Part shown: positions 1 through 64,000 of the stretch, one piece after another
Layout of the letters: each line of letters starts with the position of its first letter
Numbering within the stretch: position 1 is the stretch's first letter
Source: Fluviicola sp.
GTDB lineage: Bacteria > Bacteroidota > Bacteroidia > Flavobacteriales_D > Crocinitomicaceae
Length of the DNA: 64,000 bases
Reading direction: 5' to 3'
Assembly: GCA_002734085.1 (NCBI GenBank)
Contig: NVXV01000001.1
Span: 377,860 to 441,859, forward strand
Notes under the pieces: generated by a model
Seen by the model: only the letters and a program-made list of their open reading frames with translations
What the model was told of the DNA's origin: nothing
Databases searched by the model: none
Made by a program: the position numbers and the translations under genes

Positions 1-189
1 GCAACGATAAGTAATATAAGTACTGGCAAGGTTTACCCTTCAGTTAAGTTTTTGATTGAAGTTTCAGAATATCTGGATGTTGATATAAGAGAGATGTTTG
101 TATCAACAAAGGGTGGAGTATTAACATCCGTAGATAAACAAAAATTGAAGGATGTTTTAAACGAGGGAATTAACTTATTGAATAGTTGA
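1..189 (+). CDS. C-terminal part of an XRE-type HTH regulator (cut by window edge)
   Basis: Frame 1 is open from the window edge to TGA at 187-189 and gives 62 residues. The text (ISTGKVYPSVKFLIEVSEYLDVDIREMF) resembles the last helices of a Cro/C1-type helix-turn-helix domain, where a conserved small-residue turn leads into 'P-x-x-x-x-L-x-x-x-A/S-x-x-L-x-V'. About 25 residues follow (DKQKLKDVLNEGINLLNS), possibly a short dimerisation helix. The DNA-recognition half lies outside the window, so the target cannot be guessed. A terminator-like hairpin follows at 253-287. It is probably a regulator belonging to the mobile region on the left. Confidence 0.7.
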   Translation, partial: ATISNISTGKVYPSVKFLIEVSEYLDVDIREMFVSTKGGVLTSVDKQKLKDVLNEGINLLNS

Positions 190-252
190 AATTATGAACC
201 ATCTCTTGCAGTCATAAATCCGCATGTTACTAGAATGCGGAATGAGTTTGGG

Positions 253-287
253 ATAATCTAACTCCAATACTGGTCAGATTATTTTTT
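253..287 (+). terminator. Weak rho-independent terminator after the HTH gene
   Basis: A 7-bp inverted repeat (ATAATCT at 253-259, AGATTAT at 276-282) is followed by a run of six T. The stem is AT-rich, so it would be weak, but its place 60 bp after the HTH stop codon fits. A further 7-bp inverted repeat (219-225 and 235-241) lies between without a T tract. Confidence 0.4.
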
Positions 288-304
288 GAAATGAGGGGTG
301 ACTA

Positions 305-442
305 TTGGACATAGATAGTGAATCTATTGGGGAAGACAAAACACTATTGAAAATTGAAGATTTTACAGGTAGAGAAGTAAATTTCAACCCCAACACTCCT
401 TTGATTTATATCTACTCTGATAGTACGGTAGAAAAAAAGTAA
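305..442 (+). pseudogene. Relic of a T9SS C-terminal sorting domain (frameshifted)
   Basis: A 45-codon frame reads DKTLLKIEDFTGREV, then NPNTPLIYIYSDSTVEKK, then stop. This matches the end of T9SS type A cargo proteins, which typically read 'LLKIvDvtGRev..tpNtPLiYiYsDGtVEKk.iie'. A stop codon lies in frame just upstream (299-301), so there is no room for the cargo part. Inserting one base in the A-run at 432-438 would continue the frame as VIMK, close to the usual terminal VIIE; the natural glycine of 'SDGT' is serine here. I read it as the broken end of a former secreted protein left at a junction. Expression as a 45-residue peptide from TTG is unlikely. Confidence 0.7.
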
Positions 443-521
443 TTATGAAACAAAATTACCTGATTATTTCAATATAATTTATAACTTAGTTGTGATTTAG
501 GTGGTTAGGTTAGGTTGATTA

Positions 522-566
522 ATAAGAGGGAAAAGAACGCTCGTTCATTCCCTCTTATGTTTTTTT
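522..566 (+). terminator. Strong rho-independent terminator
   Basis: Perfect 11-bp inverted repeat (ATAAGAGGGAA at 522-532, TTCCCTCTTAT at 548-558) followed by G and seven T. It lies downstream of the T9SS relic and suggests that the relic was once the end of a real transcription unit. The rest of 443-521 and 567-776 shows no further gene that I can support. Confidence 0.8.
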
Positions 567-776
567 GCAACTTTGTATTAAACTACCATCTCCATAATTC
601 ACTGACGTCAAAATGAAAAGAGCAATTTGTATTTGAACTCTTATTTACAAAAAGAGTATATTTAAAAAAAATATAAGGTATCACTACTTTGCTTCTCTCT
701 ATTCAAAAACCGAGGGGGATTTAAGGCATGTGGTTGATATATAGTATTTGGCAGTAATTTAAATAAAAAACACATC

Positions 777-1442
777 ATGAAACAAATGAAACCTCTAATC
801 TTTGCAGTAATTATTATTACGTTTTATTCCTGCACCTCTAATTCTGAGAAAACATTGAAAAATGATTCAGTTGAAAGAAACATTGCTATTACACAATTTC
901 AAGATTCTATTCAAAAAGTAAACGACTCCGTTCGAAAAGTAGAAGAATTTGCAATTGCACAACTAAAAAAGGATTCCATTGAAGATTCACAAATCAAAAG
1001 ATATTCAGTTGAAAAAATATCTGGTAAGCATAAATACGGTGGGGCTACCAAAATTCAGTATAAATCTTTATTTCAATTACTTTCTGAGATTGAAAAGAAA
1101 GCAAAAAAGGAAATGTGGACGTATGAGGAAAAGAAGTCCAAGATTGACGCTTATAAAAGTTTTTACAAAGGAGGGGAAATTAGACTTGATATTGAAAGAA
1201 CAACCTTAGGAGCGGCAAACACTAAATATTTTTCAATTATCATTAAAGACCTTGATGAAAATGAATTATATAGAAAAGACCTTGATTCAAATATACCTGA
1301 AACTCCAAAATCTAATGATTATTGGTGGAATATTAGCATTGAAGGTATTGATAAGAGAATAAGAGCTCCTTTTTATGTTTACGTTGTTGATAAACTTGAG
1401 GATGCCCCATTTAAGTTCGAAGTTACACCTGTAAAAAACTAA
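777..1442 (+). CDS. Hypothetical lipoprotein, 221 aa
   Basis: The N-terminus has two lysines, a hydrophobic stretch (PLIFAVIIITF) and the lipobox-like YSC with the lipidation cysteine at residue 19, so this is very likely a membrane-anchored lipoprotein. Residues 25-75 are charged and probably helical, with a repeated 'DS(I/V)xKV' pattern. The C-terminal 100 residues look like a beta-rich domain (RLDIERTTLGAANTKYFSIIIKDLDENELYRKDL) with 'YWWNISIEGIDK' and 'PFYVYVVDKL', which recalls a C2-like or small immunoglobulin-like fold. No family was recognised. It stands alone between a terminator and the AcrVA2-like gene and is probably cargo of the left-hand element. Confidence 0.75.
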   Translation: MKQMKPLIFAVIIITFYSCTSNSEKTLKNDSVERNIAITQFQDSIQKVNDSVRKVEEFAIAQLKKDSIEDSQIKRYSVEKISGKHKYGGATKIQYKSLFQLLSEIEKKAKKEMWTYEEKKSKIDAYKSFYKGGEIRLDIERTTLGAANTKYFSIIIKDLDENELYRKDLDSNIPETPKSNDYWWNISIEGIDKRIRAPFYVYVVDKLEDAPFKFEVTPVKN

Positions 1443-1551
1443 GATATACTGGTAGTAGAAAATAAACGCAAGCCACTATAATACATATACGGTAGCCGTA
1501 TGTACCTATTCTATGTATTAGGGGTGCTTTTAAAGCGACACTGATTATATT

Positions 1552-2721
1552 ATGACAGAAAATGAACTTTCATATTTTTTCCCATACAAAGTTGACAAAA
1601 AATTTAACTTTCGCCATTTTGCAAGAAATCAAAACGATTTCATACGACAATTTATTCCTAATTATGACGGTACAAATGTTCACGATTTTATAGAAAATAA
1701 ATCTTCGTTGAATGAACAACAAAAATATGATTTACTTTATCTGTACGAAGATTTTAGAAATTGGGTTTGGTGGTATCAAAATGGAAAAAATATATTTTCA
1801 TTTTCAAAAGATTTGCTAACAATACTTGAAAAAACGGACGTCAGTGAAATTACACCTGACTTTTTTCATTTACCATACGACATTTTTTATGTTTCTCTAA
1901 AACCTTTAAACTTAAAAATATCAAAATACAGTGATGAGGTTATAGAAGGTGTTTATATAGACCATAACTATTGGAATCCATCTGGAGAACATCCAGAAGG
2001 TTATTGTGATTTATCTTTTCGTTTTGTGGGGGATTTTAAAGAAATATTTTTAAACTTTATTCCAAACGTTAATAGTAGATTGTCTATAAACACAAAAAAG
2101 GAAGAAGTTCAATTTATCGAGTCGCCATTAGGTAATTTCTGGACTGTTTGGTTTTGGTTTGAAAAAGAAGAAGGGAGGGAAAACGTAAAACAGGCTGTTG
2201 ACTATTTTTTAGAAGGACTTAGAGAAGAAGTTTTTCCAAAAGACAATAATACAAAAGTTACTGACTATGAATTGGACTTTTACAATTCTACTGTTGAGTT
2301 GCTCACGAACACGATTAATCTTGTGATTAATTGTATGTTATATTTATCGCAGCCACAAGAAAAAACAGACATTGAAGAAAAATATCCAACAAACCTACCG
2401 CACAACTTTGATAAAAAACTAAAATTTGCCAAGACAGTAAAAGAACAAAAGAAGCTTGATGGAAAAATCGAACAATTAGGTTTTACGAAAATAAAATACG
2501 TTGGACAATCTTTTAAGCACAACAATCAATATTTATTTGACGACACTAATCACAATACCCAACCTCATTGGAGGCGTGGACATTGGCGAAATCAAAAATA
2601 TGGAGAAAAACTAACATTAAAAAAGGCAATTTGGATAATGCCTACAATTGTGAATAAAGAAAAAGGACAACCCAAAAAAGGACATGTTTACGACATTAAT
2701 GAAAAAACAACGAACCCCTAA
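1552..2721 (+). CDS. AcrVA2-like family protein (putative anti-CRISPR family)
   Basis: 389 residues, no signal peptide or membrane segment. The C-terminal motif PHWRRGHWRNQKYG (338-351), followed by KKAIWIMPTIVN (358-369), matches the end of AcrVA2 and its many homologues on mobile elements, which read roughly 'PH.RRGHW.....G......vrW..p.fVN'. The middle also follows that family: 'HLPYDIFYVSLKPL' (106-119) before 'VIEGVYIDHNY', then a helical 'LTNTINLVINCMLYLSQP' (251-268), where AcrVA2 has '..LLPYLLWLCVAEPDI'. AcrVA2 inhibits Cas12a production; most homologues are uncharacterised, so activity here is inference. The gene is monocistronic, preceded by an ATACGG-TAG-CCGTAT hairpin (1487-1501) and followed by a hairpin over its stop codon. 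Confidence 0.6.
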   Translation: MTENELSYFFPYKVDKKFNFRHFARNQNDFIRQFIPNYDGTNVHDFIENKSSLNEQQKYDLLYLYEDFRNWVWWYQNGKNIFSFSKDLLTILEKTDVSEITPDFFHLPYDIFYVSLKPLNLKISKYSDEVIEGVYIDHNYWNPSGEHPEGYCDLSFRFVGDFKEIFLNFIPNVNSRLSINTKKEEVQFIESPLGNFWTVWFWFEKEEGRENVKQAVDYFLEGLREEVFPKDNNTKVTDYELDFYNSTVELLTNTINLVINCMLYLSQPQEKTDIEEKYPTNLPHNFDKKLKFAKTVKEQKKLDGKIEQLGFTKIKYVGQSFKHNNQYLFDDTNHNTQPHWRRGHWRNQKYGEKLTLKKAIWIMPTIVNKEKGQPKKGHVYDINEKTTNP

Positions 2722-2734
2722 TAGGTGTTTCGTT
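2709..2734 (+). repeat. Hairpin across the stop codon of the AcrVA2-like gene
   Basis: Imperfect inverted repeat AACGAA-CCCCT / AGGTG-T-TTCGTT with a 3-base loop, overlapping the TAA stop and followed by CAACGGTTAGTGATG rather than a T tract. It may be a weak terminator, or part of a cassette-type boundary as often flanks single hypothetical genes in Bacteroidota accessory DNA. The DNA from here to 2961 shows no gene that I can support. Confidence 0.35.
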
Positions 2735-2961
2735 CAACGGTTAGTGATGTTCTCAGAAAGTCGCCACTTGACTTGTTGACGACCTTCATCCACAAACTGA
2801 ACAATATCCCTAAATAAATAGACAAACAGCAAAATCTTACATAAAGGAATATAAAGACCAATTCGATTTTGTAAAATAACCTGAGATTTGCAAATGGAAA
2901 GCGGTAAAACAATTTCAAGACAATTGAGGTGTTAATACACCTGCCTTCTATGTAGCATAAT

Positions 2962-3756
2962 CTATGTGATAAGAATTTTTCTCAGAGGGATTTTTTTTGG
3001 AGTAAATTCACCTATAACCTTGGGTTGAAAATCTGAGAACTCAACTTCAATAATATCATCAATCATTTTGAAAGTTTTGGTAACTCTATCTGGTGCTGAT
3101 TGAATATTGCCGTACTCATCATAATAATCATCTTGCGGAACACAATAATTTGAAAGTACCATTTTGATAAATCCACTTCCTCCTTTTCCATCTAAATCCC
3201 ATAAATAAAGAGCTTTGACGTTAGACCAGTAAAGAAACCTTTCATATGCTTTTAGTTTTATTTTTTTATTAAAATTATACTCATCATCTTCATCTATATC
3301 AATAAAGCGAGAATCATCATACGGTATTATCCAAAAAACGTATATGTTATTTCTAGCATATGATTGAGTTCTTCTTGATATTTCATCAAAAGAGATACTC
3401 GATGATTGTACCTCAATTCCTATTTTGGTTCCTTTCTTAGTTTCAATATACACATCAGCTCTAATTGAATTATCCCCAAGCCATTTTTCCGTTTCAATTG
3501 ATTTAACTGATTTGTAATTCTCAGAGATATGTTCGAATATTTGAAATTGTATCTCTAAGTGTTCAAAGGACATTGGTTTGTAGTTTGAACAATCAGATTT
3601 TCTATGTTTAAAGTGACCTATTCGAATACCTGACTTAGATTTGTGATGAATTAATTCTTCACTACATTTTTCACAATAGTAATTTTCATTTGGATTCTTT
3701 TCTATCATTTGACCAATGACCTTTTTAGAATCACTATTTCTTATAGCTGAAAGCAT
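2962..3756 (-). CDS. CoiA-like nuclease-family protein
   Basis: 264 residues. The N-terminus has the zinc-finger-like pattern of competence protein CoiA: YYCEKCSEEL (C28, C31), then HFKH (H48, H51) and C56. It is followed by a restriction-endonuclease-like core with D101 (IRADVYIE) and the E-x-Q signature IGIEVQSSS (E115, Q117), as in CoiA and Holliday-junction-resolvase-like nucleases. CoiA is needed for DNA processing during transformation in Gram-positives. In Bacteroidota, CoiA-like proteins are often found in accessory regions, so a defence or element-maintenance role is equally possible. It is transcribed divergently from the 3880 gene across a 7-bp inverted repeat. The start ATG is at 3754-3756. 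Confidence 0.75.
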   Translation of the reverse strand: MLSAIRNSDSKKVIGQMIEKNPNENYYCEKCSEELIHHKSKSGIRIGHFKHRKSDCSNYKPMSFEHLEIQFQIFEHISENYKSVKSIETEKWLGDNSIRADVYIETKKGTKIGIEVQSSSISFDEISRRTQSYARNNIYVFWIIPYDDSRFIDIDEDDEYNFNKKIKLKAYERFLYWSNVKALYLWDLDGKGGSGFIKMVLSNYCVPQDDYYDEYGNIQSAPDRVTKTFKMIDDIIEVEFSDFQPKVIGEFTPKKIPLRKILIT

Positions 3757-3759
3757 TAT

Positions 3760-3783
3760 TGAAGTTTTTGTAATTGAACTTCA
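3760..3783. promoter_or_regulatory. Inverted repeat between divergent genes (possible operator)
   Basis: TGAAGTT (3760-3766) and AACTTCA (3777-3783) form a perfect 7-bp inverted repeat with a 10-bp spacer, lying between the start of the CoiA-like gene and the rightward gene at 3880. The arrangement is that of an operator read by a dimer; the XRE protein at 4107-4343 is a possible reader. There is no direct evidence. Confidence 0.35.
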
Positions 3784-3879
3784 CTAAAATAGTAAAATTT
3801 GATAACCGTTCAAACTCCACTAATAGCAAACCTCATCTTTCTCGTAACACATTGGAATCTTCCTATTATCCTTGTCCAC

Positions 3880-4110
3880 ATGGAAAAGGAACTGTCAGAA
3901 CACAACTTCACAATAAGCGATAAGGAAGCCTTAAAGCACTTAAAAGAATTCATGGGGTTAACAACGCCTAATGGATTATTAAAGTCGCTGCAAAGGGCTT
4001 TATATGCGTATCTATTGGAACAGGGTGAAACAGGATTAGAAGCGGAATTTAAAAAGGTCGTAGAAGACAACTATTTGTTGTTTGAATTTCTGAATAAGCT
4101 TAACGACTAA
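3880..4110 (+). CDS. Small hypothetical protein, 76 aa
   Basis: The frame is open from 3799, but the residues before Met 28 look like out-of-gene text, whereas from 3880 (MEKELSEHNFTISDKEALKHL) the protein is a compact amphipathic alpha-helical unit, so I place the start at 3880. The sequence ends LLFEFLNKLND. There is no signal peptide, membrane segment or recognised domain. Its stop overlaps the stop of the convergent XRE gene by four bases. The convergent pair could be a regulator with a small effector (toxin-antitoxin-like), but nothing in the sequence proves that. Confidence 0.5.
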   Translation: MEKELSEHNFTISDKEALKHLKEFMGLTTPNGLLKSLQRALYAYLLEQGETGLEAEFKKVVEDNYLLFEFLNKLND

Positions 4111-4343
4111 AAATCCACCAATTCAGACACACTAATTTCAAAGGCATCAGCAATTCTTTTAAGCATTGAGATTTTCATTTCTTGTTTACCAAGTTCATAC
4201 TTCCTTAAATTTTGAGCATCAAGACCAGCTTTATATGCAATTTCTTCAATGCTAACACCCTTTGACTTCCTAAGTTCTCTTAGGTGTTTACCTAACTCAA
4301 TGCAGTAATTAGATACATTCTTTTTTTGTTCACTTTTTGCCAT
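4107..4343 (-). CDS. XRE-family HTH transcriptional regulator, 78 aa
   Basis: A complete small Cro/C1-type regulator. Residues 14-75 form the five-helix domain: LGKHLRELRKSKGVSIEEIAYKAGL, the recognition segment DAQNLRKYELGKQEM, then ISMLKRIADAFEISVSELVDF. The polar first ten residues (MAKSEQKKNV) suit a cytoplasmic DNA-binding protein. The ATG is at 4341-4343. The 50 bp upstream separate it from the rightward promoter at 4395-4423, so it could control that promoter as well as itself. This class is common as element-borne repressors. Confidence 0.85.
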   Translation of the reverse strand: MAKSEQKKNVSNYCIELGKHLRELRKSKGVSIEEIAYKAGLDAQNLRKYELGKQEMKISMLKRIADAFEISVSELVDF

Positions 4344-4394
4344 ACTTCAAATCTGTGAACAAGTCGTTGATTTTAACCAATTGCCAATAACAGG

Positions 4395-4423
4395 TTGTGT
4401 ATAACCTTTTTTATATATATTTG
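4395..4423 (+). promoter_or_regulatory. Bacteroidota sigma-A promoter for the 4443 lipoprotein gene
   Basis: TTG at 4395-4397, 18 bp spacer, then TATATTTG at 4416-4423, a full match to the TAnnTTTG -7 element of Bacteroidota. The ATG of the lipoprotein gene follows 20 bases after the -7 element, leaving a short leader. Confidence 0.65.
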
Positions 4424-4442
4424 TGAAAAACACTATCTAATT

Positions 4443-5018
4443 ATGAAGAAAATAAATTTTTTATTAGCATTAGCGTTCGTTTTTACATCTTGTAACAAAG
4501 AAAATCAAGAACCAACTGAAACACCCACTACACAAAACAACGGTGGAACGACACAATTTCAGTATAGTGGTGATAATTTCGCTGGAAAATGGAAGTTAGA
4601 TAGCGTAACCGTCTTTACTGCCAATACAACTAATGTGAACTCCCAAGACACTATAACGTACATGCCGTCTGAGGTTGGTAGTACATTTACAATGGAAATT
4701 TATGGAGAAGTGTACAATGAGACCACAGGAGACTTCGAAAAGACAACAATAGTTGAAGCAGATGATATGTTAGAGGTTGATAACAGACCTCATGGTCGAC
4801 TATATGGTGGATTGTCTGTTAATAGTGATGTAACCACATTAGCATCGGCAATTTTATCAACAGAAGAAAACGGTGAAGAAGAAGATATTTATCATTTTAC
4901 GTATAGTGGAATGCATAATATCAGAGAATATGTTCTAGTAGATAATAATCATATTTTGGTTACGGCTGAAAGCGGATTTGGAACCGCACTGTGGGAATAT
5001 TTTACCAGAGTTAATTAA
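4443..5018 (+). CDS. Hypothetical lipoprotein, 191 aa
   Basis: An earlier in-frame ATG exists at 4395, but it lies inside the promoter; the start at 4443 gives a clean lipoprotein signal (MKKINFLLALAFVFTSC, cysteine at 17). After a threonine/glutamine-rich linker (residues 20-38), 'FAGKWKLDSVTVF' begins a lipocalin-like beta-rich domain of about 150 residues, a common Bacteroidota lipoprotein layout. It ends 'TALWEYFTRVN'. The ligand and role are unknown. It is followed after 85 bp by the membrane-protein gene at 5104. Confidence 0.75.
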   Translation: MKKINFLLALAFVFTSCNKENQEPTETPTTQNNGGTTQFQYSGDNFAGKWKLDSVTVFTANTTNVNSQDTITYMPSEVGSTFTMEIYGEVYNETTGDFEKTTIVEADDMLEVDNRPHGRLYGGLSVNSDVTTLASAILSTEENGEEEDIYHFTYSGMHNIREYVLVDNNHILVTAESGFGTALWEYFTRVN

Positions 5019-5103
5019 TCTACTTGTATGGTACTTAGAAAAAGGAAAGAAGAGTATTTTTTAATAAATGACACATTGAGTGATTTCATTATATATTAAA
5101 ATT

Positions 5104-5517
5104 ATGCTTGATAAATCAGTCGTAATTAATGTTTACACACCTCTATTAATTGGTAGCATAATTTATATTCTTTTTAGAGGTGATTCAATTTTCGTAAAAA
5201 GCTGGTTGGATTTAAAAAATCACACAATACAATCAATCAAACTCCCTAGCTGGATGATTTATTCCTTTCAAGACGGACTTTGGGCATATTCATTTGTTTC
5301 GGCAATGAACTTGCTTTGGAAAAATAGCAAACATATATATCTATGGCTGTTTATCTCAATTATATTGATATTCGGTCACGAAGTTGGGCAAGGGGCAGGT
5401 ATTATTCATGGGACTTTTGACTTAGTTGATATCTTCTTTTATTGCTTAGGTGTTATCCTGAGTTTATTATTCACAAGTAAAAAATCAAATTATGAAACAA
5501 CATTTTCGATTCTTTAG
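5104..5517 (+). CDS. Small multi-pass membrane protein (VanZ-like appearance)
   Basis: About 137 residues from the ATG at 5104 (an in-frame ATG at 5080 is possible). Four hydrophobic segments are visible: TPLLIGSIIYILF, DGLWAYSFVSAMNLLW, YLWLFISIILIFG and VDIFFYCLGVILSLLF. The end reads E-V-G-Q, then GTFDLVDIFFYCLG, which recalls the 'E..Q......D..D...N..G' pattern of VanZ-like proteins, although the aspartate spacing is only approximate. Its last 26 bases overlap the next gene in another frame, suggesting translational coupling. The function is unknown. Confidence 0.55.
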   Translation: MLDKSVVINVYTPLLIGSIIYILFRGDSIFVKSWLDLKNHTIQSIKLPSWMIYSFQDGLWAYSFVSAMNLLWKNSKHIYLWLFISIILIFGHEVGQGAGIIHGTFDLVDIFFYCLGVILSLLFTSKKSNYETTFSIL

Positions 5518-6040
5518 TTCATTAGCAGTAATTGGTTTCTTTTTATTCATAGCCTACTCTTCTGGTGAGTCATCATCATTCGAACCAAAAGATTTAAGTC
5601 AAGCTAGTCAGGATGATATGTTAAATGCACTTGCAAGTGAAGAAATGACTGAAAACATTGATGCTGGTGGAGGCATAATGGAATATGATATTACTCTCAA
5701 TATAAATAATAATGGAACATTTACTTACCAAATGAAAGAGAGTACTTCTCAAACTGTGGATTACGTAGATGCTAGTGGAAATGTAACATTTGTAGGTAAT
5801 GTTGAAAAAGTAGATATTCCAAGTTCTGACTCGTATCAATATGAACAGGCTTTATTATTTAAAGGTACAGATGATGAGGGGAAGCCATTTGAACTGAAGG
5901 GGTCGATTGTCCAATTTGTTTATGAGGTAGGAGGAATGCAATACGACTGGAATATAAGTTATGATAGTTACGCTATTTCAAGCCAAAAATCCGTTAGCAT
6001 TAAAAATTACCGATTACCGTTTGATGATTTTACTCCCTAA
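5492..6040 (+). CDS. Hypothetical exported protein, 182 aa
   Basis: Starts with a signal peptide (MKQHFRFFSSLAVIGFFLFIAYSSG) without a lipobox cysteine, so it is periplasmic or an uncleaved membrane-anchored protein. From residue 60 it reads as alternating beta strands (MEYDITLNINNNGTFTYQM, VDASGNVTFVGNV), a small lipocalin/META-like fold in style. It overlaps the preceding membrane-protein gene by 26 bp and is followed after 11 bp by the SHOCT protein gene, so the three are probably one transcript. No family was recognised. Confidence 0.6.
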   Translation: MKQHFRFFSSLAVIGFFLFIAYSSGESSSFEPKDLSQASQDDMLNALASEEMTENIDAGGGIMEYDITLNINNNGTFTYQMKESTSQTVDYVDASGNVTFVGNVEKVDIPSSDSYQYEQALLFKGTDDEGKPFELKGSIVQFVYEVGGMQYDWNISYDSYAISSQKSVSIKNYRLPFDDFTP

Positions 6041-6051
6041 CGTTTGAAAAT

Positions 6052-6729
6052 ATGGAAACTATAAAAATAAGGTTCCTTGATGGACTTCTTACATTTGATG
6101 ACTCAAGTGTTCAATTCAATGCAGACAACCCTAACCTACCAAGGATTCAAAGCATTAATTTAAAAGACGTTGGAACTTTAAATTACAGTAATTACATCTT
6201 TTTAAAACGAATGCCTATTCAATATGGGCTTAGGTTTGGTTTGGGTGGGATTCTTATAATAATTGCATCCATAATATTGGGGTACGCTTTAGATAAAGGC
6301 TCTTTAATGAGTATTGGAGTTACTGTAGGTATAATTATGGAATTCTTTGGTATTTTCCTTGTTCTAGGAGATTTAATCATTGATGGACTTTTTGGCGGTT
6401 CATTGATTATAGGTATTTGTGAAAGTATTTGGGGAGAAAAGGGGTTTGAAGTAAATATAAATCATAACTCTGGGAACCAAGGAATATGTTTTTATACAGC
6501 ATTAGATGAGGAATCAAAAATTAAGAAAGCGATAAAAGCATTAGAAACCTCTGTCAAAGGATTTAGCAAATCTGAATCCGAAGCAACTCAACACAAAAGG
6601 AGTCATGAAACTCCAAAAGAAAGCACGAACACTTTAAAAGACCTTGAAAAACTTGCAGAACTGAAAGATAAAGGAATTATTACTGAGCAAGAATTTGAAC
6701 TGAAAAAGAAACAAATTCTCAATCTTTAA
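6052..6729 (+). CDS. Membrane protein with C-terminal SHOCT domain
   Basis: 225 residues. A soluble N-terminal portion (1-62) is followed by two hydrophobic segments (FGLGGILIIIASIILGYAL and IGVTVGIIMEFFGIFLVLG), a third weaker one around GGSLIIGICESIW, and a charged linker. The last 30 residues (DLEKLAELKDKGIITEQEFELKKKQIL) are a classic SHOCT domain, the short C-terminal helical pair with 'L..L...G.IteeEFe.kK..lL', usually involved in oligomerisation or protein contacts. The first 50 residues (IKIRFLDGLLTFDDSSVQF) look like a small beta domain. The biochemical role is unknown. It is the last gene of the probable 5104-6729 unit. Confidence 0.75.
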   Translation: METIKIRFLDGLLTFDDSSVQFNADNPNLPRIQSINLKDVGTLNYSNYIFLKRMPIQYGLRFGLGGILIIIASIILGYALDKGSLMSIGVTVGIIMEFFGIFLVLGDLIIDGLFGGSLIIGICESIWGEKGFEVNINHNSGNQGICFYTALDEESKIKKAIKALETSVKGFSKSESEATQHKRSHETPKESTNTLKDLEKLAELKDKGIITEQEFELKKKQILNL

Positions 6730-6770
6730 TATGATTTACCCATAATTACTTACGAAGTAAACTTCTCCAA

Positions 6771-6818
6771 CCTCATCTAATAACCTACCATTTCTGATGT
6801 ATATTTGGTTAGATGAGG
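6771..6818. terminator. Inverted repeat between convergent genes (possible terminator)
   Basis: CCTCATCTAA (6771-6780) and TTAGATGAGG (6809-6818) form a perfect 10-bp inverted repeat with a 28-base loop, located between the convergent SHOCT gene and the polymerase-like gene. There is no long T tract, so an attenuating or processing hairpin is also possible. Confidence 0.4.
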
Positions 6819-6891
6819 TGAATGTTAAAAGAGATGAGCCTACTAGCAATATTGACTCTTTGGTCAGTTAAGAAAATTGCATGAACTGAAA

Positions 6892-8646
6892 CTATAGTAA
6901 ACTAGGATATAGTTGTTGAGAAACTACACCCTCAACAACCATAATCATATCTTTATCAATAAGTATATTCTTATAATCAGACAACGGGTATCTATTTTCT
7001 TTAAATACATTTAACATAGCTCTACAAACCTCATCGAGAGTTGCCTCACTCTGATTAATAAACATTTGAAAGCTGAGTATTGTGTCGATATCAATGTCTC
7101 TTCCTAACCTGTTATAAATGTCTATCATAAACTGTTTAATATTTATGGTGTCACCTCTTTTCACATCATCTAAGATGCTTTTTTCAATAGTTGGATATGA
7201 ATCTTTTTGGGTAGAACTATACTTTTTGTTATCATTAATCTCAAGTTCCATAGCATCAATAATCTTAGCAATATCCTCTGCATCATATTTAACCTTAAAT
7301 TCAAGGTCATTTAAAGCTTCTTCTTCAATTATGGGTGGAAAACCTAGGCTTTGGTTTAAAACGCCACTCATGACCTTCCTAGCCTCTTCTAATTGATTCT
7401 CGTTGACTATTACTGAATCATGGATGGTATATGGAACAATACCTTTATCACATAGCCTCTTAGCAATGCCATCCATGAATATTTCAGACTCTATCTGTTG
7501 AAGACATATCGCTAGCTTATTGTACTTCTTTTGCTTGAACTTTCTAAGTAATCTACCAAGACCTTTATACTCTTTTTCAAATGCTGACTTGGATGTATTA
7601 TACTTTTCAGAATAATTACCAGAATAAGCTAATGCCATCCATAATGATTTAGACATATTCCTTGTAAAGATGTCGGTACTATAATGTTTATTGTATATGT
7701 CTGCTATATGATTATACCATGTTCCATTACTTGTATATTCTTTATATATGGGTATTTCTTTCTTTAGTATATCTACCCATTTTGAATCCTTCTTAATCCA
7801 TTGGTATATAAGGGATATAGTCTCTTTTATATACTTGTTCTTATAAGATAGAGTAAGGAATATTTCTTCTAAACTTATATCATCATTAATCAACTTATAA
7901 ATAATATCTAGAATAATATTGAACAGTACAGGTTGACTATTCTTTAAATCCAACTGATATAAATCAACATCTGCTATAATAAATTTCTTATAGTATGACT
8001 TTAGTGAAGTAAGGTTTGAATCAACTCTATAATTTTTATTATTCCTTTTAAAATATCTACGATTCATACAGTTCTTTTTAAAGCATATTATATCATCATA
8101 AATAGTTACGAATTGTTCAGTGCTTAATCGGTCTCTATTATTTTCTAAATGCTCTAATGCTGAGCTAACATCAAGCTCCATTTTATAAAACCCTTTCCTC
8201 AATTGTTTAAAGTGAGTTTCTTTACCCTTAGCTAACTTTTGTTCTTTATTATGTCGCTTCTTTACATACTTACCGTATGTGCAATCAAGACTAATCGGAA
8301 TTACAGTCATGTCATCAACCCCGTTAATAGATATAGCATTCTTAATACTATAAGTTCTGCATTTGCCTTCTGTGTATTGGTGATTTTCGATAATAACATT
8401 ATGGTGCCTCATGTAATCTAACATCTTACGATAGGGTCTACCATACTTCTGTTGAAGTATTTTACTTGATAGCGGTACCATCCTATTATCCTCATCATAT
8501 AATTTAACCGTAATATCCCTTAGCATACCATAGAATCCTTCTATTTCGTATTCAAATAGTGGAGGGTTAGTTTTTATGGTAGATTGAACCTCATCATATA
8601 GAGAGGTGGGAAGGCTAATTTCGAATTGCTTCTTATATTTAGCCAT
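6892..8646 (-). CDS. Divergent family A polymerase-like protein (element replication protein?)
   Basis: 584 residues, no membrane segment. Three motifs in order match family A polymerases (Pol I, T7 DNA and RNA polymerases). Motif A is YQLDLKNSQPVLF with D233. Motif B is RNMSKSLWMALAYSG with R329, K333 and Y341, the R-x3-K-x7-Y spacing of the O-helix. Motif C is TIHDSVIV with H409 and D410. Between B and C runs 'LAICLQQIESEIFMDGIAKRL', where family A has a helix ending 'IQG..AD'. The usual exonuclease domain is missing. The first 200 residues (YGRPYRKMLDYMRHHNVIIENH) may be a DNA-binding or priming region. It sits alone on the minus strand, next to the ribbon-helix-helix gene and serine recombinase. 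A replication or repair polymerase of the element is inference. Confidence 0.6.
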   Translation of the reverse strand: MAKYKKQFEISLPTSLYDEVQSTIKTNPPLFEYEIEGFYGMLRDITVKLYDEDNRMVPLSSKILQQKYGRPYRKMLDYMRHHNVIIENHQYTEGKCRTYSIKNAISINGVDDMTVIPISLDCTYGKYVKKRHNKEQKLAKGKETHFKQLRKGFYKMELDVSSALEHLENNRDRLSTEQFVTIYDDIICFKKNCMNRRYFKRNNKNYRVDSNLTSLKSYYKKFIIADVDLYQLDLKNSQPVLFNIILDIIYKLINDDISLEEIFLTLSYKNKYIKETISLIYQWIKKDSKWVDILKKEIPIYKEYTSNGTWYNHIADIYNKHYSTDIFTRNMSKSLWMALAYSGNYSEKYNTSKSAFEKEYKGLGRLLRKFKQKKYNKLAICLQQIESEIFMDGIAKRLCDKGIVPYTIHDSVIVNENQLEEARKVMSGVLNQSLGFPPIIEEEALNDLEFKVKYDAEDIAKIIDAMELEINDNKKYSSTQKDSYPTIEKSILDDVKRGDTINIKQFMIDIYNRLGRDIDIDTILSFQMFINQSEATLDEVCRAMLNVFKENRYPLSDYKNILIDKDMIMVVEGVVSQQLYPSLL

Positions 8647-8653
8647 TGGACGA

Positions 8654-8696
8654 GATGTTGATAGAAGTCCTCCCGAAAGAGGTTATTATCAACATC
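8654..8696 (-). promoter_or_regulatory. Leader hairpin just upstream of the polymerase-like gene
   Basis: Perfect 10-bp inverted repeat (GATGTTGATA at 8654-8663, TATCAACATC at 8687-8696) directly upstream of the ATG at 8644-8646. On the transcribed strand the loop carries CGGGAGGAC, the only obvious purine-rich ribosome-binding-like run near this gene, inside a smaller CCTC/GAGG pairing. It could limit expression of the polymerase-like protein at RNA level or bind a dimeric regulator. The DNA from 8700 to 8942 shows no gene. Confidence 0.4.
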
Positions 8697-8942
8697 CAGT
8701 CATAGACTGATTGTTTGTTTTTAAAAATATACATAACTTGTGATGAGGTCTCTAATTATTTAAGCTGGCTAGAGATGGAACTAGTCCATTACCAATGAGT
8801 CTGTTCTTATTTTGTCGACCCATTCATTATTTTAATCTATGTTGCATTTAACAACTGATAGATATCATATTACAAAGAATACTACTTTTTGATGACAAAT
8901 TCAACCATGTCAGTAATTTTAATTCTTATATCCTAATAATAG

Positions 8943-9101
8943 CTATTGTTTAGCATGAGCTGATTCGATTAAAGACCGAACCACTGCGGAGCTATTATTA
9001 TTGTACTTAGGTGCTTTTGCAAGTTCCTCTAACTTCTTTTTCATATCTTCACTAATTCGCATTATGAATACTTCGTTTTTCTCTGGATTTGGTAGTTTCA
9101 T
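8943..9101 (-). CDS. Ribbon-helix-helix DNA-binding protein, 52 aa
   Basis: Read directly from the reverse strand: ATG at 9099-9101, stop TAG at 8943-8945. The protein starts MKLPNPEKNEVFIMRISEDM. It has the ribbon-helix-helix layout of Arc/CopG/MetJ-type regulators: a short beta strand (EVFIMRI), helix 1 (SEDMKKKLEELAKA), a turn with asparagines, and helix 2 (SSAVVRSLIESAHA). Such proteins bind palindromic or tandem operators as dimers and often repress plasmid or element replication and partition genes. The neighbouring non-coding region with several palindromes offers plausible targets. Confidence 0.75.
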   Translation of the reverse strand: MKLPNPEKNEVFIMRISEDMKKKLEELAKAPKYNNNSSAVVRSLIESAHAKQ

Positions 9102-9220
9102 TTTAATTGTTTTTTAATTAACCGTTATAATAATAAATACCTTTGTACATACAAAAACACCACCGTATTGCAATTAATTGAACTTTTAATGAATTCTATT
9201 GTTCTTTTGCCACCCATAAA

Positions 9221-9300
9221 GTGCTTAAATAGCTCCTTTACCTCACTATATTATCACCTAAAACGTAGTATATACAGACGTATAGGTGCTATTTAAGCAC
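9221..9300. repeat. Long inverted repeat with GTATATAC box in a non-coding region
   Basis: GTGCTTAAATAGC (9221-9233) and its perfect reverse complement (9288-9300) flank 54 bases that contain a GTATATAC box at 9268-9275. The arms lie in the 558 bp without genes between the ribbon-helix-helix gene and the 52-codon ORF. It could be a replication origin, recombination or regulator site of the element. Strong pairing over 13 bp in AT-rich DNA makes cruciform extrusion possible. Confidence 0.6.
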
Positions 9301-9399
9301 CACCATCAACGATTATATAATGTGCTTCACGTAGCCTCGACCATTTTTCTCAAAAAATATGATGACTTTACGTAACCCCTCTTTATAAAGGTGGATAGA

Positions 9400-9420
9400 A
9401 AGTTGTCGTATATACAACTT
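9400..9420. repeat. Short palindrome with GTATATAC core
   Basis: AAGTTGT (9400-9406) and ACAACTT (9414-9420) flank seven bases. A second GTATATAC box lies at 9408-9415. Likely a protein-binding site; the ribbon-helix-helix protein encoded next to it or the serine recombinase are candidate readers. Confidence 0.5.
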
Positions 9421-9466
9421 GATGTGGTTCGTAAATTTTTTTTATAAAAAAATAGGAGATAGTACT

Positions 9467-9493
9467 GGTGTATATACAGTTTACTGTTACACC
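9467..9493. repeat. Nested palindrome with third GTATATAC box
   Basis: GGTGTA (9467-9472) pairs with TACACC (9488-9493), and inside it ACAGT pairs with ACTGT around a two-base centre. The third GTATATAC box is at 9470-9477. Three such boxes about 60-140 bp apart, each in its own inverted repeat, suggest repeated binding by one protein. The remaining DNA up to 9659 is AT-rich and shows no gene. Confidence 0.5.
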
Positions 9494-9659
9494 GTTTTCC
9501 AGGTTTTTTAAAAAAATTCGTGCATCTTAAATTTTTGCGTGGTATGTTTGCTTAAAATCTACAAAGAATCAGGACTCTGTAGGTTCCGTCAAGATAAGAC
9601 GTTAAAAGTGAAATAAGGGGCTGCCACGAAAAATATTGCATCAGTGGTAATCTAAAACA

Positions 9660-9818
9660 TTGAAAACTTTATACAGAGATAGTTCGAAAGAAAGAAAACT
9701 ATCCATTAAACAATTTAAAGAACTCATAGGGGATGATTCTATCCCAGATGAAGTAGCTGTTAAAATAATTGACAGCTTATATCAACTAAGCTTAATTGCT
9801 TACGAAATAACACAATAA
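9660..9818 (+). CDS. Small ORF upstream of the serine recombinase, 52 aa
   Basis: A TTG-started frame of 52 codons; a stop codon (9648-9650) shortly before means it cannot start earlier. The protein starts MKTLYRDSSKERKLSIKQFK and ends with a helical part, EVAVKIIDSLYQLSLIAYEIT. It ends 21 bp before the recombinase ATG in the same direction, so the two are likely co-transcribed. Candidate role: recombination directionality factor or other recombinase partner, by position only. No known domain was recognised. Confidence 0.5.
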   Translation: MKTLYRDSSKERKLSIKQFKELIGDDSIPDEVAVKIIDSLYQLSLIAYEITQ

Positions 9819-9839
9819 CTAAAATTAAAAACTATAGAA

Positions 9840-11521
<1,682 letters not shown>

Positions 11522-11589
11522 CTATATCTTTGGTATTTTATGTCTTTTTTCTTTCTGAACGCTTTCAGAATGCCCTTAAATCGGGAGTG

Positions 11590-11619
11590 CAAATATAGCT
11601 ATTTAATTGACAAATACAA
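11590..11619 (-). promoter_or_regulatory. Promoter of the initiator tRNA gene
   Basis: Minus strand: TTG (11617-11619), 19 bp spacer, TATATTTG (11590-11597), a full match to the Bacteroidota -33/-7 consensus. Transcription would start about 65 bp before the tRNA 5' end. Confidence 0.6.
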
Positions 11620-11629
11620 ATAATCCAAT

Positions 11630-12106
11630 TTACTTTTTTTGCGCTATTGCTAGAGCTATACGTTTAAATAACGCTCCATCAGCAATTTCACACCCGTTTT
11701 GGATCATTTCAAATAACTCTTCTTCCCTTTTTTTGAAATATTTTTTCTCTGAAGTATAAAAAGTTGTTTCCAGCTGATCTTGCTTGAGCTTTTCAAATCC
11801 CGACTTTGTCGTTATATCAACATCAGCATCTTTCACTTTCATTCCCATTAAAACCAACTTGTCTGGAAGACATTGAAAAGTTAAGAGTTCTTTTGGGTTT
11901 CTTAACTCCAAAAACTTGGCTTTACGTAAAGCCCCTTCCCATACGACATCACTAAACTGCTCAATTATTTCTTCGGCTGATTCTTTTTTATTTTCTTTAA
12001 TTGCAGACCACTTATCTGCTGTAATTCCGTTCACCACTAGAAATTCCACAAACTCTTTTTGAAGTGCATCTAATTCCTCTTTTGTTAAATGTCTATATTT
12101 TGGCAT
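11630..12106 (-). CDS. DUF6495-like conserved Bacteroidota protein
   Basis: 158 residues, soluble, mostly helical. The start 'YRHLTKEELDALQKEFVEFLVVNGITADKWSAIK' and 'FSDVVWEGALRKAKFLEL' match what I recall as the conserved N-terminal half of a Bacteroidota-only family listed as DUF6495. Its function is unknown. It begins four bases after the purN stop codon and shares its direction, so the two form an operon. The family name is from memory. Confidence 0.55.
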   Translation of the reverse strand: MPKYRHLTKEELDALQKEFVEFLVVNGITADKWSAIKENKKESAEEIIEQFSDVVWEGALRKAKFLELRNPKELLTFQCLPDKLVLMGMKVKDADVDITTKSGFEKLKQDQLETTFYTSEKKYFKKREEELFEMIQNGCEIADGALFKRIALAIAQKK

Positions 12107-12110
12107 ATCT

Positions 12111-12692
12111 CTATTTACTGATGTTGTCTATATACTTCTCTATCTCCTTTGGGAACCATTCATGTTCTAACCCTTGTACTTTTCTTTGAATATCGATTGT
12201 ATTATCATCTTGCGATAATGATGTCATGTGTTGAGCTAAAATTCTTCCTTCATCATAGTTTTGATTTACTAAATGAATTGTAATTCCTGTTTCTGGCTCA
12301 TTTGCTTCTTTCACTGCTTGATGTACATGAATTCCATACATTCCTTTTCCACCATATTTTGGTAATAATGCAGGATGAATATTAATTATCTTGTCTTGAT
12401 AAATAGAGATCAAAGCCGCCGGTATTTTACGCAAATAACCGCCTAAAACAATAAAATCAATTTCATTTTCCCTCATTAAATTTATCAAACACTCTCCATC
12501 ATCTGCTTGTTTATTATCTATAATCAGTGTTTTGACAGGGGTGTTTTCTAGGCGTTCAATTACTCCAGCATTTTTATTGTTTGTGAGAACGACTGGGGTC
12601 TCAATCGACTCGTGATTTTCAAAATAATCTATGAGACGAACAGCATTAGAACCGTTTCCCGAGGCAAAAATCGCAAGTCTATGCTTTCTCAT
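12111..12692 (-). CDS. purN: Phosphoribosylglycinamide formyltransferase
   Basis: 193 residues, the normal length. Transfers the formyl group of 10-formyltetrahydrofolate to GAR in purine synthesis, in the cytoplasm. Diagnostic sites: the phosphate-binding start FASGNGSNA (9-17), the catalytic block IINIHPALLPKYGGKGMYG (N104, H106) and the catalytic aspartate in NYDEG (D147). It heads a two-gene unit with the DUF6495-like gene (4 bp gap). A TATTTTTG -7 element lies only five bases upstream of the ATG, so the transcript may have almost no leader. Confidence 0.95.
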   Translation of the reverse strand: MRKHRLAIFASGNGSNAVRLIDYFENHESIETPVVLTNNKNAGVIERLENTPVKTLIIDNKQADDGECLINLMRENEIDFIVLGGYLRKIPAALISIYQDKIINIHPALLPKYGGKGMYGIHVHQAVKEANEPETGITIHLVNQNYDEGRILAQHMTSLSQDDNTIDIQRKVQGLEHEWFPKEIEKYIDNISK

Positions 12693-12696
12693 AGTA

Positions 12697-12704
12697 CAAA
12701 AATA
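12697..12704 (-). promoter_or_regulatory. -7 element of purN, adjacent to the start codon
   Basis: Minus strand TATTTTTG matches TAnnTTTG and ends four bases before the ATG of purN (12690-12692). No good -33 TTG is seen at the normal distance. If used, the mRNA would be leaderless or nearly so. Confidence 0.35.
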
Positions 12705-12808
12705 GAAAATCAGTCGATATTCTCTTTGATATCAAATCATATATTCGCAACGTGTAATGAATTGTTTAAATCGAAAGTCTTATTTACAATTATAGTTTGT
12801 AATTTCTT

Positions 12809-12816
12809 TACCTTTG
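12809..12816 (+). promoter_or_regulatory. -7 element of the metal permease gene, adjacent to start codon
   Basis: TACCTTTG matches TAnnTTTG and ends four bases before the ATG at 12821. The N-terminal sequence is conserved in the family from that ATG onward, so the start is not in doubt. No -33 TTG is found at 18-21 bp. A leaderless transcript is implied if this promoter is real. Confidence 0.35.
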
Positions 12817-12820
12817 TAAT

Positions 12821-14083
12821 ATGCATTTGGTAGAAGCGTTTTTTATCACTTTATGGGGTTTGACCATTGAAATGGCGCCTTATCTTCTGCTAGGATTCTT
12901 AATTGCTGGATTACTCAACGGTGTGTTTTCCAAAGATTGGCTCCAGCGAAAAATGGGGAAGCCTGGAATAGGAAGCTCTATAAAAGCAGCACTATTAGGG
13001 ATTCCTTTACCTCTCTGTTCCTGTGGAGTTATTCCAACTGGAGTTTCTTTCCATAAACAAGGCGCATCAAAGGGGGCTACTTCTTCCTTTTTAATTTCAA
13101 CACCACAAACTGGAGTTGATAGTATTCTAGTCACTTATTCCTTAATGGGCTGGGCTTTTGCTATAGTTCGTCCAATAATTGCCTTTGTTACAGGAGTTCT
13201 AGGAGGAATTTGGGCGGATCAAGACCGTCAGACAGAAACAGTGAGTTCCGAAGGGGCGCTCTCATGTTCTGATTGTGAGGATGACGCGCCTAAAGCAAAA
13301 CAACATTGGTTTGATCGCATTTTTCGTTATGCTTTTGTAACGTTTTTACAAGATATTTCGCGTTGGCTCGTACTCGGCTTAGTTTTAGCAACACTCATCA
13401 CCATGTTCGTTCCAGAAACACTTTTTACAGAATATTTGAGTCGACCTTGGTTGAATATGCTTATTGTTTTGGCCGCAAGTATTCCACTATATGTTTGTGC
13501 AACAGCTAGCGTTCCTATTGCAGCTGCACTTTTACTAAAAGGCGTTTCTCCTGGAGCTGCTCTAGTATTTTTAATGGCTGGTCCGGCAACAAACGTAGCA
13601 ACACTAACGGTTTTGTGGCAAACCATTGGTAAAAAAACCACAATCAAATACCTTATTTCAATTATGCTTGGAGCCGTTGGTTTTGGTTTGATTATCGACT
13701 ATGCACTTCCAAAAGAATGGTTTACTTATTTTACACCTGAACATACTGAAGCCCACGCACATCACATTCTACCAAAATCCTTGATGATTGGTTCAGGGAT
13801 ATTAATAATCTATCTAACATTGCAAGCCGAAATTTTAAAGTTTATTCCAACAAAAACAAGATCAGTGGAAAGTAAAAATACAGCAACAACGTATGCAGTC
13901 GAGGGAATGACATGTAATCATTGTGTGGCAAACGTAGATAAAAACCTAAAAGCAATTGATGGTGTCGAAGACGTTTCAGTAGACCTCCAAAAAGGAAAGG
14001 CAGTAGTGAGTGGTGATGTTGACGAATCAAAAATCAAAGAGGTTATTGAGGGGATTGGTTATACATTCAAGGGTAAGAAATAA
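12821..14083 (+). CDS. SO_0444-type Cu/Zn efflux permease fused to HMA metal-binding domain
   Basis: 420 residues. The permease part starts EMAPYLLLGFLIAGLL and carries the family signature PLPLCSCGVIPTG (two cysteines in a membrane loop) plus FLISTPQTGVDS, as in DUF318/SO_0444-type metal efflux proteins. About eight membrane segments are visible. A linker with CSDCEDD follows the first half. The C-terminal 70 residues (about 350-420) are an HMA domain with the metal-binding motif GMTCNHC. The fusion probably delivers Cu(I) or Zn(II) to the pore. It is monocistronic and divergent from purN; the gene ends 10 bp from the convergent VOC gene. Confidence 0.85.
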   Translation: MHLVEAFFITLWGLTIEMAPYLLLGFLIAGLLNGVFSKDWLQRKMGKPGIGSSIKAALLGIPLPLCSCGVIPTGVSFHKQGASKGATSSFLISTPQTGVDSILVTYSLMGWAFAIVRPIIAFVTGVLGGIWADQDRQTETVSSEGALSCSDCEDDAPKAKQHWFDRIFRYAFVTFLQDISRWLVLGLVLATLITMFVPETLFTEYLSRPWLNMLIVLAASIPLYVCATASVPIAAALLLKGVSPGAALVFLMAGPATNVATLTVLWQTIGKKTTIKYLISIMLGAVGFGLIIDYALPKEWFTYFTPEHTEAHAHHILPKSLMIGSGILIIYLTLQAEILKFIPTKTRSVESKNTATTYAVEGMTCNHCVANVDKNLKAIDGVEDVSVDLQKGKAVVSGDVDESKIKEVIEGIGYTFKGKK

Positions 14084-14093
14084 ATCACCGCTA

Positions 14094-14516
14094 TTATTTC
14101 GCAAACAACTTATCTATATCAGTAAACCCCTTAAACTCAAGTGCATTTCCGGCAGGGTCTAAAAAAAACAACGTCGCTTGTTCACCAGGCTGCCCCTTAA
14201 ACCGAATAGTTGGTTCAATTACAAACTCAACGTTTGCTGACTTTAATCGGTCTGCAAGTTCTTTCCACTTTTCCATTTTTAACACAACACCATAATGCGG
14301 AACAGGAACCTGATCTCCATCAACAGGGTTATAGTGCAGTTTTGTTTTGTTAGGACTATAATGAATAACAAATTGATGCCCATAAAAATCAAAATCAACC
14401 CAGTGATCTGAAGAGCGACCTTCTTTCATTTTCAGAGTATCACGATAAAATGTACGGCATTCTTCAAGGTTGTGAACGGGAACTGCTAAATGGAAAGGAC
14501 GTAGAGTTTTTGTCAT
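14094..14516 (-). CDS. VOC/glyoxalase-family protein
   Basis: 140 residues from the ATG at 14516 (the frame extends further, but the family begins at 'RPFHLAVPVHNLEECRTFY'). Two beta-alpha-beta-beta-beta modules are visible: LRPFHLAVPV...WVDFDFYGHQFVIHY and HYGVVLKMEKWKEL...ATLFFLDPAGNALEFKGF. Candidate metal ligands are H11, H85 and the glutamate in ALEF. Such proteins are metal-dependent lyases, dioxygenases or isomerases, or bind small molecules; the substrate cannot be told. Its stop is 10 bp from that of the metal permease. Confidence 0.8.
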   Translation of the reverse strand: MTKTLRPFHLAVPVHNLEECRTFYRDTLKMKEGRSSDHWVDFDFYGHQFVIHYSPNKTKLHYNPVDGDQVPVPHYGVVLKMEKWKELADRLKSANVEFVIEPTIRFKGQPGEQATLFFLDPAGNALEFKGFTDIDKLFAK

Positions 14517-14571
14517 AGTTTTTATTGCTATAATACTCAAAAAAATTCAATCCTAATTTTTATTTTATGAT

Positions 14572-14949
14572 TTATTCAACTCTTCGAATCCACAATACAT
14601 AACTTGATTGATTAATAGTAACAAACTCTTTAGCTACAATTTCTCCATAGCCATTAAAATCACGCGAAATGTTTCCAGAAATGTCACCGAAAACGGTTCC
14701 ATATAATGAAAGCTTTTTTTCACTACCCGAATCATTAAGCATATAATATTGTTTATAACCGTTATATGTATAGTCACCATCAACTGAAAAAATCAAAGTA
14801 TCATTTAAGGGTATAGGATTCGATGATGCAGACTCTCTATACTGCCAAATTTCCCATGTTGAGCCTGACAACTCATCTTCTTTGAAAGTCTCTTTTTGAC
14901 ATGAGGCAACAAGTATTAGTAGTGAAACGAGTAGTAAAATTGATTTCAT
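14572..14949 (-). CDS. Hypothetical small lipoprotein
   Basis: 125 residues from the ATG at 14947-14949, with lipoprotein signal MKSILLLVSLLILVASC (cysteine 17). An in-frame ATG at 15003 would add 18 unlikely residues. The mature part begins 'FKEDELSGSTWEIWQYRES' and shows alternating strands typical of the lipocalin-like lipoproteins so common in Bacteroidota. The role is unknown. It is divergent from a lipoprotein gene of similar type at 15106. Confidence 0.65.
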   Translation of the reverse strand: MKSILLLVSLLILVASCQKETFKEDELSGSTWEIWQYRESASSNPIPLNDTLIFSVDGDYTYNGYKQYYMLNDSGSEKKLSLYGTVFGDISGNISRDFNGYGEIVAKEFVTINQSSYVLWIRRVE

Positions 14950-15105
14950 ATGTTCTATTTTTATATTTACTAAAGCCGTTCCAACAACCATGCCTAGAAT
15001 CATTTGTACTATTAAACCTCTTTTTTAAAAAGCATTAATTTCCAGTTTATTAAAAATTAAATTATATTTACCTCGTTAATTTATAACATACAAAACACTT
15101 ACCCC

Positions 15106-15510
15106 ATGAAAAACGGAAAAAGCACACTGTTTTTAGCTGCCACAATCGTTACGGTTTTAAACTTTTCAAGTTGTTCTAAGTATGAAGACGGACCGATGTT
15201 CTCACTACGAACGAAAAAAGCTCGATTAACTGGTGAATGGGAGGTTGTAAGAATTGGAAACGAAACTTTCCCACAAGATGGTTATTCCGTTGAAATGGAG
15301 TTTGAAAAAGATGGTGATTTCAGATATACCTATTCTTATGACACTTATAGTTATTCTTATAATGGTGAGTGGGAATTTTCTAGTGATAAGGAAGAAGTGG
15401 ATATAATTATTGACAACCAAGTAGAAACTTTTGAGATTTTGAGGTTGAAAAATGACGAGTTGTGGTTAGAGGCTTCTGATAATACCGAATGGAGACTAGA
15501 GGCAAAATAA
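15106..15510 (+). CDS. Lipocalin-like lipoprotein, 134 aa
   Basis: Signal MKNGKSTLFLAATIVTVLNFSSC with the lipid-anchor cysteine at 23. The mature domain starts 'KKARLTGEWEVVRIG' and continues with strand pairs such as 'MEFEKDGDFRYTY' and 'YNGEWEFSSDKEEVDIII', the pattern of DUF/lipocalin-like lipoproteins of this phylum. It ends with 'LWLEASDNTEWRLEAK'. It lies 12 bp ahead of the DUF4915-like gene and is probably co-transcribed. The ligand is unknown. Confidence 0.75.
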   Translation: MKNGKSTLFLAATIVTVLNFSSCSKYEDGPMFSLRTKKARLTGEWEVVRIGNETFPQDGYSVEMEFEKDGDFRYTYSYDTYSYSYNGEWEFSSDKEEVDIIIDNQVETFEILRLKNDELWLEASDNTEWRLEAK

Positions 15511-15522
15511 ACCTGTCTTTAC

Positions 15523-16584
15523 ATGTCTAGAACATACTCTGTAAATTTCGATAAAACCTTTCCTAAAATTCTCTTCGATAAGAAAGTAAGTTTAGTTTTT
15601 TCAACTTATCAGGCAGGCAGATTAATTGTTTTAGGAAGTTTAGACGGGAACCATCTACATCAAATTCCGGTTGGCTTTAAAAAACCGATGGGGATTGCAT
15701 TAACTGAGAACAAACTAGCTATCGCCACGTTAGACAGCTTATATTTTTTTTCAAATCGAGAAAACGTTGTTGATACAATCCGTTTAAATGATAAAAACTT
15801 TGATACTGTATATTTACAGCGGGCAAAATATTCGATAAGTACATTAGACGTTCATGATATTGAGTTTGGAAAAGGAATCCTTTGGGGCGTAAACACCATG
15901 TTCTCTTGTCTATGTGTTTTTGATATTAATCACAATTTTATTCCCAAATGGAAGCCCCCTTTTATTTCTTCTCTAGTTCCTGAAGACCGATGTCATTTAA
16001 ACAGTATGGTGTTGGAAAATGATCTACCTGTTTATGCTTCGATGTTATCCACAACAAACACAAAAGAAGGGTGGAGAGAAAATATTACAGAAACCGGAGC
16101 GATTATGACTGTTCCTAAAGGAGAGGTTATTGCTGATGGACTCTCTTTACCTCATTCTCTGTTCTTAGACGGTGGATACCTCTATTTTCTTGAGTCGGGC
16201 AAAGGAACGTTGAACAGAATAAATAGAGATACGAACGAAATGGAAGTTGTCCATAAGTTTGAAAGGTTTGTAAGGGGAATGAAAAAGTTAGACAATTTGT
16301 TTTTTATTGGGTATTCCGCCGTTAGAAAATCTTCTAAAACATTTAGTTCTGTTCGCTTTGATAATCCAACTGAAAATGCGGGAATATTAATTTATGATAT
16401 AGAACTTAACGAAGTTATTTCTCAGTTAGAATATGATCAAGATGTAGAAGAAATTTATGACTTAAATTATTTTGATGGATTTTTAAAGCCTGCCATCGTT
16501 AATGATAAGCAAGAAGAATTTAATAATGTCATAACTCTTCCCAAGAAAGTCTTTTGGAAAAAGCCCAAAGAAGAGAAAAAATAA
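15523..16584 (+). CDS. TIGR03032/DUF4915-like propeller protein
   Basis: 353 residues, no signal peptide. 'LVFSTYQAGRLIVLGS' followed by 'FKKPMGIALTENKLAIATLDSLYFF' is the recognisable start of the TIGR03032 family, and 'RCHLNSMVLENDLPVYASML' plus 'GLSLPHSLFLDGGYLYFLESGKG' continue it. The repeated 'L..N.LfFiG' strands suggest a six-bladed beta-propeller. The biochemical function of the family is not known to me. It follows the lipoprotein gene by 12 bp and converges with the thioesterase gene. Confidence 0.7.
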   Translation: MSRTYSVNFDKTFPKILFDKKVSLVFSTYQAGRLIVLGSLDGNHLHQIPVGFKKPMGIALTENKLAIATLDSLYFFSNRENVVDTIRLNDKNFDTVYLQRAKYSISTLDVHDIEFGKGILWGVNTMFSCLCVFDINHNFIPKWKPPFISSLVPEDRCHLNSMVLENDLPVYASMLSTTNTKEGWRENITETGAIMTVPKGEVIADGLSLPHSLFLDGGYLYFLESGKGTLNRINRDTNEMEVVHKFERFVRGMKKLDNLFFIGYSAVRKSSKTFSSVRFDNPTENAGILIYDIELNEVISQLEYDQDVEEIYDLNYFDGFLKPAIVNDKQEEFNNVITLPKKVFWKKPKEEKK

Positions 16585-16590
16585 TTTATT

Positions 16591-16986
16591 CTAAACCACA
16601 CTCACAGGTTTCTTATCATCATCCAAAGCCACCATTGTAAAAGTTCCATGAACGGCGCTCTCTCTCTTTTCTGAATACATTTCTTCCACGAAAATATCAA
16701 CACCAACAACGATACTACTTTTTCCAACTTTTTGAACATTTGCAACCAGTTCAACCAACGTCCCGCTGGGAATTGGTTTTTTAAAATCTACGCGGTCGGA
16801 GCTAACAGTAACCACTTTTTGCCGGCTAAATCGAGTGGCACAAATAAAGGAAACCTCATCCATTAATTGAAGTGCTGTTCCACCAAACAGTGTATCATAA
16901 TGATTTGTTGTGTTTGGAAATACCGCTTTAAATATCCGTGTTTCTGCGTTTTTAATGCGCTCTTCTACTGATTGTTTATTGGTCAT
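16591..16986 (-). CDS. Acyl-CoA thioesterase, hotdog fold (YciA/BACH type)
   Basis: 131 residues, single hotdog domain. Motifs: 'TNHYDTLFGGTALQLMDEVSFICATRFS' with N27 and D39 (helix of the hotdog, active-site Asp in 'LMDE'), then 'VDFKKPIPSGTLVELVANV'. It hydrolyses acyl-CoA to free acid and CoA in the cytoplasm. Its start overlaps the end of the sodium symporter gene by 11 bp, so the two are translated from one message. Confidence 0.85.
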   Translation of the reverse strand: MTNKQSVEERIKNAETRIFKAVFPNTTNHYDTLFGGTALQLMDEVSFICATRFSRQKVVTVSSDRVDFKKPIPSGTLVELVANVQKVGKSSIVVGVDIFVEEMYSEKRESAVHGTFTMVALDDDKKPVSVV

Positions 16987-18853
16987 TGTTTTGGTCTATT
17001 TCGTTAAACTCTTCTTCTTCAATGAATACTTTTCCTTTGACTTTTTTCCAAGTAAACCAAAGTAAAACACCACTTACTATTGCTGTTATAGATAGCCAAA
17101 TGGCTAAAGAATACTTACCGTAAATCCAGTTTCCTGTGGCAAACATTGTAGTATAAACGAATATCGCGCCTACAATCATTGCTAAAATTCCTGCAGGTAC
17201 GGTCCACGGATGTTTTTTGTTTTCTATCGTTACGTTTTCATCATTTGCTTTTTGGATCACCTTTTTCCAGCCCAGTCCGCCCGGTTGGATTTTAGTATAA
17301 AAATCTCTAAGTTTTTGATCGCTTTCTGGTTTTGTGAAGAACGCAACTGATACCCATGCAATTGTTGTAATCAAAACTACAATTGGAAACATTGTCCAAC
17401 TTGGAAAAACCCCTTGAACCTGTTCTCCAAGCTCATTCGTTTCTCCAAAAAGAATTGCTCCAACTGCCGTGAAATTGAACAAAATTGAAATAATACCTGA
17501 GGAAAACATGGCTGTTATTTCAGACCAAGCATTAATTCTCCACCAAAACCAACGGAGAATAAAAATCAATCCCGTTCCTGCCCCAAACATTAGAATAATG
17601 TCAAATAGCTGTTTGGCATTATTTAAAAACAAAGCGAAAGCCGCACTTGCAACCATTAAAATTACTGTTGACAAACGCCCAACATTTACCAGTTCTTTTT
17701 CACTCGCGTTTTTGCTTACTTGTTGTTTGTAAAAATCGTTTACTATATAGGACGACCCCCAATTTAAGTGAGTGGAAATTGTTGACATATAAGCCGCGCC
17801 AAGTGATGCTAAAACCAATCCAAGCAAACCACTCGGCAGCATGGTTAGCATAGCAGAATAGGCCAAGTCATGACCAAGCTTTCCTTCTTCTACATTTGGA
17901 AAAGCTGTTCGAATACTTTCGATATCAGGGAAAATAACAAGTGATGCAAGGGCCACGATAATCCAAGGCCACGGACGAAGCGCGTAGTGCATTATATTGA
18001 AGAAAAAAGTAGCCCCCACTGCGTGATTTTCGTTTTTCGCTGCCAACATTCTTTGTGCAATATACCCACCACCACCTGGTTCTGCACCAGGATACCATGC
18101 GCTCCACCACTGAACAGCTAGTGGAATAATCAATATGCCAATGAGGGCCTCTTTGTTGCTAAAATCCGGCAGCAAATCAATTTTATTCTGAACATTCTCG
18201 TGGGAAATCATATTTGCAACACCCCCAACTTCTGGAAGATTCACTAAATAATACGCAGCTCCAATAGATCCTGCCATTGCTACAAAAAACAACAAGAAAT
18301 CTGTATAAATCACACCTCTAAAACCACCAAGTGCACTAAATGCAACTGTTATTGTTCCCGCAATCCCAACCGTTTGAAGAGGTGTGAGCCCGAGCATGAT
18401 TTGACCTATTTTTATTGCGGCAAGCGTAACAGCCGCCATAGCCATAATGTTAAATCCTATTCCTAGATAAATTGAGCGAAAACCTCTTAAAAATCGTGCA
18501 GGCTTTCCTCCGTATCGCAATTCATAAAACTCCATATCGGTATTTACATTCGACTTTCTCCAGAGCTTTGCATATACGAAAACAGTTAGTAGTCCTGTTA
18601 ATAAAAATGCCCACCAAACCCAATTTCCAGAAACACCGTCATTCCTAACAATATCAGTAACCAGATTTGGTGTATCTGTAGAAAATGTTGTTGCTACCAT
18701 CGAAAAACCAAGTAGCCACCAGGGCATATTACGTCCAGACAAAAAGTATTCAGCGCTATTTTTTCCAGATTTTCTTGAGACAATTATTCCAATTGCTAAG
18801 ACAATTCCGAAGAATGAAAAGATGACCGTTAAATCTAAACCACTTAATTCCAT
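16976..18853 (-). CDS. Sodium:solute symporter (SSS family)
   Basis: 625 residues, about 14 membrane helices. The SSS family start is clear: 'GIIVSRKSGKNSAEYFLSGRNMPWWLLGFSMVATTFS' followed by a region with 'GGFRGVIYTDFLLFFVAM', the helix that carries the sodium-site residues. A large tail after residue 520 contains two more helices and an acidic end (EEEEFNEIDQNN). It imports an organic solute with Na+; the substrate cannot be told. It is upstream of and overlapping the thioesterase gene. Confidence 0.85.
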   Translation of the reverse strand: MELSGLDLTVIFSFFGIVLAIGIIVSRKSGKNSAEYFLSGRNMPWWLLGFSMVATTFSTDTPNLVTDIVRNDGVSGNWVWWAFLLTGLLTVFVYAKLWRKSNVNTDMEFYELRYGGKPARFLRGFRSIYLGIGFNIMAMAAVTLAAIKIGQIMLGLTPLQTVGIAGTITVAFSALGGFRGVIYTDFLLFFVAMAGSIGAAYYLVNLPEVGGVANMISHENVQNKIDLLPDFSNKEALIGILIIPLAVQWWSAWYPGAEPGGGGYIAQRMLAAKNENHAVGATFFFNIMHYALRPWPWIIVALASLVIFPDIESIRTAFPNVEEGKLGHDLAYSAMLTMLPSGLLGLVLASLGAAYMSTISTHLNWGSSYIVNDFYKQQVSKNASEKELVNVGRLSTVILMVASAAFALFLNNAKQLFDIILMFGAGTGLIFILRWFWWRINAWSEITAMFSSGIISILFNFTAVGAILFGETNELGEQVQGVFPSWTMFPIVVLITTIAWVSVAFFTKPESDQKLRDFYTKIQPGGLGWKKVIQKANDENVTIENKKHPWTVPAGILAMIVGAIFVYTTMFATGNWIYGKYSLAIWLSITAIVSGVLLWFTWKKVKGKVFIEEEEFNEIDQNNDQ

Positions 18854-19001
18854 TTTCCTTATTTACTTGTCTCAAATAAACGGATAAAAGTCTTGTCAAC
18901 GAACTAACTAACCTATTTCTTATAAAAGTTAAGGTGTTAGTAAGTGTCTTGGAAAATTAGCACTATAATAAATCCATTCCAATTAATATCTTTTCCCGAA
19001 A

Positions 19002-20273
19002 CTATTTAATCATTTCAAAACCAACATACTTAACAATTGCTTCAGGCATTTTAATTCCCTCATCTGTTTGATGGTTCTCTAATAAAGCAGCGACTATTCT
19101 AGGCAATGCAAGTGCACTTCCGTTCAAAGTGTGACAAAGCTGTGTTTTTTTGTCCTCTCCTCTATAGCGCAGTTTTAATCTATTTGATTGGAATGTTTCA
19201 AACAAAGAAACCGAACTAACTTCTAACCATCTTTCTTGAGCTGCAGAATAAACTTCAAAGTCATAAGTAATTGCAGAAGTAAAACCTAAATCGCCTCCAC
19301 AAAGCCGCAAAACACGATAGTGTAGTCCGAGTTTTTCGAGAAGACCTTTTACGTGATCAACCATTTCCTCCAAAGCTTTTTCAGATCTATCTGGATGTTC
19401 AATACGCACTAGCTCTACTTTATCAAATTGGTGTAACCTGTTCAAACCACGTACATCTTTTCCGTAAGACCCTGCTTCACGACGAAAACAGGGTGTAAAA
19501 CCAGTTATTTTAACTGAAAAATCTTGATTTGGAATAATAACATCGCGGTACATGTTTGTCAAAGGAACTTCCGCTGTTGGGATAAGGTACAAATCATCTT
19601 CTGTGACATGATACATTTGTCCCTCCTTATCTGGTAGTTGTCCTGTTCCAATTCCACTTTCTTCATTTACAACGAGTGGTGGAATCACTTCCTCATAACC
19701 CGCTTTTTCTGCCTCGTCTAAGAAAAAGTTTATTAAACCTCGTTGCAGTTTTGCGCCTTTCCCCTTGTAAAAAGGAAAACCCGCACCCGTTACTTTTACA
19801 CCTAGTTCGAAATCAATTAGACCATACTTATCAGCCAGCTCCCAGTGTGGAATAGCTTTGTCCTGAAATTTAACCTTCTCTCCTATCTCTTCAACAACCT
19901 CATTATCATCTTCTGATTTACCAGCTGGAACAATATCTTGTGGTACATTTGGAATTTCATAGAGCTTGTTTTGAATTTTTGTTTCCAACTCATTTACTTC
20001 CTGCTTTAAATCCTGTTCTTTTGTTTTAAGTGCACTTGTCTTTTCTTTGGCTTCATTCGCTTCTTGGGTTTTACCTTCTCGAAAGAACTGACCAATTTCT
20101 TTGGAAATTTTATTGCTTTCAGATTGAATAGACTCCATCTCTGCTTTTTTAGCTCTCCACTCCTCATCATAAGTTAAAAGAGCATTAATATCGGCAGTTG
20201 CATCAACTCCACGCTTTTTTAATCCTTCAATGATATCATCGCTACCTGTTCTAATCCTTGTAATTTCCAACAT
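19002..20273 (-). CDS. serS: Seryl-tRNA synthetase
   Basis: 423 residues, the normal length for a bacterial type-I SerRS. Residues 1-110 give the long antiparallel coiled coil that binds tRNA-Ser. Class II motifs follow: 'TPCFRREAGSYGKDVRGLNRLHQF' (motif 2) and 'LNGSALALPRIVAALLENHQ' (motif 3 with the ATP-binding arginine). 'TAEVPLTNMY' is the serine-binding TxE site. Charges tRNA-Ser in the cytoplasm. It is monocistronic, with a TAAATTTG -7 element 20 bp upstream. Confidence 0.97.
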   Translation of the reverse strand: MLEITRIRTGSDDIIEGLKKRGVDATADINALLTYDEEWRAKKAEMESIQSESNKISKEIGQFFREGKTQEANEAKEKTSALKTKEQDLKQEVNELETKIQNKLYEIPNVPQDIVPAGKSEDDNEVVEEIGEKVKFQDKAIPHWELADKYGLIDFELGVKVTGAGFPFYKGKGAKLQRGLINFFLDEAEKAGYEEVIPPLVVNEESGIGTGQLPDKEGQMYHVTEDDLYLIPTAEVPLTNMYRDVIIPNQDFSVKITGFTPCFRREAGSYGKDVRGLNRLHQFDKVELVRIEHPDRSEKALEEMVDHVKGLLEKLGLHYRVLRLCGGDLGFTSAITYDFEVYSAAQERWLEVSSVSLFETFQSNRLKLRYRGEDKKTQLCHTLNGSALALPRIVAALLENHQTDEGIKMPEAIVKYVGFEMIK

Positions 20274-20292
20274 ATCCTTTGTATTTAGTCGA

Positions 20293-20300
20293 CAAATTTA
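20293..20300 (-). promoter_or_regulatory. -7 element of serS
   Basis: Minus strand TAAATTTG fits TAnnTTTG and would start transcription about 15 bases ahead of the serS ATG. The nearest -33 TTG is 26 bp away, longer than usual. No T-box-like leader is present. Confidence 0.4.
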
Positions 20301-20500
20301 AAAGTTCTTTACTAATAAGCTATTGACAATTAATAATAATCTAGTTTCTTAATTTATACAATCATATTTCGCTTATATTCAAAATGGATCAAACGTTCTT
20401 TTTACCTCATAATGTGTCATAAAACTAACTTGATTCTTTAGCTTCTTAAATTTTTTGTCGTAATATTGCACTTAGAAACACTGGTTTAACTAAATTTTTT

Positions 20501-22060
20501 ATGAAAAAACTACTACTTAGCCTTTTTATAGGCACTACACTTGTTGGCTATGGCCAAACTTGTACAATCGATTACTCTCAGACCGCTGCGGGTATTTATC
20601 CGGATACTCTGCCTACAGCAACTGTTGGTGAATTTTACGATACAGATATATCCTTTTTATTTCCAACAGATACAGCTGGATTTGATTTTACTAATTTTGA
20701 AATAATTGATGTAAACGCTCCTTCAGGGCTTGACTGGGAATGTAACAACGATGCAAACGGATGTAACTATGATCCTCAAGTAGAACCATATGGCTGTGCT
20801 AGAGTGTGGGGAACCCCTACAATTCCAGGGCAATACACGGTTGCTATTGATGTAATTGCTGACTTAACTATTCAGTCTGGTAATTTAGTAACGTTCAATG
20901 TCTACATTGAAGTTCTTCCTCCGATACAATCAAACGCTGGTTTCGCAATGAGCCCTGGTTTTGGTTGTGGTGAAACTGAGGTTGAGTTTACAAATAATAA
21001 CCCAAGCGCTGGCTATACTCCAATTCCAAATCAAACACAAGGGTTTATTTATTCATGGGATTTTGATAATGGCAATCAATCGAACCAGGAAAACCCCGCA
21101 AACCAAATATATACAACCACTGGAGACTATTATATCGACTACTCTTGTGTTGTTGATACTTTCGGATTCTTTTTGGAGGGAATCACACTAAATAATGTAA
21201 ACTGTACGGATGCAATTGGTTATGGGGAACCCGATTTGTATGTTAATGTTTATGATGGAGATAATACGTTGATTTTTACAAATATTAGTTCTTCTAATGA
21301 TGCTGATTTACCCCAAACCATTTCTATGAGTGTCCAGCTCAATAATCCTCCTTATACTGTACAGGTTTGGGATAATGACGATGATAATTTATGGGGAACT
21401 GATCCTGAAAACTGCGTGGATAACTCAGAGGGATCCACTCAAAGTGTAACTCTACAGCTGCCCTCAATTAATAGTTATGGTACGACAACACTTGTTGGCT
21501 CAAATGGTAGTTTAAACTTTTCTTATGATATTAATAAACCCATAATTCAAATTGAAACAACTGATACGCTTTCTATTTATGGTGTTCCAGCCACACCAAT
21601 TATCAATGATGTCTTGTCTATTCCTTTGTTGAGCACTGATGACTTAGGCTTTGATTATCAATGGAATTTGGATGGCACACCAATTGCTGGAGAAATAACA
21701 AACGAAATAACTCCGACAATTGTCGGTACCTATACAGTTACTGCTACAGACACAAACGGATGCTCTAGTACTTCTGCACCCTTTGAATATGATAATGTAG
21801 GAATAAGCGAGGAGTCATTAGCTCATTTCCAGTTATTCCCAAATCCTGCGAAAGAAACAGTGGGTATTATTTTTAATTCAGGTATTGATGCAAAAGAGGT
21901 TGTTTTAACAGACTTAACAGGGAGGGTAATCAATAGACTTCCTATTTACAAAAATGACCAAGTGATCCTGGATGTTAGCAAACAATCAAGTGGTGTTTAT
22001 TTGGTTTCTATTCTTGATAGCAATGGGGAGAAATATACTTCTAAACTTATTGTAGAGTAA
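20501..22060 (+). CDS. Secreted PKD-domain protein with T9SS type A sorting domain
   Basis: 519 residues. Signal peptide MKKLLLSLFIGTTLVGYGQ. An Ig-like domain (about 20-150) with 'GTPTIPGQYTVAIDVIAD' is followed by a PKD domain (YSWDFDNGNQSNQENP, about 184-200), a central strand-rich segment with acidic loops, and another Ig-like stretch ending 'TYTVTATDTNGCSST'. The C-terminal 80 residues (FQLFPNPAKE...SSGVYLVSILDSNGEKYTSKLIVE) are a typical T9SS type A sorting domain, so the protein is exported and anchored to or released from the cell surface. No catalytic site is visible. A strong terminator follows. Confidence 0.85.
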   Translation: MKKLLLSLFIGTTLVGYGQTCTIDYSQTAAGIYPDTLPTATVGEFYDTDISFLFPTDTAGFDFTNFEIIDVNAPSGLDWECNNDANGCNYDPQVEPYGCARVWGTPTIPGQYTVAIDVIADLTIQSGNLVTFNVYIEVLPPIQSNAGFAMSPGFGCGETEVEFTNNNPSAGYTPIPNQTQGFIYSWDFDNGNQSNQENPANQIYTTTGDYYIDYSCVVDTFGFFLEGITLNNVNCTDAIGYGEPDLYVNVYDGDNTLIFTNISSSNDADLPQTISMSVQLNNPPYTVQVWDNDDDNLWGTDPENCVDNSEGSTQSVTLQLPSINSYGTTTLVGSNGSLNFSYDINKPIIQIETTDTLSIYGVPATPIINDVLSIPLLSTDDLGFDYQWNLDGTPIAGEITNEITPTIVGTYTVTATDTNGCSSTSAPFEYDNVGISEESLAHFQLFPNPAKETVGIIFNSGIDAKEVVLTDLTGRVINRLPIYKNDQVILDVSKQSSGVYLVSILDSNGEKYTSKLIVE

Positions 22061-22080
22061 AGAAGCATTATATATTTTAA

Positions 22081-22117
22081 AAAGAGGGTTTCGTACTATT
22101 TCGAAACCCTCTTTTTT
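22081..22117 (+). terminator. Rho-independent terminator
   Basis: 13-bp stem (AAAGAGGGTTTCG at 22081-22093, complement at 22102-22114) with an 8-base loop, the right arm running into six T. It separates the secreted PKD protein gene from the kinase operon. Confidence 0.9.
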
Positions 22118-22190
22118 GTTACACCCGTTGTTAAAAAAGGTTAACAGTGTTATCTAGTTTTCATTAATCTACTACATTAGAAACAAAAAG

Positions 22191-23828
22191 TTGAAGAAAA
22201 TCGGTATAAAATATATTGTAATTCTTACAAGTACCGCTTTGTTGGTTCTAGTTGGCCTTCAACTTTATCAGGCAAAACAACTATACAATCAAAAATCCGA
22301 AGAATTTAATACGCACATTGATAACGTTCTATCAAAAGTGGCTATTCGACATGAAAAGGCTTCCGACTTAAAACGGTACTCGTCTTTTTTCAATAGTGAT
22401 TTTAGTGCTCAATATAAAAACGCCCTAAAACAAGAGTTTCAAAATTTAGTTCCTGTACGCGAGTCTGTTTCCATTCGCGACACGATGATTCAAGAAGAGG
22501 GTGTGGAAACGAAGTACCTTTATATTACGGGAAACTCTTACGATTCACTTACTGATGTTACAGCAAAATATAGCGTATTGGCTAGAGATATAAGTGAACT
22601 AGGTACACTTATAAAAATGGGTGCAAAAAAAGCAAACAATAATGAAAGTGACTCTACTGATTTAGCATATCAGCTCGATAAAAGAGTAATCTCAAGCCTT
22701 TTTAAAAAATCTAAGTACATTAACGAAATGATGGTTAACGCATTTCGAAGTGCGGATTTTTTAACCGCTTCGCAACGTATCAACCTTGCTTTTTTAGACT
22801 CGATGATTGCTAAAACTTTTGAGTATGAAAAGCTCGATACAAAATACAATTATGCCATAATTGACGAAAAAAATAATGTGGTTTCTTTCCCGTCTTACAC
22901 TGATAAGTACAACCTACAAATTGATACCTCAAGAACTAAAAGTGTTCGATTATTTCCTGGAAATATATTCGATGAAGAATTATCCCTACACGTTTCATTC
23001 CCAAGTAAAGGAAGCGTGCTGTTCAATGAAATGTGGCTTACATTAATGGTCAGTATTTTACTTGTAGCGTTAGTCGTGGTGTCCTTTTATGCCATGTTTA
23101 AAACTATTCTTTATCAGCGTCGACTTGCTCTTGTTAAAAGTGATTTTATTAGTAATATGACACATGAGTTTAAAACGCCAATTAGTACAATCTCTTTGGC
23201 CTGCGAAGCGATGAATGATCAAGATATGACCAAAGAGGACCTACAGTCTATCAAGCCTTATGTAAAGATGATTGATGAAGAAAATAAAAGGCTAGGAGGG
23301 TTAGTTGAGCAAATATTAAAAACTTCCGTTCTAGACAAAGGTCAGCTTAAGCTTAAAAATGAAAAGCTAGAACTCAATGAAATTGTAACCACAGCAGTTA
23401 GAAAAGCAAAAATAAGGGTTCCCGAAGGCACGGGTAAAATCACATTAAATCAAGCTCCTGGATTACTTTATTTTGAAGGAGATAACGTTCACACTACAAA
23501 CCTTATTTCCAACTTGATTGATAACGCTATTAAATACAGTAAGAAAAAAGTTGATATAACTGTATCCACGGAAAAAACGGATGGTTTTTATAGATTAGTG
23601 GTGGAAGACAAGGGAATAGGAATAAAAAATGAGCACCTCGATAAAATATTTGATAAATTATATCGTGTTCCAACTGGAAACATTCACAATGTTAAGGGTT
23701 TTGGTTTAGGGCTTAGTTATGTCAAGGCTATTGCTGACATGGAAAACTGGAAAATAAAAGTAAGAAGTAAATACGGGGAGGGTTCTTCCTTCACACTAAT
23801 AATTGATAAAATAAACAAAGATGAGTGA
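22191..23828 (+). CDS. Sensor histidine kinase
   Basis: 545 residues from a TTG start (no ATG fits). TM1 about 7-26, a large periplasmic sensor region (27-280), TM2 about 282-304, then HisKA with H325 in SNMTHEFKTP and HATPase_c with N box (LIDNAIKYS), G1 (DKGIGI) and G2 (GFGLGLSYV). It autophosphorylates and passes phosphate to the response regulator encoded immediately after; the genes overlap by eight bases. The signal is unknown. The downstream TonB protein suggests an envelope-related response. Confidence 0.9.
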   Translation: MKKIGIKYIVILTSTALLVLVGLQLYQAKQLYNQKSEEFNTHIDNVLSKVAIRHEKASDLKRYSSFFNSDFSAQYKNALKQEFQNLVPVRESVSIRDTMIQEEGVETKYLYITGNSYDSLTDVTAKYSVLARDISELGTLIKMGAKKANNNESDSTDLAYQLDKRVISSLFKKSKYINEMMVNAFRSADFLTASQRINLAFLDSMIAKTFEYEKLDTKYNYAIIDEKNNVVSFPSYTDKYNLQIDTSRTKSVRLFPGNIFDEELSLHVSFPSKGSVLFNEMWLTLMVSILLVALVVVSFYAMFKTILYQRRLALVKSDFISNMTHEFKTPISTISLACEAMNDQDMTKEDLQSIKPYVKMIDEENKRLGGLVEQILKTSVLDKGQLKLKNEKLELNEIVTTAVRKAKIRVPEGTGKITLNQAPGLLYFEGDNVHTTNLISNLIDNAIKYSKKKVDITVSTEKTDGFYRLVVEDKGIGIKNEHLDKIFDKLYRVPTGNIHNVKGFGLGLSYVKAIADMENWKIKVRSKYGEGSSFTLIIDKINKDE

Positions 23829-24513
23829 TAAAATAAAAATTCTGTTGGCCGAAGATGATGATAACTTAGGGTTATTACTTAATTCATTCATTAAAGCAAA
23901 AGGCTTTGAGGTTGATCTTGCAAGAAATGGTAAAGAAGCGCTTGAAAAATTTAATAATGGCAATTATCAATTTCTAATTTTAGATGTTATGATGCCCGAA
24001 CTGGATGGTTTCTCTGTTGCTAAAGAGGTTAGGAATATCGATAAAAAAATTCCAATACTTTTCCTCACAGCTAAGACCATGAAAGAAGATAAGTTAGAAG
24101 GGTTTTCAATTGGTGCAGATGATTATTTAACTAAGCCTTTCAGTATGGAAGAGCTCGTTGCAAGAATAGAGGCTATACTGAAGCGTTCTGAGGTTAATAA
24201 CTCCCCTCTGCAAACTGAGTTTCAGGTTGGAAAGTTTTTGTTTGATCCTGAGAAAAGAACCATATCGCTTGATGGAAAGGAAGAAAGATTAACAACAAAA
24301 GAGAATCACTTACTTAAACTTCTCACGAAAAATAAAAACGAAGTGCTTGACAGACAAGCAGCACTGAGAGCAATCTGGGGGGATGATAACTATTTCAATG
24401 GGAGAAGCATGGATGTTTATATTGCGAAACTTCGAAAAATTCTTAGACAAGACGAATCTATAGAAATAATGAATGTTCACGGTAGAGGCTTTAAGCTTAT
24501 AGACCACTCATAA
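23821..24513 (+). CDS. OmpR/PhoB-family response regulator
   Basis: 230 residues. The receiver domain has the acidic pocket EDDD (11-14), phospho-acceptor D55 in ILDVMMPE, T84 in FLTAKTM and K106 in LTKPFS. The C-terminal winged helix (about 132-227) reads 'LTTKENHLLKLL', then 'DNYFNGRSMDVYIAKLRKIL' (recognition helix) and 'HGRGFKL'. It starts inside the end of the kinase gene (8 bp overlap), so the two form a cognate pair. Confidence 0.95.
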   Translation: MSDKIKILLAEDDDNLGLLLNSFIKAKGFEVDLARNGKEALEKFNNGNYQFLILDVMMPELDGFSVAKEVRNIDKKIPILFLTAKTMKEDKLEGFSIGADDYLTKPFSMEELVARIEAILKRSEVNNSPLQTEFQVGKFLFDPEKRTISLDGKEERLTTKENHLLKLLTKNKNEVLDRQAALRAIWGDDNYFNGRSMDVYIAKLRKILRQDESIEIMNVHGRGFKLIDHS

Positions 24514-24630
24514 AACACTTTTTAACGAAAAAATAACAAAAATATTAGCCTTCAATCCCAATCATAGCAGTGGTTTCAACTCATGGCATGACATTTGGTT
24601 CTTTAGTAACATAATTTAAAAACTATAATT

Positions 24631-25350
24631 ATGATCGCGAAAAAGAATCCAAAGCTCCAAGAGGAGAAAAACAGAGTGGTTTATTTCCAGCTCGGTTTGC
24701 TTGTTACGGGAACAAGTTTATTAATGGCGTTTACATGGAAAACTCCTGTAGATAGCAGTGAAAAATTAATCGTTGAAAGATCTTCCGAAATTGAGGTTAT
24801 TCAAATGATGGAAGAAGAAAAGGAAAAACCTATTGAAATTCCAGAAGTAAAAAAGGTCGTTCAAAAAAAAGAGCCAGACCCTGTAACGGTTAAAACGCTT
24901 ACTTCATTTATTGACCCCACTAAAAACGTTGATAAAAACGAAAAAATTTCTGTTCAATTAAAAGTAAAAAAAGGCGATAAAGTGGGGAGTGGAGAATTCG
25001 ATTTAGATATCGGTGATGCCCCTAAACTTGATGTTGTTGTCGAGTTTCCAGATCAAGAAGCTAAGTTTGAAGGAAACTGGTACCAATATTTAAGTGAGAA
25101 TGCCAAATATCCAGAAATTGCTAGAGAATGGGGTGAACAAGGAACTGTCTTTGTTGGCTTTGTCGTAGAAAAAAATGGGTCTATAACTGATGTTAAAGTA
25201 AAAAACAAGGAGCGTGTTGCTAAATCTCTACAAAAAGAGGCGCTACGTGTGGTAAAGTCATCGCCAAGATGGACTCCAGGAGTTAAAGATGGAGAATACG
25301 TTCGAAGTGTTAAAACAGTTAAAGTTAATTTTATTCTTGATAGAAATTAG
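24631..25350 (+). CDS. TonB-family protein
   Basis: 239 residues. Cytoplasmic N-terminus, one membrane anchor (FQLGLLVTGTSLLMAF, about 26-42), a periplasmic spacer rich in charged residues (EEEKEKPIEIPEVKKVVQKKE), and a C-terminal TonB domain (about 145-239) with 'YPEIAREWGEQGTVFVGFVVEKNGSITDVKV' and 'SPRWTPGVKDG'. It would link the proton motive force to an outer-membrane receptor, or act as a structural relative. It lies 118 bp after the response regulator gene and may be regulated by it. Confidence 0.85.
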   Translation: MIAKKNPKLQEEKNRVVYFQLGLLVTGTSLLMAFTWKTPVDSSEKLIVERSSEIEVIQMMEEEKEKPIEIPEVKKVVQKKEPDPVTVKTLTSFIDPTKNVDKNEKISVQLKVKKGDKVGSGEFDLDIGDAPKLDVVVEFPDQEAKFEGNWYQYLSENAKYPEIAREWGEQGTVFVGFVVEKNGSITDVKVKNKERVAKSLQKEALRVVKSSPRWTPGVKDGEYVRSVKTVKVNFILDRN

Positions 25351-25398
25351 TCAAAAATAACTAAAGTATGCCTTCACCGGTCAATATGCTAAAACTAG

Positions 25399-25430
25399 AA
25401 AGAGGGGTCTAAAAAGACTCCTCTTTTTTA
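25399..25430. terminator. Bidirectional terminator between tonB-like and kinase genes
   Basis: AAAGAGGGGTCT (25399-25410) pairs with AGACTCCTCTTT (25415-25426) apart from one G-T position, loop AAAA, ending in six T. The A-run on the other arm serves the convergent kinase gene at 25432. Confidence 0.85.
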
Positions 25431-25431
25431 T

Positions 25432-26988
25432 TTATACGGAAAGTATGATTCGAAATGTTGTTCCTTCACCAAGTTCAGATTGTACGATCTTTAATCGCCC
25501 TTTGTGGTATTCATTTATTATTCTCTTGGCTAGAGATAAGCCGAGTCCCCATCCTCTTTTCTTAGTTGTATATCCTGGTTGAAAAACACTTCTTTGTTGA
25601 CTTGGTGTCATTCCTTTTCCAGTATCGGCAATATCAATATTTACTTTACCTCCTTCTCTAAAAATCTTTACGGAAAGTTTTCCTTCACCTTCCATGGCAT
25701 CAATTGCGTTTTTACAAATGTTTTCTATTACCCATTCAAAAAGTGGAGGGTTGTGTGGAATTATAATTTCGTCATCGGTAGATTCAAAAGTTAAGTTTAT
25801 TTTTTGTGGTAATCGAGTGCGTAAATAACTTAAAAAAGTACTTGTTGTTTCTACTATGTCTGACTCATTAAGTTGTGTTCCAGCTCCAATTTTTGAGAAC
25901 CGATCTGTAACTTGAGAAAGGCGATGAATATCCTTATTCATTTCTTTTGGAATAGACTTATCAATATCCATTCCCTCTAACAATTGAACCCATGCCATTA
26001 GCGAAGAAATAGGTGTGCCCAATTGATGTGCAGTTTCTTTCGCCATTCCAGCCCAAACTTGATTCTGTTCTGCCTTTCTGAATGTACTGAAAATGACATA
26101 CCCTATGAGTATAAAAAGCCCAATAATTAAAAACTGAACATACGGAAAATATTGAAGCTGTGTAAGCTCTGGACTATTTGCATAATAGACAAAATATTCA
26201 TCGTCATCTGAAAAACGTATGTCAATTGGTTTGTTGTCATTCGATAATTCCGATAATTTGCTTTTTAACTTTTCAGAACTCACTTTTTCTGATGATAAGT
26301 TCGTGGCAATTACTTTTGTTCTTGTGCTATCAGTTAATACCACCGGAACCAAATCAGTGTTTTCAATCAGTTCTTTATTGAAGGCTTGAATAAGTGAGTC
26401 TCTTTCGTTCTCCAACCTTAAGATATCTCTAGAATCATTATAAAAGTAGGTCATGAATAGACCTTCATAAATTTCAATCGTAAAAGAAGGGTTAATTTTT
26501 TCCCAGCTATATGCCAATTTAACCAAAGAATCTTCAAACATTTTCTTGACCTGTTCTTTCTCTTTTGAAGGATATTTCTTTTGAAGAGTCTCCACTGAAA
26601 ACTTCAAATTAGTGTGGGTAGAAACATCGTCATGTTGGTCCAGAACTATTACAGGAATATCATTATTCTTATTAATAATTTGTAAGGGTAAGTCATAAGA
26701 CTGTTGAGAATTTAGAGGTGATGCTTTTGATATTTCCTTTGTTGCAGCAACCCACAATTCCATTTCAGCAAGTTCTTTTTCCCTTAATTCATCGAAAGAA
26801 CTATTTGTTAACTTAACGAGTTCCGCTCTTTTTTTAATAGCATCTGCCCATTGTGTCACTCGATCCCTTTCTCGTTTGGCAACTTTCGAAACTATTTTAT
26901 TAGAATAAAACAAAGAAACACCAACAAGAACTAACGCCACAAAAAGTAGCACTATTTTCCATTTTTGTTTATTGGAGTATAATTTCAT
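25432..26988 (-). CDS. Orphan sensor histidine kinase
   Basis: 518 residues. TM1 about 10-28, extracytoplasmic region (30-280), TM2 about 283-301. The HisKA-like box AKETAHQLGTPISSLMAWV (H321) is of the type common in Bacteroidota, and HATPase_c follows with NICKNAIDAM, DTGKGM and GWGLGLSLAKRI. No response regulator gene is next to it: upstream is the divergent haloperoxidase-like gene, downstream the TonB-like gene. The partner must be elsewhere. Confidence 0.85.
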   Translation of the reverse strand: MKLYSNKQKWKIVLLFVALVLVGVSLFYSNKIVSKVAKRERDRVTQWADAIKKRAELVKLTNSSFDELREKELAEMELWVAATKEISKASPLNSQQSYDLPLQIINKNNDIPVIVLDQHDDVSTHTNLKFSVETLQKKYPSKEKEQVKKMFEDSLVKLAYSWEKINPSFTIEIYEGLFMTYFYNDSRDILRLENERDSLIQAFNKELIENTDLVPVVLTDSTRTKVIATNLSSEKVSSEKLKSKLSELSNDNKPIDIRFSDDDEYFVYYANSPELTQLQYFPYVQFLIIGLFILIGYVIFSTFRKAEQNQVWAGMAKETAHQLGTPISSLMAWVQLLEGMDIDKSIPKEMNKDIHRLSQVTDRFSKIGAGTQLNESDIVETTSTFLSYLRTRLPQKINLTFESTDDEIIIPHNPPLFEWVIENICKNAIDAMEGEGKLSVKIFREGGKVNIDIADTGKGMTPSQQRSVFQPGYTTKKRGWGLGLSLAKRIINEYHKGRLKIVQSELGEGTTFRIILSV

Positions 26989-27085
26989 TCGTATAAATGT
27001 ACAATTATTTCACAAACCATATTGAGATCAATATTTGTCTTTGTGTGTATAATTTAACACGACTGGGTTTTTGTGTTAAAACACC

Positions 27086-30000
27086 ATGCAAAGTATGGTT
27101 TCTATTCTTCTATATTTTAAATTAGATAAAAAATTTGTTGTGTTAAAACAGGTTTCACTACTATTTCTAACAATTGTCTTATACTCAAGCGTTTATGGAC
27201 AAAGCGGCAATCAAAGTATTGCCCGGGTTTGGTATGATGTTTTACTACAAGCAATTAGAACTGATTTTGCACGACCTACCGTACATGCTAGAAATTTATA
27301 TCATCTTTCTATTGCTCATTATGATGCTTTCAATGCCTACGACCCGTCCAAAGAGACTTTTTTATTAGGAAAAGACTTAAATGGTTGGTCTACTCCTTAC
27401 GAGGGGGTTCCTAGTGTAGAAGATATTGATTCTGCTAGGCACGAAGCAATTTGTTATGCCTCTTATAAGCTTCTTTACCATCGTTTTCAAAACTCTCCTG
27501 GTTTTTCTGGTGTAATAGTTAAAATGGATAGCGTAATGTTGTCCCATAATTATGGGTTTGATATGGTGTCTACAGATTATGTCAATGGCGGTCCTAGGGA
27601 ATTTGGAAACTACATTGCAAGCCAAATTATAGGCTATGGTTTACAAGATGGATCTAATGAACAAAATAATTACGGTAACCTTTATTATCAATCAGTTAAC
27701 CCTCCTATAGAGGTTGAAGAAGAGGGTAACCCTGATATAATAGACCACAATCGCTGGCAAGCAATTAGTTTAACAACTTCAATTGATCAATCTGGAAATC
27801 CTGTAGCATCTTCTCCTCCCCATCTTTCTCCAGAGTGGGGCAACGTCGATCCTTTTTCTCTGAACGACTCTTTGATTACAACTTTTTCAAGAAACAGTAA
27901 TGATTACAATGTCTTTTTTGATCCAGGAGAACCAGCATATATTGACACAACAGATACTTTAGGGTTAAGTTCTCTTTATAAATGGAATTTTTGTATGGTT
28001 TCTGTTTGGCAGTCTCATTTAGATCCTAATGACGGAGTAATGATTGATATATCTCCTGCATCAAGGGGTGGCTTATCAAGCTATCCTCAAAGCAAAGAAG
28101 ATCACCCCTCTTTTTACGATTTTTTTGACGGTGGAGTGCAACAAGCAACAGGATATGCTTTAAACCCTGTAACTGGGATTCCTTATGACCCCCAAGTAGT
28201 TCCAATGGGTGACTACGGACGAGTTTTAGCTGAATTTTGGGCGGATGGTATTGACTCTGAGACGCCCCCAGGACATTGGTTTGAAATTTTACACACAGTA
28301 ACTGATCATCCACTATTTGAAAAAAAATGGATGGGATTAGGAAATACCTTGCCCGATTTAGAATATGACATTCGCGCACATTTTGTTTTAGGTGGAGCTA
28401 TGCACGATGCAGCTGTGACGTCTTGGTCAATCAAGGGTTGGTATGATTATTTAAGACCCGTGTCAGCAATAAGATATATGGCTGAATTAGGACAATGCTC
28501 CGACACAAACTTGGTGAACTTTCACCCTGGCGGAATTCCTTTAATTCCAGGTTACATTGAACTCGTAGATTTTGGGGATCCATTAGTAGGTTCGCTTAAT
28601 GAAAACTATGGGAAAATAAAGTTGTATACTTGGAAAGGTCCTGATTCCATCAGCGACCCAGAAACAGATATTGCTGGAGTTGGTTGGATTTTAGCAGAAA
28701 ATTGGTGGCCCTATCAAAGGCCCACTTTTGTTACACCTCCCTTTGCCGGATATATTTCTGGTCATTCAACTTTTTCTAGAACGGCTGCTGAAATACTAAC
28801 CTTTATGACTGGTAGCCCTTATTTTCCTGGTGGTATGAGTGGATTTTTCGCAGAAAAAAATGAGTTTTTAGAGTTTGAAGAGGGTCCCAGTGTAGACATA
28901 ACACTACAGTGGGCAACATACAGAGACGCATCCGACGAATGCAGCTTATCAAGGATTTGGGGAGGAATTCATCCTCCTGTAGACGATATTCCCGGGCGAT
29001 TGATTGGTCAACAAATAGGCGAAATTGCTTTTAATGTTGGAAACAGTTACATTTCAAATAAAAGACCTTACATATCTGAGCTCAGTTCATCAGATTCCAT
29101 TTTAAATATCTCGTTCATAAATAATGTTGTCAACTTAGAAATTATTTATGATACGCTAATGGATACACTTTATCATCCGCAAATTAACTATTTATCAGAC
29201 GATCCTTTAACCAATATGTTTACTGAAGCTTCTTCTTACTGGATAGATAGTAGTGTGTATTTTGTTTCCTATGATATTAATGATTACGAAGAGGAGTTTA
29301 ATCAAATTGTTCTTCAGGTTGATAGTGCCATGGGAAGTAATGGTATATATCAAAATGCTCAATTATTTGTTAATCCATTTATTATTGATACTCGCTCACC
29401 AAAGATTGATAGTTTAAACCCTTCTGTAACCCTTATAAATAATATAAACCAAGATTCTCTGTTTTTTATCGATATTGAAGTTTCCGAGTCTTGCGACACC
29501 GCTCTGCTCCCTTCGTTTAATTTTGTTGAGCCCGTAGGTTTCTCAAGTTTAAGTAGTAATGCAGGATTGTCTTTTTGGCAAAGTGAATCTATCTACAGAG
29601 CTGTTTTTGACATAGATGATAATGATGAAATAATTGATACCTTAAAAGTTTCGGTTGATAATATTCATGACCTCGCTGGAAACGAAGTTCTTGTCGATAC
29701 TTTTTTACTCGACCTGGAAATAGATACAAAAGAACCTTTACTTATAGACTATCAGTTAAGCACATCATTATTAAATAGACAAAACATTGGTCCCAACTCA
29801 TTAGAAGTTCTATTGACTTTTGATAAAATAATGAACGTCATTGATGATCCTGAGTTGAGGTTTGATCCATCACCTATAAACTCATCCCTTCTAGAGTATA
29901 GCTATTCAAGTCAATGGCTGACAGACACAACCTGTTTAATATATTACGACTTATTGAATTCATCTGATGAAGTTTTTAACATTGATCTATTATTAGATAG

Positions 30001-31033
30001 TCTCAAAGACCTTTCAGGTAATAGCCCCTCTCCAAATATTATAGAGAACACTTTAAACATTGATACTAAAAGACCTGAGCCCATCACCATTAATCCGTTG
30101 AACAACCCTGTTTATGATGGAAACACAGGTACAAGTTTATTTGAAGTAACGGTAATTTACTCTGAGCCTATGGACATTAATCAAGCTCCTATATTGAATG
30201 TTATTCACCAAATTGATTTATCAAATTCAATTTCATACAATGCTTTTGAGAGTGACTGGCAGAATGATACCGTTTTCATTGCAAAATTTGATGTTTATGA
30301 TGAAAACATTGAGGTAGACAGTATTGACATAACCATAAACTTTGCAAGAGATGAGGCGAATAACCCTCAAACATTAACAACTTTTGAAAACACACTTCAA
30401 CTTGACACTAAAAACCCTCACCCTATAGTGTTCAATGCTAATACATACTCTATTACTAACAGTACTGACAACTATTCTGTTTTGATTGTTTTTAATGAAG
30501 ATATGAATCAAGCTGTTTCTCCAGGAGTAGTATTTAGCGACGTGATGGTAAATAATGCATTGGTGTTTAATCCAGGTTTATCACAATGGTATAATGAAAA
30601 CACCTATGAGAAAGTGTATGATATTAACAATGTTGATTTGTCGTTAGAAAACATTTCGGTAGTATTAAATGAAGGATATGATGTTGCGGGAAATAATGTT
30701 GTTTTAGACACTATGGAAAGTACTACTTCTATTAGCTTGTCCCAGCTGGGGATAGAATATCAAAGCAACGAAGGGCAAGTATTTCTAGTGTATCCTAACC
30801 CCGCAAATAGAGATGATTATTTACATATCATCTCCCCTTACTCCACGGAAAAAACTTTTGCAAGTATATCCATAACAGATTTGTCTGGTCGGATTGTTCA
30901 GAAAAATACTATTAAGGCTAAAAATGGTGTTTATAATTTATTGTTGAATGATCTAGTTTATGGTGTATACATTATTGAAGTTAAAGAGGGAAACACTGTT
31001 TTTAATAAAAAAATTCTTATTAAAAATGAATAG
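27086..31033 (+). CDS. Vanadium-haloperoxidase-like secreted protein with Ig-like repeats and T9SS tail
   Basis: 1315 residues. The start at 27086 is followed by hydrophobic text (QVSLLFLTIVLYSSVYG) serving as signal peptide. Residues about 45-650 belong to the vanadium-dependent haloperoxidase/PAP2 superfamily: 'ARNLYHLSIAHYDAFNAY', 'WYDYLRPVSAIRYM', the phosphate/vanadate loop 'GYISGHSTFSRTAAEIL' (catalytic His near 559) and 'GGIHPPVDDIPGRLIGQQIG' (His near 628). About five Ig-like repeats follow (660-1210), each ending 'D.aGN....' and 'iDTk.P'. The end (VYPNPANRDD...YGVYIIEVKEGNTVFNKKILI) is a T9SS sorting domain. It overlaps the next gene by 8 bp. Confidence 0.8.
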   Translation: MQSMVSILLYFKLDKKFVVLKQVSLLFLTIVLYSSVYGQSGNQSIARVWYDVLLQAIRTDFARPTVHARNLYHLSIAHYDAFNAYDPSKETFLLGKDLNGWSTPYEGVPSVEDIDSARHEAICYASYKLLYHRFQNSPGFSGVIVKMDSVMLSHNYGFDMVSTDYVNGGPREFGNYIASQIIGYGLQDGSNEQNNYGNLYYQSVNPPIEVEEEGNPDIIDHNRWQAISLTTSIDQSGNPVASSPPHLSPEWGNVDPFSLNDSLITTFSRNSNDYNVFFDPGEPAYIDTTDTLGLSSLYKWNFCMVSVWQSHLDPNDGVMIDISPASRGGLSSYPQSKEDHPSFYDFFDGGVQQATGYALNPVTGIPYDPQVVPMGDYGRVLAEFWADGIDSETPPGHWFEILHTVTDHPLFEKKWMGLGNTLPDLEYDIRAHFVLGGAMHDAAVTSWSIKGWYDYLRPVSAIRYMAELGQCSDTNLVNFHPGGIPLIPGYIELVDFGDPLVGSLNENYGKIKLYTWKGPDSISDPETDIAGVGWILAENWWPYQRPTFVTPPFAGYISGHSTFSRTAAEILTFMTGSPYFPGGMSGFFAEKNEFLEFEEGPSVDITLQWATYRDASDECSLSRIWGGIHPPVDDIPGRLIGQQIGEIAFNVGNSYISNKRPYISELSSSDSILNISFINNVVNLEIIYDTLMDTLYHPQINYLSDDPLTNMFTEASSYWIDSSVYFVSYDINDYEEEFNQIVLQVDSAMGSNGIYQNAQLFVNPFIIDTRSPKIDSLNPSVTLINNINQDSLFFIDIEVSESCDTALLPSFNFVEPVGFSSLSSNAGLSFWQSESIYRAVFDIDDNDEIIDTLKVSVDNIHDLAGNEVLVDTFLLDLEIDTKEPLLIDYQLSTSLLNRQNIGPNSLEVLLTFDKIMNVIDDPELRFDPSPINSSLLEYSYSSQWLTDTTCLIYYDLLNSSDEVFNIDLLLDSLKDLSGNSPSPNIIENTLNIDTKRPEPITINPLNNPVYDGNTGTSLFEVTVIYSEPMDINQAPILNVIHQIDLSNSISYNAFESDWQNDTVFIAKFDVYDENIEVDSIDITINFARDEANNPQTLTTFENTLQLDTKNPHPIVFNANTYSITNSTDNYSVLIVFNEDMNQAVSPGVVFSDVMVNNALVFNPGLSQWYNENTYEKVYDINNVDLSLENISVVLNEGYDVAGNNVVLDTMESTTSISLSQLGIEYQSNEGQVFLVYPNPANRDDYLHIISPYSTEKTFASISITDLSGRIVQKNTIKAKNGVYNLLLNDLVYGVYIIEVKEGNTVFNKKILIKNE

Positions 31034-33449
31034 ATTATTTCAATCCATATTGCTCTTTTTATCTTTTGTAACAGCAGGCTCATTCACATTTGCTCAAACC
31101 TTTACAGACGTTGCCAGTATAAATAATTTAGTTACGGACTTAAACACTTCTGACAAATACGGTGCTTCTGTAAGTTTTTATGATTTTGATAATGATGGCT
31201 GGGATGATTTAACTTTTGCTCGAGAAAACGACAGCATTCTTTTTTATAAGAATAACAGCGGTACTTTTGAAAGAATAGGTTCTTTTATATATGGAAATGG
31301 TAGGGTAAAACATGTACTGTGGGTAGACTATGACAATGATTCAGATTTGGATCTTTTTATGACCGTTTATGAGGAAAGACCAAGGCTCTTTGAGAATGAT
31401 GGGAATTTTAATTTTACAGATGTTTCGATTTCTGCAGGACTCCCATTAGAGTTTTCCAATAACTATGGTGTTTCATTTGCTGATTTTAATAATGATGGCT
31501 ACTTAGATTTCTATTTAGCAAATTATGAATACGACCATGACGAGAGTGAACATGAGCATTTAAACCAGTTATATAAGAACAATACAGATGGTACTTTTGA
31601 AAAAATAACACTAAGTGCCAACGTGGGTGACAGTATTCAAATGTCTTTTCAAGGTTTGTGGTTTGATTACAATGATGACGGTTATTTAGACTTGTATGTT
31701 ATTAATGATAGATACTTATTTGATAATACACTTTTCAGGAATAATGGGGATGAAACCTTTACAGATGTGACAGATATAGCAGGTCTAGGAATGAATGGAG
31801 AAAACCCTATGACTATCACAATTGACGACTTCAACAACGATGGTTATTTCGATATTTACATTACAAACACAGGGGGGGGAAAAACAACGAAACTGTTTGT
31901 AAATAATGGAGACGGTACTTTTTCAGAACAAGCAAATTTTTATGGTGTTTTATTAGACGAATATTCATGGGGAGCGCTTTGGATTGATTTTGATAATGAT
32001 TCTTGGCAAGATCTATATGTTGCTACTGGGCACCCGAGTTCGTTCATAACTCAGCCTGAAAGCTCTTTCTATAAAAACAACAATGGTCAATCATTCACTC
32101 AAAATAATTCTATGTTTAATTCCTCACTTGTCGCGGCTTCTCATTCAGTTGCAAAAGGAGATATAAACAACGATGGTTATTATGATATTGTGTCTCATAA
32201 TGACCGTTTTGTTGAGCCTTTTTTATGGGAAAATTCTGGAGCAGGAAATAACTATATCAAAATAACACCACAAGGAACAACTTCTAATCATTTTGCAATA
32301 GGAACATTAATTAAAGTGTATGCACAAGGTCAAATTTTTTCAAAGTTTACCTATTGTGGAGAAAATTATATTGGTCAAGACTCGCAACATATTATTTTTG
32401 GGCTTGGAGACATCAGTGGTGTTGACTCTTTAAAAATAAGGTATAGCTCTGGCCATACAGATATTTACTTTAGTCCCACTATAAATACTCATCATTACTT
32501 TCAAGAGGGAGACTCCTTTTCCGCTAGTATAGAACAAGACTCAAGCACATCAAATGTGTGTGAAAACGATACTGTCCACCTTAGTATAACTACGAGCGAC
32601 TCCATTATTTGGAATACTGGTCAAGTAAATGATACAATTACCGTCACTAGCTCAGGGCTCTATTATGCTCAGCTTATTAATTCTTACGGAGTCAGCTATT
32701 ATTCGGACACTATTGAGGTTGAGTTTTATCAAATGCCAGATATAACGAGTTCCTCAAATAACATTTCATGCTTTGGTGCTGACGATGGGATGATAAACTT
32801 AACTGTTGACAGTTCTCTAGATACGAACGAATATCAAATAACGTGGTCAACGGGTCAATCAGGACAGACAATTGGAAGTCTTACCATGGGGTCATATCAA
32901 TACTATTATTCCGATGATCACGGATGTGCAGACTCATCAACTATTAATATAGAAGAGCCTTATCCTATTGATCTACAATATCAGGTTCAAAATGAAACAT
33001 TTGGAAATGATGGATTAGTAAATATATTAATCAACGGCGGAACAGCTCCTTATCAAACATTTTGGGATGGTACCCTGCAACAAAGCCCATTTGAAAACCT
33101 GACAGCTGGGGTTTATGAATTGTTAATTGAAGATGTTAACAATTGTACACTTTCAGAGATAATTGAGGTTGGCTCAACGCTCTCTTTAGAGAATCAATTA
33201 AAGGAAGATCAGCTATTAATATATCCCAACCCTATTCAAAACAATTATTACTTCTTAAAAACAGCGATCACCTACAAAGATGTTTCAATAATCGTTTTTA
33301 ACAGTGTTGGACAGCAAACTGATGAATATTTCTATTCCATTTTGGAAGCTGGAGTCAACAAAATTCCTTTTGAAAACAAGCCCTCAGGATTGTATACTAT
33401 TCGAGTTAGCAACAGTGAAATCAATCAGATGTTTAAAGTCGTTTATTAG
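31026..33449 (+). CDS. FG-GAP/ASPIC (CRTAC1-like) secreted protein with T9SS tail
   Basis: 807 residues from ATG 31026 (signal MNRLFQSILLFLSFVTAGSF), whose ATGAATAG overlaps the stop of the preceding gene. FG-GAP/VCBS repeats fill about 25-410, seen as 'FYDFDNDGWDDL', 'FADFNNDGYLDFYLANY' and 'WFDYNDDGYLDLYV', each a calcium-loop D-x-N/D-x-D-G. An ASPIC/UnbV-type domain (about 410-495) reads 'GTLIKVYAQGQIFS' and 'QHIIFGLGDI'. Ig-like and SprB-type repeats follow (NISCFGADDGMINLTV). The end (LIYPNPIQNN...PSGLYTIRVSNSEINQMFKVVY) is a T9SS sorting domain. Probably a surface adhesin or scaffold made together with the haloperoxidase-like protein. Confidence 0.85.
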   Translation: MNRLFQSILLFLSFVTAGSFTFAQTFTDVASINNLVTDLNTSDKYGASVSFYDFDNDGWDDLTFARENDSILFYKNNSGTFERIGSFIYGNGRVKHVLWVDYDNDSDLDLFMTVYEERPRLFENDGNFNFTDVSISAGLPLEFSNNYGVSFADFNNDGYLDFYLANYEYDHDESEHEHLNQLYKNNTDGTFEKITLSANVGDSIQMSFQGLWFDYNDDGYLDLYVINDRYLFDNTLFRNNGDETFTDVTDIAGLGMNGENPMTITIDDFNNDGYFDIYITNTGGGKTTKLFVNNGDGTFSEQANFYGVLLDEYSWGALWIDFDNDSWQDLYVATGHPSSFITQPESSFYKNNNGQSFTQNNSMFNSSLVAASHSVAKGDINNDGYYDIVSHNDRFVEPFLWENSGAGNNYIKITPQGTTSNHFAIGTLIKVYAQGQIFSKFTYCGENYIGQDSQHIIFGLGDISGVDSLKIRYSSGHTDIYFSPTINTHHYFQEGDSFSASIEQDSSTSNVCENDTVHLSITTSDSIIWNTGQVNDTITVTSSGLYYAQLINSYGVSYYSDTIEVEFYQMPDITSSSNNISCFGADDGMINLTVDSSLDTNEYQITWSTGQSGQTIGSLTMGSYQYYYSDDHGCADSSTINIEEPYPIDLQYQVQNETFGNDGLVNILINGGTAPYQTFWDGTLQQSPFENLTAGVYELLIEDVNNCTLSEIIEVGSTLSLENQLKEDQLLIYPNPIQNNYYFLKTAITYKDVSIIVFNSVGQQTDEYFYSILEAGVNKIPFENKPSGLYTIRVSNSEINQMFKVVY

Positions 33450-34219
33450 TCTCTATCTTTTAAAAAAGGTAGTTTTTGTCTTGTTTCCTTAAGTGTATCA
33501 ACCTCGAGCATATCATTCAATAAGATTTCTTCATGGGAAGAATACTGCTCTACATCACCTAGAGGAGAAATAATACAAGAGTCTCCAGAGTATGAAAAAT
33601 GATTAGCGTCTTCTCCTACTCGATTTAACCCAATAATATAACATTGGTTTTCAATAGCTCTTGCTTGGAGTAGTGCTTTCCAGTGTAAATTTCTTTTTTC
33701 TGGCCAGTTTGCTACATAAATAATGGTATCATAATCATAATTGTCCTCTATGACTTTATTTCTTGCATTTTCTGGAAACCTAAGATCATAACAAACTTGT
33801 AACAATATTTTCCATCCTTTATATGTTACAATCGTATTTTTCTTTCCAGGAGAATAGTGTTCATCTTCTTTTGCCAACCCAAAAAGTTTTCTTTTGTCGT
33901 ATGAGTTAATTTCTCCGTTGGGAGTAACAAACACCATACGATTATAAAACATTCCCTCTTCCTCAATAATGAGCGAGGCCACCAAGGCTGCGTCTCTCTT
34001 TTTTGCTTGTTTTTTCAACCAGGAAACACCAATACCGTCCATCTTTTCAGCCAATGGTTTTGCATTCATTGTAAAACCAGTATGAAACATTTCGGGCAAA
34101 ACAATAAGGTCTGTTGGTTGATCAATTTGATCTAAATGTGATTCAAAATGTAACAAATTTGCCTCTTTATCTTCCCAAAACTGATTGGTTTGAACAAGTG
34201 TTATCTTTAAATCTTGCAT
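33446..34219 (-). CDS. Nitrilase-superfamily omega-amidase
   Basis: 257 residues, carbon-nitrogen hydrolase fold. The catalytic triad is visible: E43 (LPEMFHTGF), K109 (YDKRKLF) and C143 (QVCYDLRFPE). It matches YafV/Nit2-type omega-amidases, which hydrolyse alpha-ketoglutaramate or ketosuccinamate. The gene overlaps the upstream methionine aminotransferase gene by 13 bp, so the two are translationally coupled; together they make the transamination/omega-amidase (glutaminase II) pathway. The stop overlaps the convergent FG-GAP gene by four bases. Confidence 0.85.
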   Translation of the reverse strand: MQDLKITLVQTNQFWEDKEANLLHFESHLDQIDQPTDLIVLPEMFHTGFTMNAKPLAEKMDGIGVSWLKKQAKKRDAALVASLIIEEEGMFYNRMVFVTPNGEINSYDKRKLFGLAKEDEHYSPGKKNTIVTYKGWKILLQVCYDLRFPENARNKVIEDNYDYDTIIYVANWPEKRNLHWKALLQARAIENQCYIIGLNRVGEDANHFSYSGDSCIISPLGDVEQYSSHEEILLNDMLEVDTLKETRQKLPFLKDRD

Positions 34220-35346
34220 AATTTTTCCGTAGCTTTTAAAATTGTTTCTTCATCTTTTGCAAAACAAAACCGTATCAATTTATCATCATGTTTGTCTTTG
34301 TTAAACCCAGAAATAGGAATTACTGCAACTCCGTGCTTTTGAGTCAACTCAATTGAAAAATCTACATCGCTCAAATCACTTATTTCATTATATTTTGCTA
34401 CTTGAAAATAAGAGCCTTGACAGTCTAACAACTCAAAACGGCTATTTTTCATGAGTTTTTTAAATAGATCTCTTTTTTCCATATAAAAAGCCCCTAGTTG
34501 ACCAAGGTCCGCTTTTGGAAGGTAGTTTGCAAGAGCGGCTTGAGCAGTACTGTTTACACAAAACACAACATATTGGTGAATCTTTTTAATCTCCTTCATG
34601 ATTGGTTCGGGCGCAACCAGATAGCCTGTCTTCCAACCAGTAACGTGAAATGTTTTACCAAAAGAGGAAATAATTAGCGAACGATTAATCAGTTTCTCTC
34701 TAGTGTGAACTGAGATATGTGATTGTTCAAAATGAATGAACTCATAAACCTCATCTGATAATAAGTATAAGTGTGGATGTCTATCCATTATTTGTTCTAA
34801 AGCCTCAATATCCTCCTGAGAAAAAACTGTTCCTCCTGGATTGTGTGGGTTGTTTACAACGAGTAGTTTGGTGTTCTTTGAAATAACATCCTCCACTTTA
34901 TTCCAGTCAACAGAGAAATCAGAATTTAAATTAACGTGAATAGGCATTCCGCCAGCTAATTCAACACTTGGGGCATAACAGTCATAAGACGGATCTAAAA
35001 CAATTACCTCCTCACCTTTATTAACTACCGCTTGAATTCCTGTAAAAATAGCTTGAGTAGCCCCGGCTGTGATAATGATTTCATTCTCAATATCGATTGT
35101 TCTGTTATAGTGAAGTTGTAATTTTTGAGCAACCTCTATAAGCAGTTTTGGGGATCCTGGCATCGGCATATATTGATGATAGTTATTATCAATTACCTTC
35201 TTATATTCTGATTTTAGTTCTTCTGCTACTGGAAAATTTGGAAAGCCTTGAGACAAATTTATGGCATTGTGTTCGGCTGCCATTTTTGACATTACAGTAA
35301 AAATTGTAGTTCCTACATTTGGGAGTTTAGAAATTAAATCACTCAT
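34207..35346 (-). CDS. Class I PLP aminotransferase, methionine aminotransferase type
   Basis: 379 residues, aminotransferase fold type I. 'AINLSQGFPNFP', 'YMPMPGSPKLL', 'NPHNPGGTVFS' (N169) and the PLP lysine K231 in SSFGKTFHVTGWKTGY match YbdL-like methionine/kynurenine aminotransferases. Such enzymes regenerate methionine from 2-oxo-4-methylthiobutyrate with glutamine as amino donor, forming alpha-ketoglutaramate. The omega-amidase encoded downstream with a 13-bp overlap would remove that product. Cytoplasmic. Confidence 0.85.
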   Translation of the reverse strand: MSDLISKLPNVGTTIFTVMSKMAAEHNAINLSQGFPNFPVAEELKSEYKKVIDNNYHQYMPMPGSPKLLIEVAQKLQLHYNRTIDIENEIIITAGATQAIFTGIQAVVNKGEEVIVLDPSYDCYAPSVELAGGMPIHVNLNSDFSVDWNKVEDVISKNTKLLVVNNPHNPGGTVFSQEDIEALEQIMDRHPHLYLLSDEVYEFIHFEQSHISVHTREKLINRSLIISSFGKTFHVTGWKTGYLVAPEPIMKEIKKIHQYVVFCVNSTAQAALANYLPKADLGQLGAFYMEKRDLFKKLMKNSRFELLDCQGSYFQVAKYNEISDLSDVDFSIELTQKHGVAVIPISGFNKDKHDDKLIRFCFAKDEETILKATEKLCKI

Positions 35347-35405
35347 GTTCGCTTTATTTCAATTTGAAAGAGTAATATATAAAAATAAAACCGATTACAC
35401 AGTTT

Positions 35406-36260
35406 TTACCATTGCGGACAAGTGCCACACCCATTAGATGTATTTGCGAAAATATTAAACCCTATACTTATTTCTGGGGAAAGATATCCCATTTTGTGAG
35501 AGGCTGTAGTAGTTGAGTTCGTCGTCAACTGAATATTTCCTTGATTAAACAACCCTCCTGATAAAGAGGCTTGAAGAAAAACATGCTGAAAAAAATCAAA
35601 CCTTAACCCCAGGTGACCCGAAACACCAAATCCACTCAGAGAAGAAACATTTTGAACTGTTTGACTGTCAAACGTATAATCCAGGCCTGAAAACAAAGCG
35701 CCAATTCCAACACCCACAATTGTATTAAATGCAAACTCAGCCTTTCTTGATTTATAAAACTGATCAACCCTCATTAACCCAACACGAACATAATTAATCC
35801 CTCCATTTTGTTGAATGTACAATTGGTTCCTGTTTAATAGTACATCTTCATTTTGATAGGAGCCATTAAAATCGCTATGTGCATCGGGTGAAAATGCGCC
35901 GTCGAAAGTTACGTTTTGATTCGCTTTAGAGAAATAATTCAAACGATCCATACCTAAAGTTACTGCCCACTTGTTTGCAACAAAAAAACCTAAATGGACG
36001 TTAAATTGAGGAGAACTTGATTTGAAGTAATTACCCATTCCGACCTGTTCTTCATTATCTGAAAACATCATGCCGCCAACCTTAAAGTCATAGTTTGTAG
36101 ATGAAAGCTGAACATCAGAAGCTGAATATGCACTACGATTATATCCAGCGTAACCGAACAATGTCCCTTTATTGTTCGTGTTCAACTTTGTTTTACGTTG
36201 TGCATATGTGAATCCACTGCTGAATAAGAGAATAGAAAAAAATATTAACTTGTACTTCAT
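35406..36260 (-). CDS. Outer-membrane beta-barrel protein, PorP/SprF-like appearance
   Basis: 284 residues. Signal peptide MKYKLIFFSILLFSSGFTYAQ, then alternating amphipathic strands typical of a barrel (GTLFGYAGYNRSAYS, NVHLGFFVANKWAVTLGMD, FGVSGHLGLRFDFFQHVFLQ, YLSPEISIGFNIF). It ends NGCGTCPQW, an unusual CxxC pair after the last strand. It resembles porin-like outer membrane proteins found near T9SS genes, but I cannot assign it to PorP/SprF with certainty. Monocistronic; no promoter element was checked closely. Confidence 0.6.
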   Translation of the reverse strand: MKYKLIFFSILLFSSGFTYAQRKTKLNTNNKGTLFGYAGYNRSAYSASDVQLSSTNYDFKVGGMMFSDNEEQVGMGNYFKSSSPQFNVHLGFFVANKWAVTLGMDRLNYFSKANQNVTFDGAFSPDAHSDFNGSYQNEDVLLNRNQLYIQQNGGINYVRVGLMRVDQFYKSRKAEFAFNTIVGVGIGALFSGLDYTFDSQTVQNVSSLSGFGVSGHLGLRFDFFQHVFLQASLSGGLFNQGNIQLTTNSTTTASHKMGYLSPEISIGFNIFANTSNGCGTCPQW

Positions 36261-36333
36261 CTTCTAATGTCCTTGGGTTATATATAAACGTAAAACTACC
36301 ACCAAAGTTACTAAAAGTCTTTCAAGCAAATAA

Positions 36334-36363
36334 AAAAAGCAACTCTAATAGGAGCTGCTTTTT
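36334..36363 (-). terminator. Rho-independent terminator
   Basis: On the minus strand AAAAAGCAGCTCC pairs with GAGTTGCTTTTTTT (one mismatch, six-base loop, seven T). It terminates the small membrane protein gene at 36397-36690. Confidence 0.75.
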
Positions 36364-36396
36364 ACATATTTAGGACTTGACAGTATTATATTGAAA

Positions 36397-36690
36397 TCAA
36401 CTCATAAAGTTTATAATCATAATAATAACGTCAATAACAATAGTTAAAGCGGCCACACCAAGAATTTGCTTCATTGGAGCCAGTGCTAAAAGCAAAGATA
36501 ATGTTGTCATTGTAGGAATAACCACAAGAATCAACTGAAAAGTGTGGTCTATCGCCCCAAAACCTACCGTTAGTCCACCCAAACATCCAACTATCAATAG
36601 TACTCCACTAATAATTGAATATCTATTAAACTCTGCTCCACCAGCAAAAAACTTATCCCAAAACCCTGAATTCGTCTCTATTTTTTCCAT
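36397..36690 (-). CDS. Small membrane protein, 97 aa
   Basis: Three hydrophobic segments follow a polar start (MEKIETNSGFWDKFFAGGAEFNRYS): IISGVLLIVGCLGGLTVGFGA, FQLILVVIPTMTTLSLLLAL and GVAALTIVIDVIIMIINF. No recognised family. It may be a small membrane protein of the type often found as a single gene in Bacteroidota. The terminator 36334-36363 directly follows the gene, so it is a unit of its own. Confidence 0.6.
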   Translation of the reverse strand: MEKIETNSGFWDKFFAGGAEFNRYSIISGVLLIVGCLGGLTVGFGAIDHTFQLILVVIPTMTTLSLLLALAPMKQILGVAALTIVIDVIIMIINFMS

Positions 36691-36887
36691 TATTTCTAAT
36701 TTTTAAAGCAAAGTTGACTAAAGAATTTCTTTAAAAAAATGATTCCTTTTCATTGTTTATTATGATAAAAGTCAGTTTCTTGTGAAAAGATATTCATTCG
36801 AAATATTGAATGTTACAGATTCTCGTAATTTAACCCCTTTGGATAATATGTATTTATAAGTAATAAGAGCTGTATTTATAGTAATAT

Positions 36888-37292
36888 ATGGTATTAAAAG
36901 AACTGAGTGTAGTTAGCAAGATAGGTATCCCTTCAGCGGATATAAATATCTATTCTAATGATATAATGCACATTCACATTAAAGTAAGAAACACCTTTGA
37001 ACTTTCTGACTCTATGGAAATAGTAGAAGCAAGAACGAAGCTTGCTCAAGGAAAAAAATATCCTGTGTTGTATACTACTGAACACAGTTTTGTCACCCCC
37101 TCAAAAGAAGTAAATAATTACGTGGCCTCTGAAGAAAGGTCTAAATTAGTTATTGCAGATGCGTTTGTTATAAAAAGTTTACCACAAAGACTTGCCGCAA
37201 AGACTTATATGTTATTCAAAGGTCCTGTTCGACCTACTCGTTTTTTTTCGAATAACTCAGATGCTATCGAATGGTTAAAAACTTTTCTTTAA
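36888..37292 (+). CDS. STAS/SpoIIAA-like small protein (DUF7793-type)
   Basis: 134 residues, soluble. The order of strands and helices (DINIYSNDIMHIHIKV, then YPVLYTTEHSFVTP, then LVIADAFVIKSLPQRLAAKTYMLF, ending RPTRFFSNNSDAIEWLKTFL) resembles the SpoIIAA-like/STAS-like family common in Bacteroidota and listed as DUF7793. The role is unknown; related proteins are anti-sigma antagonist-like. It converges with holB, overlapping by four bases. Confidence 0.6.
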   Translation: MVLKELSVVSKIGIPSADINIYSNDIMHIHIKVRNTFELSDSMEIVEARTKLAQGKKYPVLYTTEHSFVTPSKEVNNYVASEERSKLVIADAFVIKSLPQRLAAKTYMLFKGPVRPTRFFSNNSDAIEWLKTFL

Positions 37293-38407
37293 GCTTTATG
37301 AATATATCGCATTACTTCGAAAGTGATTTTTGTAAATAACATTTTCGCATGCGCGTTCCTTTCAATATGATAGTGTGAATCATTGAATAAACTAGTAAAA
37401 TCAAGAACGTTGCTCCCAGTAATGAATTGTGCAAATTTCTTTAGAAAGTCTTTTTCTTCAGATGAAGCCCTCATTAATTGTTCATCGGTATAATTTTTCA
37501 TTAAGCTTTGACGAATCATATAAAGAGAATAATTAATAAATTGTTTTTGTTCCTCCCTACCAAGTTTACTCATTTTCTCTGCCCAACTCATCATTGGTAA
37601 TACCTCCTTTTTATAGCAAATTCGCATTAGTTCGATAAACCGCCCTCTGTTTTCGTTTTGATTTCCTTCGGAAGAAGCCATTTCTATGGCTTGTAGTAAA
37701 TCTCCTTCTGCGCGAGAAACAATACTTTTTATCGTTTCTTCATTGTCAACGCCGTTCTTTTTTAAATAGTCACTTATTGAGGCCTCTTCGAGTTGCTTTA
37801 TTTTAACAATTTGAGTTCGACTCAAAATCGTTGGCATTATTTGATCCTGACTTTCTGCAATTAAAATAAAAACCGTGTTCGCTGGTGGCTCTTCTATTAT
37901 CTTAAGTAGTTTGTTTGCACATACCGTATTCATATGTTCTGCCATCCAAACAATACTTATTTTATGTCCACCCTCGTAGGACTTTAATGAAAGTTTTTTG
38001 ACTATTTCTTCACTCTGATATTTAGATATAATTGGCTTTCTTCCCTTGGGATCAGATTTATACGTCCATTGATTCAAATTAAAGTAAGGATTATTAAAAA
38101 CCATTTCTTTCCAAAGTGGAAATTCGCTATCTGAGGTTTTTGCATTCGCTTGAACAGTGGGAAATGAAAAGTGCAAATCAGGATGCTGCAATTTTTGAAC
38201 TTTCATACAGGCCGAACAGGTTCCACAACTACCTTCAGTCGTTTTGTTTTCGCATAATATATACTGTGCAAACCCTAAAGCTAAAGGCAGTCCTCCATAA
38301 CCTGTTTTTCCCAAAAAAAGCTGAGCATGAGATATACGGTCTTCACGCACCTCATTAATCAGTTGTTTTTTTAAACTTTTTTGACCAATAATCTCCTTAA
38401 AAAGCAT
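37289..38407 (-). CDS. holB: DNA polymerase III delta-prime subunit
   Basis: 372 residues, clamp-loader AAA+ fold. 'IIGQKSLKKQLI' begins the domain; the zinc module has four cysteines, C52, C61, C64 and C67 (CENKTTEGSCGTCSAC). The nucleotide loop GKTGYGGL lacks the normal GKT end, as expected for the ATP-inert delta-prime subunit. 'LLKIIEEPPANTVFILIAES' and 'ILSRTQIVKIKQL' carry the sensor 1/SRC region. Part of the clamp loader with tau/gamma and delta. Monocistronic, convergent with the STAS-like gene. Confidence 0.9.
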   Translation of the reverse strand: MLFKEIIGQKSLKKQLINEVREDRISHAQLFLGKTGYGGLPLALGFAQYILCENKTTEGSCGTCSACMKVQKLQHPDLHFSFPTVQANAKTSDSEFPLWKEMVFNNPYFNLNQWTYKSDPKGRKPIISKYQSEEIVKKLSLKSYEGGHKISIVWMAEHMNTVCANKLLKIIEEPPANTVFILIAESQDQIMPTILSRTQIVKIKQLEEASISDYLKKNGVDNEETIKSIVSRAEGDLLQAIEMASSEGNQNENRGRFIELMRICYKKEVLPMMSWAEKMSKLGREEQKQFINYSLYMIRQSLMKNYTDEQLMRASSEEKDFLKKFAQFITGSNVLDFTSLFNDSHYHIERNAHAKMLFTKITFEVMRYIHKA

Positions 38408-38538
38408 TTTATAAAGATAAAAGAAAACTATTGTTTAGCATTCATCAAGGACACTACATTTTTTAATTAAAGCATTTTTAAAACAATTTGGTTTGTTTTT
38501 TGTACTTTAGGCATGAAAACATTTAATTCTTAAACCCG

Positions 38539-39804
38539 ATGAATAACATGAAATTGAAAAATATTACATTTTTAATAACGGTAGTATTTGTATTATCTAA
38601 TCTCTCATACGCTAATGAGGATATAAGTTTAAAACGAACCTCAGCTTTCTCTGCTATCGGTGAGAGCGCAACAATAAGTGTTGATATCACTTACCTTGGA
38701 AAACCAATGTCTGATGTGATGGTTTCTCTTATTAATAATGGTAAAACCGTTATGCAGGGGAACACCGATAAAAACGGTAAAGCAGATCTAACTGTTAACG
38801 ATTATAGCAACGAACCATTGACATTGCAAATCAAAAAAGAGGGATATCAAACACAAATAATGACGGGTCTCTTGTTAAAGAATGGGAGTAAATACTCCTT
38901 TGCGATGGCTAAGGGGACTGGCACAATAACAACTGAGGTTGGTACAGGCATCAAGAAGATTGAAGAAAAGAGTGAAAAAAACCTTGAAAAGATTGAGGAG
39001 AATCGTCAAGAAGATTTAAAGAAAGCTGAAAAAGCCGAAAACAAAGCCAAAGAGAATGAAGAAGAAGCTAAAGAGTATTCTAAAGAGACGGAAGAATTAA
39101 AAAAAGAAACGGAAGAAGTTAGAAGAGAAACGGAAGAAGCTAAAAAAGAAGCTGAACGACTTTCTAAGGAAGGTGAAAAGCTAGAAAATCAAATTGACAC
39201 TGACACTGAGGAAGCGAAGAAGCGAAGAGAGCAAGAAGCCAAACAACGTGAGGAGCAGTTAAAGCAATTGGAAAAAGAACGTTCTCAAGAGGAGGCTGAA
39301 GAAAAGGCTGAAAAAGCGAAAAAGGAGGCTGAAAAAGACAGTAAACAAGCTGAAAAAGAAGCTGAAAAAGCGGCCAAAGAAAAGGAGGAAAAAGCTGAAA
39401 AAGAAGCCGAAAAAGAAGAACAGGCAAAAAAAGAAGCTGAAGAAAAAGAAAAAGCAGCAGAAAAGAAAGCTAAAGAGGAAAAGAAAGCGGCCAAAGAGGC
39501 TGAAAAAGCGAAAAAAGAAGAGGAAAAAGCAAGAAAAGAAGCTGAAAAAGCGAAAAAGGAAGAGGAAAAATATCAGAAAAAATTAGAGAAGCTGGTTAAA
39601 GATCAAAGCAAAGTTGAGAAAAAGCGAAAAAAGCTAAACAAGTCTCAAGACAAATTAGATAAGAAAATCAAAAAAGGTAAAATTGACCCTGAAGACGCAA
39701 GAAAAGAACAAGAAAAAATTGATGAAGAGCACGCGGATTTAGACGAAGATTTAAAAGATTTAGAAAAGGATATGAAAAAATTAAAGAAAAAGTACGATAA
39801 ATAA
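38539..39804 (+). CDS. Exported Lys/Glu-rich coiled-coil protein with N-terminal Ig-like domain
   Basis: 421 residues from 38539 (or 38548). Signal peptide MKLKNITFLITVVFVLSNLSYA. Residues 30-125 form a beta domain with 'YLGKPMSDVMVSLINNGKTVMQGNTDKNGKADLTV', a carboxypeptidase-regulatory-like pattern. From about residue 140 to the end the protein is one long K/E/A-rich helix with recurring 'AEKAKKEAEK' units and almost no hydrophobic residues, ending in KKLKKKYDK. That resembles TolA-like or structural coiled coils. It probably spans or lines the periplasm; the partner is unknown. Internal repetition means its length may vary between strains. Confidence 0.75.
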   Translation: MNNMKLKNITFLITVVFVLSNLSYANEDISLKRTSAFSAIGESATISVDITYLGKPMSDVMVSLINNGKTVMQGNTDKNGKADLTVNDYSNEPLTLQIKKEGYQTQIMTGLLLKNGSKYSFAMAKGTGTITTEVGTGIKKIEEKSEKNLEKIEENRQEDLKKAEKAENKAKENEEEAKEYSKETEELKKETEEVRRETEEAKKEAERLSKEGEKLENQIDTDTEEAKKRREQEAKQREEQLKQLEKERSQEEAEEKAEKAKKEAEKDSKQAEKEAEKAAKEKEEKAEKEAEKEEQAKKEAEEKEKAAEKKAKEEKKAAKEAEKAKKEEEKARKEAEKAKKEEEKYQKKLEKLVKDQSKVEKKRKKLNKSQDKLDKKIKKGKIDPEDARKEQEKIDEEHADLDEDLKDLEKDMKKLKKKYDK

Positions 39805-39815
39805 TTTGATCCTAC

Positions 39816-39848
39816 TTTTTTAGTAATAACATATCATTTTTAGTAATA
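39816..39848 (+). repeat. Direct repeat TTTTTAGTAATA, 21 bp apart
   Basis: TTTTTAGTAATA occurs at 39816-39827 and 39837-39848, exactly 21 bp apart (two helical turns). The second copy overlaps the -7 element of the promoter at 39847. This is the spacing expected for two protein molecules bound on one face of the DNA. Confidence 0.45.
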
Positions 39849-39854
39849 CTTTTG
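39847..39854 (+). promoter_or_regulatory. -7 element of the EamA transporter gene, inside a terminator
   Basis: TACTTTTG matches TAnnTTTG and ends one base before the terminator stem. Transcripts starting about six bases later (near 39860) would lack the outer stem bases of the hairpin and so might not terminate. No -33 TTG at normal spacing was found. Confidence 0.4.
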
Positions 39855-39855
39855 A

Positions 39856-39887
39856 GCCTCTTACCATAAACGGTAAGGGGCTTTTTT
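39856..39887 (+). terminator. Terminator whose T tract abuts the next start codon
   Basis: GCCTCTTACC (39856-39865) pairs with GGTAAGGGGC (39872-39881) except for one G-T pair, loop ATAAAC, followed by six T and then directly by ATG (39888) of the EamA gene. It terminates the coiled-coil gene. Confidence 0.85.
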
Positions 39888-40802
39888 ATGACACAGAGAT
39901 TAAAATATCAGTTTGTACTTCACATAATAATTTTTATTTGGGGTTTCACCGCTATCTTAGGAAAGTTGATTGAAGCCGACGCTTTTATTTTAGTTTGGTA
40001 TAGAGTATTAATTGCGTTTATTTCTCTCTTCTTGTTTCTTCTTTTGTTAAAAAGAAAATGGCGAATTATAAATAAAAAAGAGATTTTTCAAACTTTGGGT
40101 GTCGGCGTATTAGTTGCGCTTCATTGGTTGACTTTTTACTTAAGTATTAAGGTGTCCACCGCCTCTTTATCTATTATATGTTTGGCCACAACAACGATCC
40201 ATGTTGCATGGCTTGAACCAATTGTAATGAAAAGAAGAGCCTTAAAATCTGAATTTATAATTAGTATAATTATTATCGGGGGAATAGTCCTTATCACTAA
40301 TCAAGGTTCTCAAGAAGGGTTAGCTCTAGGAATTACTTTCGGTTTAATTGCGGCTCTTTTAGCGGCTCTTTTTTCCGTATTCAACGCAAAACTAATACAG
40401 ACAGTTTCTGCCTCCAAGATCACTTTATATGAAATGTTTAGTGCAACAATTACAATGACACTATTTTTATTCTTTTCTGGAGAGTTAACCTTAGAAAACT
40501 TAACAATCAGCATGAATGACCTTTATCTTCTACTATTCTTGGGAGTGGTTTGTACTTCTATTGCGTTTTTAATAACAGTGGAAATTCAAAAGTTGCTCGG
40601 CGCTTTTACTGTTACTTTAAGTATTAATATGGAGCCCATTTATACGTTAGGGTTAGCGGCATTATTATTAAACGAACACGAAAAGATTAGTCCTTACTTT
40701 TATCCTGGCGCTTCAGTTATCGTGTTAGCAGTATTTGGAAATGCTATATTAAAACTTCACCAATCAAAGCTACTTAGAAAAGACTCCCATTCTGAAGCTT
40801 GA
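39888..40802 (+). CDS. DMT/EamA-family transporter
   Basis: 304 residues with ten hydrophobic segments in two EamA halves. It starts 'FVLHIIIFIWGFTAILGKLIEADAFILVWYRVLIAF', the canonical EamA opening with WGFT; the second half has 'LFLGVVCTSIAFLITVEIQKLLGAFTVTLSINMEPIYTLGLAALLLNE', the conserved EP motif. Exports or imports small metabolites across the inner membrane; the substrate is unknown. The ATG directly follows a terminator T tract. The 3' end overlaps the convergent GH3 gene by 46 bp. Confidence 0.85.
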   Translation: MTQRLKYQFVLHIIIFIWGFTAILGKLIEADAFILVWYRVLIAFISLFLFLLLLKRKWRIINKKEIFQTLGVGVLVALHWLTFYLSIKVSTASLSIICLATTTIHVAWLEPIVMKRRALKSEFIISIIIIGGIVLITNQGSQEGLALGITFGLIAALLAALFSVFNAKLIQTVSASKITLYEMFSATITMTLFLFFSGELTLENLTISMNDLYLLLFLGVVCTSIAFLITVEIQKLLGAFTVTLSINMEPIYTLGLAALLLNEHEKISPYFYPGASVIVLAVFGNAILKLHQSKLLRKDSHSEA

Positions 40803-42289
40803 GTTTTATTTAATACTCTTGGGAATTTATGCTGTGCTCCTAACTTTCCTTTTTTCTCCATGAATTCATAAAACTTTTGAATCGGTAGTATTTTCACTCT
40901 TGGCGCTTTCAACAAATATTTACGAACACATTTATAGTCATCGTTGACCTCTTCGAGAGCCTGATTGAGATAAACAGAGTATTTTTGCGGATCTACCATG
41001 CTGTTTGAGCCAATATACCAATGGTGTCTGTCTCTGTTTTTTGCAGATAAAACACAATACTCTTCTGCGGATATACCAAAACGTTTATTCGTTTTCTGCA
41101 CAGCCCTATTCATATTTTCCAAGCATAAGTGTTCTCCTACCAGGCTTAATGTGTGCCTGACACGACCAACAATCTCCAACTCTAAGTTTTCTATATTTGA
41201 AAACCTTACAACATCCCCTAAAAAGTACCTCCAAAGTCCAGATGATGTGGATATAACTAATCCATAACTCTCCCCATCCTTTACTTCGCTTAAAAGACGT
41301 GTAGGAACTTGACTAATATCTCCACCTGAATTTATTAGCTCAAAATACTTTTCTTCAATGAATTCATAATATACTCCGTGATTCGTTAAAAGAGACATTC
41401 CTTTATCTTCTGGTTTTTTCTGATACGCAAAGTATCCTTCACTTGCCAAATATGTATTCTTAAAAAACACATCTTCAGTACATAGCGCTTCTATCTTTTC
41501 TTGATAAGTATCCAAAAAGACACCTCCGTGTAAAAATATTCTGAAATTCGGCCATATTTCATGGACGCTTTTTATCTTATACGTTTTAATGATTCTTTCA
41601 AATAGTATCAACACCCATGAAGGAGCACCAGCAACAACACCAATATCCCACTTTTTGGCGTTTTTTACAATTTCTTCAAGTTTCGTGTTCCAATCGTTAA
41701 GTTGCGCTATTTTATTTCCTGGTTTTGAAAATAAGCGATATAAAAACAATTTGTTTTTTTGGAGTATTCCGCTCAAATCCCCTTCAAAATAACTGTTTAT
41801 TTCTTTTAGTTTTGTTGAACCGCCAATAGTTAAGACAGTTGATTGATAGAAACTTGATGAAAGTTTTAATTCGTGAAGTTGTAGTAGCTGTTCTAATGTT
41901 GTCTTTTGAAACTGTCTAATCATTTGATCAGAAACAGGAATTCTTTTTGAAGCATCTGTAGTTGTTCCAGATGACAAAGCAAAATAGTTAATCTTGTTTG
42001 GCCAGGCAACATTTTTGAGTCCCTCAAGCTGAGGTTTTAGATAGGGATCATAAAAGGTTTCATAAGTGAAAATAGGGATGTTCTTTCGATAAGCATCACA
42101 TATATTTTGTTCTTGCAGTATGCCAGAAAAATCGTAGTTTTTTCCAATTTTCGTTTTTTTCGCTCTGTTTAAAAGCTCTTTAAGGATCTTAGACTGCTCT
42201 GGATTGTTTGCTTTTCTCCTAGCCCCATAGTTATAGCCAACTCTCGTTGTATTCTTTAAAAATGTACCTACAAATGCCATTTTACTCAT
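40757..42289 (-). CDS. GH3-family acyl-acid-amido synthetase-like protein
   Basis: 510 residues, close to the usual size. ATP-binding motif 'YFALSSGTTTDASKRIPVS' (about 102-120), 'GASWVLILFERI'-type helices, and 'YYEFIEEKYFELINSGG' followed by 'YGLVISTSSGLWRYFLGDVVRFSN' identify the GH3 family known from plant auxin conjugation and present in many Bacteroidota. It would adenylate an acid and join it to an amine; the substrate is unknown. It ends inside the 3' end of the convergent EamA gene. Confidence 0.9.
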   Translation of the reverse strand: MSKMAFVGTFLKNTTRVGYNYGARRKANNPEQSKILKELLNRAKKTKIGKNYDFSGILQEQNICDAYRKNIPIFTYETFYDPYLKPQLEGLKNVAWPNKINYFALSSGTTTDASKRIPVSDQMIRQFQKTTLEQLLQLHELKLSSSFYQSTVLTIGGSTKLKEINSYFEGDLSGILQKNKLFLYRLFSKPGNKIAQLNDWNTKLEEIVKNAKKWDIGVVAGAPSWVLILFERIIKTYKIKSVHEIWPNFRIFLHGGVFLDTYQEKIEALCTEDVFFKNTYLASEGYFAYQKKPEDKGMSLLTNHGVYYEFIEEKYFELINSGGDISQVPTRLLSEVKDGESYGLVISTSSGLWRYFLGDVVRFSNIENLELEIVGRVRHTLSLVGEHLCLENMNRAVQKTNKRFGISAEEYCVLSAKNRDRHHWYIGSNSMVDPQKYSVYLNQALEEVNDDYKCVRKYLLKAPRVKILPIQKFYEFMEKKGKLGAQHKFPRVLNKTQASEWESFLSSFDW

Positions 42290-42430
42290 TTTGAATACAA
42301 TAGTAAATACCTAGAATAGTCTTTAGGTTACTTCAAGGTTATTGAATAGTTAATGTTTACTGCTTATATTAAAAAAATATTTTGTAATATTAAAGTGCTA
42401 AAAAATGTGGCTGTAATTTAAACAATTGTT

Positions 42431-42438
42431 TACTTTTG
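42431..42438 (+). promoter_or_regulatory. -7 element of the universal stress protein gene
   Basis: TACTTTTG fits TAnnTTTG, 27 bases before the ATG at 42466. It confirms that the in-frame ATG-like extension from 42436 is not translated. No clear -33 TTG at 17-21 bp. Confidence 0.4.
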
Positions 42439-42465
42439 CAGCAGACTATTAAACCAAAACTGATT

Positions 42466-43287
42466 ATGTCTGAAAAAAGCTTTATTGTACCGCACGACTT
42501 TTCTGAAGTTGCTGACTGTGCGTTAAATCATGCAATTACTACTGCTAAAGTGGTTGGAGCTGAAGTTTTTGTACTTCATGTTGTAGCCAAAGAAAAAGCA
42601 ATTAAAGATGCTGAGAAAAAACTCAACGAACTTATTAAGAATAAAGGAAACACTGGTGTACAGCTTACTGCAAAAGTAAGAGTTGGTAATATCTTCGATG
42701 ATATAGGTGACTTTGCTGCAGAACATCATGCAGAACTTATTTTTATGGGAACCCATGGCGCATCTGGATGGCAGCATATTGCTGGTTCCCACGCCCTAAA
42801 GGTGGTAACTCATTCCTCCGTTCCTTTTATAATTGTTCAACAAAAAGAAGTTGGAGAAAACGGATATGACGACATCGTTGTTCCTTTAGATTTGAATAAA
42901 GAAACAAAACAGAAGCTTGCTATTGTTGCTTCTATGGCGAAGTACTTTAAATCAAGAGTACATGTAATCACTCCAAAAGAATCTGATGAGTTTTTAAAAC
43001 ACACGGTTCAGGCAAATGTTAAGTTTGCAAAGAAATTCTTTACTGAAAGAGATATCGAGATGTCTGTAACTGTTGCTCCTAGTAGTGGTTTTGATAAAGA
43101 AGTTGTTAAACTTGCAATTAACAAAGACGCAGACTTAATTGCTATTATGAATCAAAATAAAAGTAACTATTTAGGTGCTTTTGGTTCAAACTATGAGCAA
43201 TATATGATAACGAATGATGCACAGATACCTACACTTGTGGTGAATCCAATTGAGACACCTTACGGTAGTAGCGTATTATTTTCATAG
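42466..43287 (+). CDS. Universal stress protein, tandem UspA domains
   Basis: 273 residues from ATG 42466, beginning MSEKSFIVPHDFSEVADC. Two UspA modules: the first (5-130) has 'FVLHVVAKEKAI' and the nucleotide-binding style end 'FMGTHGASGWQHIAGSHALKVVTHSSVPFIIV' (G-2x-G-9x-G(S/T)-like), the second (140-273) is degenerate with 'DIVVPLDLNKETKQKLAIVASMA' and 'LGAFGSNYEQYMI'. Cytoplasmic stress protein of unknown partner. Monocistronic, with a strong terminator after it. Confidence 0.9.
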   Translation: MSEKSFIVPHDFSEVADCALNHAITTAKVVGAEVFVLHVVAKEKAIKDAEKKLNELIKNKGNTGVQLTAKVRVGNIFDDIGDFAAEHHAELIFMGTHGASGWQHIAGSHALKVVTHSSVPFIIVQQKEVGENGYDDIVVPLDLNKETKQKLAIVASMAKYFKSRVHVITPKESDEFLKHTVQANVKFAKKFFTERDIEMSVTVAPSSGFDKEVVKLAINKDADLIAIMNQNKSNYLGAFGSNYEQYMITNDAQIPTLVVNPIETPYGSSVLFS

Positions 43288-43314
43288 AAAAACAATCTTT
43301 CTTTTATATAACGA

Positions 43315-43343
43315 GACCGGTTTATTTAAATCGGTCTTTTTTT
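43315..43343 (+). terminator. Rho-independent terminator
   Basis: GACCGGTTTA (43315-43324) pairs with TAAATCGGTC (43327-43336), one G-T pair, two-base loop, followed by seven T. Confidence 0.85.
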
Positions 43344-43395
43344 ATTCCTCTATTTTTTAGTGTTTAGGCCACAAACAGTAGCTTTTAATAAATTT

Positions 43396-43440
43396 AACTA
43401 TGTTTTTAGTTGTATAACTAAATATTTAGTTATACATTTG
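43396..43440 (+). promoter_or_regulatory. Double operator and promoter of the BlaI/M56 operon
   Basis: Two copies of AACTA-N6-TAGTT lie at 43396-43411 and 43416-43431, centres 20 bp apart. The second sits in a perfect 24-bp palindrome (43412-43435). They overlap a consensus promoter: TTG at 43410-43412, 20 bp spacer, TACATTTG at 43433-43440. The regulator gene starts at 43445, four bases after the -7 element. The layout is that of BlaI/MecI-type autorepression, with the repressor dimer covering both promoter elements. Confidence 0.8.
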
Positions 43441-43444
43441 TAAT

Positions 43445-43804
43445 ATGAAAACTACAGAACTTACAAAAGCCGAAGAGCAGATAATGCATGTTCTCTGGGA
43501 TATTAAAAAAGGGTTTGTCAAAGATGTGATAGTTAAGCTTCCTGAACCTAAGCCTGCATATAATACTGTATCTACAATCCTAAGAATTCTTGTAGATAAA
43601 GAGTTTGTTCACTTTAATGCTTTTGGTAAAACACACCAGTATTATCCTTTAATTAAAAAGGAAGATTATTCAAACCAACAATTAAACACAATCGTTTCTA
43701 GATTTTTCGACAATTCACCAAAACGTCTCTTATCATTTCTTGTTAAAGAAGATAAATTAGATATTAACGATTTGGATGAGATTTTAAAAACGCTCAAAAA
43801 ATAA
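43445..43804 (+). CDS. BlaI/MecI/CopY-family repressor
   Basis: 119 residues. Winged helix 1-75: 'LTKAEEQIMHVLWDIKKGFVKDVIVKL', recognition helix 'AYNTVSTILRILVDKEFV', wing 'HFNAFGKTHQYYPLIKKEDY'. The C-terminal part (80-119) is the dimerisation helix region where MecI/BlaI are cleaved. It heads an operon with the M56 protein (4 bp gap) and is preceded by a perfect palindromic operator. The start codon is next to the -7 element, implying leaderless mRNA. Confidence 0.9.
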   Translation: MKTTELTKAEEQIMHVLWDIKKGFVKDVIVKLPEPKPAYNTVSTILRILVDKEFVHFNAFGKTHQYYPLIKKEDYSNQQLNTIVSRFFDNSPKRLLSFLVKEDKLDINDLDEILKTLKK

Positions 43805-43808
43805 TACT

Positions 43809-44972
43809 ATGTGGTTCATTGAATACAATATAGTTCTTGCTGCAGTAGTAGTACTATTTAACCAACTCCTCTATAAAAAAGGAAATATCAGATGGAATAG
43901 GTGGGTTTTACTTTCTATACCCTTTCTTTTTATTGGGGCGAATTATTTTAAAACAAATACCAGTGCTTTCGAAAGTCTTACAACTATTCAATATCCTTCT
44001 ATAGCAATAAATTTTGACCAATCAGTCGTTACAGAATCAATTGACTGGCTTTCTATAGTCTATATTGTTGGTGTTATTTGTACGGTTCTATTCTTTTTAT
44101 TATCGGTTTTTTCCTTGGTTATTCAATTTAGTAAACAGCGTATAGTAGAAAAAAACAATAAGTATGTCATTTATCAAGGGGAGGTGAACACCTCATTTTT
44201 TAACCACGTCATTATAGATAAAGACCTAAGCGAAGAAAATAAGCATATTGTTTTGCTTCACGAAAAAGCTCATGTTGACCAACGGCACAGTATAGACAGA
44301 GTAGTAGTTGCAATAGTTCAGTGTTTCTTGTGGTTCAACCCTGCAGTTTACTTATGGGGAAAAATGATTATCACTAACCACGAGTTTTTAGCTGATAAAG
44401 AAGTTACAAGAAAAGAATCAAATGAAAACTACACACTATTTCTATTAAACCAAAAATTGAAAATCAAAAACCTTAACCCTTATAGTTTAACGAGTAATAT
44501 GTCTAATTTAAAATCAAGAGTTATGAAAATGAATGAAAAAAAATCAGTACTTAGGTACACCTATTTAATTTTACCAATTGTTGCAATAGCAACACTAAGC
44601 TTCACCTTTAACGATAAGGAGAGTGTTATAAATAATACTGTAGTTTCTTCCGTTAATTCAGATCCTATCGAAGATCCTGATGTTTACCCAAAATTTAAAG
44701 GTGGTAACGAAGCTTTAATAAGCTTCCTTCAAAAGGAAATAAAATATCCTAAAAAGGCGATGGATAAAAATACGCAAGGCAAGGTTCTAGTTTCAATGAT
44801 AATAAGTGAACAAGGTGAAGTTACTAAAGTAGAAGCACTAAAAAGTCCAAGTGAAGAATTAAAAAAAGAGGCTGAACGCGTCGTAAAAAAAATGCCAACC
44901 TGGTCTCCAGGTGAGAAAAATGGTAAGGTTGTTGCCGTAAAAGTTGTTCTTCCTATACAGTTTAAGTTATAA
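43809..44972 (+). CDS. M56-family (BlaR1-type) membrane metallopeptidase with TonB C-terminal domain
   Basis: 387 residues. Three or four membrane segments in the first 110 residues, a cytoplasmic metalloprotease loop with HEKAH (H151, E152, H155) and 'ITNHEFLADKE' (E192, D196) as further ligands, another helix (LILPIVAIATLSFTF, about 258-272), then a C-terminal TonB-like domain (290-387) with 'YPKFKGGNEALISFLQKEIKYP' and 'PTWSPGEKNGK'. The Bacteroidota form replaces the penicillin-sensor domain of BlaR1 with TonB. It probably senses an envelope signal and cuts the upstream repressor. Confidence 0.9.
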   Translation: MWFIEYNIVLAAVVVLFNQLLYKKGNIRWNRWVLLSIPFLFIGANYFKTNTSAFESLTTIQYPSIAINFDQSVVTESIDWLSIVYIVGVICTVLFFLLSVFSLVIQFSKQRIVEKNNKYVIYQGEVNTSFFNHVIIDKDLSEENKHIVLLHEKAHVDQRHSIDRVVVAIVQCFLWFNPAVYLWGKMIITNHEFLADKEVTRKESNENYTLFLLNQKLKIKNLNPYSLTSNMSNLKSRVMKMNEKKSVLRYTYLILPIVAIATLSFTFNDKESVINNTVVSSVNSDPIEDPDVYPKFKGGNEALISFLQKEIKYPKKAMDKNTQGKVLVSMIISEQGEVTKVEALKSPSEELKKEAERVVKKMPTWSPGEKNGKVVAVKVVLPIQFKL

Positions 44973-44973
44973 G

Positions 44974-47900
44974 CTAATCCTTATACTTCTTAACTTCTAA
45001 ACGCTCCTTAATCTCTTGCAGGTTTTGGAGCTTTTTTGGTCTTCTAGTTTCAATAGAGGTGCGGGTAAAATACCTATGTTGATTAAAAAAGCTAATTTGT
45101 ATTTCATCCCACTTTCTATCACTATCAATTTTACCGTGTTCTCTAAGTTCTCTTCTCAAACGATCTGCAATTTCATGAAAATCCTCTCTACCTAAATAAT
45201 CTAAGTCGGCATCACATATTATTTCTTCCAGCTTGTTTTTAGGTTGATGCGGAATTTGAGTAACATAAATCAATTCTTTAATTCTTTCTATATGTGCTTT
45301 AGTATAACCAAAATTCGGTAGAATTTCCTCTGCTAATCTAGCGCCTATAGGCTCGTTTTTGTCATATTTTTCAACAAACCCTGCGTCGTGATAAGAAGCC
45401 GCTGATTTTAGTAAAAACAAATCTTCATCCGTAATTCCTTCACCAATTGCTATTCTTTCCGCTTGGCGAGTAACATCTTTTGAATGGTCGTAAGAGTGAT
45501 AATGCAGTTTTGGACTTAGCTCTTTCTTTAACTTTGAAAGGATAAATCGCTCCGCTTTGTAATAGTTGATTTTACTAAAGTGATGTAAGTTCACTAATTT
45601 ATGAAACGCATCGTTCGGCTCTAGACCTAAACCATCTATTGATAGTTCTGGCTTAATTGAAACGACCTCATACATCATTATTTTTAAACCATTTTTAGTG
45701 GTAACCTTTCCCTTACTTTTACACTCGAAATAAGGTTCAATATGTTCAAATGTGTCTTCCGTTATTGCTATATGCTCTGGCTCACACATCTGCTCCATAC
45801 GTTGAGCTCTATTTACGGTGCTTCCCCATACATCATAAGCATATCTTTTCGTACCGATAACACCCGCAGATACAGACCCTGTGTTAATTCCTATTCTTAA
45901 TTTCCAGTACTGTTCTCCATTTACCAACGCCCTTTCTTTTTCTTGACGCATGTATTCTTGAATTTCAACAGCAGCAAGAACCGTATTAATTGGGTTAGTT
46001 TTATTTCTAATTGGAACACCACCAGCACACATATATGCGTCACCAATTGTTTTAATTTTCTCTAGGTCATGCTTTTCTGTGACCTCATCAAACTTTCTAA
46101 AGTACTTGTCTAAAATTGAAACTAAGTCCTTGGCGTTCATTCCTTCAGCAATGTTCGTAAATCCTACAAAATCAGTAAACATTACAGATACCATATTGAA
46201 GTCTCGGGCTGCTGATCGACCATCTTTTTTCAACTGACTAGCTGTTTCTTTAGGGAGAACGTTATTCAAAAGTCGCTCAGACTTTTCCTTTTCGTGCTCC
46301 AACTCTTTTGTTTGGAGTTCAAGTTTTTCTTTCTGCTGTTCAATTTTTTGAGTTTTAGCAGTCAACTCTTTCGTTCGTTCTGCAATTTTCAACTCTAGCC
46401 GAACCTGCTGTCTTCTTTCTTTATCAATACTTTTTCTAACTAACCTAAATGTTATAAAAGCAATAACAACAATAATTATCAAGTAAAACCACCATGTTAA
46501 CCAGAATGGATTTTCAACAGAAATAATAAGTGAGGCTGGGTGATTACACCAATCTCCATTCATGTTTCGAGCATAAACAAAGAGTTCGTATTCTCCGGGA
46601 GCTAGGCTTGCAAAACGGAGTTCGTTACTAGCTCCCAACTCTTCTTCAACATTATCACCACCTTTTAAAATATATTTATACTCTATTCTTTCTGGTTTGC
46701 TTAAATCGTCAGCAAAAAAACGGAGTTTTAAACTTCTCCTTTGATATGGTAATTTAATGCTCTCCGTAAATGAAATACTTTTTTCAATAATACCGCCTTC
46801 ATTAGGGTATATCTTTTCGTTCTCAACTTCAATACCTGAAAAATAAACTCTTAAGGTTTGATTTTTTTCAAAAGCGTCTTTGGGTAAAAAATAGTTGTAT
46901 CCTTGAATACCACCGAAATAAACCTCTCCCGTTTGCGAAGAAAAACTAGCCCCAAGGTTTAATTCATCACTCATCAAACCATCTTTTTCAGAAAAAGTGG
47001 TGAATGAATTTGAAGTAGTATTCATCGCTACAACACCTCGATTTGTTGATAACCAAATGTATTTATTATCATCTCTTGACGACTGAACACCATAAATAAC
47101 ATTGTTTGGAAGTCCAACAGACTTATCAAAGTGGGTTAACTTTTGTGTCTTGGTATTTAGTCGATAAAGGCCGTCTCCCATTGTTCCAAACCAAAAAATG
47201 TGATCTGCTGATTGGTGTACACTTGTAAAATAATCTTTCGTAGCACTGTTTAATACCTTAAAGTTTTCGGGTCTTCTTGCAAAAAAATCTTTTTTTTCAT
47301 TTTGATATATTTCATAGATGCCACCTGAACTTGGTGCAGTATAAAATCTTCCCGCGTTTGATTTAAAAACTAGTCTACAAGGCCCCGCACCAATAGAGCT
47401 CTTATCTTTTGGTTCATTATACAGGTATTGGAACTCTTTATTAGAATAATTGAAAACAGCGATTCCAGCTCTCGTCCCTATCAAATAGTAATTTTCCTTA
47501 AATGGTATAATGGTATAAGTTTTATCAAACCCTCTTTGCTGATCTATTGAGTGCTCAATCTTATTAAAAACATATTCTGCAGGATTATCTTCGCTTATAG
47601 TGAGCTCAAATAGTCCATCCACACACGCTACTAAAAGCTTATTTTTGTCAATCACCAATAATCCCAGTGTTGTAAAGTCTTCATTATTCTTTGATTTTCT
47701 ATAAAAGTGTTTGTATACATGGTTATTTCTATCAAATCGCGTCACTCCATGATCAGCAGCAATAAATAAGAAGTTTCCTGATTTATCCTCACCAAACCCC
47801 CAAATATTCTGAGAAGGTAACCCATTGCTCAAATTTCCTGAAAAACCAACACCTTTAAACCCTGTATGGTTAGGATCAAAACTACTCAACCCTCTTTGCG

Positions 47901-48876
47901 AAGCGATCCAAACAACACCTTGTTTATCTTTAAATAAACCACTTAATTTATTAGCGATTAAAGCCCCTTTTTGATAAAAATCTGCTGTATAATTGTGTAC
48001 CGTTAAACTGTCGTTCTCGTTTTCTATAAACTGATAAAGGCCGTTGTTTTCAGTAGCTAAAAGCAGCCTCTTCTCGGATAAAAACAACGCATCAACAATA
48101 TTAATATCCTTTAGTTGTCCGAAAACGGTTTCAAACCTTACAAACTTTTGCCTGCTTTCATCGAAAATAAATGCTCCTCTATTGGTAGCAATTAAAATTT
48201 TATTTTCTGGGTGTTTTATTAAGCTGTTGATTACAAACTCATCTGGAATGTTAACATCAGGTTTAAAAATCTGTTTATTCTTAAATTGATCATCTGTAAA
48301 AAGAACACCTTCAAACTCACTTACAACAACTATTTCTCCTTTTTCATATTGAATATCAACAATTCTAGACTCAAAAGTGTCGTCATCAATCAACCTAAAC
48401 TTTTCGCGCTCAATATCAAAATGATAGATTCTACCAAACGCAGTACCTAGCCATAAATTATTATGTTCATCAAAAGCAATAGCGTGAATTTCTAATCTAC
48501 GCTTAGACTCTAATTGAAAAGACTCAAACCTTTCTTTTGATGGGTTGTATTTTGTTAAACCATTATAAGTACCAAACCATAAGTTTCCAGAGCGATCGGA
48601 TAGCGAGGTGTGAATGTACTCGTTTGAAATGTCATACCCCTTGTCTGCAGAGAACACTTCGAAGTTTTTTCCGTTAAATCTATTTATACCGTCCTGTGTT
48701 CCCAACCAAAGAGCGCCAAGTTTATCTTGAACGATACTTGAAACAACACTTTGAGATAAACCATCATTTATCGTGTAGTTTTTAAATTGAATATGGTCTT
48801 GTCCAAAAAGGCTTCCCCCTAGAACAAGACCAATCAAGAGTAGTAATAAATTTAAACAGCGCTTAAACTTCGTCAT
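44974..48876 (-). CDS. Propeller sensor-adenylate cyclase-HD hydrolase fusion, 1300 aa
   Basis: Signal peptide, then two-component-regulator propeller repeats (reg_prop; 'GLSQSVVSSIVQDKLGALWLGT', 'DRSGNLWFGTYNGLTKY') to about 690, a Y_Y_Y domain (to about 775), one membrane helix (WLTWWFYLIIIVVIAFI), a coiled coil with EKEKLELQTKELEHEK, a class III cyclase domain (from 898) and a C-terminal HD domain (from 1124). The cyclase has both metal aspartates (D902, D946), the adenine-selecting pair K942 and D1015 (YDVWG), and N1022/R1026, so it is a complete adenylate cyclase. The HD part has YHSYDH, HDAGF (H1163, D1164) and DADLDYLG. Detects an outside ligand, makes cAMP, and might hydrolyse it or another nucleotide. 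Confidence 0.85.
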   Translation of the reverse strand: MTKFKRCLNLLLLLIGLVLGGSLFGQDHIQFKNYTINDGLSQSVVSSIVQDKLGALWLGTQDGINRFNGKNFEVFSADKGYDISNEYIHTSLSDRSGNLWFGTYNGLTKYNPSKERFESFQLESKRRLEIHAIAFDEHNNLWLGTAFGRIYHFDIEREKFRLIDDDTFESRIVDIQYEKGEIVVVSEFEGVLFTDDQFKNKQIFKPDVNIPDEFVINSLIKHPENKILIATNRGAFIFDESRQKFVRFETVFGQLKDINIVDALFLSEKRLLLATENNGLYQFIENENDSLTVHNYTADFYQKGALIANKLSGLFKDKQGVVWIASQRGLSSFDPNHTGFKGVGFSGNLSNGLPSQNIWGFGEDKSGNFLFIAADHGVTRFDRNNHVYKHFYRKSKNNEDFTTLGLLVIDKNKLLVACVDGLFELTISEDNPAEYVFNKIEHSIDQQRGFDKTYTIIPFKENYYLIGTRAGIAVFNYSNKEFQYLYNEPKDKSSIGAGPCRLVFKSNAGRFYTAPSSGGIYEIYQNEKKDFFARRPENFKVLNSATKDYFTSVHQSADHIFWFGTMGDGLYRLNTKTQKLTHFDKSVGLPNNVIYGVQSSRDDNKYIWLSTNRGVVAMNTTSNSFTTFSEKDGLMSDELNLGASFSSQTGEVYFGGIQGYNYFLPKDAFEKNQTLRVYFSGIEVENEKIYPNEGGIIEKSISFTESIKLPYQRRSLKLRFFADDLSKPERIEYKYILKGGDNVEEELGASNELRFASLAPGEYELFVYARNMNGDWCNHPASLIISVENPFWLTWWFYLIIIVVIAFITFRLVRKSIDKERRQQVRLELKIAERTKELTAKTQKIEQQKEKLELQTKELEHEKEKSERLLNNVLPKETASQLKKDGRSAARDFNMVSVMFTDFVGFTNIAEGMNAKDLVSILDKYFRKFDEVTEKHDLEKIKTIGDAYMCAGGVPIRNKTNPINTVLAAVEIQEYMRQEKERALVNGEQYWKLRIGINTGSVSAGVIGTKRYAYDVWGSTVNRAQRMEQMCEPEHIAITEDTFEHIEPYFECKSKGKVTTKNGLKIMMYEVVSIKPELSIDGLGLEPNDAFHKLVNLHHFSKINYYKAERFILSKLKKELSPKLHYHSYDHSKDVTRQAERIAIGEGITDEDLFLLKSAASYHDAGFVEKYDKNEPIGARLAEEILPNFGYTKAHIERIKELIYVTQIPHQPKNKLEEIICDADLDYLGREDFHEIADRLRRELREHGKIDSDRKWDEIQISFFNQHRYFTRTSIETRRPKKLQNLQEIKERLEVKKYKD

Positions 48877-48895
48877 TTAGTTTTTTTAAGTACTT

Positions 48896-49411
48896 CTACT
48901 TTTCAGCAGCAACAGTATCAGTAGATATTGCAGCGTTTTCCATGTCCCTATCAAATAAGTAAAGACCTCCTTTATCGTTGCCAATCATTTTAAGCTTATC
49001 GAGTATGTTGCGCGCCAAAGCCTCTTCTTCAAGTTGCTCTGAAACGTACCACTGAATAAAGTTGTGAGTTGTATAATCTTTTTCTTTCAAACACACATCA
49101 ACAACATTGTTTATACTTTCAGTTACCTTTATTTCATGTGCTAATAGTGATTCAAAAATTTTCAACATCGAATCAAAGTTAATCGGTGGCTTCTCAATCG
49201 CTGGAATTTTGGCTATACCTCCTCTCTCATTGATAAATTTTACAAGCTTTAACATGTGTACTCTTTCTTCATCACTGTGCTTGTATAAAAATTGTGCAGT
49301 ACCGTTGTATCCTTGATTTTCAGACCAAGAAGCCATTGATAAATACAACTGACTTGATGAAGATTCTTTAATTATTTGTTCATTTAAAACTTTTTCAACT
49401 GTCTTATTCAT
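48896..49411 (-). CDS. ftnA: Bacterial ferritin
   Basis: 171 residues from the ATG at 49409-49411 (the frame extends 31 more residues upstream that do not look like ferritin). Four-helix bundle with ferroxidase ligands visible: E17 in the first helix of 'NEQIIKESSSSQLYLSMASW' region, 'YKHSDEERVHMLKLVKFI' (E50, H53 type), and 'FIQWYVSEQLEEEALARNIL'. Stores iron in the cytoplasm. It is divergent from rnr with 174 bp between the two ATGs. Ends with an extra acidic tail (AISTDTVAAEK). Confidence 0.9.
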   Translation of the reverse strand: MNKTVEKVLNEQIIKESSSSQLYLSMASWSENQGYNGTAQFLYKHSDEERVHMLKLVKFINERGGIAKIPAIEKPPINFDSMLKIFESLLAHEIKVTESINNVVDVCLKEKDYTTHNFIQWYVSEQLEEEALARNILDKLKMIGNDKGGLYLFDRDMENAAISTDTVAAEK

Positions 49412-49585
49412 AACTTGTTTTGTTTTTAACAAAAATAACAAATCTAGCGCAGTATTAAAAGCATTTATGCAGATTGGAATAGTTCTAAAGAAAATATTAT
49501 TCATTTGTTTACAAACCTATTAGACAGTTTGGTTTGTGAGCAATTTATTTCGATTATCTTTAAGGAAAATTATTCTACCAAACGA

Positions 49586-51745
49586 ATGTCAAGAAAAAAA
49601 CATAAAAAAAAAGGAAAATTAAACACCGATAAAAAAGGATTGCAGTCTGCTATACGCGTATTTTTCCAAAAATTTCCAGAAGAAAGCTTTAATTATAAAC
49701 AAATAAGCGCCAAGTTGAATATTTCAGATGGTAATACTAGAAAACTCGTTTTAAATGTTTTAAATAGTCTTAAAAATGAAGGTTTTTTAAACGAGTTTCA
49801 ACGTGGCTCTTTTGCACTCAACTTAGATCACAAAAACAGTTATGTTGGTGTTTTAGATGGGACATCAAGGGGCGCGGGCTATGTGATGATTGAGGGAGAA
49901 CAAAAAGATGTTTATATCGCCCCAAATAATATGCTTAATGCACTGCATGGAGATACTGTTGAAATTGAAGTAATCAATAAGCGAAAGCAAAAAACAGAGG
50001 GTAAGGTTGTTAAAATTGTAAAGAGGAAAACGACCCAGTTTGTAGGAACTCTTGAAGTAAAAGAGAAGTTTGCTTTTTTAATTCCCGACAACAATAAAAT
50101 GAATGTAGACCTCTATATTCCTTTAGAAAAACTAAATGGAGGAAAAAATGGTCAAAAAGTAATTGCTCATATGACTTCGTGGCCAAAAGGTGTTGATAAT
50201 CCTTTTGGAGAAGTGATGGAAGTGTTGGGAAGTCCCGGTAATAATGACACAGAAATGTTGTCTATTCTTTTGAAAAATGAATTTGAAATTAAGTTCCCGC
50301 AAGCCGTAATAGACGAGGCAGAAGGTGTTGGTATTGAACTTGACGAAGAAGAAATTAAACGTCGCAGAGATATGCGCGATGTTACAACATTTACGATAGA
50401 CCCATTCGATGCAAAAGATTTTGACGATGCACTTTCTTTTGAAGTTTTAGAGAATGGTCACTACCAAGTCGGTGTTCATATTGCTGATGTAAGTCATTAT
50501 GTCCGTCCTGGAACAGCTATGGATGAAGAGGCTTTGAAAAGAGGTAATTCTGTTTATTTAGAAGATCGTGTAATTCCAATGTTACCAGAACAACTCTCAA
50601 ATATTGCGTGTTCCCTACGCCCAAATGAAGACAAATACACTTTCTCAGGTATTTTTGAAATTGACGACAATGGAAAGATTTACGACGAGTGGTTTGGAAA
50701 AGCAGTTATTCACAGTGATAAGCGTTATGCTTATGAGGACGCTCAAGAAATTATAGAGGGTAAAAGTAAGGGGGGACCACTCGACAATGAGGTTTTAACA
50801 CTTGATAAAATAGCTAAAAAAATCCGTAAAAAACGCATGGCTAATGGTGCTTTGTCTATTGAATCTGTTGAAACAAGCTTTATTCTAAATGACGCAGGAG
50901 ACCCTATCGAAGTTGTCAGCAAAACATCGAAAGACGCGAATAAATTAATTGAAGAGTTTATGTTACTCGCCAACAAAAGAGCCGCTATTTTTGGTGGAAA
51001 GTTACCTGGCGATAAAGGGCATTCAGATACTAATTTTATCTATCGTTGTCACGATAAACCTGATGCAGAAAAGATCCACACATTCGGTGTGTTTATTGAT
51101 AAATTCGGATACGAATTAAACTTTAAGAGTATGGACGATGTATCTCATAAAATCAACGGTCTTTTAGATAAAATTAGAGAAACACCTGAGTACGATTTAA
51201 TTCAATCAATGGCTATCCGCTCAATGGCAAAAGCCTCCTATGAAACGGTTAATATTGGTCACTATGGTTTAGCCTTCGAACATTACACACACTTTACCTC
51301 ACCCATTCGCCGTTATGCAGATTTAGTGGTTCACCGTATCATGATGGACAAACTCCACAACAAACAGGTAAATTATGGAAATAAACTCAACGATATTTGT
51401 AAACACATTTCCGCTCAAGAACGGAAGGCTATCGATGCAGAAAGAGAGTCAAATAAGTTCTTCCAGGTTAAATTTATACAAGATAAAGTGGGAGAAATTT
51501 ATGATGCAACAGTATCAGGACTAGCTGACTTTGGGATGTTTGTTAGAATAGATGAAAACCACTGCGAAGGAATGATTAATATGCAATCACTTCCTGGAGA
51601 TCACTATCATTTTGATAATGATAAGTTCAAAATAGTTGGAAGAAATAAAGAAAACGTTTACAATTTTGGAGACAAAGTGAAGGTACAAGTTGTTGGTGTA
51701 GATTTAGCTAAAAAACAAATTGATATGGAGATTTATGAGTTTTAA
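49586..51745 (+). CDS. rnr: Ribonuclease R
   Basis: 719 residues from the ATG at 49586 (MSRKKHKKKGKLN), a basic N-terminus as usual. A winged-helix-like domain (15-80), two cold-shock-like OB domains, then the RNB catalytic domain with 'FTIDPFDAKDFDDALSF' (the acidic metal ligands), 'GVHIADVSHYVRPGTAMDEEALKRGNSVYL' and 'HYTHFTSPIRRYADLVVHRI'. The S1 domain follows at the end (ATVSGLADFGMFVRID). 3'-5' exoribonuclease that degrades structured RNA. Its stop overlaps the convergent M28 peptidase gene by four bases. Confidence 0.95.
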   Translation: MSRKKHKKKGKLNTDKKGLQSAIRVFFQKFPEESFNYKQISAKLNISDGNTRKLVLNVLNSLKNEGFLNEFQRGSFALNLDHKNSYVGVLDGTSRGAGYVMIEGEQKDVYIAPNNMLNALHGDTVEIEVINKRKQKTEGKVVKIVKRKTTQFVGTLEVKEKFAFLIPDNNKMNVDLYIPLEKLNGGKNGQKVIAHMTSWPKGVDNPFGEVMEVLGSPGNNDTEMLSILLKNEFEIKFPQAVIDEAEGVGIELDEEEIKRRRDMRDVTTFTIDPFDAKDFDDALSFEVLENGHYQVGVHIADVSHYVRPGTAMDEEALKRGNSVYLEDRVIPMLPEQLSNIACSLRPNEDKYTFSGIFEIDDNGKIYDEWFGKAVIHSDKRYAYEDAQEIIEGKSKGGPLDNEVLTLDKIAKKIRKKRMANGALSIESVETSFILNDAGDPIEVVSKTSKDANKLIEEFMLLANKRAAIFGGKLPGDKGHSDTNFIYRCHDKPDAEKIHTFGVFIDKFGYELNFKSMDDVSHKINGLLDKIRETPEYDLIQSMAIRSMAKASYETVNIGHYGLAFEHYTHFTSPIRRYADLVVHRIMMDKLHNKQVNYGNKLNDICKHISAQERKAIDAERESNKFFQVKFIQDKVGEIYDATVSGLADFGMFVRIDENHCEGMINMQSLPGDHYHFDNDKFKIVGRNKENVYNFGDKVKVQVVGVDLAKKQIDMEIYEF

Positions 51746-53199
51746 TTGTCAATTCTCAACCCTTTTTCCATATCCAGAAGCTCCCAGGCAGTAAAAAACA
51801 CAAGCTTTGTAATCGTTTCTACTTTTTCAAAGTTAATTTTATCTACAGTGTCTGTAGATTTATGGTAATCTTCGTGGACACCACTAAAATAAAATATACT
51901 AGGAACACCGTGTTTTGCGAAGTTATAGTGGTCTGATCGGTAATAGTAACGGTTTGGATCATCGACAGTGTTGTAAGTATAGTCTAATTCCAATCCTACA
52001 TAATTATCATTTGCTGTTTTATTTACATAGTGGAGGTCTGGGCTTATCATGTCTGAACCTATGATATAAACGTAGTTAGGCTGGTCGTGTAATTTGTCTA
52101 TTCTACCAATCATATCAATATTCAAGTCCGCGACGGTGTTTTCTAAAGGAAAAATTGGGTTTTCAGAATAATATTGTGACCCTAAAAGTCCTTTCTCTTC
52201 TCCGGAAACAGGCATAATAAGTAGACTTCTTTTAAGGGTGTGCCCATCATTTTTAGCCAGCTGAAACGCCTTTGCTATTTCTAACAGCGCTGCGGTTCCA
52301 GTAGCATTATCATCAGCTCCATTAAAAACTTCTCCTTCTTCAACCCCTAAGTGGTCCATATGTGCTGTTAATACAAGTACCTCTTCTTTTAACTCTCCTC
52401 CTTCAATAAATGCTACAACATTTTGAGTGTTTAGATGAGCGGTGTCCATATTTATAGTAAACGATGCTTTCGGCAGTACAATTGGACGCTTAATATCTTT
52501 CCCTTTATCTACTCTTCTTTTCCACCCTCCTTTTAATCCAACCGTGTTTATTAAGGAAGAGTCAGCAATAAGCAATGGTGTAGTATTCTTTCCCTTATTC
52601 AGTAACCTCATCGATTTATGAAACGCGTAATCTTTAAAATACATCTGTAGATTCTTAAAAAAGGGTGTTAAGTAAATTATTGCCGAGGCCCCGCCTTCCA
52701 CATATTTAGATGTGTTTTTTAATATCGCTTCATAATCAAATTCCTCTCTTTCTGCCCGAAGCAAAACTATTTTATTTTTTACATCTACTGTTTCGTTCTC
52801 CGAAACGGTTTTTGATATATAAATAACTTCCTTATCCTCAACTTGAAGTGTTGATGTCGTTCCGAAAAATAAAAAGTCTTTATAATACTGAAATGGTTTT
52901 CCTGTTAACAAAATTTCTCCTGATGGTGTAATTTCAACCACCTTGTAAGGAAAGCGCATATCTTCGAATCCCTTAGGGCCGTTTAACCCACTCTCTTTAA
53001 ATTGTTCTATTAAGTAGTCACTCGTTTTTAACTGACCCGGATACCCCGTAGCTCTACCTTCTAATGAATCAGAAGCAAGTACATGGATGTGTTTGCTTAA
53101 TTCCTCCTTGTTTATATAATACGCATATTGTTCTGCATAGGTCTGTGACCAACAATAGCTACACGATATTAATAAAAACAGTAGGATTAAATATCTCAT
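51742..53199 (-). CDS. Secreted M28-family zinc peptidase with PA-like domain
   Basis: 485 residues. Signal peptide MRYLILLFLLISCSYCWSQ (a lipobox is possible). A PA-like insert lies between about 110 and 270. The catalytic part has 'LTAHMDHLG' (first zinc His and Asp), 'GADDNATGTAALLEIA' (bridging Asp), 'SGEEKGLLGSQY' (catalytic and ligand Glu) and 'YRSDHYNFAKHGVPSIFY' (last His). Bacteroidota-type M28 aminopeptidase-like protein in the periplasm or outside. Overlaps rpiB upstream by four bases. Confidence 0.9.
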   Translation of the reverse strand: MRYLILLFLLISCSYCWSQTYAEQYAYYINKEELSKHIHVLASDSLEGRATGYPGQLKTSDYLIEQFKESGLNGPKGFEDMRFPYKVVEITPSGEILLTGKPFQYYKDFLFFGTTSTLQVEDKEVIYISKTVSENETVDVKNKIVLLRAEREEFDYEAILKNTSKYVEGGASAIIYLTPFFKNLQMYFKDYAFHKSMRLLNKGKNTTPLLIADSSLINTVGLKGGWKRRVDKGKDIKRPIVLPKASFTINMDTAHLNTQNVVAFIEGGELKEEVLVLTAHMDHLGVEEGEVFNGADDNATGTAALLEIAKAFQLAKNDGHTLKRSLLIMPVSGEEKGLLGSQYYSENPIFPLENTVADLNIDMIGRIDKLHDQPNYVYIIGSDMISPDLHYVNKTANDNYVGLELDYTYNTVDDPNRYYYRSDHYNFAKHGVPSIFYFSGVHEDYHKSTDTVDKINFEKVETITKLVFFTAWELLDMEKGLRIDN

Positions 53200-53639
53200 T
53201 TACATGCTATTTTATTAACCCTTCTTTCGTGTCGACCTCCTTCAAACGCTGTGGTTAAAAATGCTTCAACCATTTGAAGCGCATTTATTTTATCTACAAA
53301 CCTTGCTGGAAGAGCTATAATATTAGCATTATTATGTTGCCTTGCCAGTTCTGCTAATTCTTTATTCCAACACAACGCGCTTCTAATTCCCTGGTGTTTG
53401 TTTACCGTCATATTAATGCCGTTTCCACTTCCACAAATAACAACTCCTAGGGTTTCATTATTTTTTTGAACGTGATCCGCCACAGGGTGACCAAAATCAG
53501 GATAGTCTATGCTTTCTGTAGAGTGACACCCATAGTCTTTAAATGAATATCCTAGCTTAGAAAAATGTGCTATTATCTCTTGTTTTAACTCATATCCGGC
53601 ATGATCGCCACCGATTGGTATAACAGTATTTTTATCCAT
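53196..53639 (-). CDS. rpiB: Ribose-5-phosphate isomerase B
   Basis: 147 residues, the normal length. 'IGGDHAGYELKQEI' (substrate phosphate region), 'YPDFGHPVADHV', 'GVVICGSGNGINMTVNKHQGIRSAL' with the catalytic Cys in ICGSGNG, and 'RQHNNANIIALPARF'. Interconverts ribose-5-phosphate and ribulose-5-phosphate, cytoplasmic. It heads a two-gene unit with the M28 peptidase gene (4 bp overlap), an odd functional pair. Confidence 0.95.
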   Translation of the reverse strand: MDKNTVIPIGGDHAGYELKQEIIAHFSKLGYSFKDYGCHSTESIDYPDFGHPVADHVQKNNETLGVVICGSGNGINMTVNKHQGIRSALCWNKELAELARQHNNANIIALPARFVDKINALQMVEAFLTTAFEGGRHERRVNKIACK

Positions 53640-54351
53640 TTTTTTCTTTTTTACAAATTTAACGTTATTAACAACTACCTCTACTTATAAACAAGTAGAG
53701 TTTTCCACTTTTTATAAATGTCTATTTTTAAAGGGTTTTAAATTTAAAGTTGTTGACAATTAAAAAGTGTTTTTTGTTAATAGATGTGTATTATTTTCAA
53801 TAACTTATTCTTGTTAAATCAAATCTTTTTTCTAAGCTATTTTGTTTTTGAATTATGCAAGGTAAACTTATCATTTTTAGCACTTATTTTTGCACATACT
53901 TTTAAGTGTGATTCATATCGAAATTAGAAAAAAGTTATCATTATTTTAATTAATTCACTATTTGTTTATAACCTCTAAATATGTCTATATTTAAGGTGTT
54001 TACCTAATTAAAACTTGTTTATAACAAGTGATTTTTTGTTTAAAACATTAAATACTAATAAAATCTAAATTTTTTAATAACTAAACTAACAGCTTAATAG
54101 TAATAGTAAATTTCTTTAAATTAAATCTTCTTTAAAAATTATTATACTACAAAAAAGTTATTTAGAAGTTTAATTAAAAAATGTACATTCGTTAAGTTAT
54201 GTTCAAGGTGTTTTTGAAAGGCTAACCTTTTTGTAACTAATTTTTTATCTAATTTCATTGTACATTTGTCGAACTATTTTGTAACTTCATGGTTGATTAG
54301 AAAGTATTAGAAGTTTCTAATGCTTAAATTTGTTTAATATTTGGTTTATTT
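53640..54351. other. 712 bp AT-rich non-coding region with repeated TTGTTTATAA motifs
   Basis: No gene can be supported here. Motif TTGTTTATAA or its complement occurs at about 53685-53694 (complement, within the inverted repeat CTACTT/AAGTAG at 53681-53698), 53963-53972 and 54015-54024 (within ACTTGTT/AACAAGT at 54013-54029). A looser direct repeat with core ATGTCTAT(T/A)TTTAA occurs near 53718 and 53982. These could be binding sites for one protein, or remains of a duplicated segment. I saw no classical DnaA-box cluster (TTATCCACA), so an origin is not claimed. Confidence 0.5.
54306..54332 (+). promoter_or_regulatory. Palindrome plus -7 element of the LytTR gene
   Basis: ATTAGAA-GT-TTCTAAT (54306-54321), a perfect 7-bp palindrome, lies three bases before TAAATTTG (54325-54332), a match to TAnnTTTG. 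The ATG follows 20 bases later. The palindrome is at the place where a repressor or autoregulator would sit. Confidence 0.45.
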
Positions 54352-55104
54352 ATGTCAAAAATTAAAGTTTTAGTTGTAGAAGACGAATCTATTGTTTCTA
54401 AAGATATTCAACATAGCTTGAAACGACTTGGATACGTTATTAGCGGAGCAGCAGCTACTGGAGAAAAAGCTATTACGCTTGCTTCTGAAGAAAAACCAAG
54501 CATTGTTCTTATGGATATTATGCTTAAAGGAGACATGAATGGTATTGAAGCGGCAGAAATTATTAAAAGGGAACATAATATACCCGTGATTTTCTTGACT
54601 GCTTATGCGGACGAAGCTACTTTAGAAAAAGCTAAAATTACTGAGCCTTATGGATACATAATCAAACCATTTAAAGAAATTGATTTACATACTTCTATTG
54701 AAATGGCACTCTACAAGCATAAAAAAGAGAAAGAAGTAGAGAAAGAGCGTGATTTGTTATACTCCTTAGTAGAAGGTAAAGAATCAAAAGAATTTATTTT
54801 TGTTAAGTCTAATTCACGCTTGGTAAAATTAAATACGAAAGATATTTACTTTGTTGAAGCGCTAAAGGATTATGTCGTAATTAATACTTTAGATAAGCGT
54901 TATACAATTCACTCAACAATGAAGGATATAGAAAGGAAATTAGGGGATGATGATTTTATTCGTGTTCACAGATCTTTTATTGTTCGCCTAGATAAAGTAG
55001 CCTCTATTGAATATCCAAATCTTCAATTAGAAAAAGATAAAAAATTAATTCCTATAGGAGGATCCTACAAAGAACAACTGGTTAAAAAAATTAATTTAGT
55101 TTAA
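54352..55104 (+). CDS. LytTR-family response regulator
   Basis: 250 residues. Receiver domain 1-125 with the acidic pair E10-D11, phospho-acceptor D55 (LMDIMLKG), FLTAYAD and K104-type 'YIIKPFKE'. A coiled linker (130-145) leads to the LytTR domain (150-250): 'FIFVKSNSRLVKLNTKDIYFVEALKDYVVINT', 'DDFIRVHRSFIVRLDKV' and 'LIPIGGSYKEQLVKKI'. Usually binds direct repeats and controls envelope or secretion genes. Followed after one base by the M23 protein gene with a TTG start. Confidence 0.9.
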   Translation: MSKIKVLVVEDESIVSKDIQHSLKRLGYVISGAAATGEKAITLASEEKPSIVLMDIMLKGDMNGIEAAEIIKREHNIPVIFLTAYADEATLEKAKITEPYGYIIKPFKEIDLHTSIEMALYKHKKEKEVEKERDLLYSLVEGKESKEFIFVKSNSRLVKLNTKDIYFVEALKDYVVINTLDKRYTIHSTMKDIERKLGDDDFIRVHRSFIVRLDKVASIEYPNLQLEKDKKLIPIGGSYKEQLVKKINLV

Positions 55105-55105
55105 T

Positions 55106-55783
55106 TTGTCCAGTAATTTAGAGAAAACACTTTCTCTTCATTTTAGAGAGTTCACACCTGTTTTGGCCTGTTCAGATATTTCAAAGTATGTTTCAATAGA
55201 TTTGTCTATTCATAGTAGCTTTATAGATTCTATTGACGTTTCAGATCCTCTAAAAATGGATTTATTTATTAATAACTTCCTATTAAAAAATAGTAGTAAA
55301 GTTGCTTATGGTGGATACCTGGAAAAACGTAATTTATATGATCGTAGTGATTATTTTAATACCGATGGTAAAAGAAATATTCATTTAGGTATAGATTTAT
55401 GGTCTCCTTCATCAACAGACGTTATTACCCCATTAGATGGTAAAATACATAGTTTTGCAAATAAAATAAACTTCGGAGATTACGGACCAACAATTATTTT
55501 AGAACACAATTTAGACGATATTACTTTTTATACGCTTTATGGTCATCTCTCAGTACGTAGTTTATTAGATTTAGAAATAGGTAAACATGTTGATAAAGGT
55601 GATGTTATTGCGCAACTAGGGACTCATGTTGAAAATGGAAGTTATGCTCCACATCTTCACTTTCAAATAATTGAAAATATAAGCTCTTTTCATGGAGATT
55701 ATCCAGGGGTTTGTGATGAGAAAAATAGAGATTTTTATAAAAATAATTGTCCTGATCCAAATCTTATACTTTGTCTGGAGTAG
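55106..55783 (+). CDS. M23-family metallopeptidase-like protein without signal peptide
   Basis: 225 residues from TTG at 55106, one base after the stop of the LytTR gene, so translation is coupled. M23/LytM signatures: 'NIHLGIDLWSP' (H93, D97), 'YGHLSVRSL' (H147) and 'HLHFQII' (H183, H185). A conserved start 'AYGGYLEKRNLYDRSDYF' marks a Bacteroidota subgroup. No signal peptide or anchor is visible, so peptidoglycan cleavage would need another export route; a cytoplasmic role is also possible. Confidence 0.85.
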   Translation: MSSNLEKTLSLHFREFTPVLACSDISKYVSIDLSIHSSFIDSIDVSDPLKMDLFINNFLLKNSSKVAYGGYLEKRNLYDRSDYFNTDGKRNIHLGIDLWSPSSTDVITPLDGKIHSFANKINFGDYGPTIILEHNLDDITFYTLYGHLSVRSLLDLEIGKHVDKGDVIAQLGTHVENGSYAPHLHFQIIENISSFHGDYPGVCDEKNRDFYKNNCPDPNLILCLE

Positions 55784-55784
55784 T

Positions 55785-57020
55785 CTATTCGTTTAACAAT
55801 TTATGAATTAAAGAATTTGTTTTTCTTACATATTCACTATAAACTTCGCCTGTTCCCGGACCGTTAAAACCTGTATGAATTTTTACTATTTCTCCTTTTT
55901 TATTAATAAATATAGAAGTGGGGAATGAACTAATTTCATTTAACATATTAAAATCTGTGGAAGCTTTTGATTTACTTGCCTTTCCACCCACTAATATAGA
56001 ATAAGGAACACCTAAGTTTTTAATATAACTTTTTACCCTTTCAGCTTGGTCTTTAAATTCAGAAGGGTATTCATAAGCAACACCAATTATTTCTAGTCCT
56101 TTACTATTATATTTATTGTAAAGGTCTTTGTAAAAACTTGTTTCATCCATACAGTTTGGACACCAGGTTCCAAGTATTTGTATTATTGTTACTTTTTCTT
56201 TTAATTCATTATTAGGATAAGCATATAAGTTGTTTTCAACGGTTGGAAATTCGAACTGGAATGAATCTTTAACTAAATATGTAAGCTCATTTGGACTTGT
56301 TAACGAGAATGTATCATTTTCAACTCCTATCCAATTTGTTGACCAATGTCTTCCCGAATAAAACATTCCACTTAGCGTATCTTTGTTTAGATCCGCAGTG
56401 AATAAAAAAGCGTGCGAACCATCAAATGTAGAAAGCAAGAGTTGATTATTTTCTACATAGCCATCTAAAAAACGATAATCACCTGTTTCAGTCATAAATG
56501 TACCAGTTACTCGACCTTGTTTAGTTTGGTTAAATTCACCAATCGCAGGATATTGATTTTCTTTATTCGCATTGAAAAAAACCTTCCATTTTCCATCAAC
56601 ACTTAGGTCACTTACGGAATGAACCTCAGGTTTATCATCTCCATAATATTCACCAGTTAGAGGAATTCTATTGTGACTTGTTCGGTCGGGCTGTACAAAA
56701 TACCCATTAATTTTATTGTCTGATTTTTTAAGTATCAAATAGTTACTATATGCATCGAAGTCATACCTTGTACTATCGTTTGAATATACGACATTTAATT
56801 TAATAACTTCTTCATCATTGTAAATTTCAATAAATGTGTCGTTCTTACTTTCGGTGGTAGATAAAGTGAATGGTAGTTGTATATTTTCTGTTAATTGTAA
56901 ATGTGCGTTCCAATATTTTTTGGTGATTACGTCTTTATCTTCAGAAGTTTCTTCTTGTTGATGATTACAGGAGAATAGAAAAAGGAATAAAATAAAGTAA
57001 ATAATAGAACGAAACTGCAT
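55785..57020 (-). CDS. TlpA-like thioredoxin lipoprotein
   Basis: 411 residues. Lipobox MQFRSIIYFILFLFLFSC (cysteine 18). The first 250 residues are beta-rich (DUF4369-like position, unassigned) and the C-terminal 150 carry a TlpA/AhpC-type thioredoxin domain with WCPNC (W286, C287, C290), followed by 'EIIGVAYEYPSEFKDQAERVKSYIKNLGVPYSILVGG' and 'EISSFPTSIFINKKGEI' (cis-proline). Periplasmic disulfide reductase, membrane-anchored. Convergent with the M23 gene by two bases. Confidence 0.9.
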   Translation of the reverse strand: MQFRSIIYFILFLFLFSCNHQQEETSEDKDVITKKYWNAHLQLTENIQLPFTLSTTESKNDTFIEIYNDEEVIKLNVVYSNDSTRYDFDAYSNYLILKKSDNKINGYFVQPDRTSHNRIPLTGEYYGDDKPEVHSVSDLSVDGKWKVFFNANKENQYPAIGEFNQTKQGRVTGTFMTETGDYRFLDGYVENNQLLLSTFDGSHAFLFTADLNKDTLSGMFYSGRHWSTNWIGVENDTFSLTSPNELTYLVKDSFQFEFPTVENNLYAYPNNELKEKVTIIQILGTWCPNCMDETSFYKDLYNKYNSKGLEIIGVAYEYPSEFKDQAERVKSYIKNLGVPYSILVGGKASKSKASTDFNMLNEISSFPTSIFINKKGEIVKIHTGFNGPGTGEVYSEYVRKTNSLIHKLLNE

Positions 57021-57115
57021 GTATATCTTAATTTAATTTCCCCAAATGTAAAACCTTCATTTTATATAGATGCAACCTTTTATGTAATATTGTAGTCTTA
57101 AAGTTGATATTTTTT

Positions 57116-57655
57116 ATGAATGATGAAACGCTTGTAAAGGAATGTGTTTCCGGAAATGCTAAAGCACAGCGTCAATTATTTGATCGCTTCGCCCCTAAAA
57201 TGCTGGGTGTTGTGATGAGATATATAAATGACAAAGAACGTGCTGAAGATGTTTTGCAGGACTCATTTATTAAAGTGTTTAAGAACTTATATAAATTTGA
57301 ACATAGTGGTTCTTTGGAAGGGTGGATTAGAAGAATTATGGTGAATACTGCATTAGATCAGATTCGCAAAAACAAAAAGAAACAAAATAATGTAGAACTG
57401 GATGATGATGGATATTTTGAACTCAAGCACGAAAGTAACGCAGAGGAAATTCTGCAGGCGGAAAGCTTATTAAAACTAGTTCAAAGTTTACCCGAGGGAT
57501 ATAGAACAGTGTTTAATTTATTTGCGATTGAGGGGTATAGCCATAAAGAAATAGCAGAAGAGTTGGGAATAACAGAAAACACATCTAAATCCCAATATTC
57601 AAGAGCTAAATCCACACTTAGAGAATTATTGAAAAAGTATAAAATTGAAAGGTAA
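57116..57655 (+). CDS. ECF-type RNA polymerase sigma factor
   Basis: About 179 residues from the ATG at 57116. Region 2: 'LFDRFAPKMLGVVMRYINDKERAEDVLQDSFIKVFKNLYKFEHSGSLEGWIRRI' with the -10 recognition helix, region 4: 'LPEGYRTVFNLFAIEGYSHKEIAEELGITENTSKSQYSRAKSTLRELL'. The gene overlaps its partner at 57645 by 11 bases (TTG start in another frame). Typical sigma/anti-sigma organisation. Confidence 0.9.
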   Translation: MNDETLVKECVSGNAKAQRQLFDRFAPKMLGVVMRYINDKERAEDVLQDSFIKVFKNLYKFEHSGSLEGWIRRIMVNTALDQIRKNKKKQNNVELDDDGYFELKHESNAEEILQAESLLKLVQSLPEGYRTVFNLFAIEGYSHKEIAEELGITENTSKSQYSRAKSTLRELLKKYKIER

Positions 57656-58706
57656 AGACGAAATAAAAGAATTGTTCCAAAAGGAATTGGGAAACTATGA
57701 AGCAAAGGTTGATCCTGGCTTATGGAGTGGTGTTCAATCTGGTTTGTCCGGAGCAGTTGCAGGTGGAACGGCTACAGGAATGTCTGTTGCTAATAAGTTG
57801 ATTATTAGCGTTGTTATAGCAACCGCAGCTATTGTTTCTTCAATCGTTTTATTTACCAATGAAGATGCAAAGAATACAAATCAAGCGAACGTTGAAAAAA
57901 CGAACAAGAAAGAAAGTATTACAAATGATAACTCTGATGATTTAATCATTGAAGAAACACAAGAGAATACCGTTGATTCAAAAGTTGAGGAAAGAAATGA
58001 AGTATCTGAAACATCCACTATTTCTAAAAAAGAAAACAATAATACCGAAATTGAAGAGATAGAAATACCTGAAGTGATTGTTAGTGAGGTGGTAGTAGGT
58101 GAAAAAGAAAAGCCAGAACCTCAAGAGCCTGTTAATACATCAAATCCAAATGAAAAGGATAATAGTAAAGAAGAGATTAAGGAATCTCACAAACCTTTGA
58201 GCGCTGAAATATCTGTTGATAAACAAGACAATCAGTATGTGAAATTTAATGTGTCTGGAGAGAACTTCACTCGTGTAGAATGGTATTTTGGCGATGGAAA
58301 ATCATCATCTGATATTTATCCAGAACATTTTTATGAAGAACCAGGCAGTTTTGAGGTTGTTGCGGTTCTCCATGGAGAGGGTGATGAAGTAATTGAGAAA
58401 AGAATAAACATTAATGTTGAAGTGAAAGGAAAGTTCACAAAATTACCAAATGTTATTTCACCAAATAACGATGGAAGCAATGATGAACTTTTTGTTGAAT
58501 ATGAAGGTATAGAAGAGTTTCAACTTACTATCTATAACCAACACCAAGAATTAATTTATAAAACGGATAACGTAGACTTTAAGTGGAGAGGGACTGATAT
58601 GAAAGGAAACCTTGTTCCAGTAGGAAAATATGTTTATGTAATAATGGCTCGTGACAATGCGGGTAATGTTATAAATAAATATGAGTCTCTCGATGTTGAG
58701 CGGTAA
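57645..58706 (+). CDS. Membrane anti-sigma-like protein with PKD and CHU_C-type exterior
   Basis: 353 residues from a TTG start. The cytoplasmic N-terminus 'IKELFQKELGNYEAKVDPGLWSGVQSGL' (1-33) is the kind of segment seen in Bacteroidota anti-sigma factors; one membrane helix follows (KLIISVVIATAAIVSSIVLF, about 48-68), then a disordered E/K/N-rich stretch to about 185. The exterior part has a PKD domain (RVEWYFGDGKSSSDIYPEHFYEEPG) and a terminal 'PNVISPNNDGSNDELFV' to 'VPVGKYVYVIMARDNAG' domain of the gliding-motility C-terminal (CHU_C, T9SS type B) type. It is not a normal T9SS cargo because it lacks a signal peptide. Confidence 0.8.
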   Translation: MKGKDEIKELFQKELGNYEAKVDPGLWSGVQSGLSGAVAGGTATGMSVANKLIISVVIATAAIVSSIVLFTNEDAKNTNQANVEKTNKKESITNDNSDDLIIEETQENTVDSKVEERNEVSETSTISKKENNNTEIEEIEIPEVIVSEVVVGEKEKPEPQEPVNTSNPNEKDNSKEEIKESHKPLSAEISVDKQDNQYVKFNVSGENFTRVEWYFGDGKSSSDIYPEHFYEEPGSFEVVAVLHGEGDEVIEKRININVEVKGKFTKLPNVISPNNDGSNDELFVEYEGIEEFQLTIYNQHQELIYKTDNVDFKWRGTDMKGNLVPVGKYVYVIMARDNAGNVINKYESLDVER

Positions 58707-58779
58707 TATAGGTCGTTAGTAAAACAAATCAAGTATTTTATTTATATCTTTATAACAGGTATTATTTAAATCTGTTCTA

Positions 58780-61101
58780 TTGAAAGCAACGCTTTTCTTC
58801 TTTACTATTCTCTTTTCCTTTATTTTAGGAGCACAAGAAAAAGTAACATTTACTCCCGAGGGTGGTGTTCATATTGGGCTAAAAGAAGTAAAAATAGATA
58901 TACCAGATGGGTTTAAGGTTTATTTTACAAAAGATGGAACACCACCAGCATCTAATAAAAACAGAGTTACAAGCACGTTAAACATTTATGGAAATACAGC
59001 TTTCCGGTTTTTAATTTACGATGACAAAGGAAATAAAACCTATGTTTCTCATTCCTATTTTACAGAAAGAAAACACACATTACCCATTGTATCAATAACA
59101 ATTGACACCCTGGATTTTTCTGATTCTATACGAGGAATTTATGCAAAGGGTTGTTGTGCGGATTCTGTAGACCCTTATATGGGAGCAAATTTTTGGAAGG
59201 ATTGGGAAAGACCTATTCATATTGAATTTATTGAAAATGATAATAGACAAGTATTAAATCAAGCGGCAGGAATTAAAATTTTCGGAGGGTATAGCGTTTC
59301 TATGCCTCAAAAATCATTTGCTGTTTATGCAAGAAATAAATATGGAGACAATCGTTTTCGTCACCAACTACTCCCCCAGCTTCCCTTCGAAAAGTATAAA
59401 AACTTTGTTTTAAGAAATGCAGGAGGAGATATGTTGATGTCTCATATTAGAGATGTATACGCAACGCAACTTGTTAAAGAAACAGGGTTAGACTATCAGG
59501 AATATAGACCCGTTTCGGTGTATATCAACGGGCGGTATTGGGGAAAATATAATTTGCGTGAAAAAATAAACGAACATTATATTAAAGCGCATTATGGATA
59601 TGATAAAGACAGTATCATTATCATGCGGCACCGAAGAGAACCTCAACATGGCTCAACCCGAGACTATGAAATATTTATTTCAAAAGTTCCAAAACTTGAT
59701 TTAAATCAAAAAGAAGATTTGCACTACATGGATAGTAAAATGGATATTCAAAACTATATTCTATACAATGTCTGTGAAGTGTATACGGGAAACAAAGATG
59801 CGGGAGGAAACATTCGTTATTACAAACATACTTCAGACACAGCAAAATGGCGGTGGATTTTTTATGATTTGGATATGGGGTTAAACTATGATGGTTCTGA
59901 AGGGTATAAAAGAAACTCGATCATTGATTTCACCACTTTAAAACAAGAAAGATGGCCAAACCCACCGTGGTCGACATTGATTATTAGAAAAATATTAGAG
60001 AACGATAGTTTGAAGTACATGTATATCAATCAGTTTTCAGATTTAATAAACACTACTTTTCAACCCAGTAAAGCATTGCGATTAATAGATACGCTGGAAG
60101 CAGAGGTTTCTGAAGAGATTGATTATCATTTAGATAGATGGGGTATCCCGAAAAAAAGATATGAGAGAAAACTAAAAAACTTACGGATTTTTGCAAAAGA
60201 AAGACCTGCAGTATTACGAACTTTTCTGAGAGAACGATTCGAACTAAAAGAGGATGTTTATGTTAAAATAAGTGTACCGAAAGGAGGAAAAGTAATGTTT
60301 AATACCCTCACAGTGAAAGACAAATTTGAAGGAGTTTACTTTAAAGGGGTTCCTCTCAATATTGAAGCAACAACAAAGTTTGATTATGAGTTTAAAGGGT
60401 GGAAAAATCGTTCGGATATTAAACAAAAAGACCACATAAGTTTTGACTTAGATACACTTGTTTTAGAACCAATATTTGAGAAAAGAGAATGGTCAGATTA
60501 TGCGGGTAGAATAATGATTACTGAAATCGACGCCACTCAATCTGTAAAAGATACTTTTAACGATTGGATAGAGTTACACAACCTTTCTGATCAACTAATA
60601 GATTTATCAAATTGGATACTTAAAGACAGTAAAGATGAACATCATTTTATTTTTCCAAAAGGAACCAAAATAGCAGCTCATTCTTTCTTGATTATTTCAG
60701 AAGACACGTTGGCCTGGAAGAAAAAATTTACCAGAAAGGTGGATATTATTGGAAACCTTCCTTTTGGAATAAATAAAAAATCGGATAAAATTAGGCTATA
60801 TGATAGCGCACAAAACAAGGTAGACGAAGTGAAGTTAAAGAAGCTCGATGGAATTGAAAAGGATGGAATGAATTGGGCTAAAAAGGATATTAGAATAAAA
60901 GAGTTTAGTAATAAAAATTGGAAACAAGAACAAGCAACTCCTGGAGTTGAAAGCACTTCTCATAAGTTGTTATTAAAGCAAGAAGAGGAAGAAAGGTATT
61001 GGAAATCTGTGTTTTTTTATTCAGGAATTAGTCTTGGAGCTATAGTTGTATTACTATTTTTGTTTACTTTGTTAAGGAGAAGAAAGAAGTCAAACAAATA
61101 A
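58780..61101 (+). CDS. CotH-family protein with lamin-tail domain and C-terminal membrane anchor
   Basis: 773 residues from a TTG start. Signal peptide MKATLFFFTILFSFILGAQ. A chitobiase-like domain (FKVYFTKDGTPPASNKNRV), then the CotH kinase fold (about 110-450): 'GIKIFGGYSVSMPQKSFAVYAR', 'ADFLRNAGG'-like 'VLRNAGGDMLMSHIRDVYA', 'NGRYWGKYNLREKINEHYI' and 'WRWIFYDLDMGLNY' (the aspartates of the ATP site). A lamin-tail domain (about 575-720, 'ITEIDATQSVKDTFNDWIELHNLSDQ') follows and a C-terminal helix (SGISLGAIVVLLFLFTLL) ends with RRRKKSNK. There is no T9SS tail. Confidence 0.9.
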   Translation: MKATLFFFTILFSFILGAQEKVTFTPEGGVHIGLKEVKIDIPDGFKVYFTKDGTPPASNKNRVTSTLNIYGNTAFRFLIYDDKGNKTYVSHSYFTERKHTLPIVSITIDTLDFSDSIRGIYAKGCCADSVDPYMGANFWKDWERPIHIEFIENDNRQVLNQAAGIKIFGGYSVSMPQKSFAVYARNKYGDNRFRHQLLPQLPFEKYKNFVLRNAGGDMLMSHIRDVYATQLVKETGLDYQEYRPVSVYINGRYWGKYNLREKINEHYIKAHYGYDKDSIIIMRHRREPQHGSTRDYEIFISKVPKLDLNQKEDLHYMDSKMDIQNYILYNVCEVYTGNKDAGGNIRYYKHTSDTAKWRWIFYDLDMGLNYDGSEGYKRNSIIDFTTLKQERWPNPPWSTLIIRKILENDSLKYMYINQFSDLINTTFQPSKALRLIDTLEAEVSEEIDYHLDRWGIPKKRYERKLKNLRIFAKERPAVLRTFLRERFELKEDVYVKISVPKGGKVMFNTLTVKDKFEGVYFKGVPLNIEATTKFDYEFKGWKNRSDIKQKDHISFDLDTLVLEPIFEKREWSDYAGRIMITEIDATQSVKDTFNDWIELHNLSDQLIDLSNWILKDSKDEHHFIFPKGTKIAAHSFLIISEDTLAWKKKFTRKVDIIGNLPFGINKKSDKIRLYDSAQNKVDEVKLKKLDGIEKDGMNWAKKDIRIKEFSNKNWKQEQATPGVESTSHKLLLKQEEEERYWKSVFFYSGISLGAIVVLLFLFTLLRRRKKSNK

Positions 61102-61134
61102 TTAGAAATAAACCAACTAGAGAAGGACTCAATT

Positions 61135-61809
61135 ATGAGAGCATTTTTTATCATATTATTAGTTTTTGTTACCGCCTTTAATTCTAAGGCGCAAAACTTT
61201 AAAAAAGTAAAGCCTTATTCTATTATGGTTGGAGTAATGTGGAACATCATTGATGATGATGCAGATCGTTATGCTAATTTATTTAATGTTAAAGACACTT
61301 GGAACCTTCTTCCTTATCCATCATCATTAAATGTGGATGTGTACTTTCAAAAAGGAATGAGCCTGGATATGATTGCCAGCTATAATGTTTATGACACTTC
61401 AAAAGTTATCAATGGGGGACGAGGTAGACAGGGAAAAACGTTTACTTTTGACGCCCATTTTAAATATAGCTTTGGTTTCTTAATGCGTCAACAACGGTTA
61501 GATCCTTTTGTTTTTATTGGGGCAGGCTATACGGGAAGAGAAGCTCTTTTCCCTCAAAATATGTTGAGTGTAAATGCCGGAGCTGGATTCAATGTAATGA
61601 TCTGGCGCGGACTTGGAGTACAGTGGAGAACAACAGGTAGAATTGGAATGCTCCCAGAGATCTATAATGCCAAATACGATATGCTGCAACACCACTTTGG
61701 ATTAATCTATAAAATCCCAGAACTTTCAGGAGGTACAGACAGCTTTCATAAAAGAAAATATAAGTGGGGGCATAAGAACTACCGTTACCGTAAACCTAAG
61801 GGGATGTAG
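61135..61809 (+). CDS. Outer-membrane beta-barrel protein, 224 aa
   Basis: Signal peptide MRAFFIILLVFVTAFNSKAQ, then a small barrel with strands such as 'SLDMIASYNVYDTSK', 'FTFDAHFKYSFGFLM', 'DPFVFIGAGYTGREAL', 'AGAGFNVMIWRGLGVQWRTTG' and 'QHHFGLIYKIP', the sequence of an OmpA/OprF-type N-terminal barrel. It ends with a basic tail (HKRKYKWGHKNYRYRKPKG). It lies 33 bp after the CotH gene in the same direction and is probably co-transcribed. Confidence 0.8.
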   Translation: MRAFFIILLVFVTAFNSKAQNFKKVKPYSIMVGVMWNIIDDDADRYANLFNVKDTWNLLPYPSSLNVDVYFQKGMSLDMIASYNVYDTSKVINGGRGRQGKTFTFDAHFKYSFGFLMRQQRLDPFVFIGAGYTGREALFPQNMLSVNAGAGFNVMIWRGLGVQWRTTGRIGMLPEIYNAKYDMLQHHFGLIYKIPELSGGTDSFHKRKYKWGHKNYRYRKPKGM

Positions 61810-61830
61810 GGGATGTTGTTAGCACCCGTT

Positions 61831-62208
61831 TTATTTCTTTTCTACCCGTAAAATTTTATCCATTTTACGACCTTTTGCTAATTCATCATACAACTTATCT
61901 AAATATCTACATTTCCTATACAATTCAAATTCATCCGGTATTTCTTCAATGCGATAACCACATATTACACCTTTAATTAGGTGAGCATTAGGATTCAACT
62001 CTGCCTTTTGAAAGAATGTTTCAAAAGTTGCTTTTTCATCAATCAATTCTTGTATTTTTTCTTCATCAAATCCGGTAAGCCACTCTATAACTTGATGAAA
62101 CTCTTCTTTAGTTCTACCATTCTTTTCTAGTCTATCTATGTAATGAGGATAAACAGAGGCAAATGTCATTTTGGAAATTTGTTCGTTTTTTTCAGCTGTA
62201 ACTTTCAT
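61831..62208 (-). CDS. DUF2200-family protein
   Basis: 125 residues. 'SKMTFASVYPHYIDRLEKNGRTKEEFHQVIEWLTGF', 'LNPNAHLIKGVICGYRIEEI' and 'RYLDKLYDELAKGRKMDKILR' are the conserved DUF2200 blocks. Its function is unknown. The family is patchy in bacteria and often found as single-gene cargo. It follows the AHSA1-like gene by 18 bp in the same direction, so they may be one unit. Confidence 0.9.
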   Translation of the reverse strand: MKVTAEKNEQISKMTFASVYPHYIDRLEKNGRTKEEFHQVIEWLTGFDEEKIQELIDEKATFETFFQKAELNPNAHLIKGVICGYRIEEIPDEFELYRKCRYLDKLYDELAKGRKMDKILRVEKK

Positions 62209-62226
62209 TTAAGTATATTTTATCGT

Positions 62227-62667
62227 TTATATCTTTCTCATAAATTCAAAAGCGCCTTTTCTTAGTTGAATACCGTATTCCAAATAGGCCTTCATACAAG
62301 CAAGAAAATTTGCCCAACCGCCTGAATTTTCTAATGACCATTTTAGGTTATCTTCATTAAATTCCTTTCCACTTTCGTTTACGCGAACAATGGTGTCATT
62401 GTTCGGTAATTTTTCAAGAGTAATATTAACAACAGTTTCAGGGTCCCAAACAAAAGAAACTGAATGATTTGCTTCAATCTTAACTTCTGTTATTGGAAAT
62501 TTATCAGGAAACTCAGGAAATTTCCAAATCAGTTTTTTTCCTGATTCTAGTCGCCCACTGCTTTCTGAAATAAAATAATTAGTCATTTTATCAGGGTTTA
62601 CAATCCCCTCAAAAACCTCTTCTATCGGTCTTTGAATTTGTATTACTGCGTTAGATTCTAGTTTCAT
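62227..62667 (-). CDS. SRPBCC/AHSA1-like protein
   Basis: 146 residues. Hydrophobic-ligand-binding START-like fold: 'AVIQIQRPIEEVFEGIVNPDKMTNYFI', 'VSFVWDPETVVNITLEKL' and the C-terminal helix 'SLENSGGWANFLACMKAYLEYGIQLR', the AHSA1/activator-of-Hsp90 pattern. Ligand unknown. Likely cargo like its neighbours; 160 bp of non-coding DNA lie before the next gene on this strand. Confidence 0.85.
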   Translation of the reverse strand: MKLESNAVIQIQRPIEEVFEGIVNPDKMTNYFISESSGRLESGKKLIWKFPEFPDKFPITEVKIEANHSVSFVWDPETVVNITLEKLPNNDTIVRVNESGKEFNEDNLKWSLENSGGWANFLACMKAYLEYGIQLRKGAFEFMRKI

Positions 62668-62848
62668 TTTGAACTCCTTTAGTTATTGAAATTTTTTTAA
62701 TATAGATGTCTCTTAACGTTTCTCAGCTATGCTCTCGCTGCTATCTTTTAAAATTAAGCATTAATTTGAAAAGAGGATTGATAGTTCTTGGATGATCGTT
62801 CAAACAAGAGCAGATGGTGCAGTGGAGTATAGGTGGTGTTAGTAGCAT

Positions 62849-63439
62849 TCAAATACTCCAAGGTAGATTTTCAAGTAATACAAAGCAAATTAAACTAAAA
62901 TTCAAAAGACAAATGATTACCGTTTTAGTTTTACGTATGGAGGGAGCTTCATTAAGAAAATGATGAATTGTTACAATCAATAGGGTTACAAGCAGGATAA
63001 TGCCTAACCAGAATATAATAGATCCGATAATTGGCAAAAACATGAAGACTAAAGCTTTTTCTTTTGAATACCATTTCCAATAACCTTCGTGCCACCTAGT
63101 CCAAATTAATGGGGCTAAATCCATTTCATCTATTTTATCTAACCAATTCTTTTTATATTCAAATATTTCAAAATAACAGCTATCAGAATTAGCGATGAAG
63201 TACTTTTTCGAGCTATTACTCATGAATTCTCCAACTGTACAATCATTATAAAGATAATATCGTTTTAAACTATCAATTCTTTGATCTGAACAAGGATGAT
63301 TTGAATAAGAATATGTATGGTATCCGTCATGAGAGAAGTACCCTCCATTAGGTCCTTTTTCACCCCACGAACTAAATGCTAATCCAGCCATACAGTAGTT
63401 TAAGCAGAAAATCGAAATAAAGAGTATAGCTAATTTCAT
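62849..63439 (-). CDS. Hypothetical membrane protein, 196 aa
   Basis: Signal-like start MKLAILFISIFCLNYCMAGLAF, an extracytoplasmic part with several aromatic residues and histidines (GYFSHDGYHTYSYSNHPCSD), then two hydrophobic segments (FMFLPIIGSIIFWLGIILLVTLLIV and TVIICLLNFSLICFVLLENL). No family was recognised. It lies between the integrase relic and the AHSA1-like gene. Base composition looks as AT-rich as the surrounding DNA. The 150 bp upstream contain a CATATG and ACATACATATG block and no gene. Confidence 0.6.
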   Translation of the reverse strand: MKLAILFISIFCLNYCMAGLAFSSWGEKGPNGGYFSHDGYHTYSYSNHPCSDQRIDSLKRYYLYNDCTVGEFMSNSSKKYFIANSDSCYFEIFEYKKNWLDKIDEMDLAPLIWTRWHEGYWKWYSKEKALVFMFLPIIGSIIFWLGIILLVTLLIVTIHHFLNEAPSIRKTKTVIICLLNFSLICFVLLENLPWSI

Positions 63440-63588
63440 TTTAAGAATACTTGAGTCCTGATTTAAGTGTTCCAGTTGCTACTAACTTACTTATAACCGC
63501 CATAAAACTGTTCTTATATAACATACATATGTTGAATATACGCAAGTTTGTGGAGCTTTATTTATTATAAAATAAATATAATGTAATT

Positions 63589-63834
63589 CTATAAATCGTC
63601 GAAAGGAGACCTTATATTTTTTAAATACTGTGTACTTACGTGGGTATAGGTTTCGGTTTTTCTACTGCTCTTATGCCCAAGAATTGCTTGTATATAACGC
63701 AAGTCAGTTCCGCTTTCTAAGTGATGCGTAGCAAAACTATGACGAAGCCAGTGTAGCGTTACAGGTTTATCTATATTGGTTTTTTTAATGACTGTTTCAG
63801 AACATTTTGTAAACAAAGAAGAAATAAGCCACAA
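63589..63834 (-). pseudogene. C-terminal fragment of a tyrosine recombinase
   Basis: About 80 residues remain: '[30 protein letters not shown]' (H-x-x-R-H box) and '[20 protein letters not shown]' with the catalytic Tyr. The first catalytic arginine and the whole N-terminal DNA-binding half are absent. Upstream in frame a stop occurs in the tRNA-Cys terminator (TAG at 63850-63852), and the only start is a TTG. The cut lies just at the terminator of tRNA-Cys, so the fragment is the leftover of an integrated element or of a recombination at that tRNA. The end SPFDDL is typical of XerC/D-like enzymes of Bacteroidota. Confidence 0.8.
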
Positions 63835-63869
63835 AAAAACCCTGTAATCCTAGCAGATACAGGGTTTTT
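63833..63869 (-). terminator. Rho-independent terminator of tRNA-Cys
   Basis: On the minus strand AAAAACCCTGTA (63858-63869) pairs with TACAGGGTTTTT (63835-63846), 12-bp stem, loop of 11, followed by further T. It begins five bases after the tRNA 3' end. Confidence 0.85.
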
Positions 63870-63874
63870 GTTTG

Positions 63875-63945
63875 AGGTCCCGAGCGGATTCGAACCGCTG
63901 TACGAGGTTTTGCAGACCTCTGCCTAGCCGCTCGGCCACAGGACC
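63875..63945 (-). tRNA. tRNA-Cys (anticodon GCA)
   Basis: 71 nt on the minus strand. Acceptor stem GGTCCTG/CGGGACC (one G-U pair), D-arm GCC/GGC, anticodon stem GAGGT/ACCTC with loop CTGCAAA giving GCA, T-arm AGCGG/CCGCT with loop TTCGAAT. Discriminator T; CCA is not encoded. It borders the truncated tyrosine recombinase. Confidence 0.95.
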
Positions 63946-64000
63946 CTTTCAGGGGATTGCAAATTTAACAAAAATATTCTTTGTGAACAGCTGATTTTAT

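Follow-up and report, generated by a model that had tools for sequence, protein, structure and literature searches.

The locus raises the question of whether the 584-aa protein encoded beside a large serine recombinase gene is a family A polymerase and, if so, what it does for the element that carries it. The earlier note had proposed a self-replication, primase-polymerase or RNA polymerase function. Four explanations are weighed here: the protein could be the element's own DNA primase-polymerase, a primer-dependent polymerase, an enzyme making RNA, or a degenerate, non-catalytic polymerase. At a probability of about 0.6, we consider it most likely that this is a TV-Pol on a 13.9-kb tRNA-Met island, moved by the large serine recombinase, and that it serves as the island's own DNA primase-polymerase. 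Of the functions proposed earlier, replication or a primase-polymerase role is thus retained as the likeliest, and RNA polymerase becomes a lesser rival.

The island and its integration site

On either side, the island is bounded by the same 18 bp from the 3' end of tRNA-Met (Table 1; the window is the whole 64-kb stretch of DNA analysed). A hairpin terminator to the left of attL resembles the type that follows tRNA-Met in sister genomes, and the terminator that now comes after tRNA-Met is another one, situated on the element side. The att repeat and the displaced terminator therefore point to integration at the tRNA 3' end; as no genome with the same flanks and free of the element was found, integration is argued from these two features alone. 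The serine recombinase pointed out in the earlier note is indeed a close, divergently transcribed neighbour of the polymerase gene, and the integrative element supposed there is delimited by the att repeats.

Table 1. Features of the island, and relatives of its polymerase in huge phages. Positions are those of the window unless a contig or a record is named.
Feature	Position	Strand	Remarks
attL	contig C25:375398-375415		2.46 kb left of window start; identical to attR core
Small serine resolvase, 208 aa	C25:376612-377238 (window -1247 to -621)		near element left end
Remaining element within window	1..6729		CoiA-like nuclease (2962-3756, -); lipoprotein-like and membrane-protein-like ORFs
TV-Pol gene, 584 aa	6892..8646	-	ORF and predicted fold
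Winged helix of TV-Pol	residues 1-125		model and alignments
Thumb region of TV-Pol	residues ~126-196		model and alignments
Palm and fingers of TV-Pol	residues 197-447		model and alignments
C-terminal extension of TV-Pol	residues 448-584		model and alignments
Ribbon-helix-helix (RHH) protein gene, 52 aa	8943..9101	-	directly upstream of polymerase gene; conserved in L073
Related site GTACATAC (GTATGTAC on opposite strand)	9145..9152		just upstream of RHH gene; conserved in L073
Three GTATATAC palindromes, at 9268, 9408 and 9470	9268..9477		candidate operator/origin sites
52-aa ORF upstream of recombinase	9660..9818	+	no family found
Large serine recombinase, 549 aa	9840..11489	+	Resolvase, Recombinase, zinc ribbon; divergent from polymerase gene, 1.2 kb apart
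attR core TTCAATGGTAGCGGGGAC (tRNA-Met 3' end)	11441..11458	+	exact 18-bp repeat
tRNA-Met (CAT)	11446..11521	-	integration site
Huge-phage members	LR756501 525444-526607; LR756502, LR756504, LR745206, LR756511; viral loci L145, L146, L149		unannotated records

The 3' end of the recombinase gene reads through attR into the tRNA gene (11441-11489). As the predicted circle would continue this frame into other sequence, the tail of the recombinase may differ between the integrated and the excised state. The small serine resolvase could have a role in resolving multimers of a replicated circle. No helicase was found among the scanned ORFs of the element.

A sister genome (G404; L047 10107-20001) has the same tRNA-Met with a related recombinase and a type I restriction-modification cargo; in the slot of the polymerase there is instead a protein of 339 aa that matches HTH_36 weakly. 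Elsewhere in the window, an 86-aa open frame with a Phage_integrase match (63631-63810), situated beside tRNA-Cys (63874-63945), is probably the remnant of another island.

Polymerase core and relation to the TV-Pol family

The ORF, its coordinates and the six residues D233, R329, K333, Y341, H409 and D410 agree exactly with what the earlier note had read as motifs A, B and C in their proper order. In an alignment of 19 sequences, collected through similarity alone and without motif seeds, seven residues (R207, D233, Y311, K333, E386, H409 and D410) are invariant, hence the motif match is not due to chance. In an alignment of 62 sequences sharing about 20% identity, the invariant positions are R207, D233, S237, Q238, G308, Y311, K333, E386, H409 and D410; K333 is thus kept in 62/62 sequences, and R329 in 59/62 (Lys in the other three). 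Since many of the 62 were recovered via a motif-A seed, whose patterns favoured KNSQP, the conservation of KNSQP in this set is partly circular, and the other invariant positions constitute more independent evidence. Both Asp residues on which the earlier note would have let its assignment depend are therefore invariant in homologues collected in either way. One sequence of the first alignment (L008), a phosphodiesterase picked up by chance, was removed.

The closest relative, L073, has 72% amino acid identity over aligned residues, with palm and fingers as the best-conserved region (82%); at a dN/dS of 0.21 in this comparison, the gene is under purifying selection. The tail (residues 448-584) is found in this protein and in L073 and is absent from most relatives in alignment A3.

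Sequence searches against Pfam, NCBIfam, PHROG, PADLOC and PDB gave nothing credible for the 584-aa protein. DNA_pol_A had no match to it at E 10 and is absent from the families listed for the 62 members; the host encodes its own PolA, which scores 558 bits against this model. When the profiles of T7 RNA polymerase and PolA were compared with the group, motif C alone was aligned (E 0.0095 for T7 RNA polymerase), the PolA profile being narrow (Neff 2.2).

The AlphaFold model built from the 62-sequence alignment has a mean pLDDT of 83.8 and a pTM of 0.78, and its family A-type fold is well supported. Among solved structures, Foldseek ranks family A DNA polymerases highest, with apicoplast Pol, Bst and Taq at E values from 2e-5 to 1e-3, and it also matches the replication protein of the Zamilon virophage (E 8e-4). 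In VIA-align, family A polymerases match residues 131-451; the alignment with Z 14.2 (257 residues at 4.2 A) spans residues 141-451, and T7 DNA polymerase gives Z 12.5; T7 RNA polymerase chains are not among the VIA matches listed, and their absence there excludes nothing. As whole-chain TM-scores in Foldseek are low (0.2-0.3), the claim on the fold is limited to the polymerase core. For this core, the comparison with solved folds bears out the palm and fingers postulated from the motifs. The model contains helices 123-139, 144-155, 160-169 and 176-187, the structural match beginning near residue 131, and then a hairpin with strands 199-201 and 208-210 around the invariant R207. Residues 1-125, modelled on their own, form a winged helix that includes beta strands (pLDDT 80.6), matching Fur, ORC/Cdc6 and plasmid initiators, all at Z 6-8, so that none of them is singled out. 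Neither the domain search nor the model revealed an exonuclease domain, as the earlier note had held. Thus, the protein shares with Pol I and T7 DNA polymerase the fold of residues 131-451 and the order of catalytic motifs, but differs from them in lacking exonuclease domains and a Glu gate and in its D-x3-SQ motif A, and it has no significant sequence-profile match to them.

The statement that no characterised member of this exact type was known is at best incomplete, as the kind has been known since 2008 (PMC2579912) and the related CcPol has been assayed (PMC7581432). Iyer, Abhiman and Aravind described TV-Pols in 2008 as nuclease-free polymerases, never fused to nucleases, with a thumb, a hairpin Arg, two palm Asp residues, and an Asp and RxxxK in the fingers (PMC2579912). 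In one subset, a further N-terminal domain is present and the neighbouring genes encode a gamma-delta resolvase, an integrase or a transposase, often near restriction-modification genes; another is linked to a D5 helicase (PMC2579912). The authors listed TV-Pols of Bacteroidetes and predicted that primase and polymerase activities are combined in them (PMC2579912). The 584-aa protein has the minimal thumb of two helices N-terminal to the palm in the model, the hairpin Arg (R207, ahead of motif A), the two palm Asp residues within the core matched by the model, the RxxxK of the fingers (R329, K333), the nuclease-free chain, the extra N-terminal domain, the linked recombinase, the proximity to restriction-modification genes and the Bacteroidetes membership. 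Between motifs A and B, no Asp is invariant in the 62 sequences, G308 and Y311 being invariant there instead. In 2008, an all-helical N-terminal domain was predicted, whereas the winged helix modelled here contains beta strands.

For comparison with the group, we took presumed TV-Pols of cyanophage Ma-LMM01 (MAP_030), of one Calothrix plasmid and of two plasmids of Polaromonas. MAP_030 would be the TV-Pol of the 2008 paper, judging from its motifs and its transposase neighbour. Motif A of these proteins reads D-VVK-CH, D-LKS-SQ, D-IEN-CH and D-LSN-CH, hence the D-x3-[SC][QH] spacing is a feature of the wider group: the departure from Pol I remarked on in the earlier note is real, but it is not unique to this protein. 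They also have a block of the LLQ-x2-E type, HD or HN at motif C and weak N-terminal similarity to the group. The profile comparison gave a score of 31.1 vs 14.1 for the reversed control, which is statistically weak (P 0.007). In sequence, the protein resembles other TV-Pols and Pol I only weakly. Its assignment to the family is based on motif order, domain layout, structure and context taken together, and we would class it as a divergent TV-Pol of Bacteroidota. A search for papers on tycheposons or Bacteroidota A-family primases found none in the literature collection searched.

The co-occurrence with recombinases that the earlier note had suggested checking is borne out: within 7 kb of the polymerase gene, a tyrosine recombinase is found in 57 of 100 loci, a serine recombinase in 14 and either in 66. 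A few of these loci are duplicates, and counting by clusters at 60% identity, which corrects for them, gives 41 of 70. For comparison, the whole 4.03-Mb host genome contains 21 Phage_integrase matches. In 35 loci, the gene immediately before that of the polymerase is a small HTH gene. The families of the 109 nearest neighbours include methylases, DUF3871 and a few AAA_24 ATPases, with no replicative helicase among the 25 commonest Pfam families.

Upstream palindromes and proposed functions of the polymerase

The RHH_1 match of the 52-aa protein encoded upstream of the polymerase (E 0.009) is under the Pfam cut-off. Every copy of GTATATAC in the window (n = 3) is situated in a stretch of 210 bp upstream of this gene, and in the 10.3 kb of L073 all four copies occupy the equivalent place. 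The octamer is a palindrome, matching the expectation for a dimeric binder. The cluster is known from these two loci; no common repeat or iteron was found in the 2.5 kb upstream across the other loci. L073 shares 2.4 kb of DNA, about 74% identical, comprising the polymerase gene, the RHH gene and the upstream region, whereas its large serine recombinase differs from that of the window. Thus, the polymerase-RHH block appears to be mobile as a unit between recombinases. The L073 element adjoins a short, possibly truncated ComM-like Mg-chelatase ORF (4467-5351), and two neighbours in the scan match ChlI, which suggests comM as another integration site.

In the proposed mechanism, the large serine recombinase would take the island out of and into the tRNA-Met gene. 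After excision, the N-terminal winged helix would recruit the polymerase to DNA, possibly to the GTATATAC cluster, the two-metal site of D233 and D410 would lay down or extend DNA on the exposed template, and a copy of the island would be made before it inserts again. The palindromes are probably bound by the RHH protein, which would thereby limit expression. Catalytic activity, attachment of either protein to GTATATAC and copying of the excised circle are predictions, and de novo priming would follow from the family prediction and the precedent of CcPol-MP, where the polymerase alone does not prime.

CcPol of SCCmec, a related TV-Pol, can extend primers by itself but needs its partner MP for priming, and it keeps the discriminator Glu of Pol I, E174 standing for E710 (PMC7581432). 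The CcPol-MP and PolA-SSB primases of Bacillota are related to TV-Pol (PMC7581432, PMC10061031). CcPol-MP likewise has a family A palm without an editing exonuclease and is found on a large-serine-recombinase element. However, CcPol is near Pol I, with a Glu steric gate and no N-terminal domain, whereas in the 584-aa protein the N-terminal domain is present and a Glu gate was not found. CcPol also adjoins an OB-fold protein and a helicase, neither of which was found in the scanned ORFs of the 13.9-kb element; an OB-fold SSB-like partner was sought by Pfam among its ORFs, MP itself not being recognisable by sequence. To our knowledge, CcPol-MP is the only assayed case within the TV-Pol family, and in both its lack of an N-terminal domain and its closeness to Pol I it is unlike the Bacteroidota group. 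In the Sputnik and Zamilon virophages, the TV-Pol of the replication protein is fused to a D5 helicase; no fused or linked helicase was found here.

If another host enzyme primed, the protein could be a primer-dependent polymerase filling in or re-synthesising strands of the element, and CcPol without MP indeed behaves in this way (PMC7581432). This explanation would also agree with the failure to identify either an SSB-like partner or a helicase in the scanned ORFs, and with the Rep proteins that TV-Pol plasmids carry in addition. A plain gap filler, however, would need no winged helix, and the extra N-terminal one is conserved in the family; moreover, serine recombinases leave no gaps that would need filling in. 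We consider this explanation unlikely.

The same plasmids bear on a bolder version of priming, a self-contained initiator-primase: the winged helix would sit on a GTATATAC origin, and synthesis would start de novo with no Glu gate and no SSB or helicase partner, possibly with ribonucleotides. Such a protein would represent a TV-Pol class functionally distinct from CcPol-MP. As three plasmids with TV-Pol-like genes encode a separate Rep, a TV-Pol need not be an initiator. The RepA_N initiators (4pql, 4pt7 and 5kbj, which we take to be those of staphylococcal plasmids) have a winged-helix N-terminal domain of similar length, but the match (Z 5.9-6.7) is weak, like those to Fur and ORC, and they have no catalytic domain. 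We regard a self-contained initiator-primase as doubtful.

A T7-type RNA polymerase or a ribonucleotide primase would make RNA primers or transcripts of the element. No member of the 62 has Glu at D+3 to D+8, which CcPol and Pol I retain (PMC7581432). Q238 and V240 are the candidates for the E710 position, neither being Glu; hence sugar selectivity may differ from that of CcPol. Motif B, RNMSKSLWMALAY, has Met and Tyr at positions that presumably correspond to a Met and a Tyr of T7 RNA polymerase. The PHROG 'RNA polymerase' family matches four members (best E 7e-4) and Pfam RNA_pol one (E 0.018). On the other hand, the structural matches listed are DNA polymerases, and at K+4 most members share the Phe of Pol I, so that an RNA-making enzyme seems distinctly improbable. 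Least probable by far is a degenerate or repurposed polymerase, e.g. a DNA-binding regulator of the element. The winged-helix domain would suit such a role, and we know of no activity for any Bacteroidota TV-Pol, but both Asp residues, K333, R207 and H409 would hardly stay invariant across 62 sequences this divergent, nor would one expect the low dN/dS and the palm as the best-conserved region.

The priming prediction of 2008 is directly testable on this protein, as it is one polypeptide whose fold is modelled well, whose catalytic residues are clear and for which there is a candidate binding site. The novelty lies in the details: the winged helix, the RHH gene with its palindrome cluster, the absence of Glu from the steric-gate region and an occurrence that is wide but has gone unrecognised.

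Occurrence of the group

About 100 sampled relatives were recovered, nearly all from Bacteroidota. They are present in 11 of 395 genomes of the phylum sample (the own genome being counted, and two being a chance match or a broken frame) and in 12 of 240 genomes of the host family sample; nine other searched genomes of the host genus gave no match. A scan of 84,980 genomes yielded 67 loci, all those with named taxa belonging to Bacteroidota; alignment A3 was too divergent to serve for pattern scans. Thus, the group is sporadic yet widespread in mobile islands of Bacteroidota.

Viral contigs contributed 14 loci. The 584-aa protein as a single query gave nothing in the viral scan, nor did a Polaromonas TV-Pol find viral relatives. 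Family members are carried by phages of 595-735 kb and are up to 49% identical to the viral locus L146. This wide occurrence in Bacteroidota and huge phages has escaped recognition; none of the curated family models tested detects the group.

One relative in alignment A6 bears NUMOD4/HNH domains, perhaps an inserted homing endonuclease. On a Hymenobacter plasmid (NZ_CP060788, L015) that carries a polymerase relative, a 'nucleotide-binding protein' (14493-15266) matches the TIR domain of the CAP12/Pycsar effector (E 1.5e-24).
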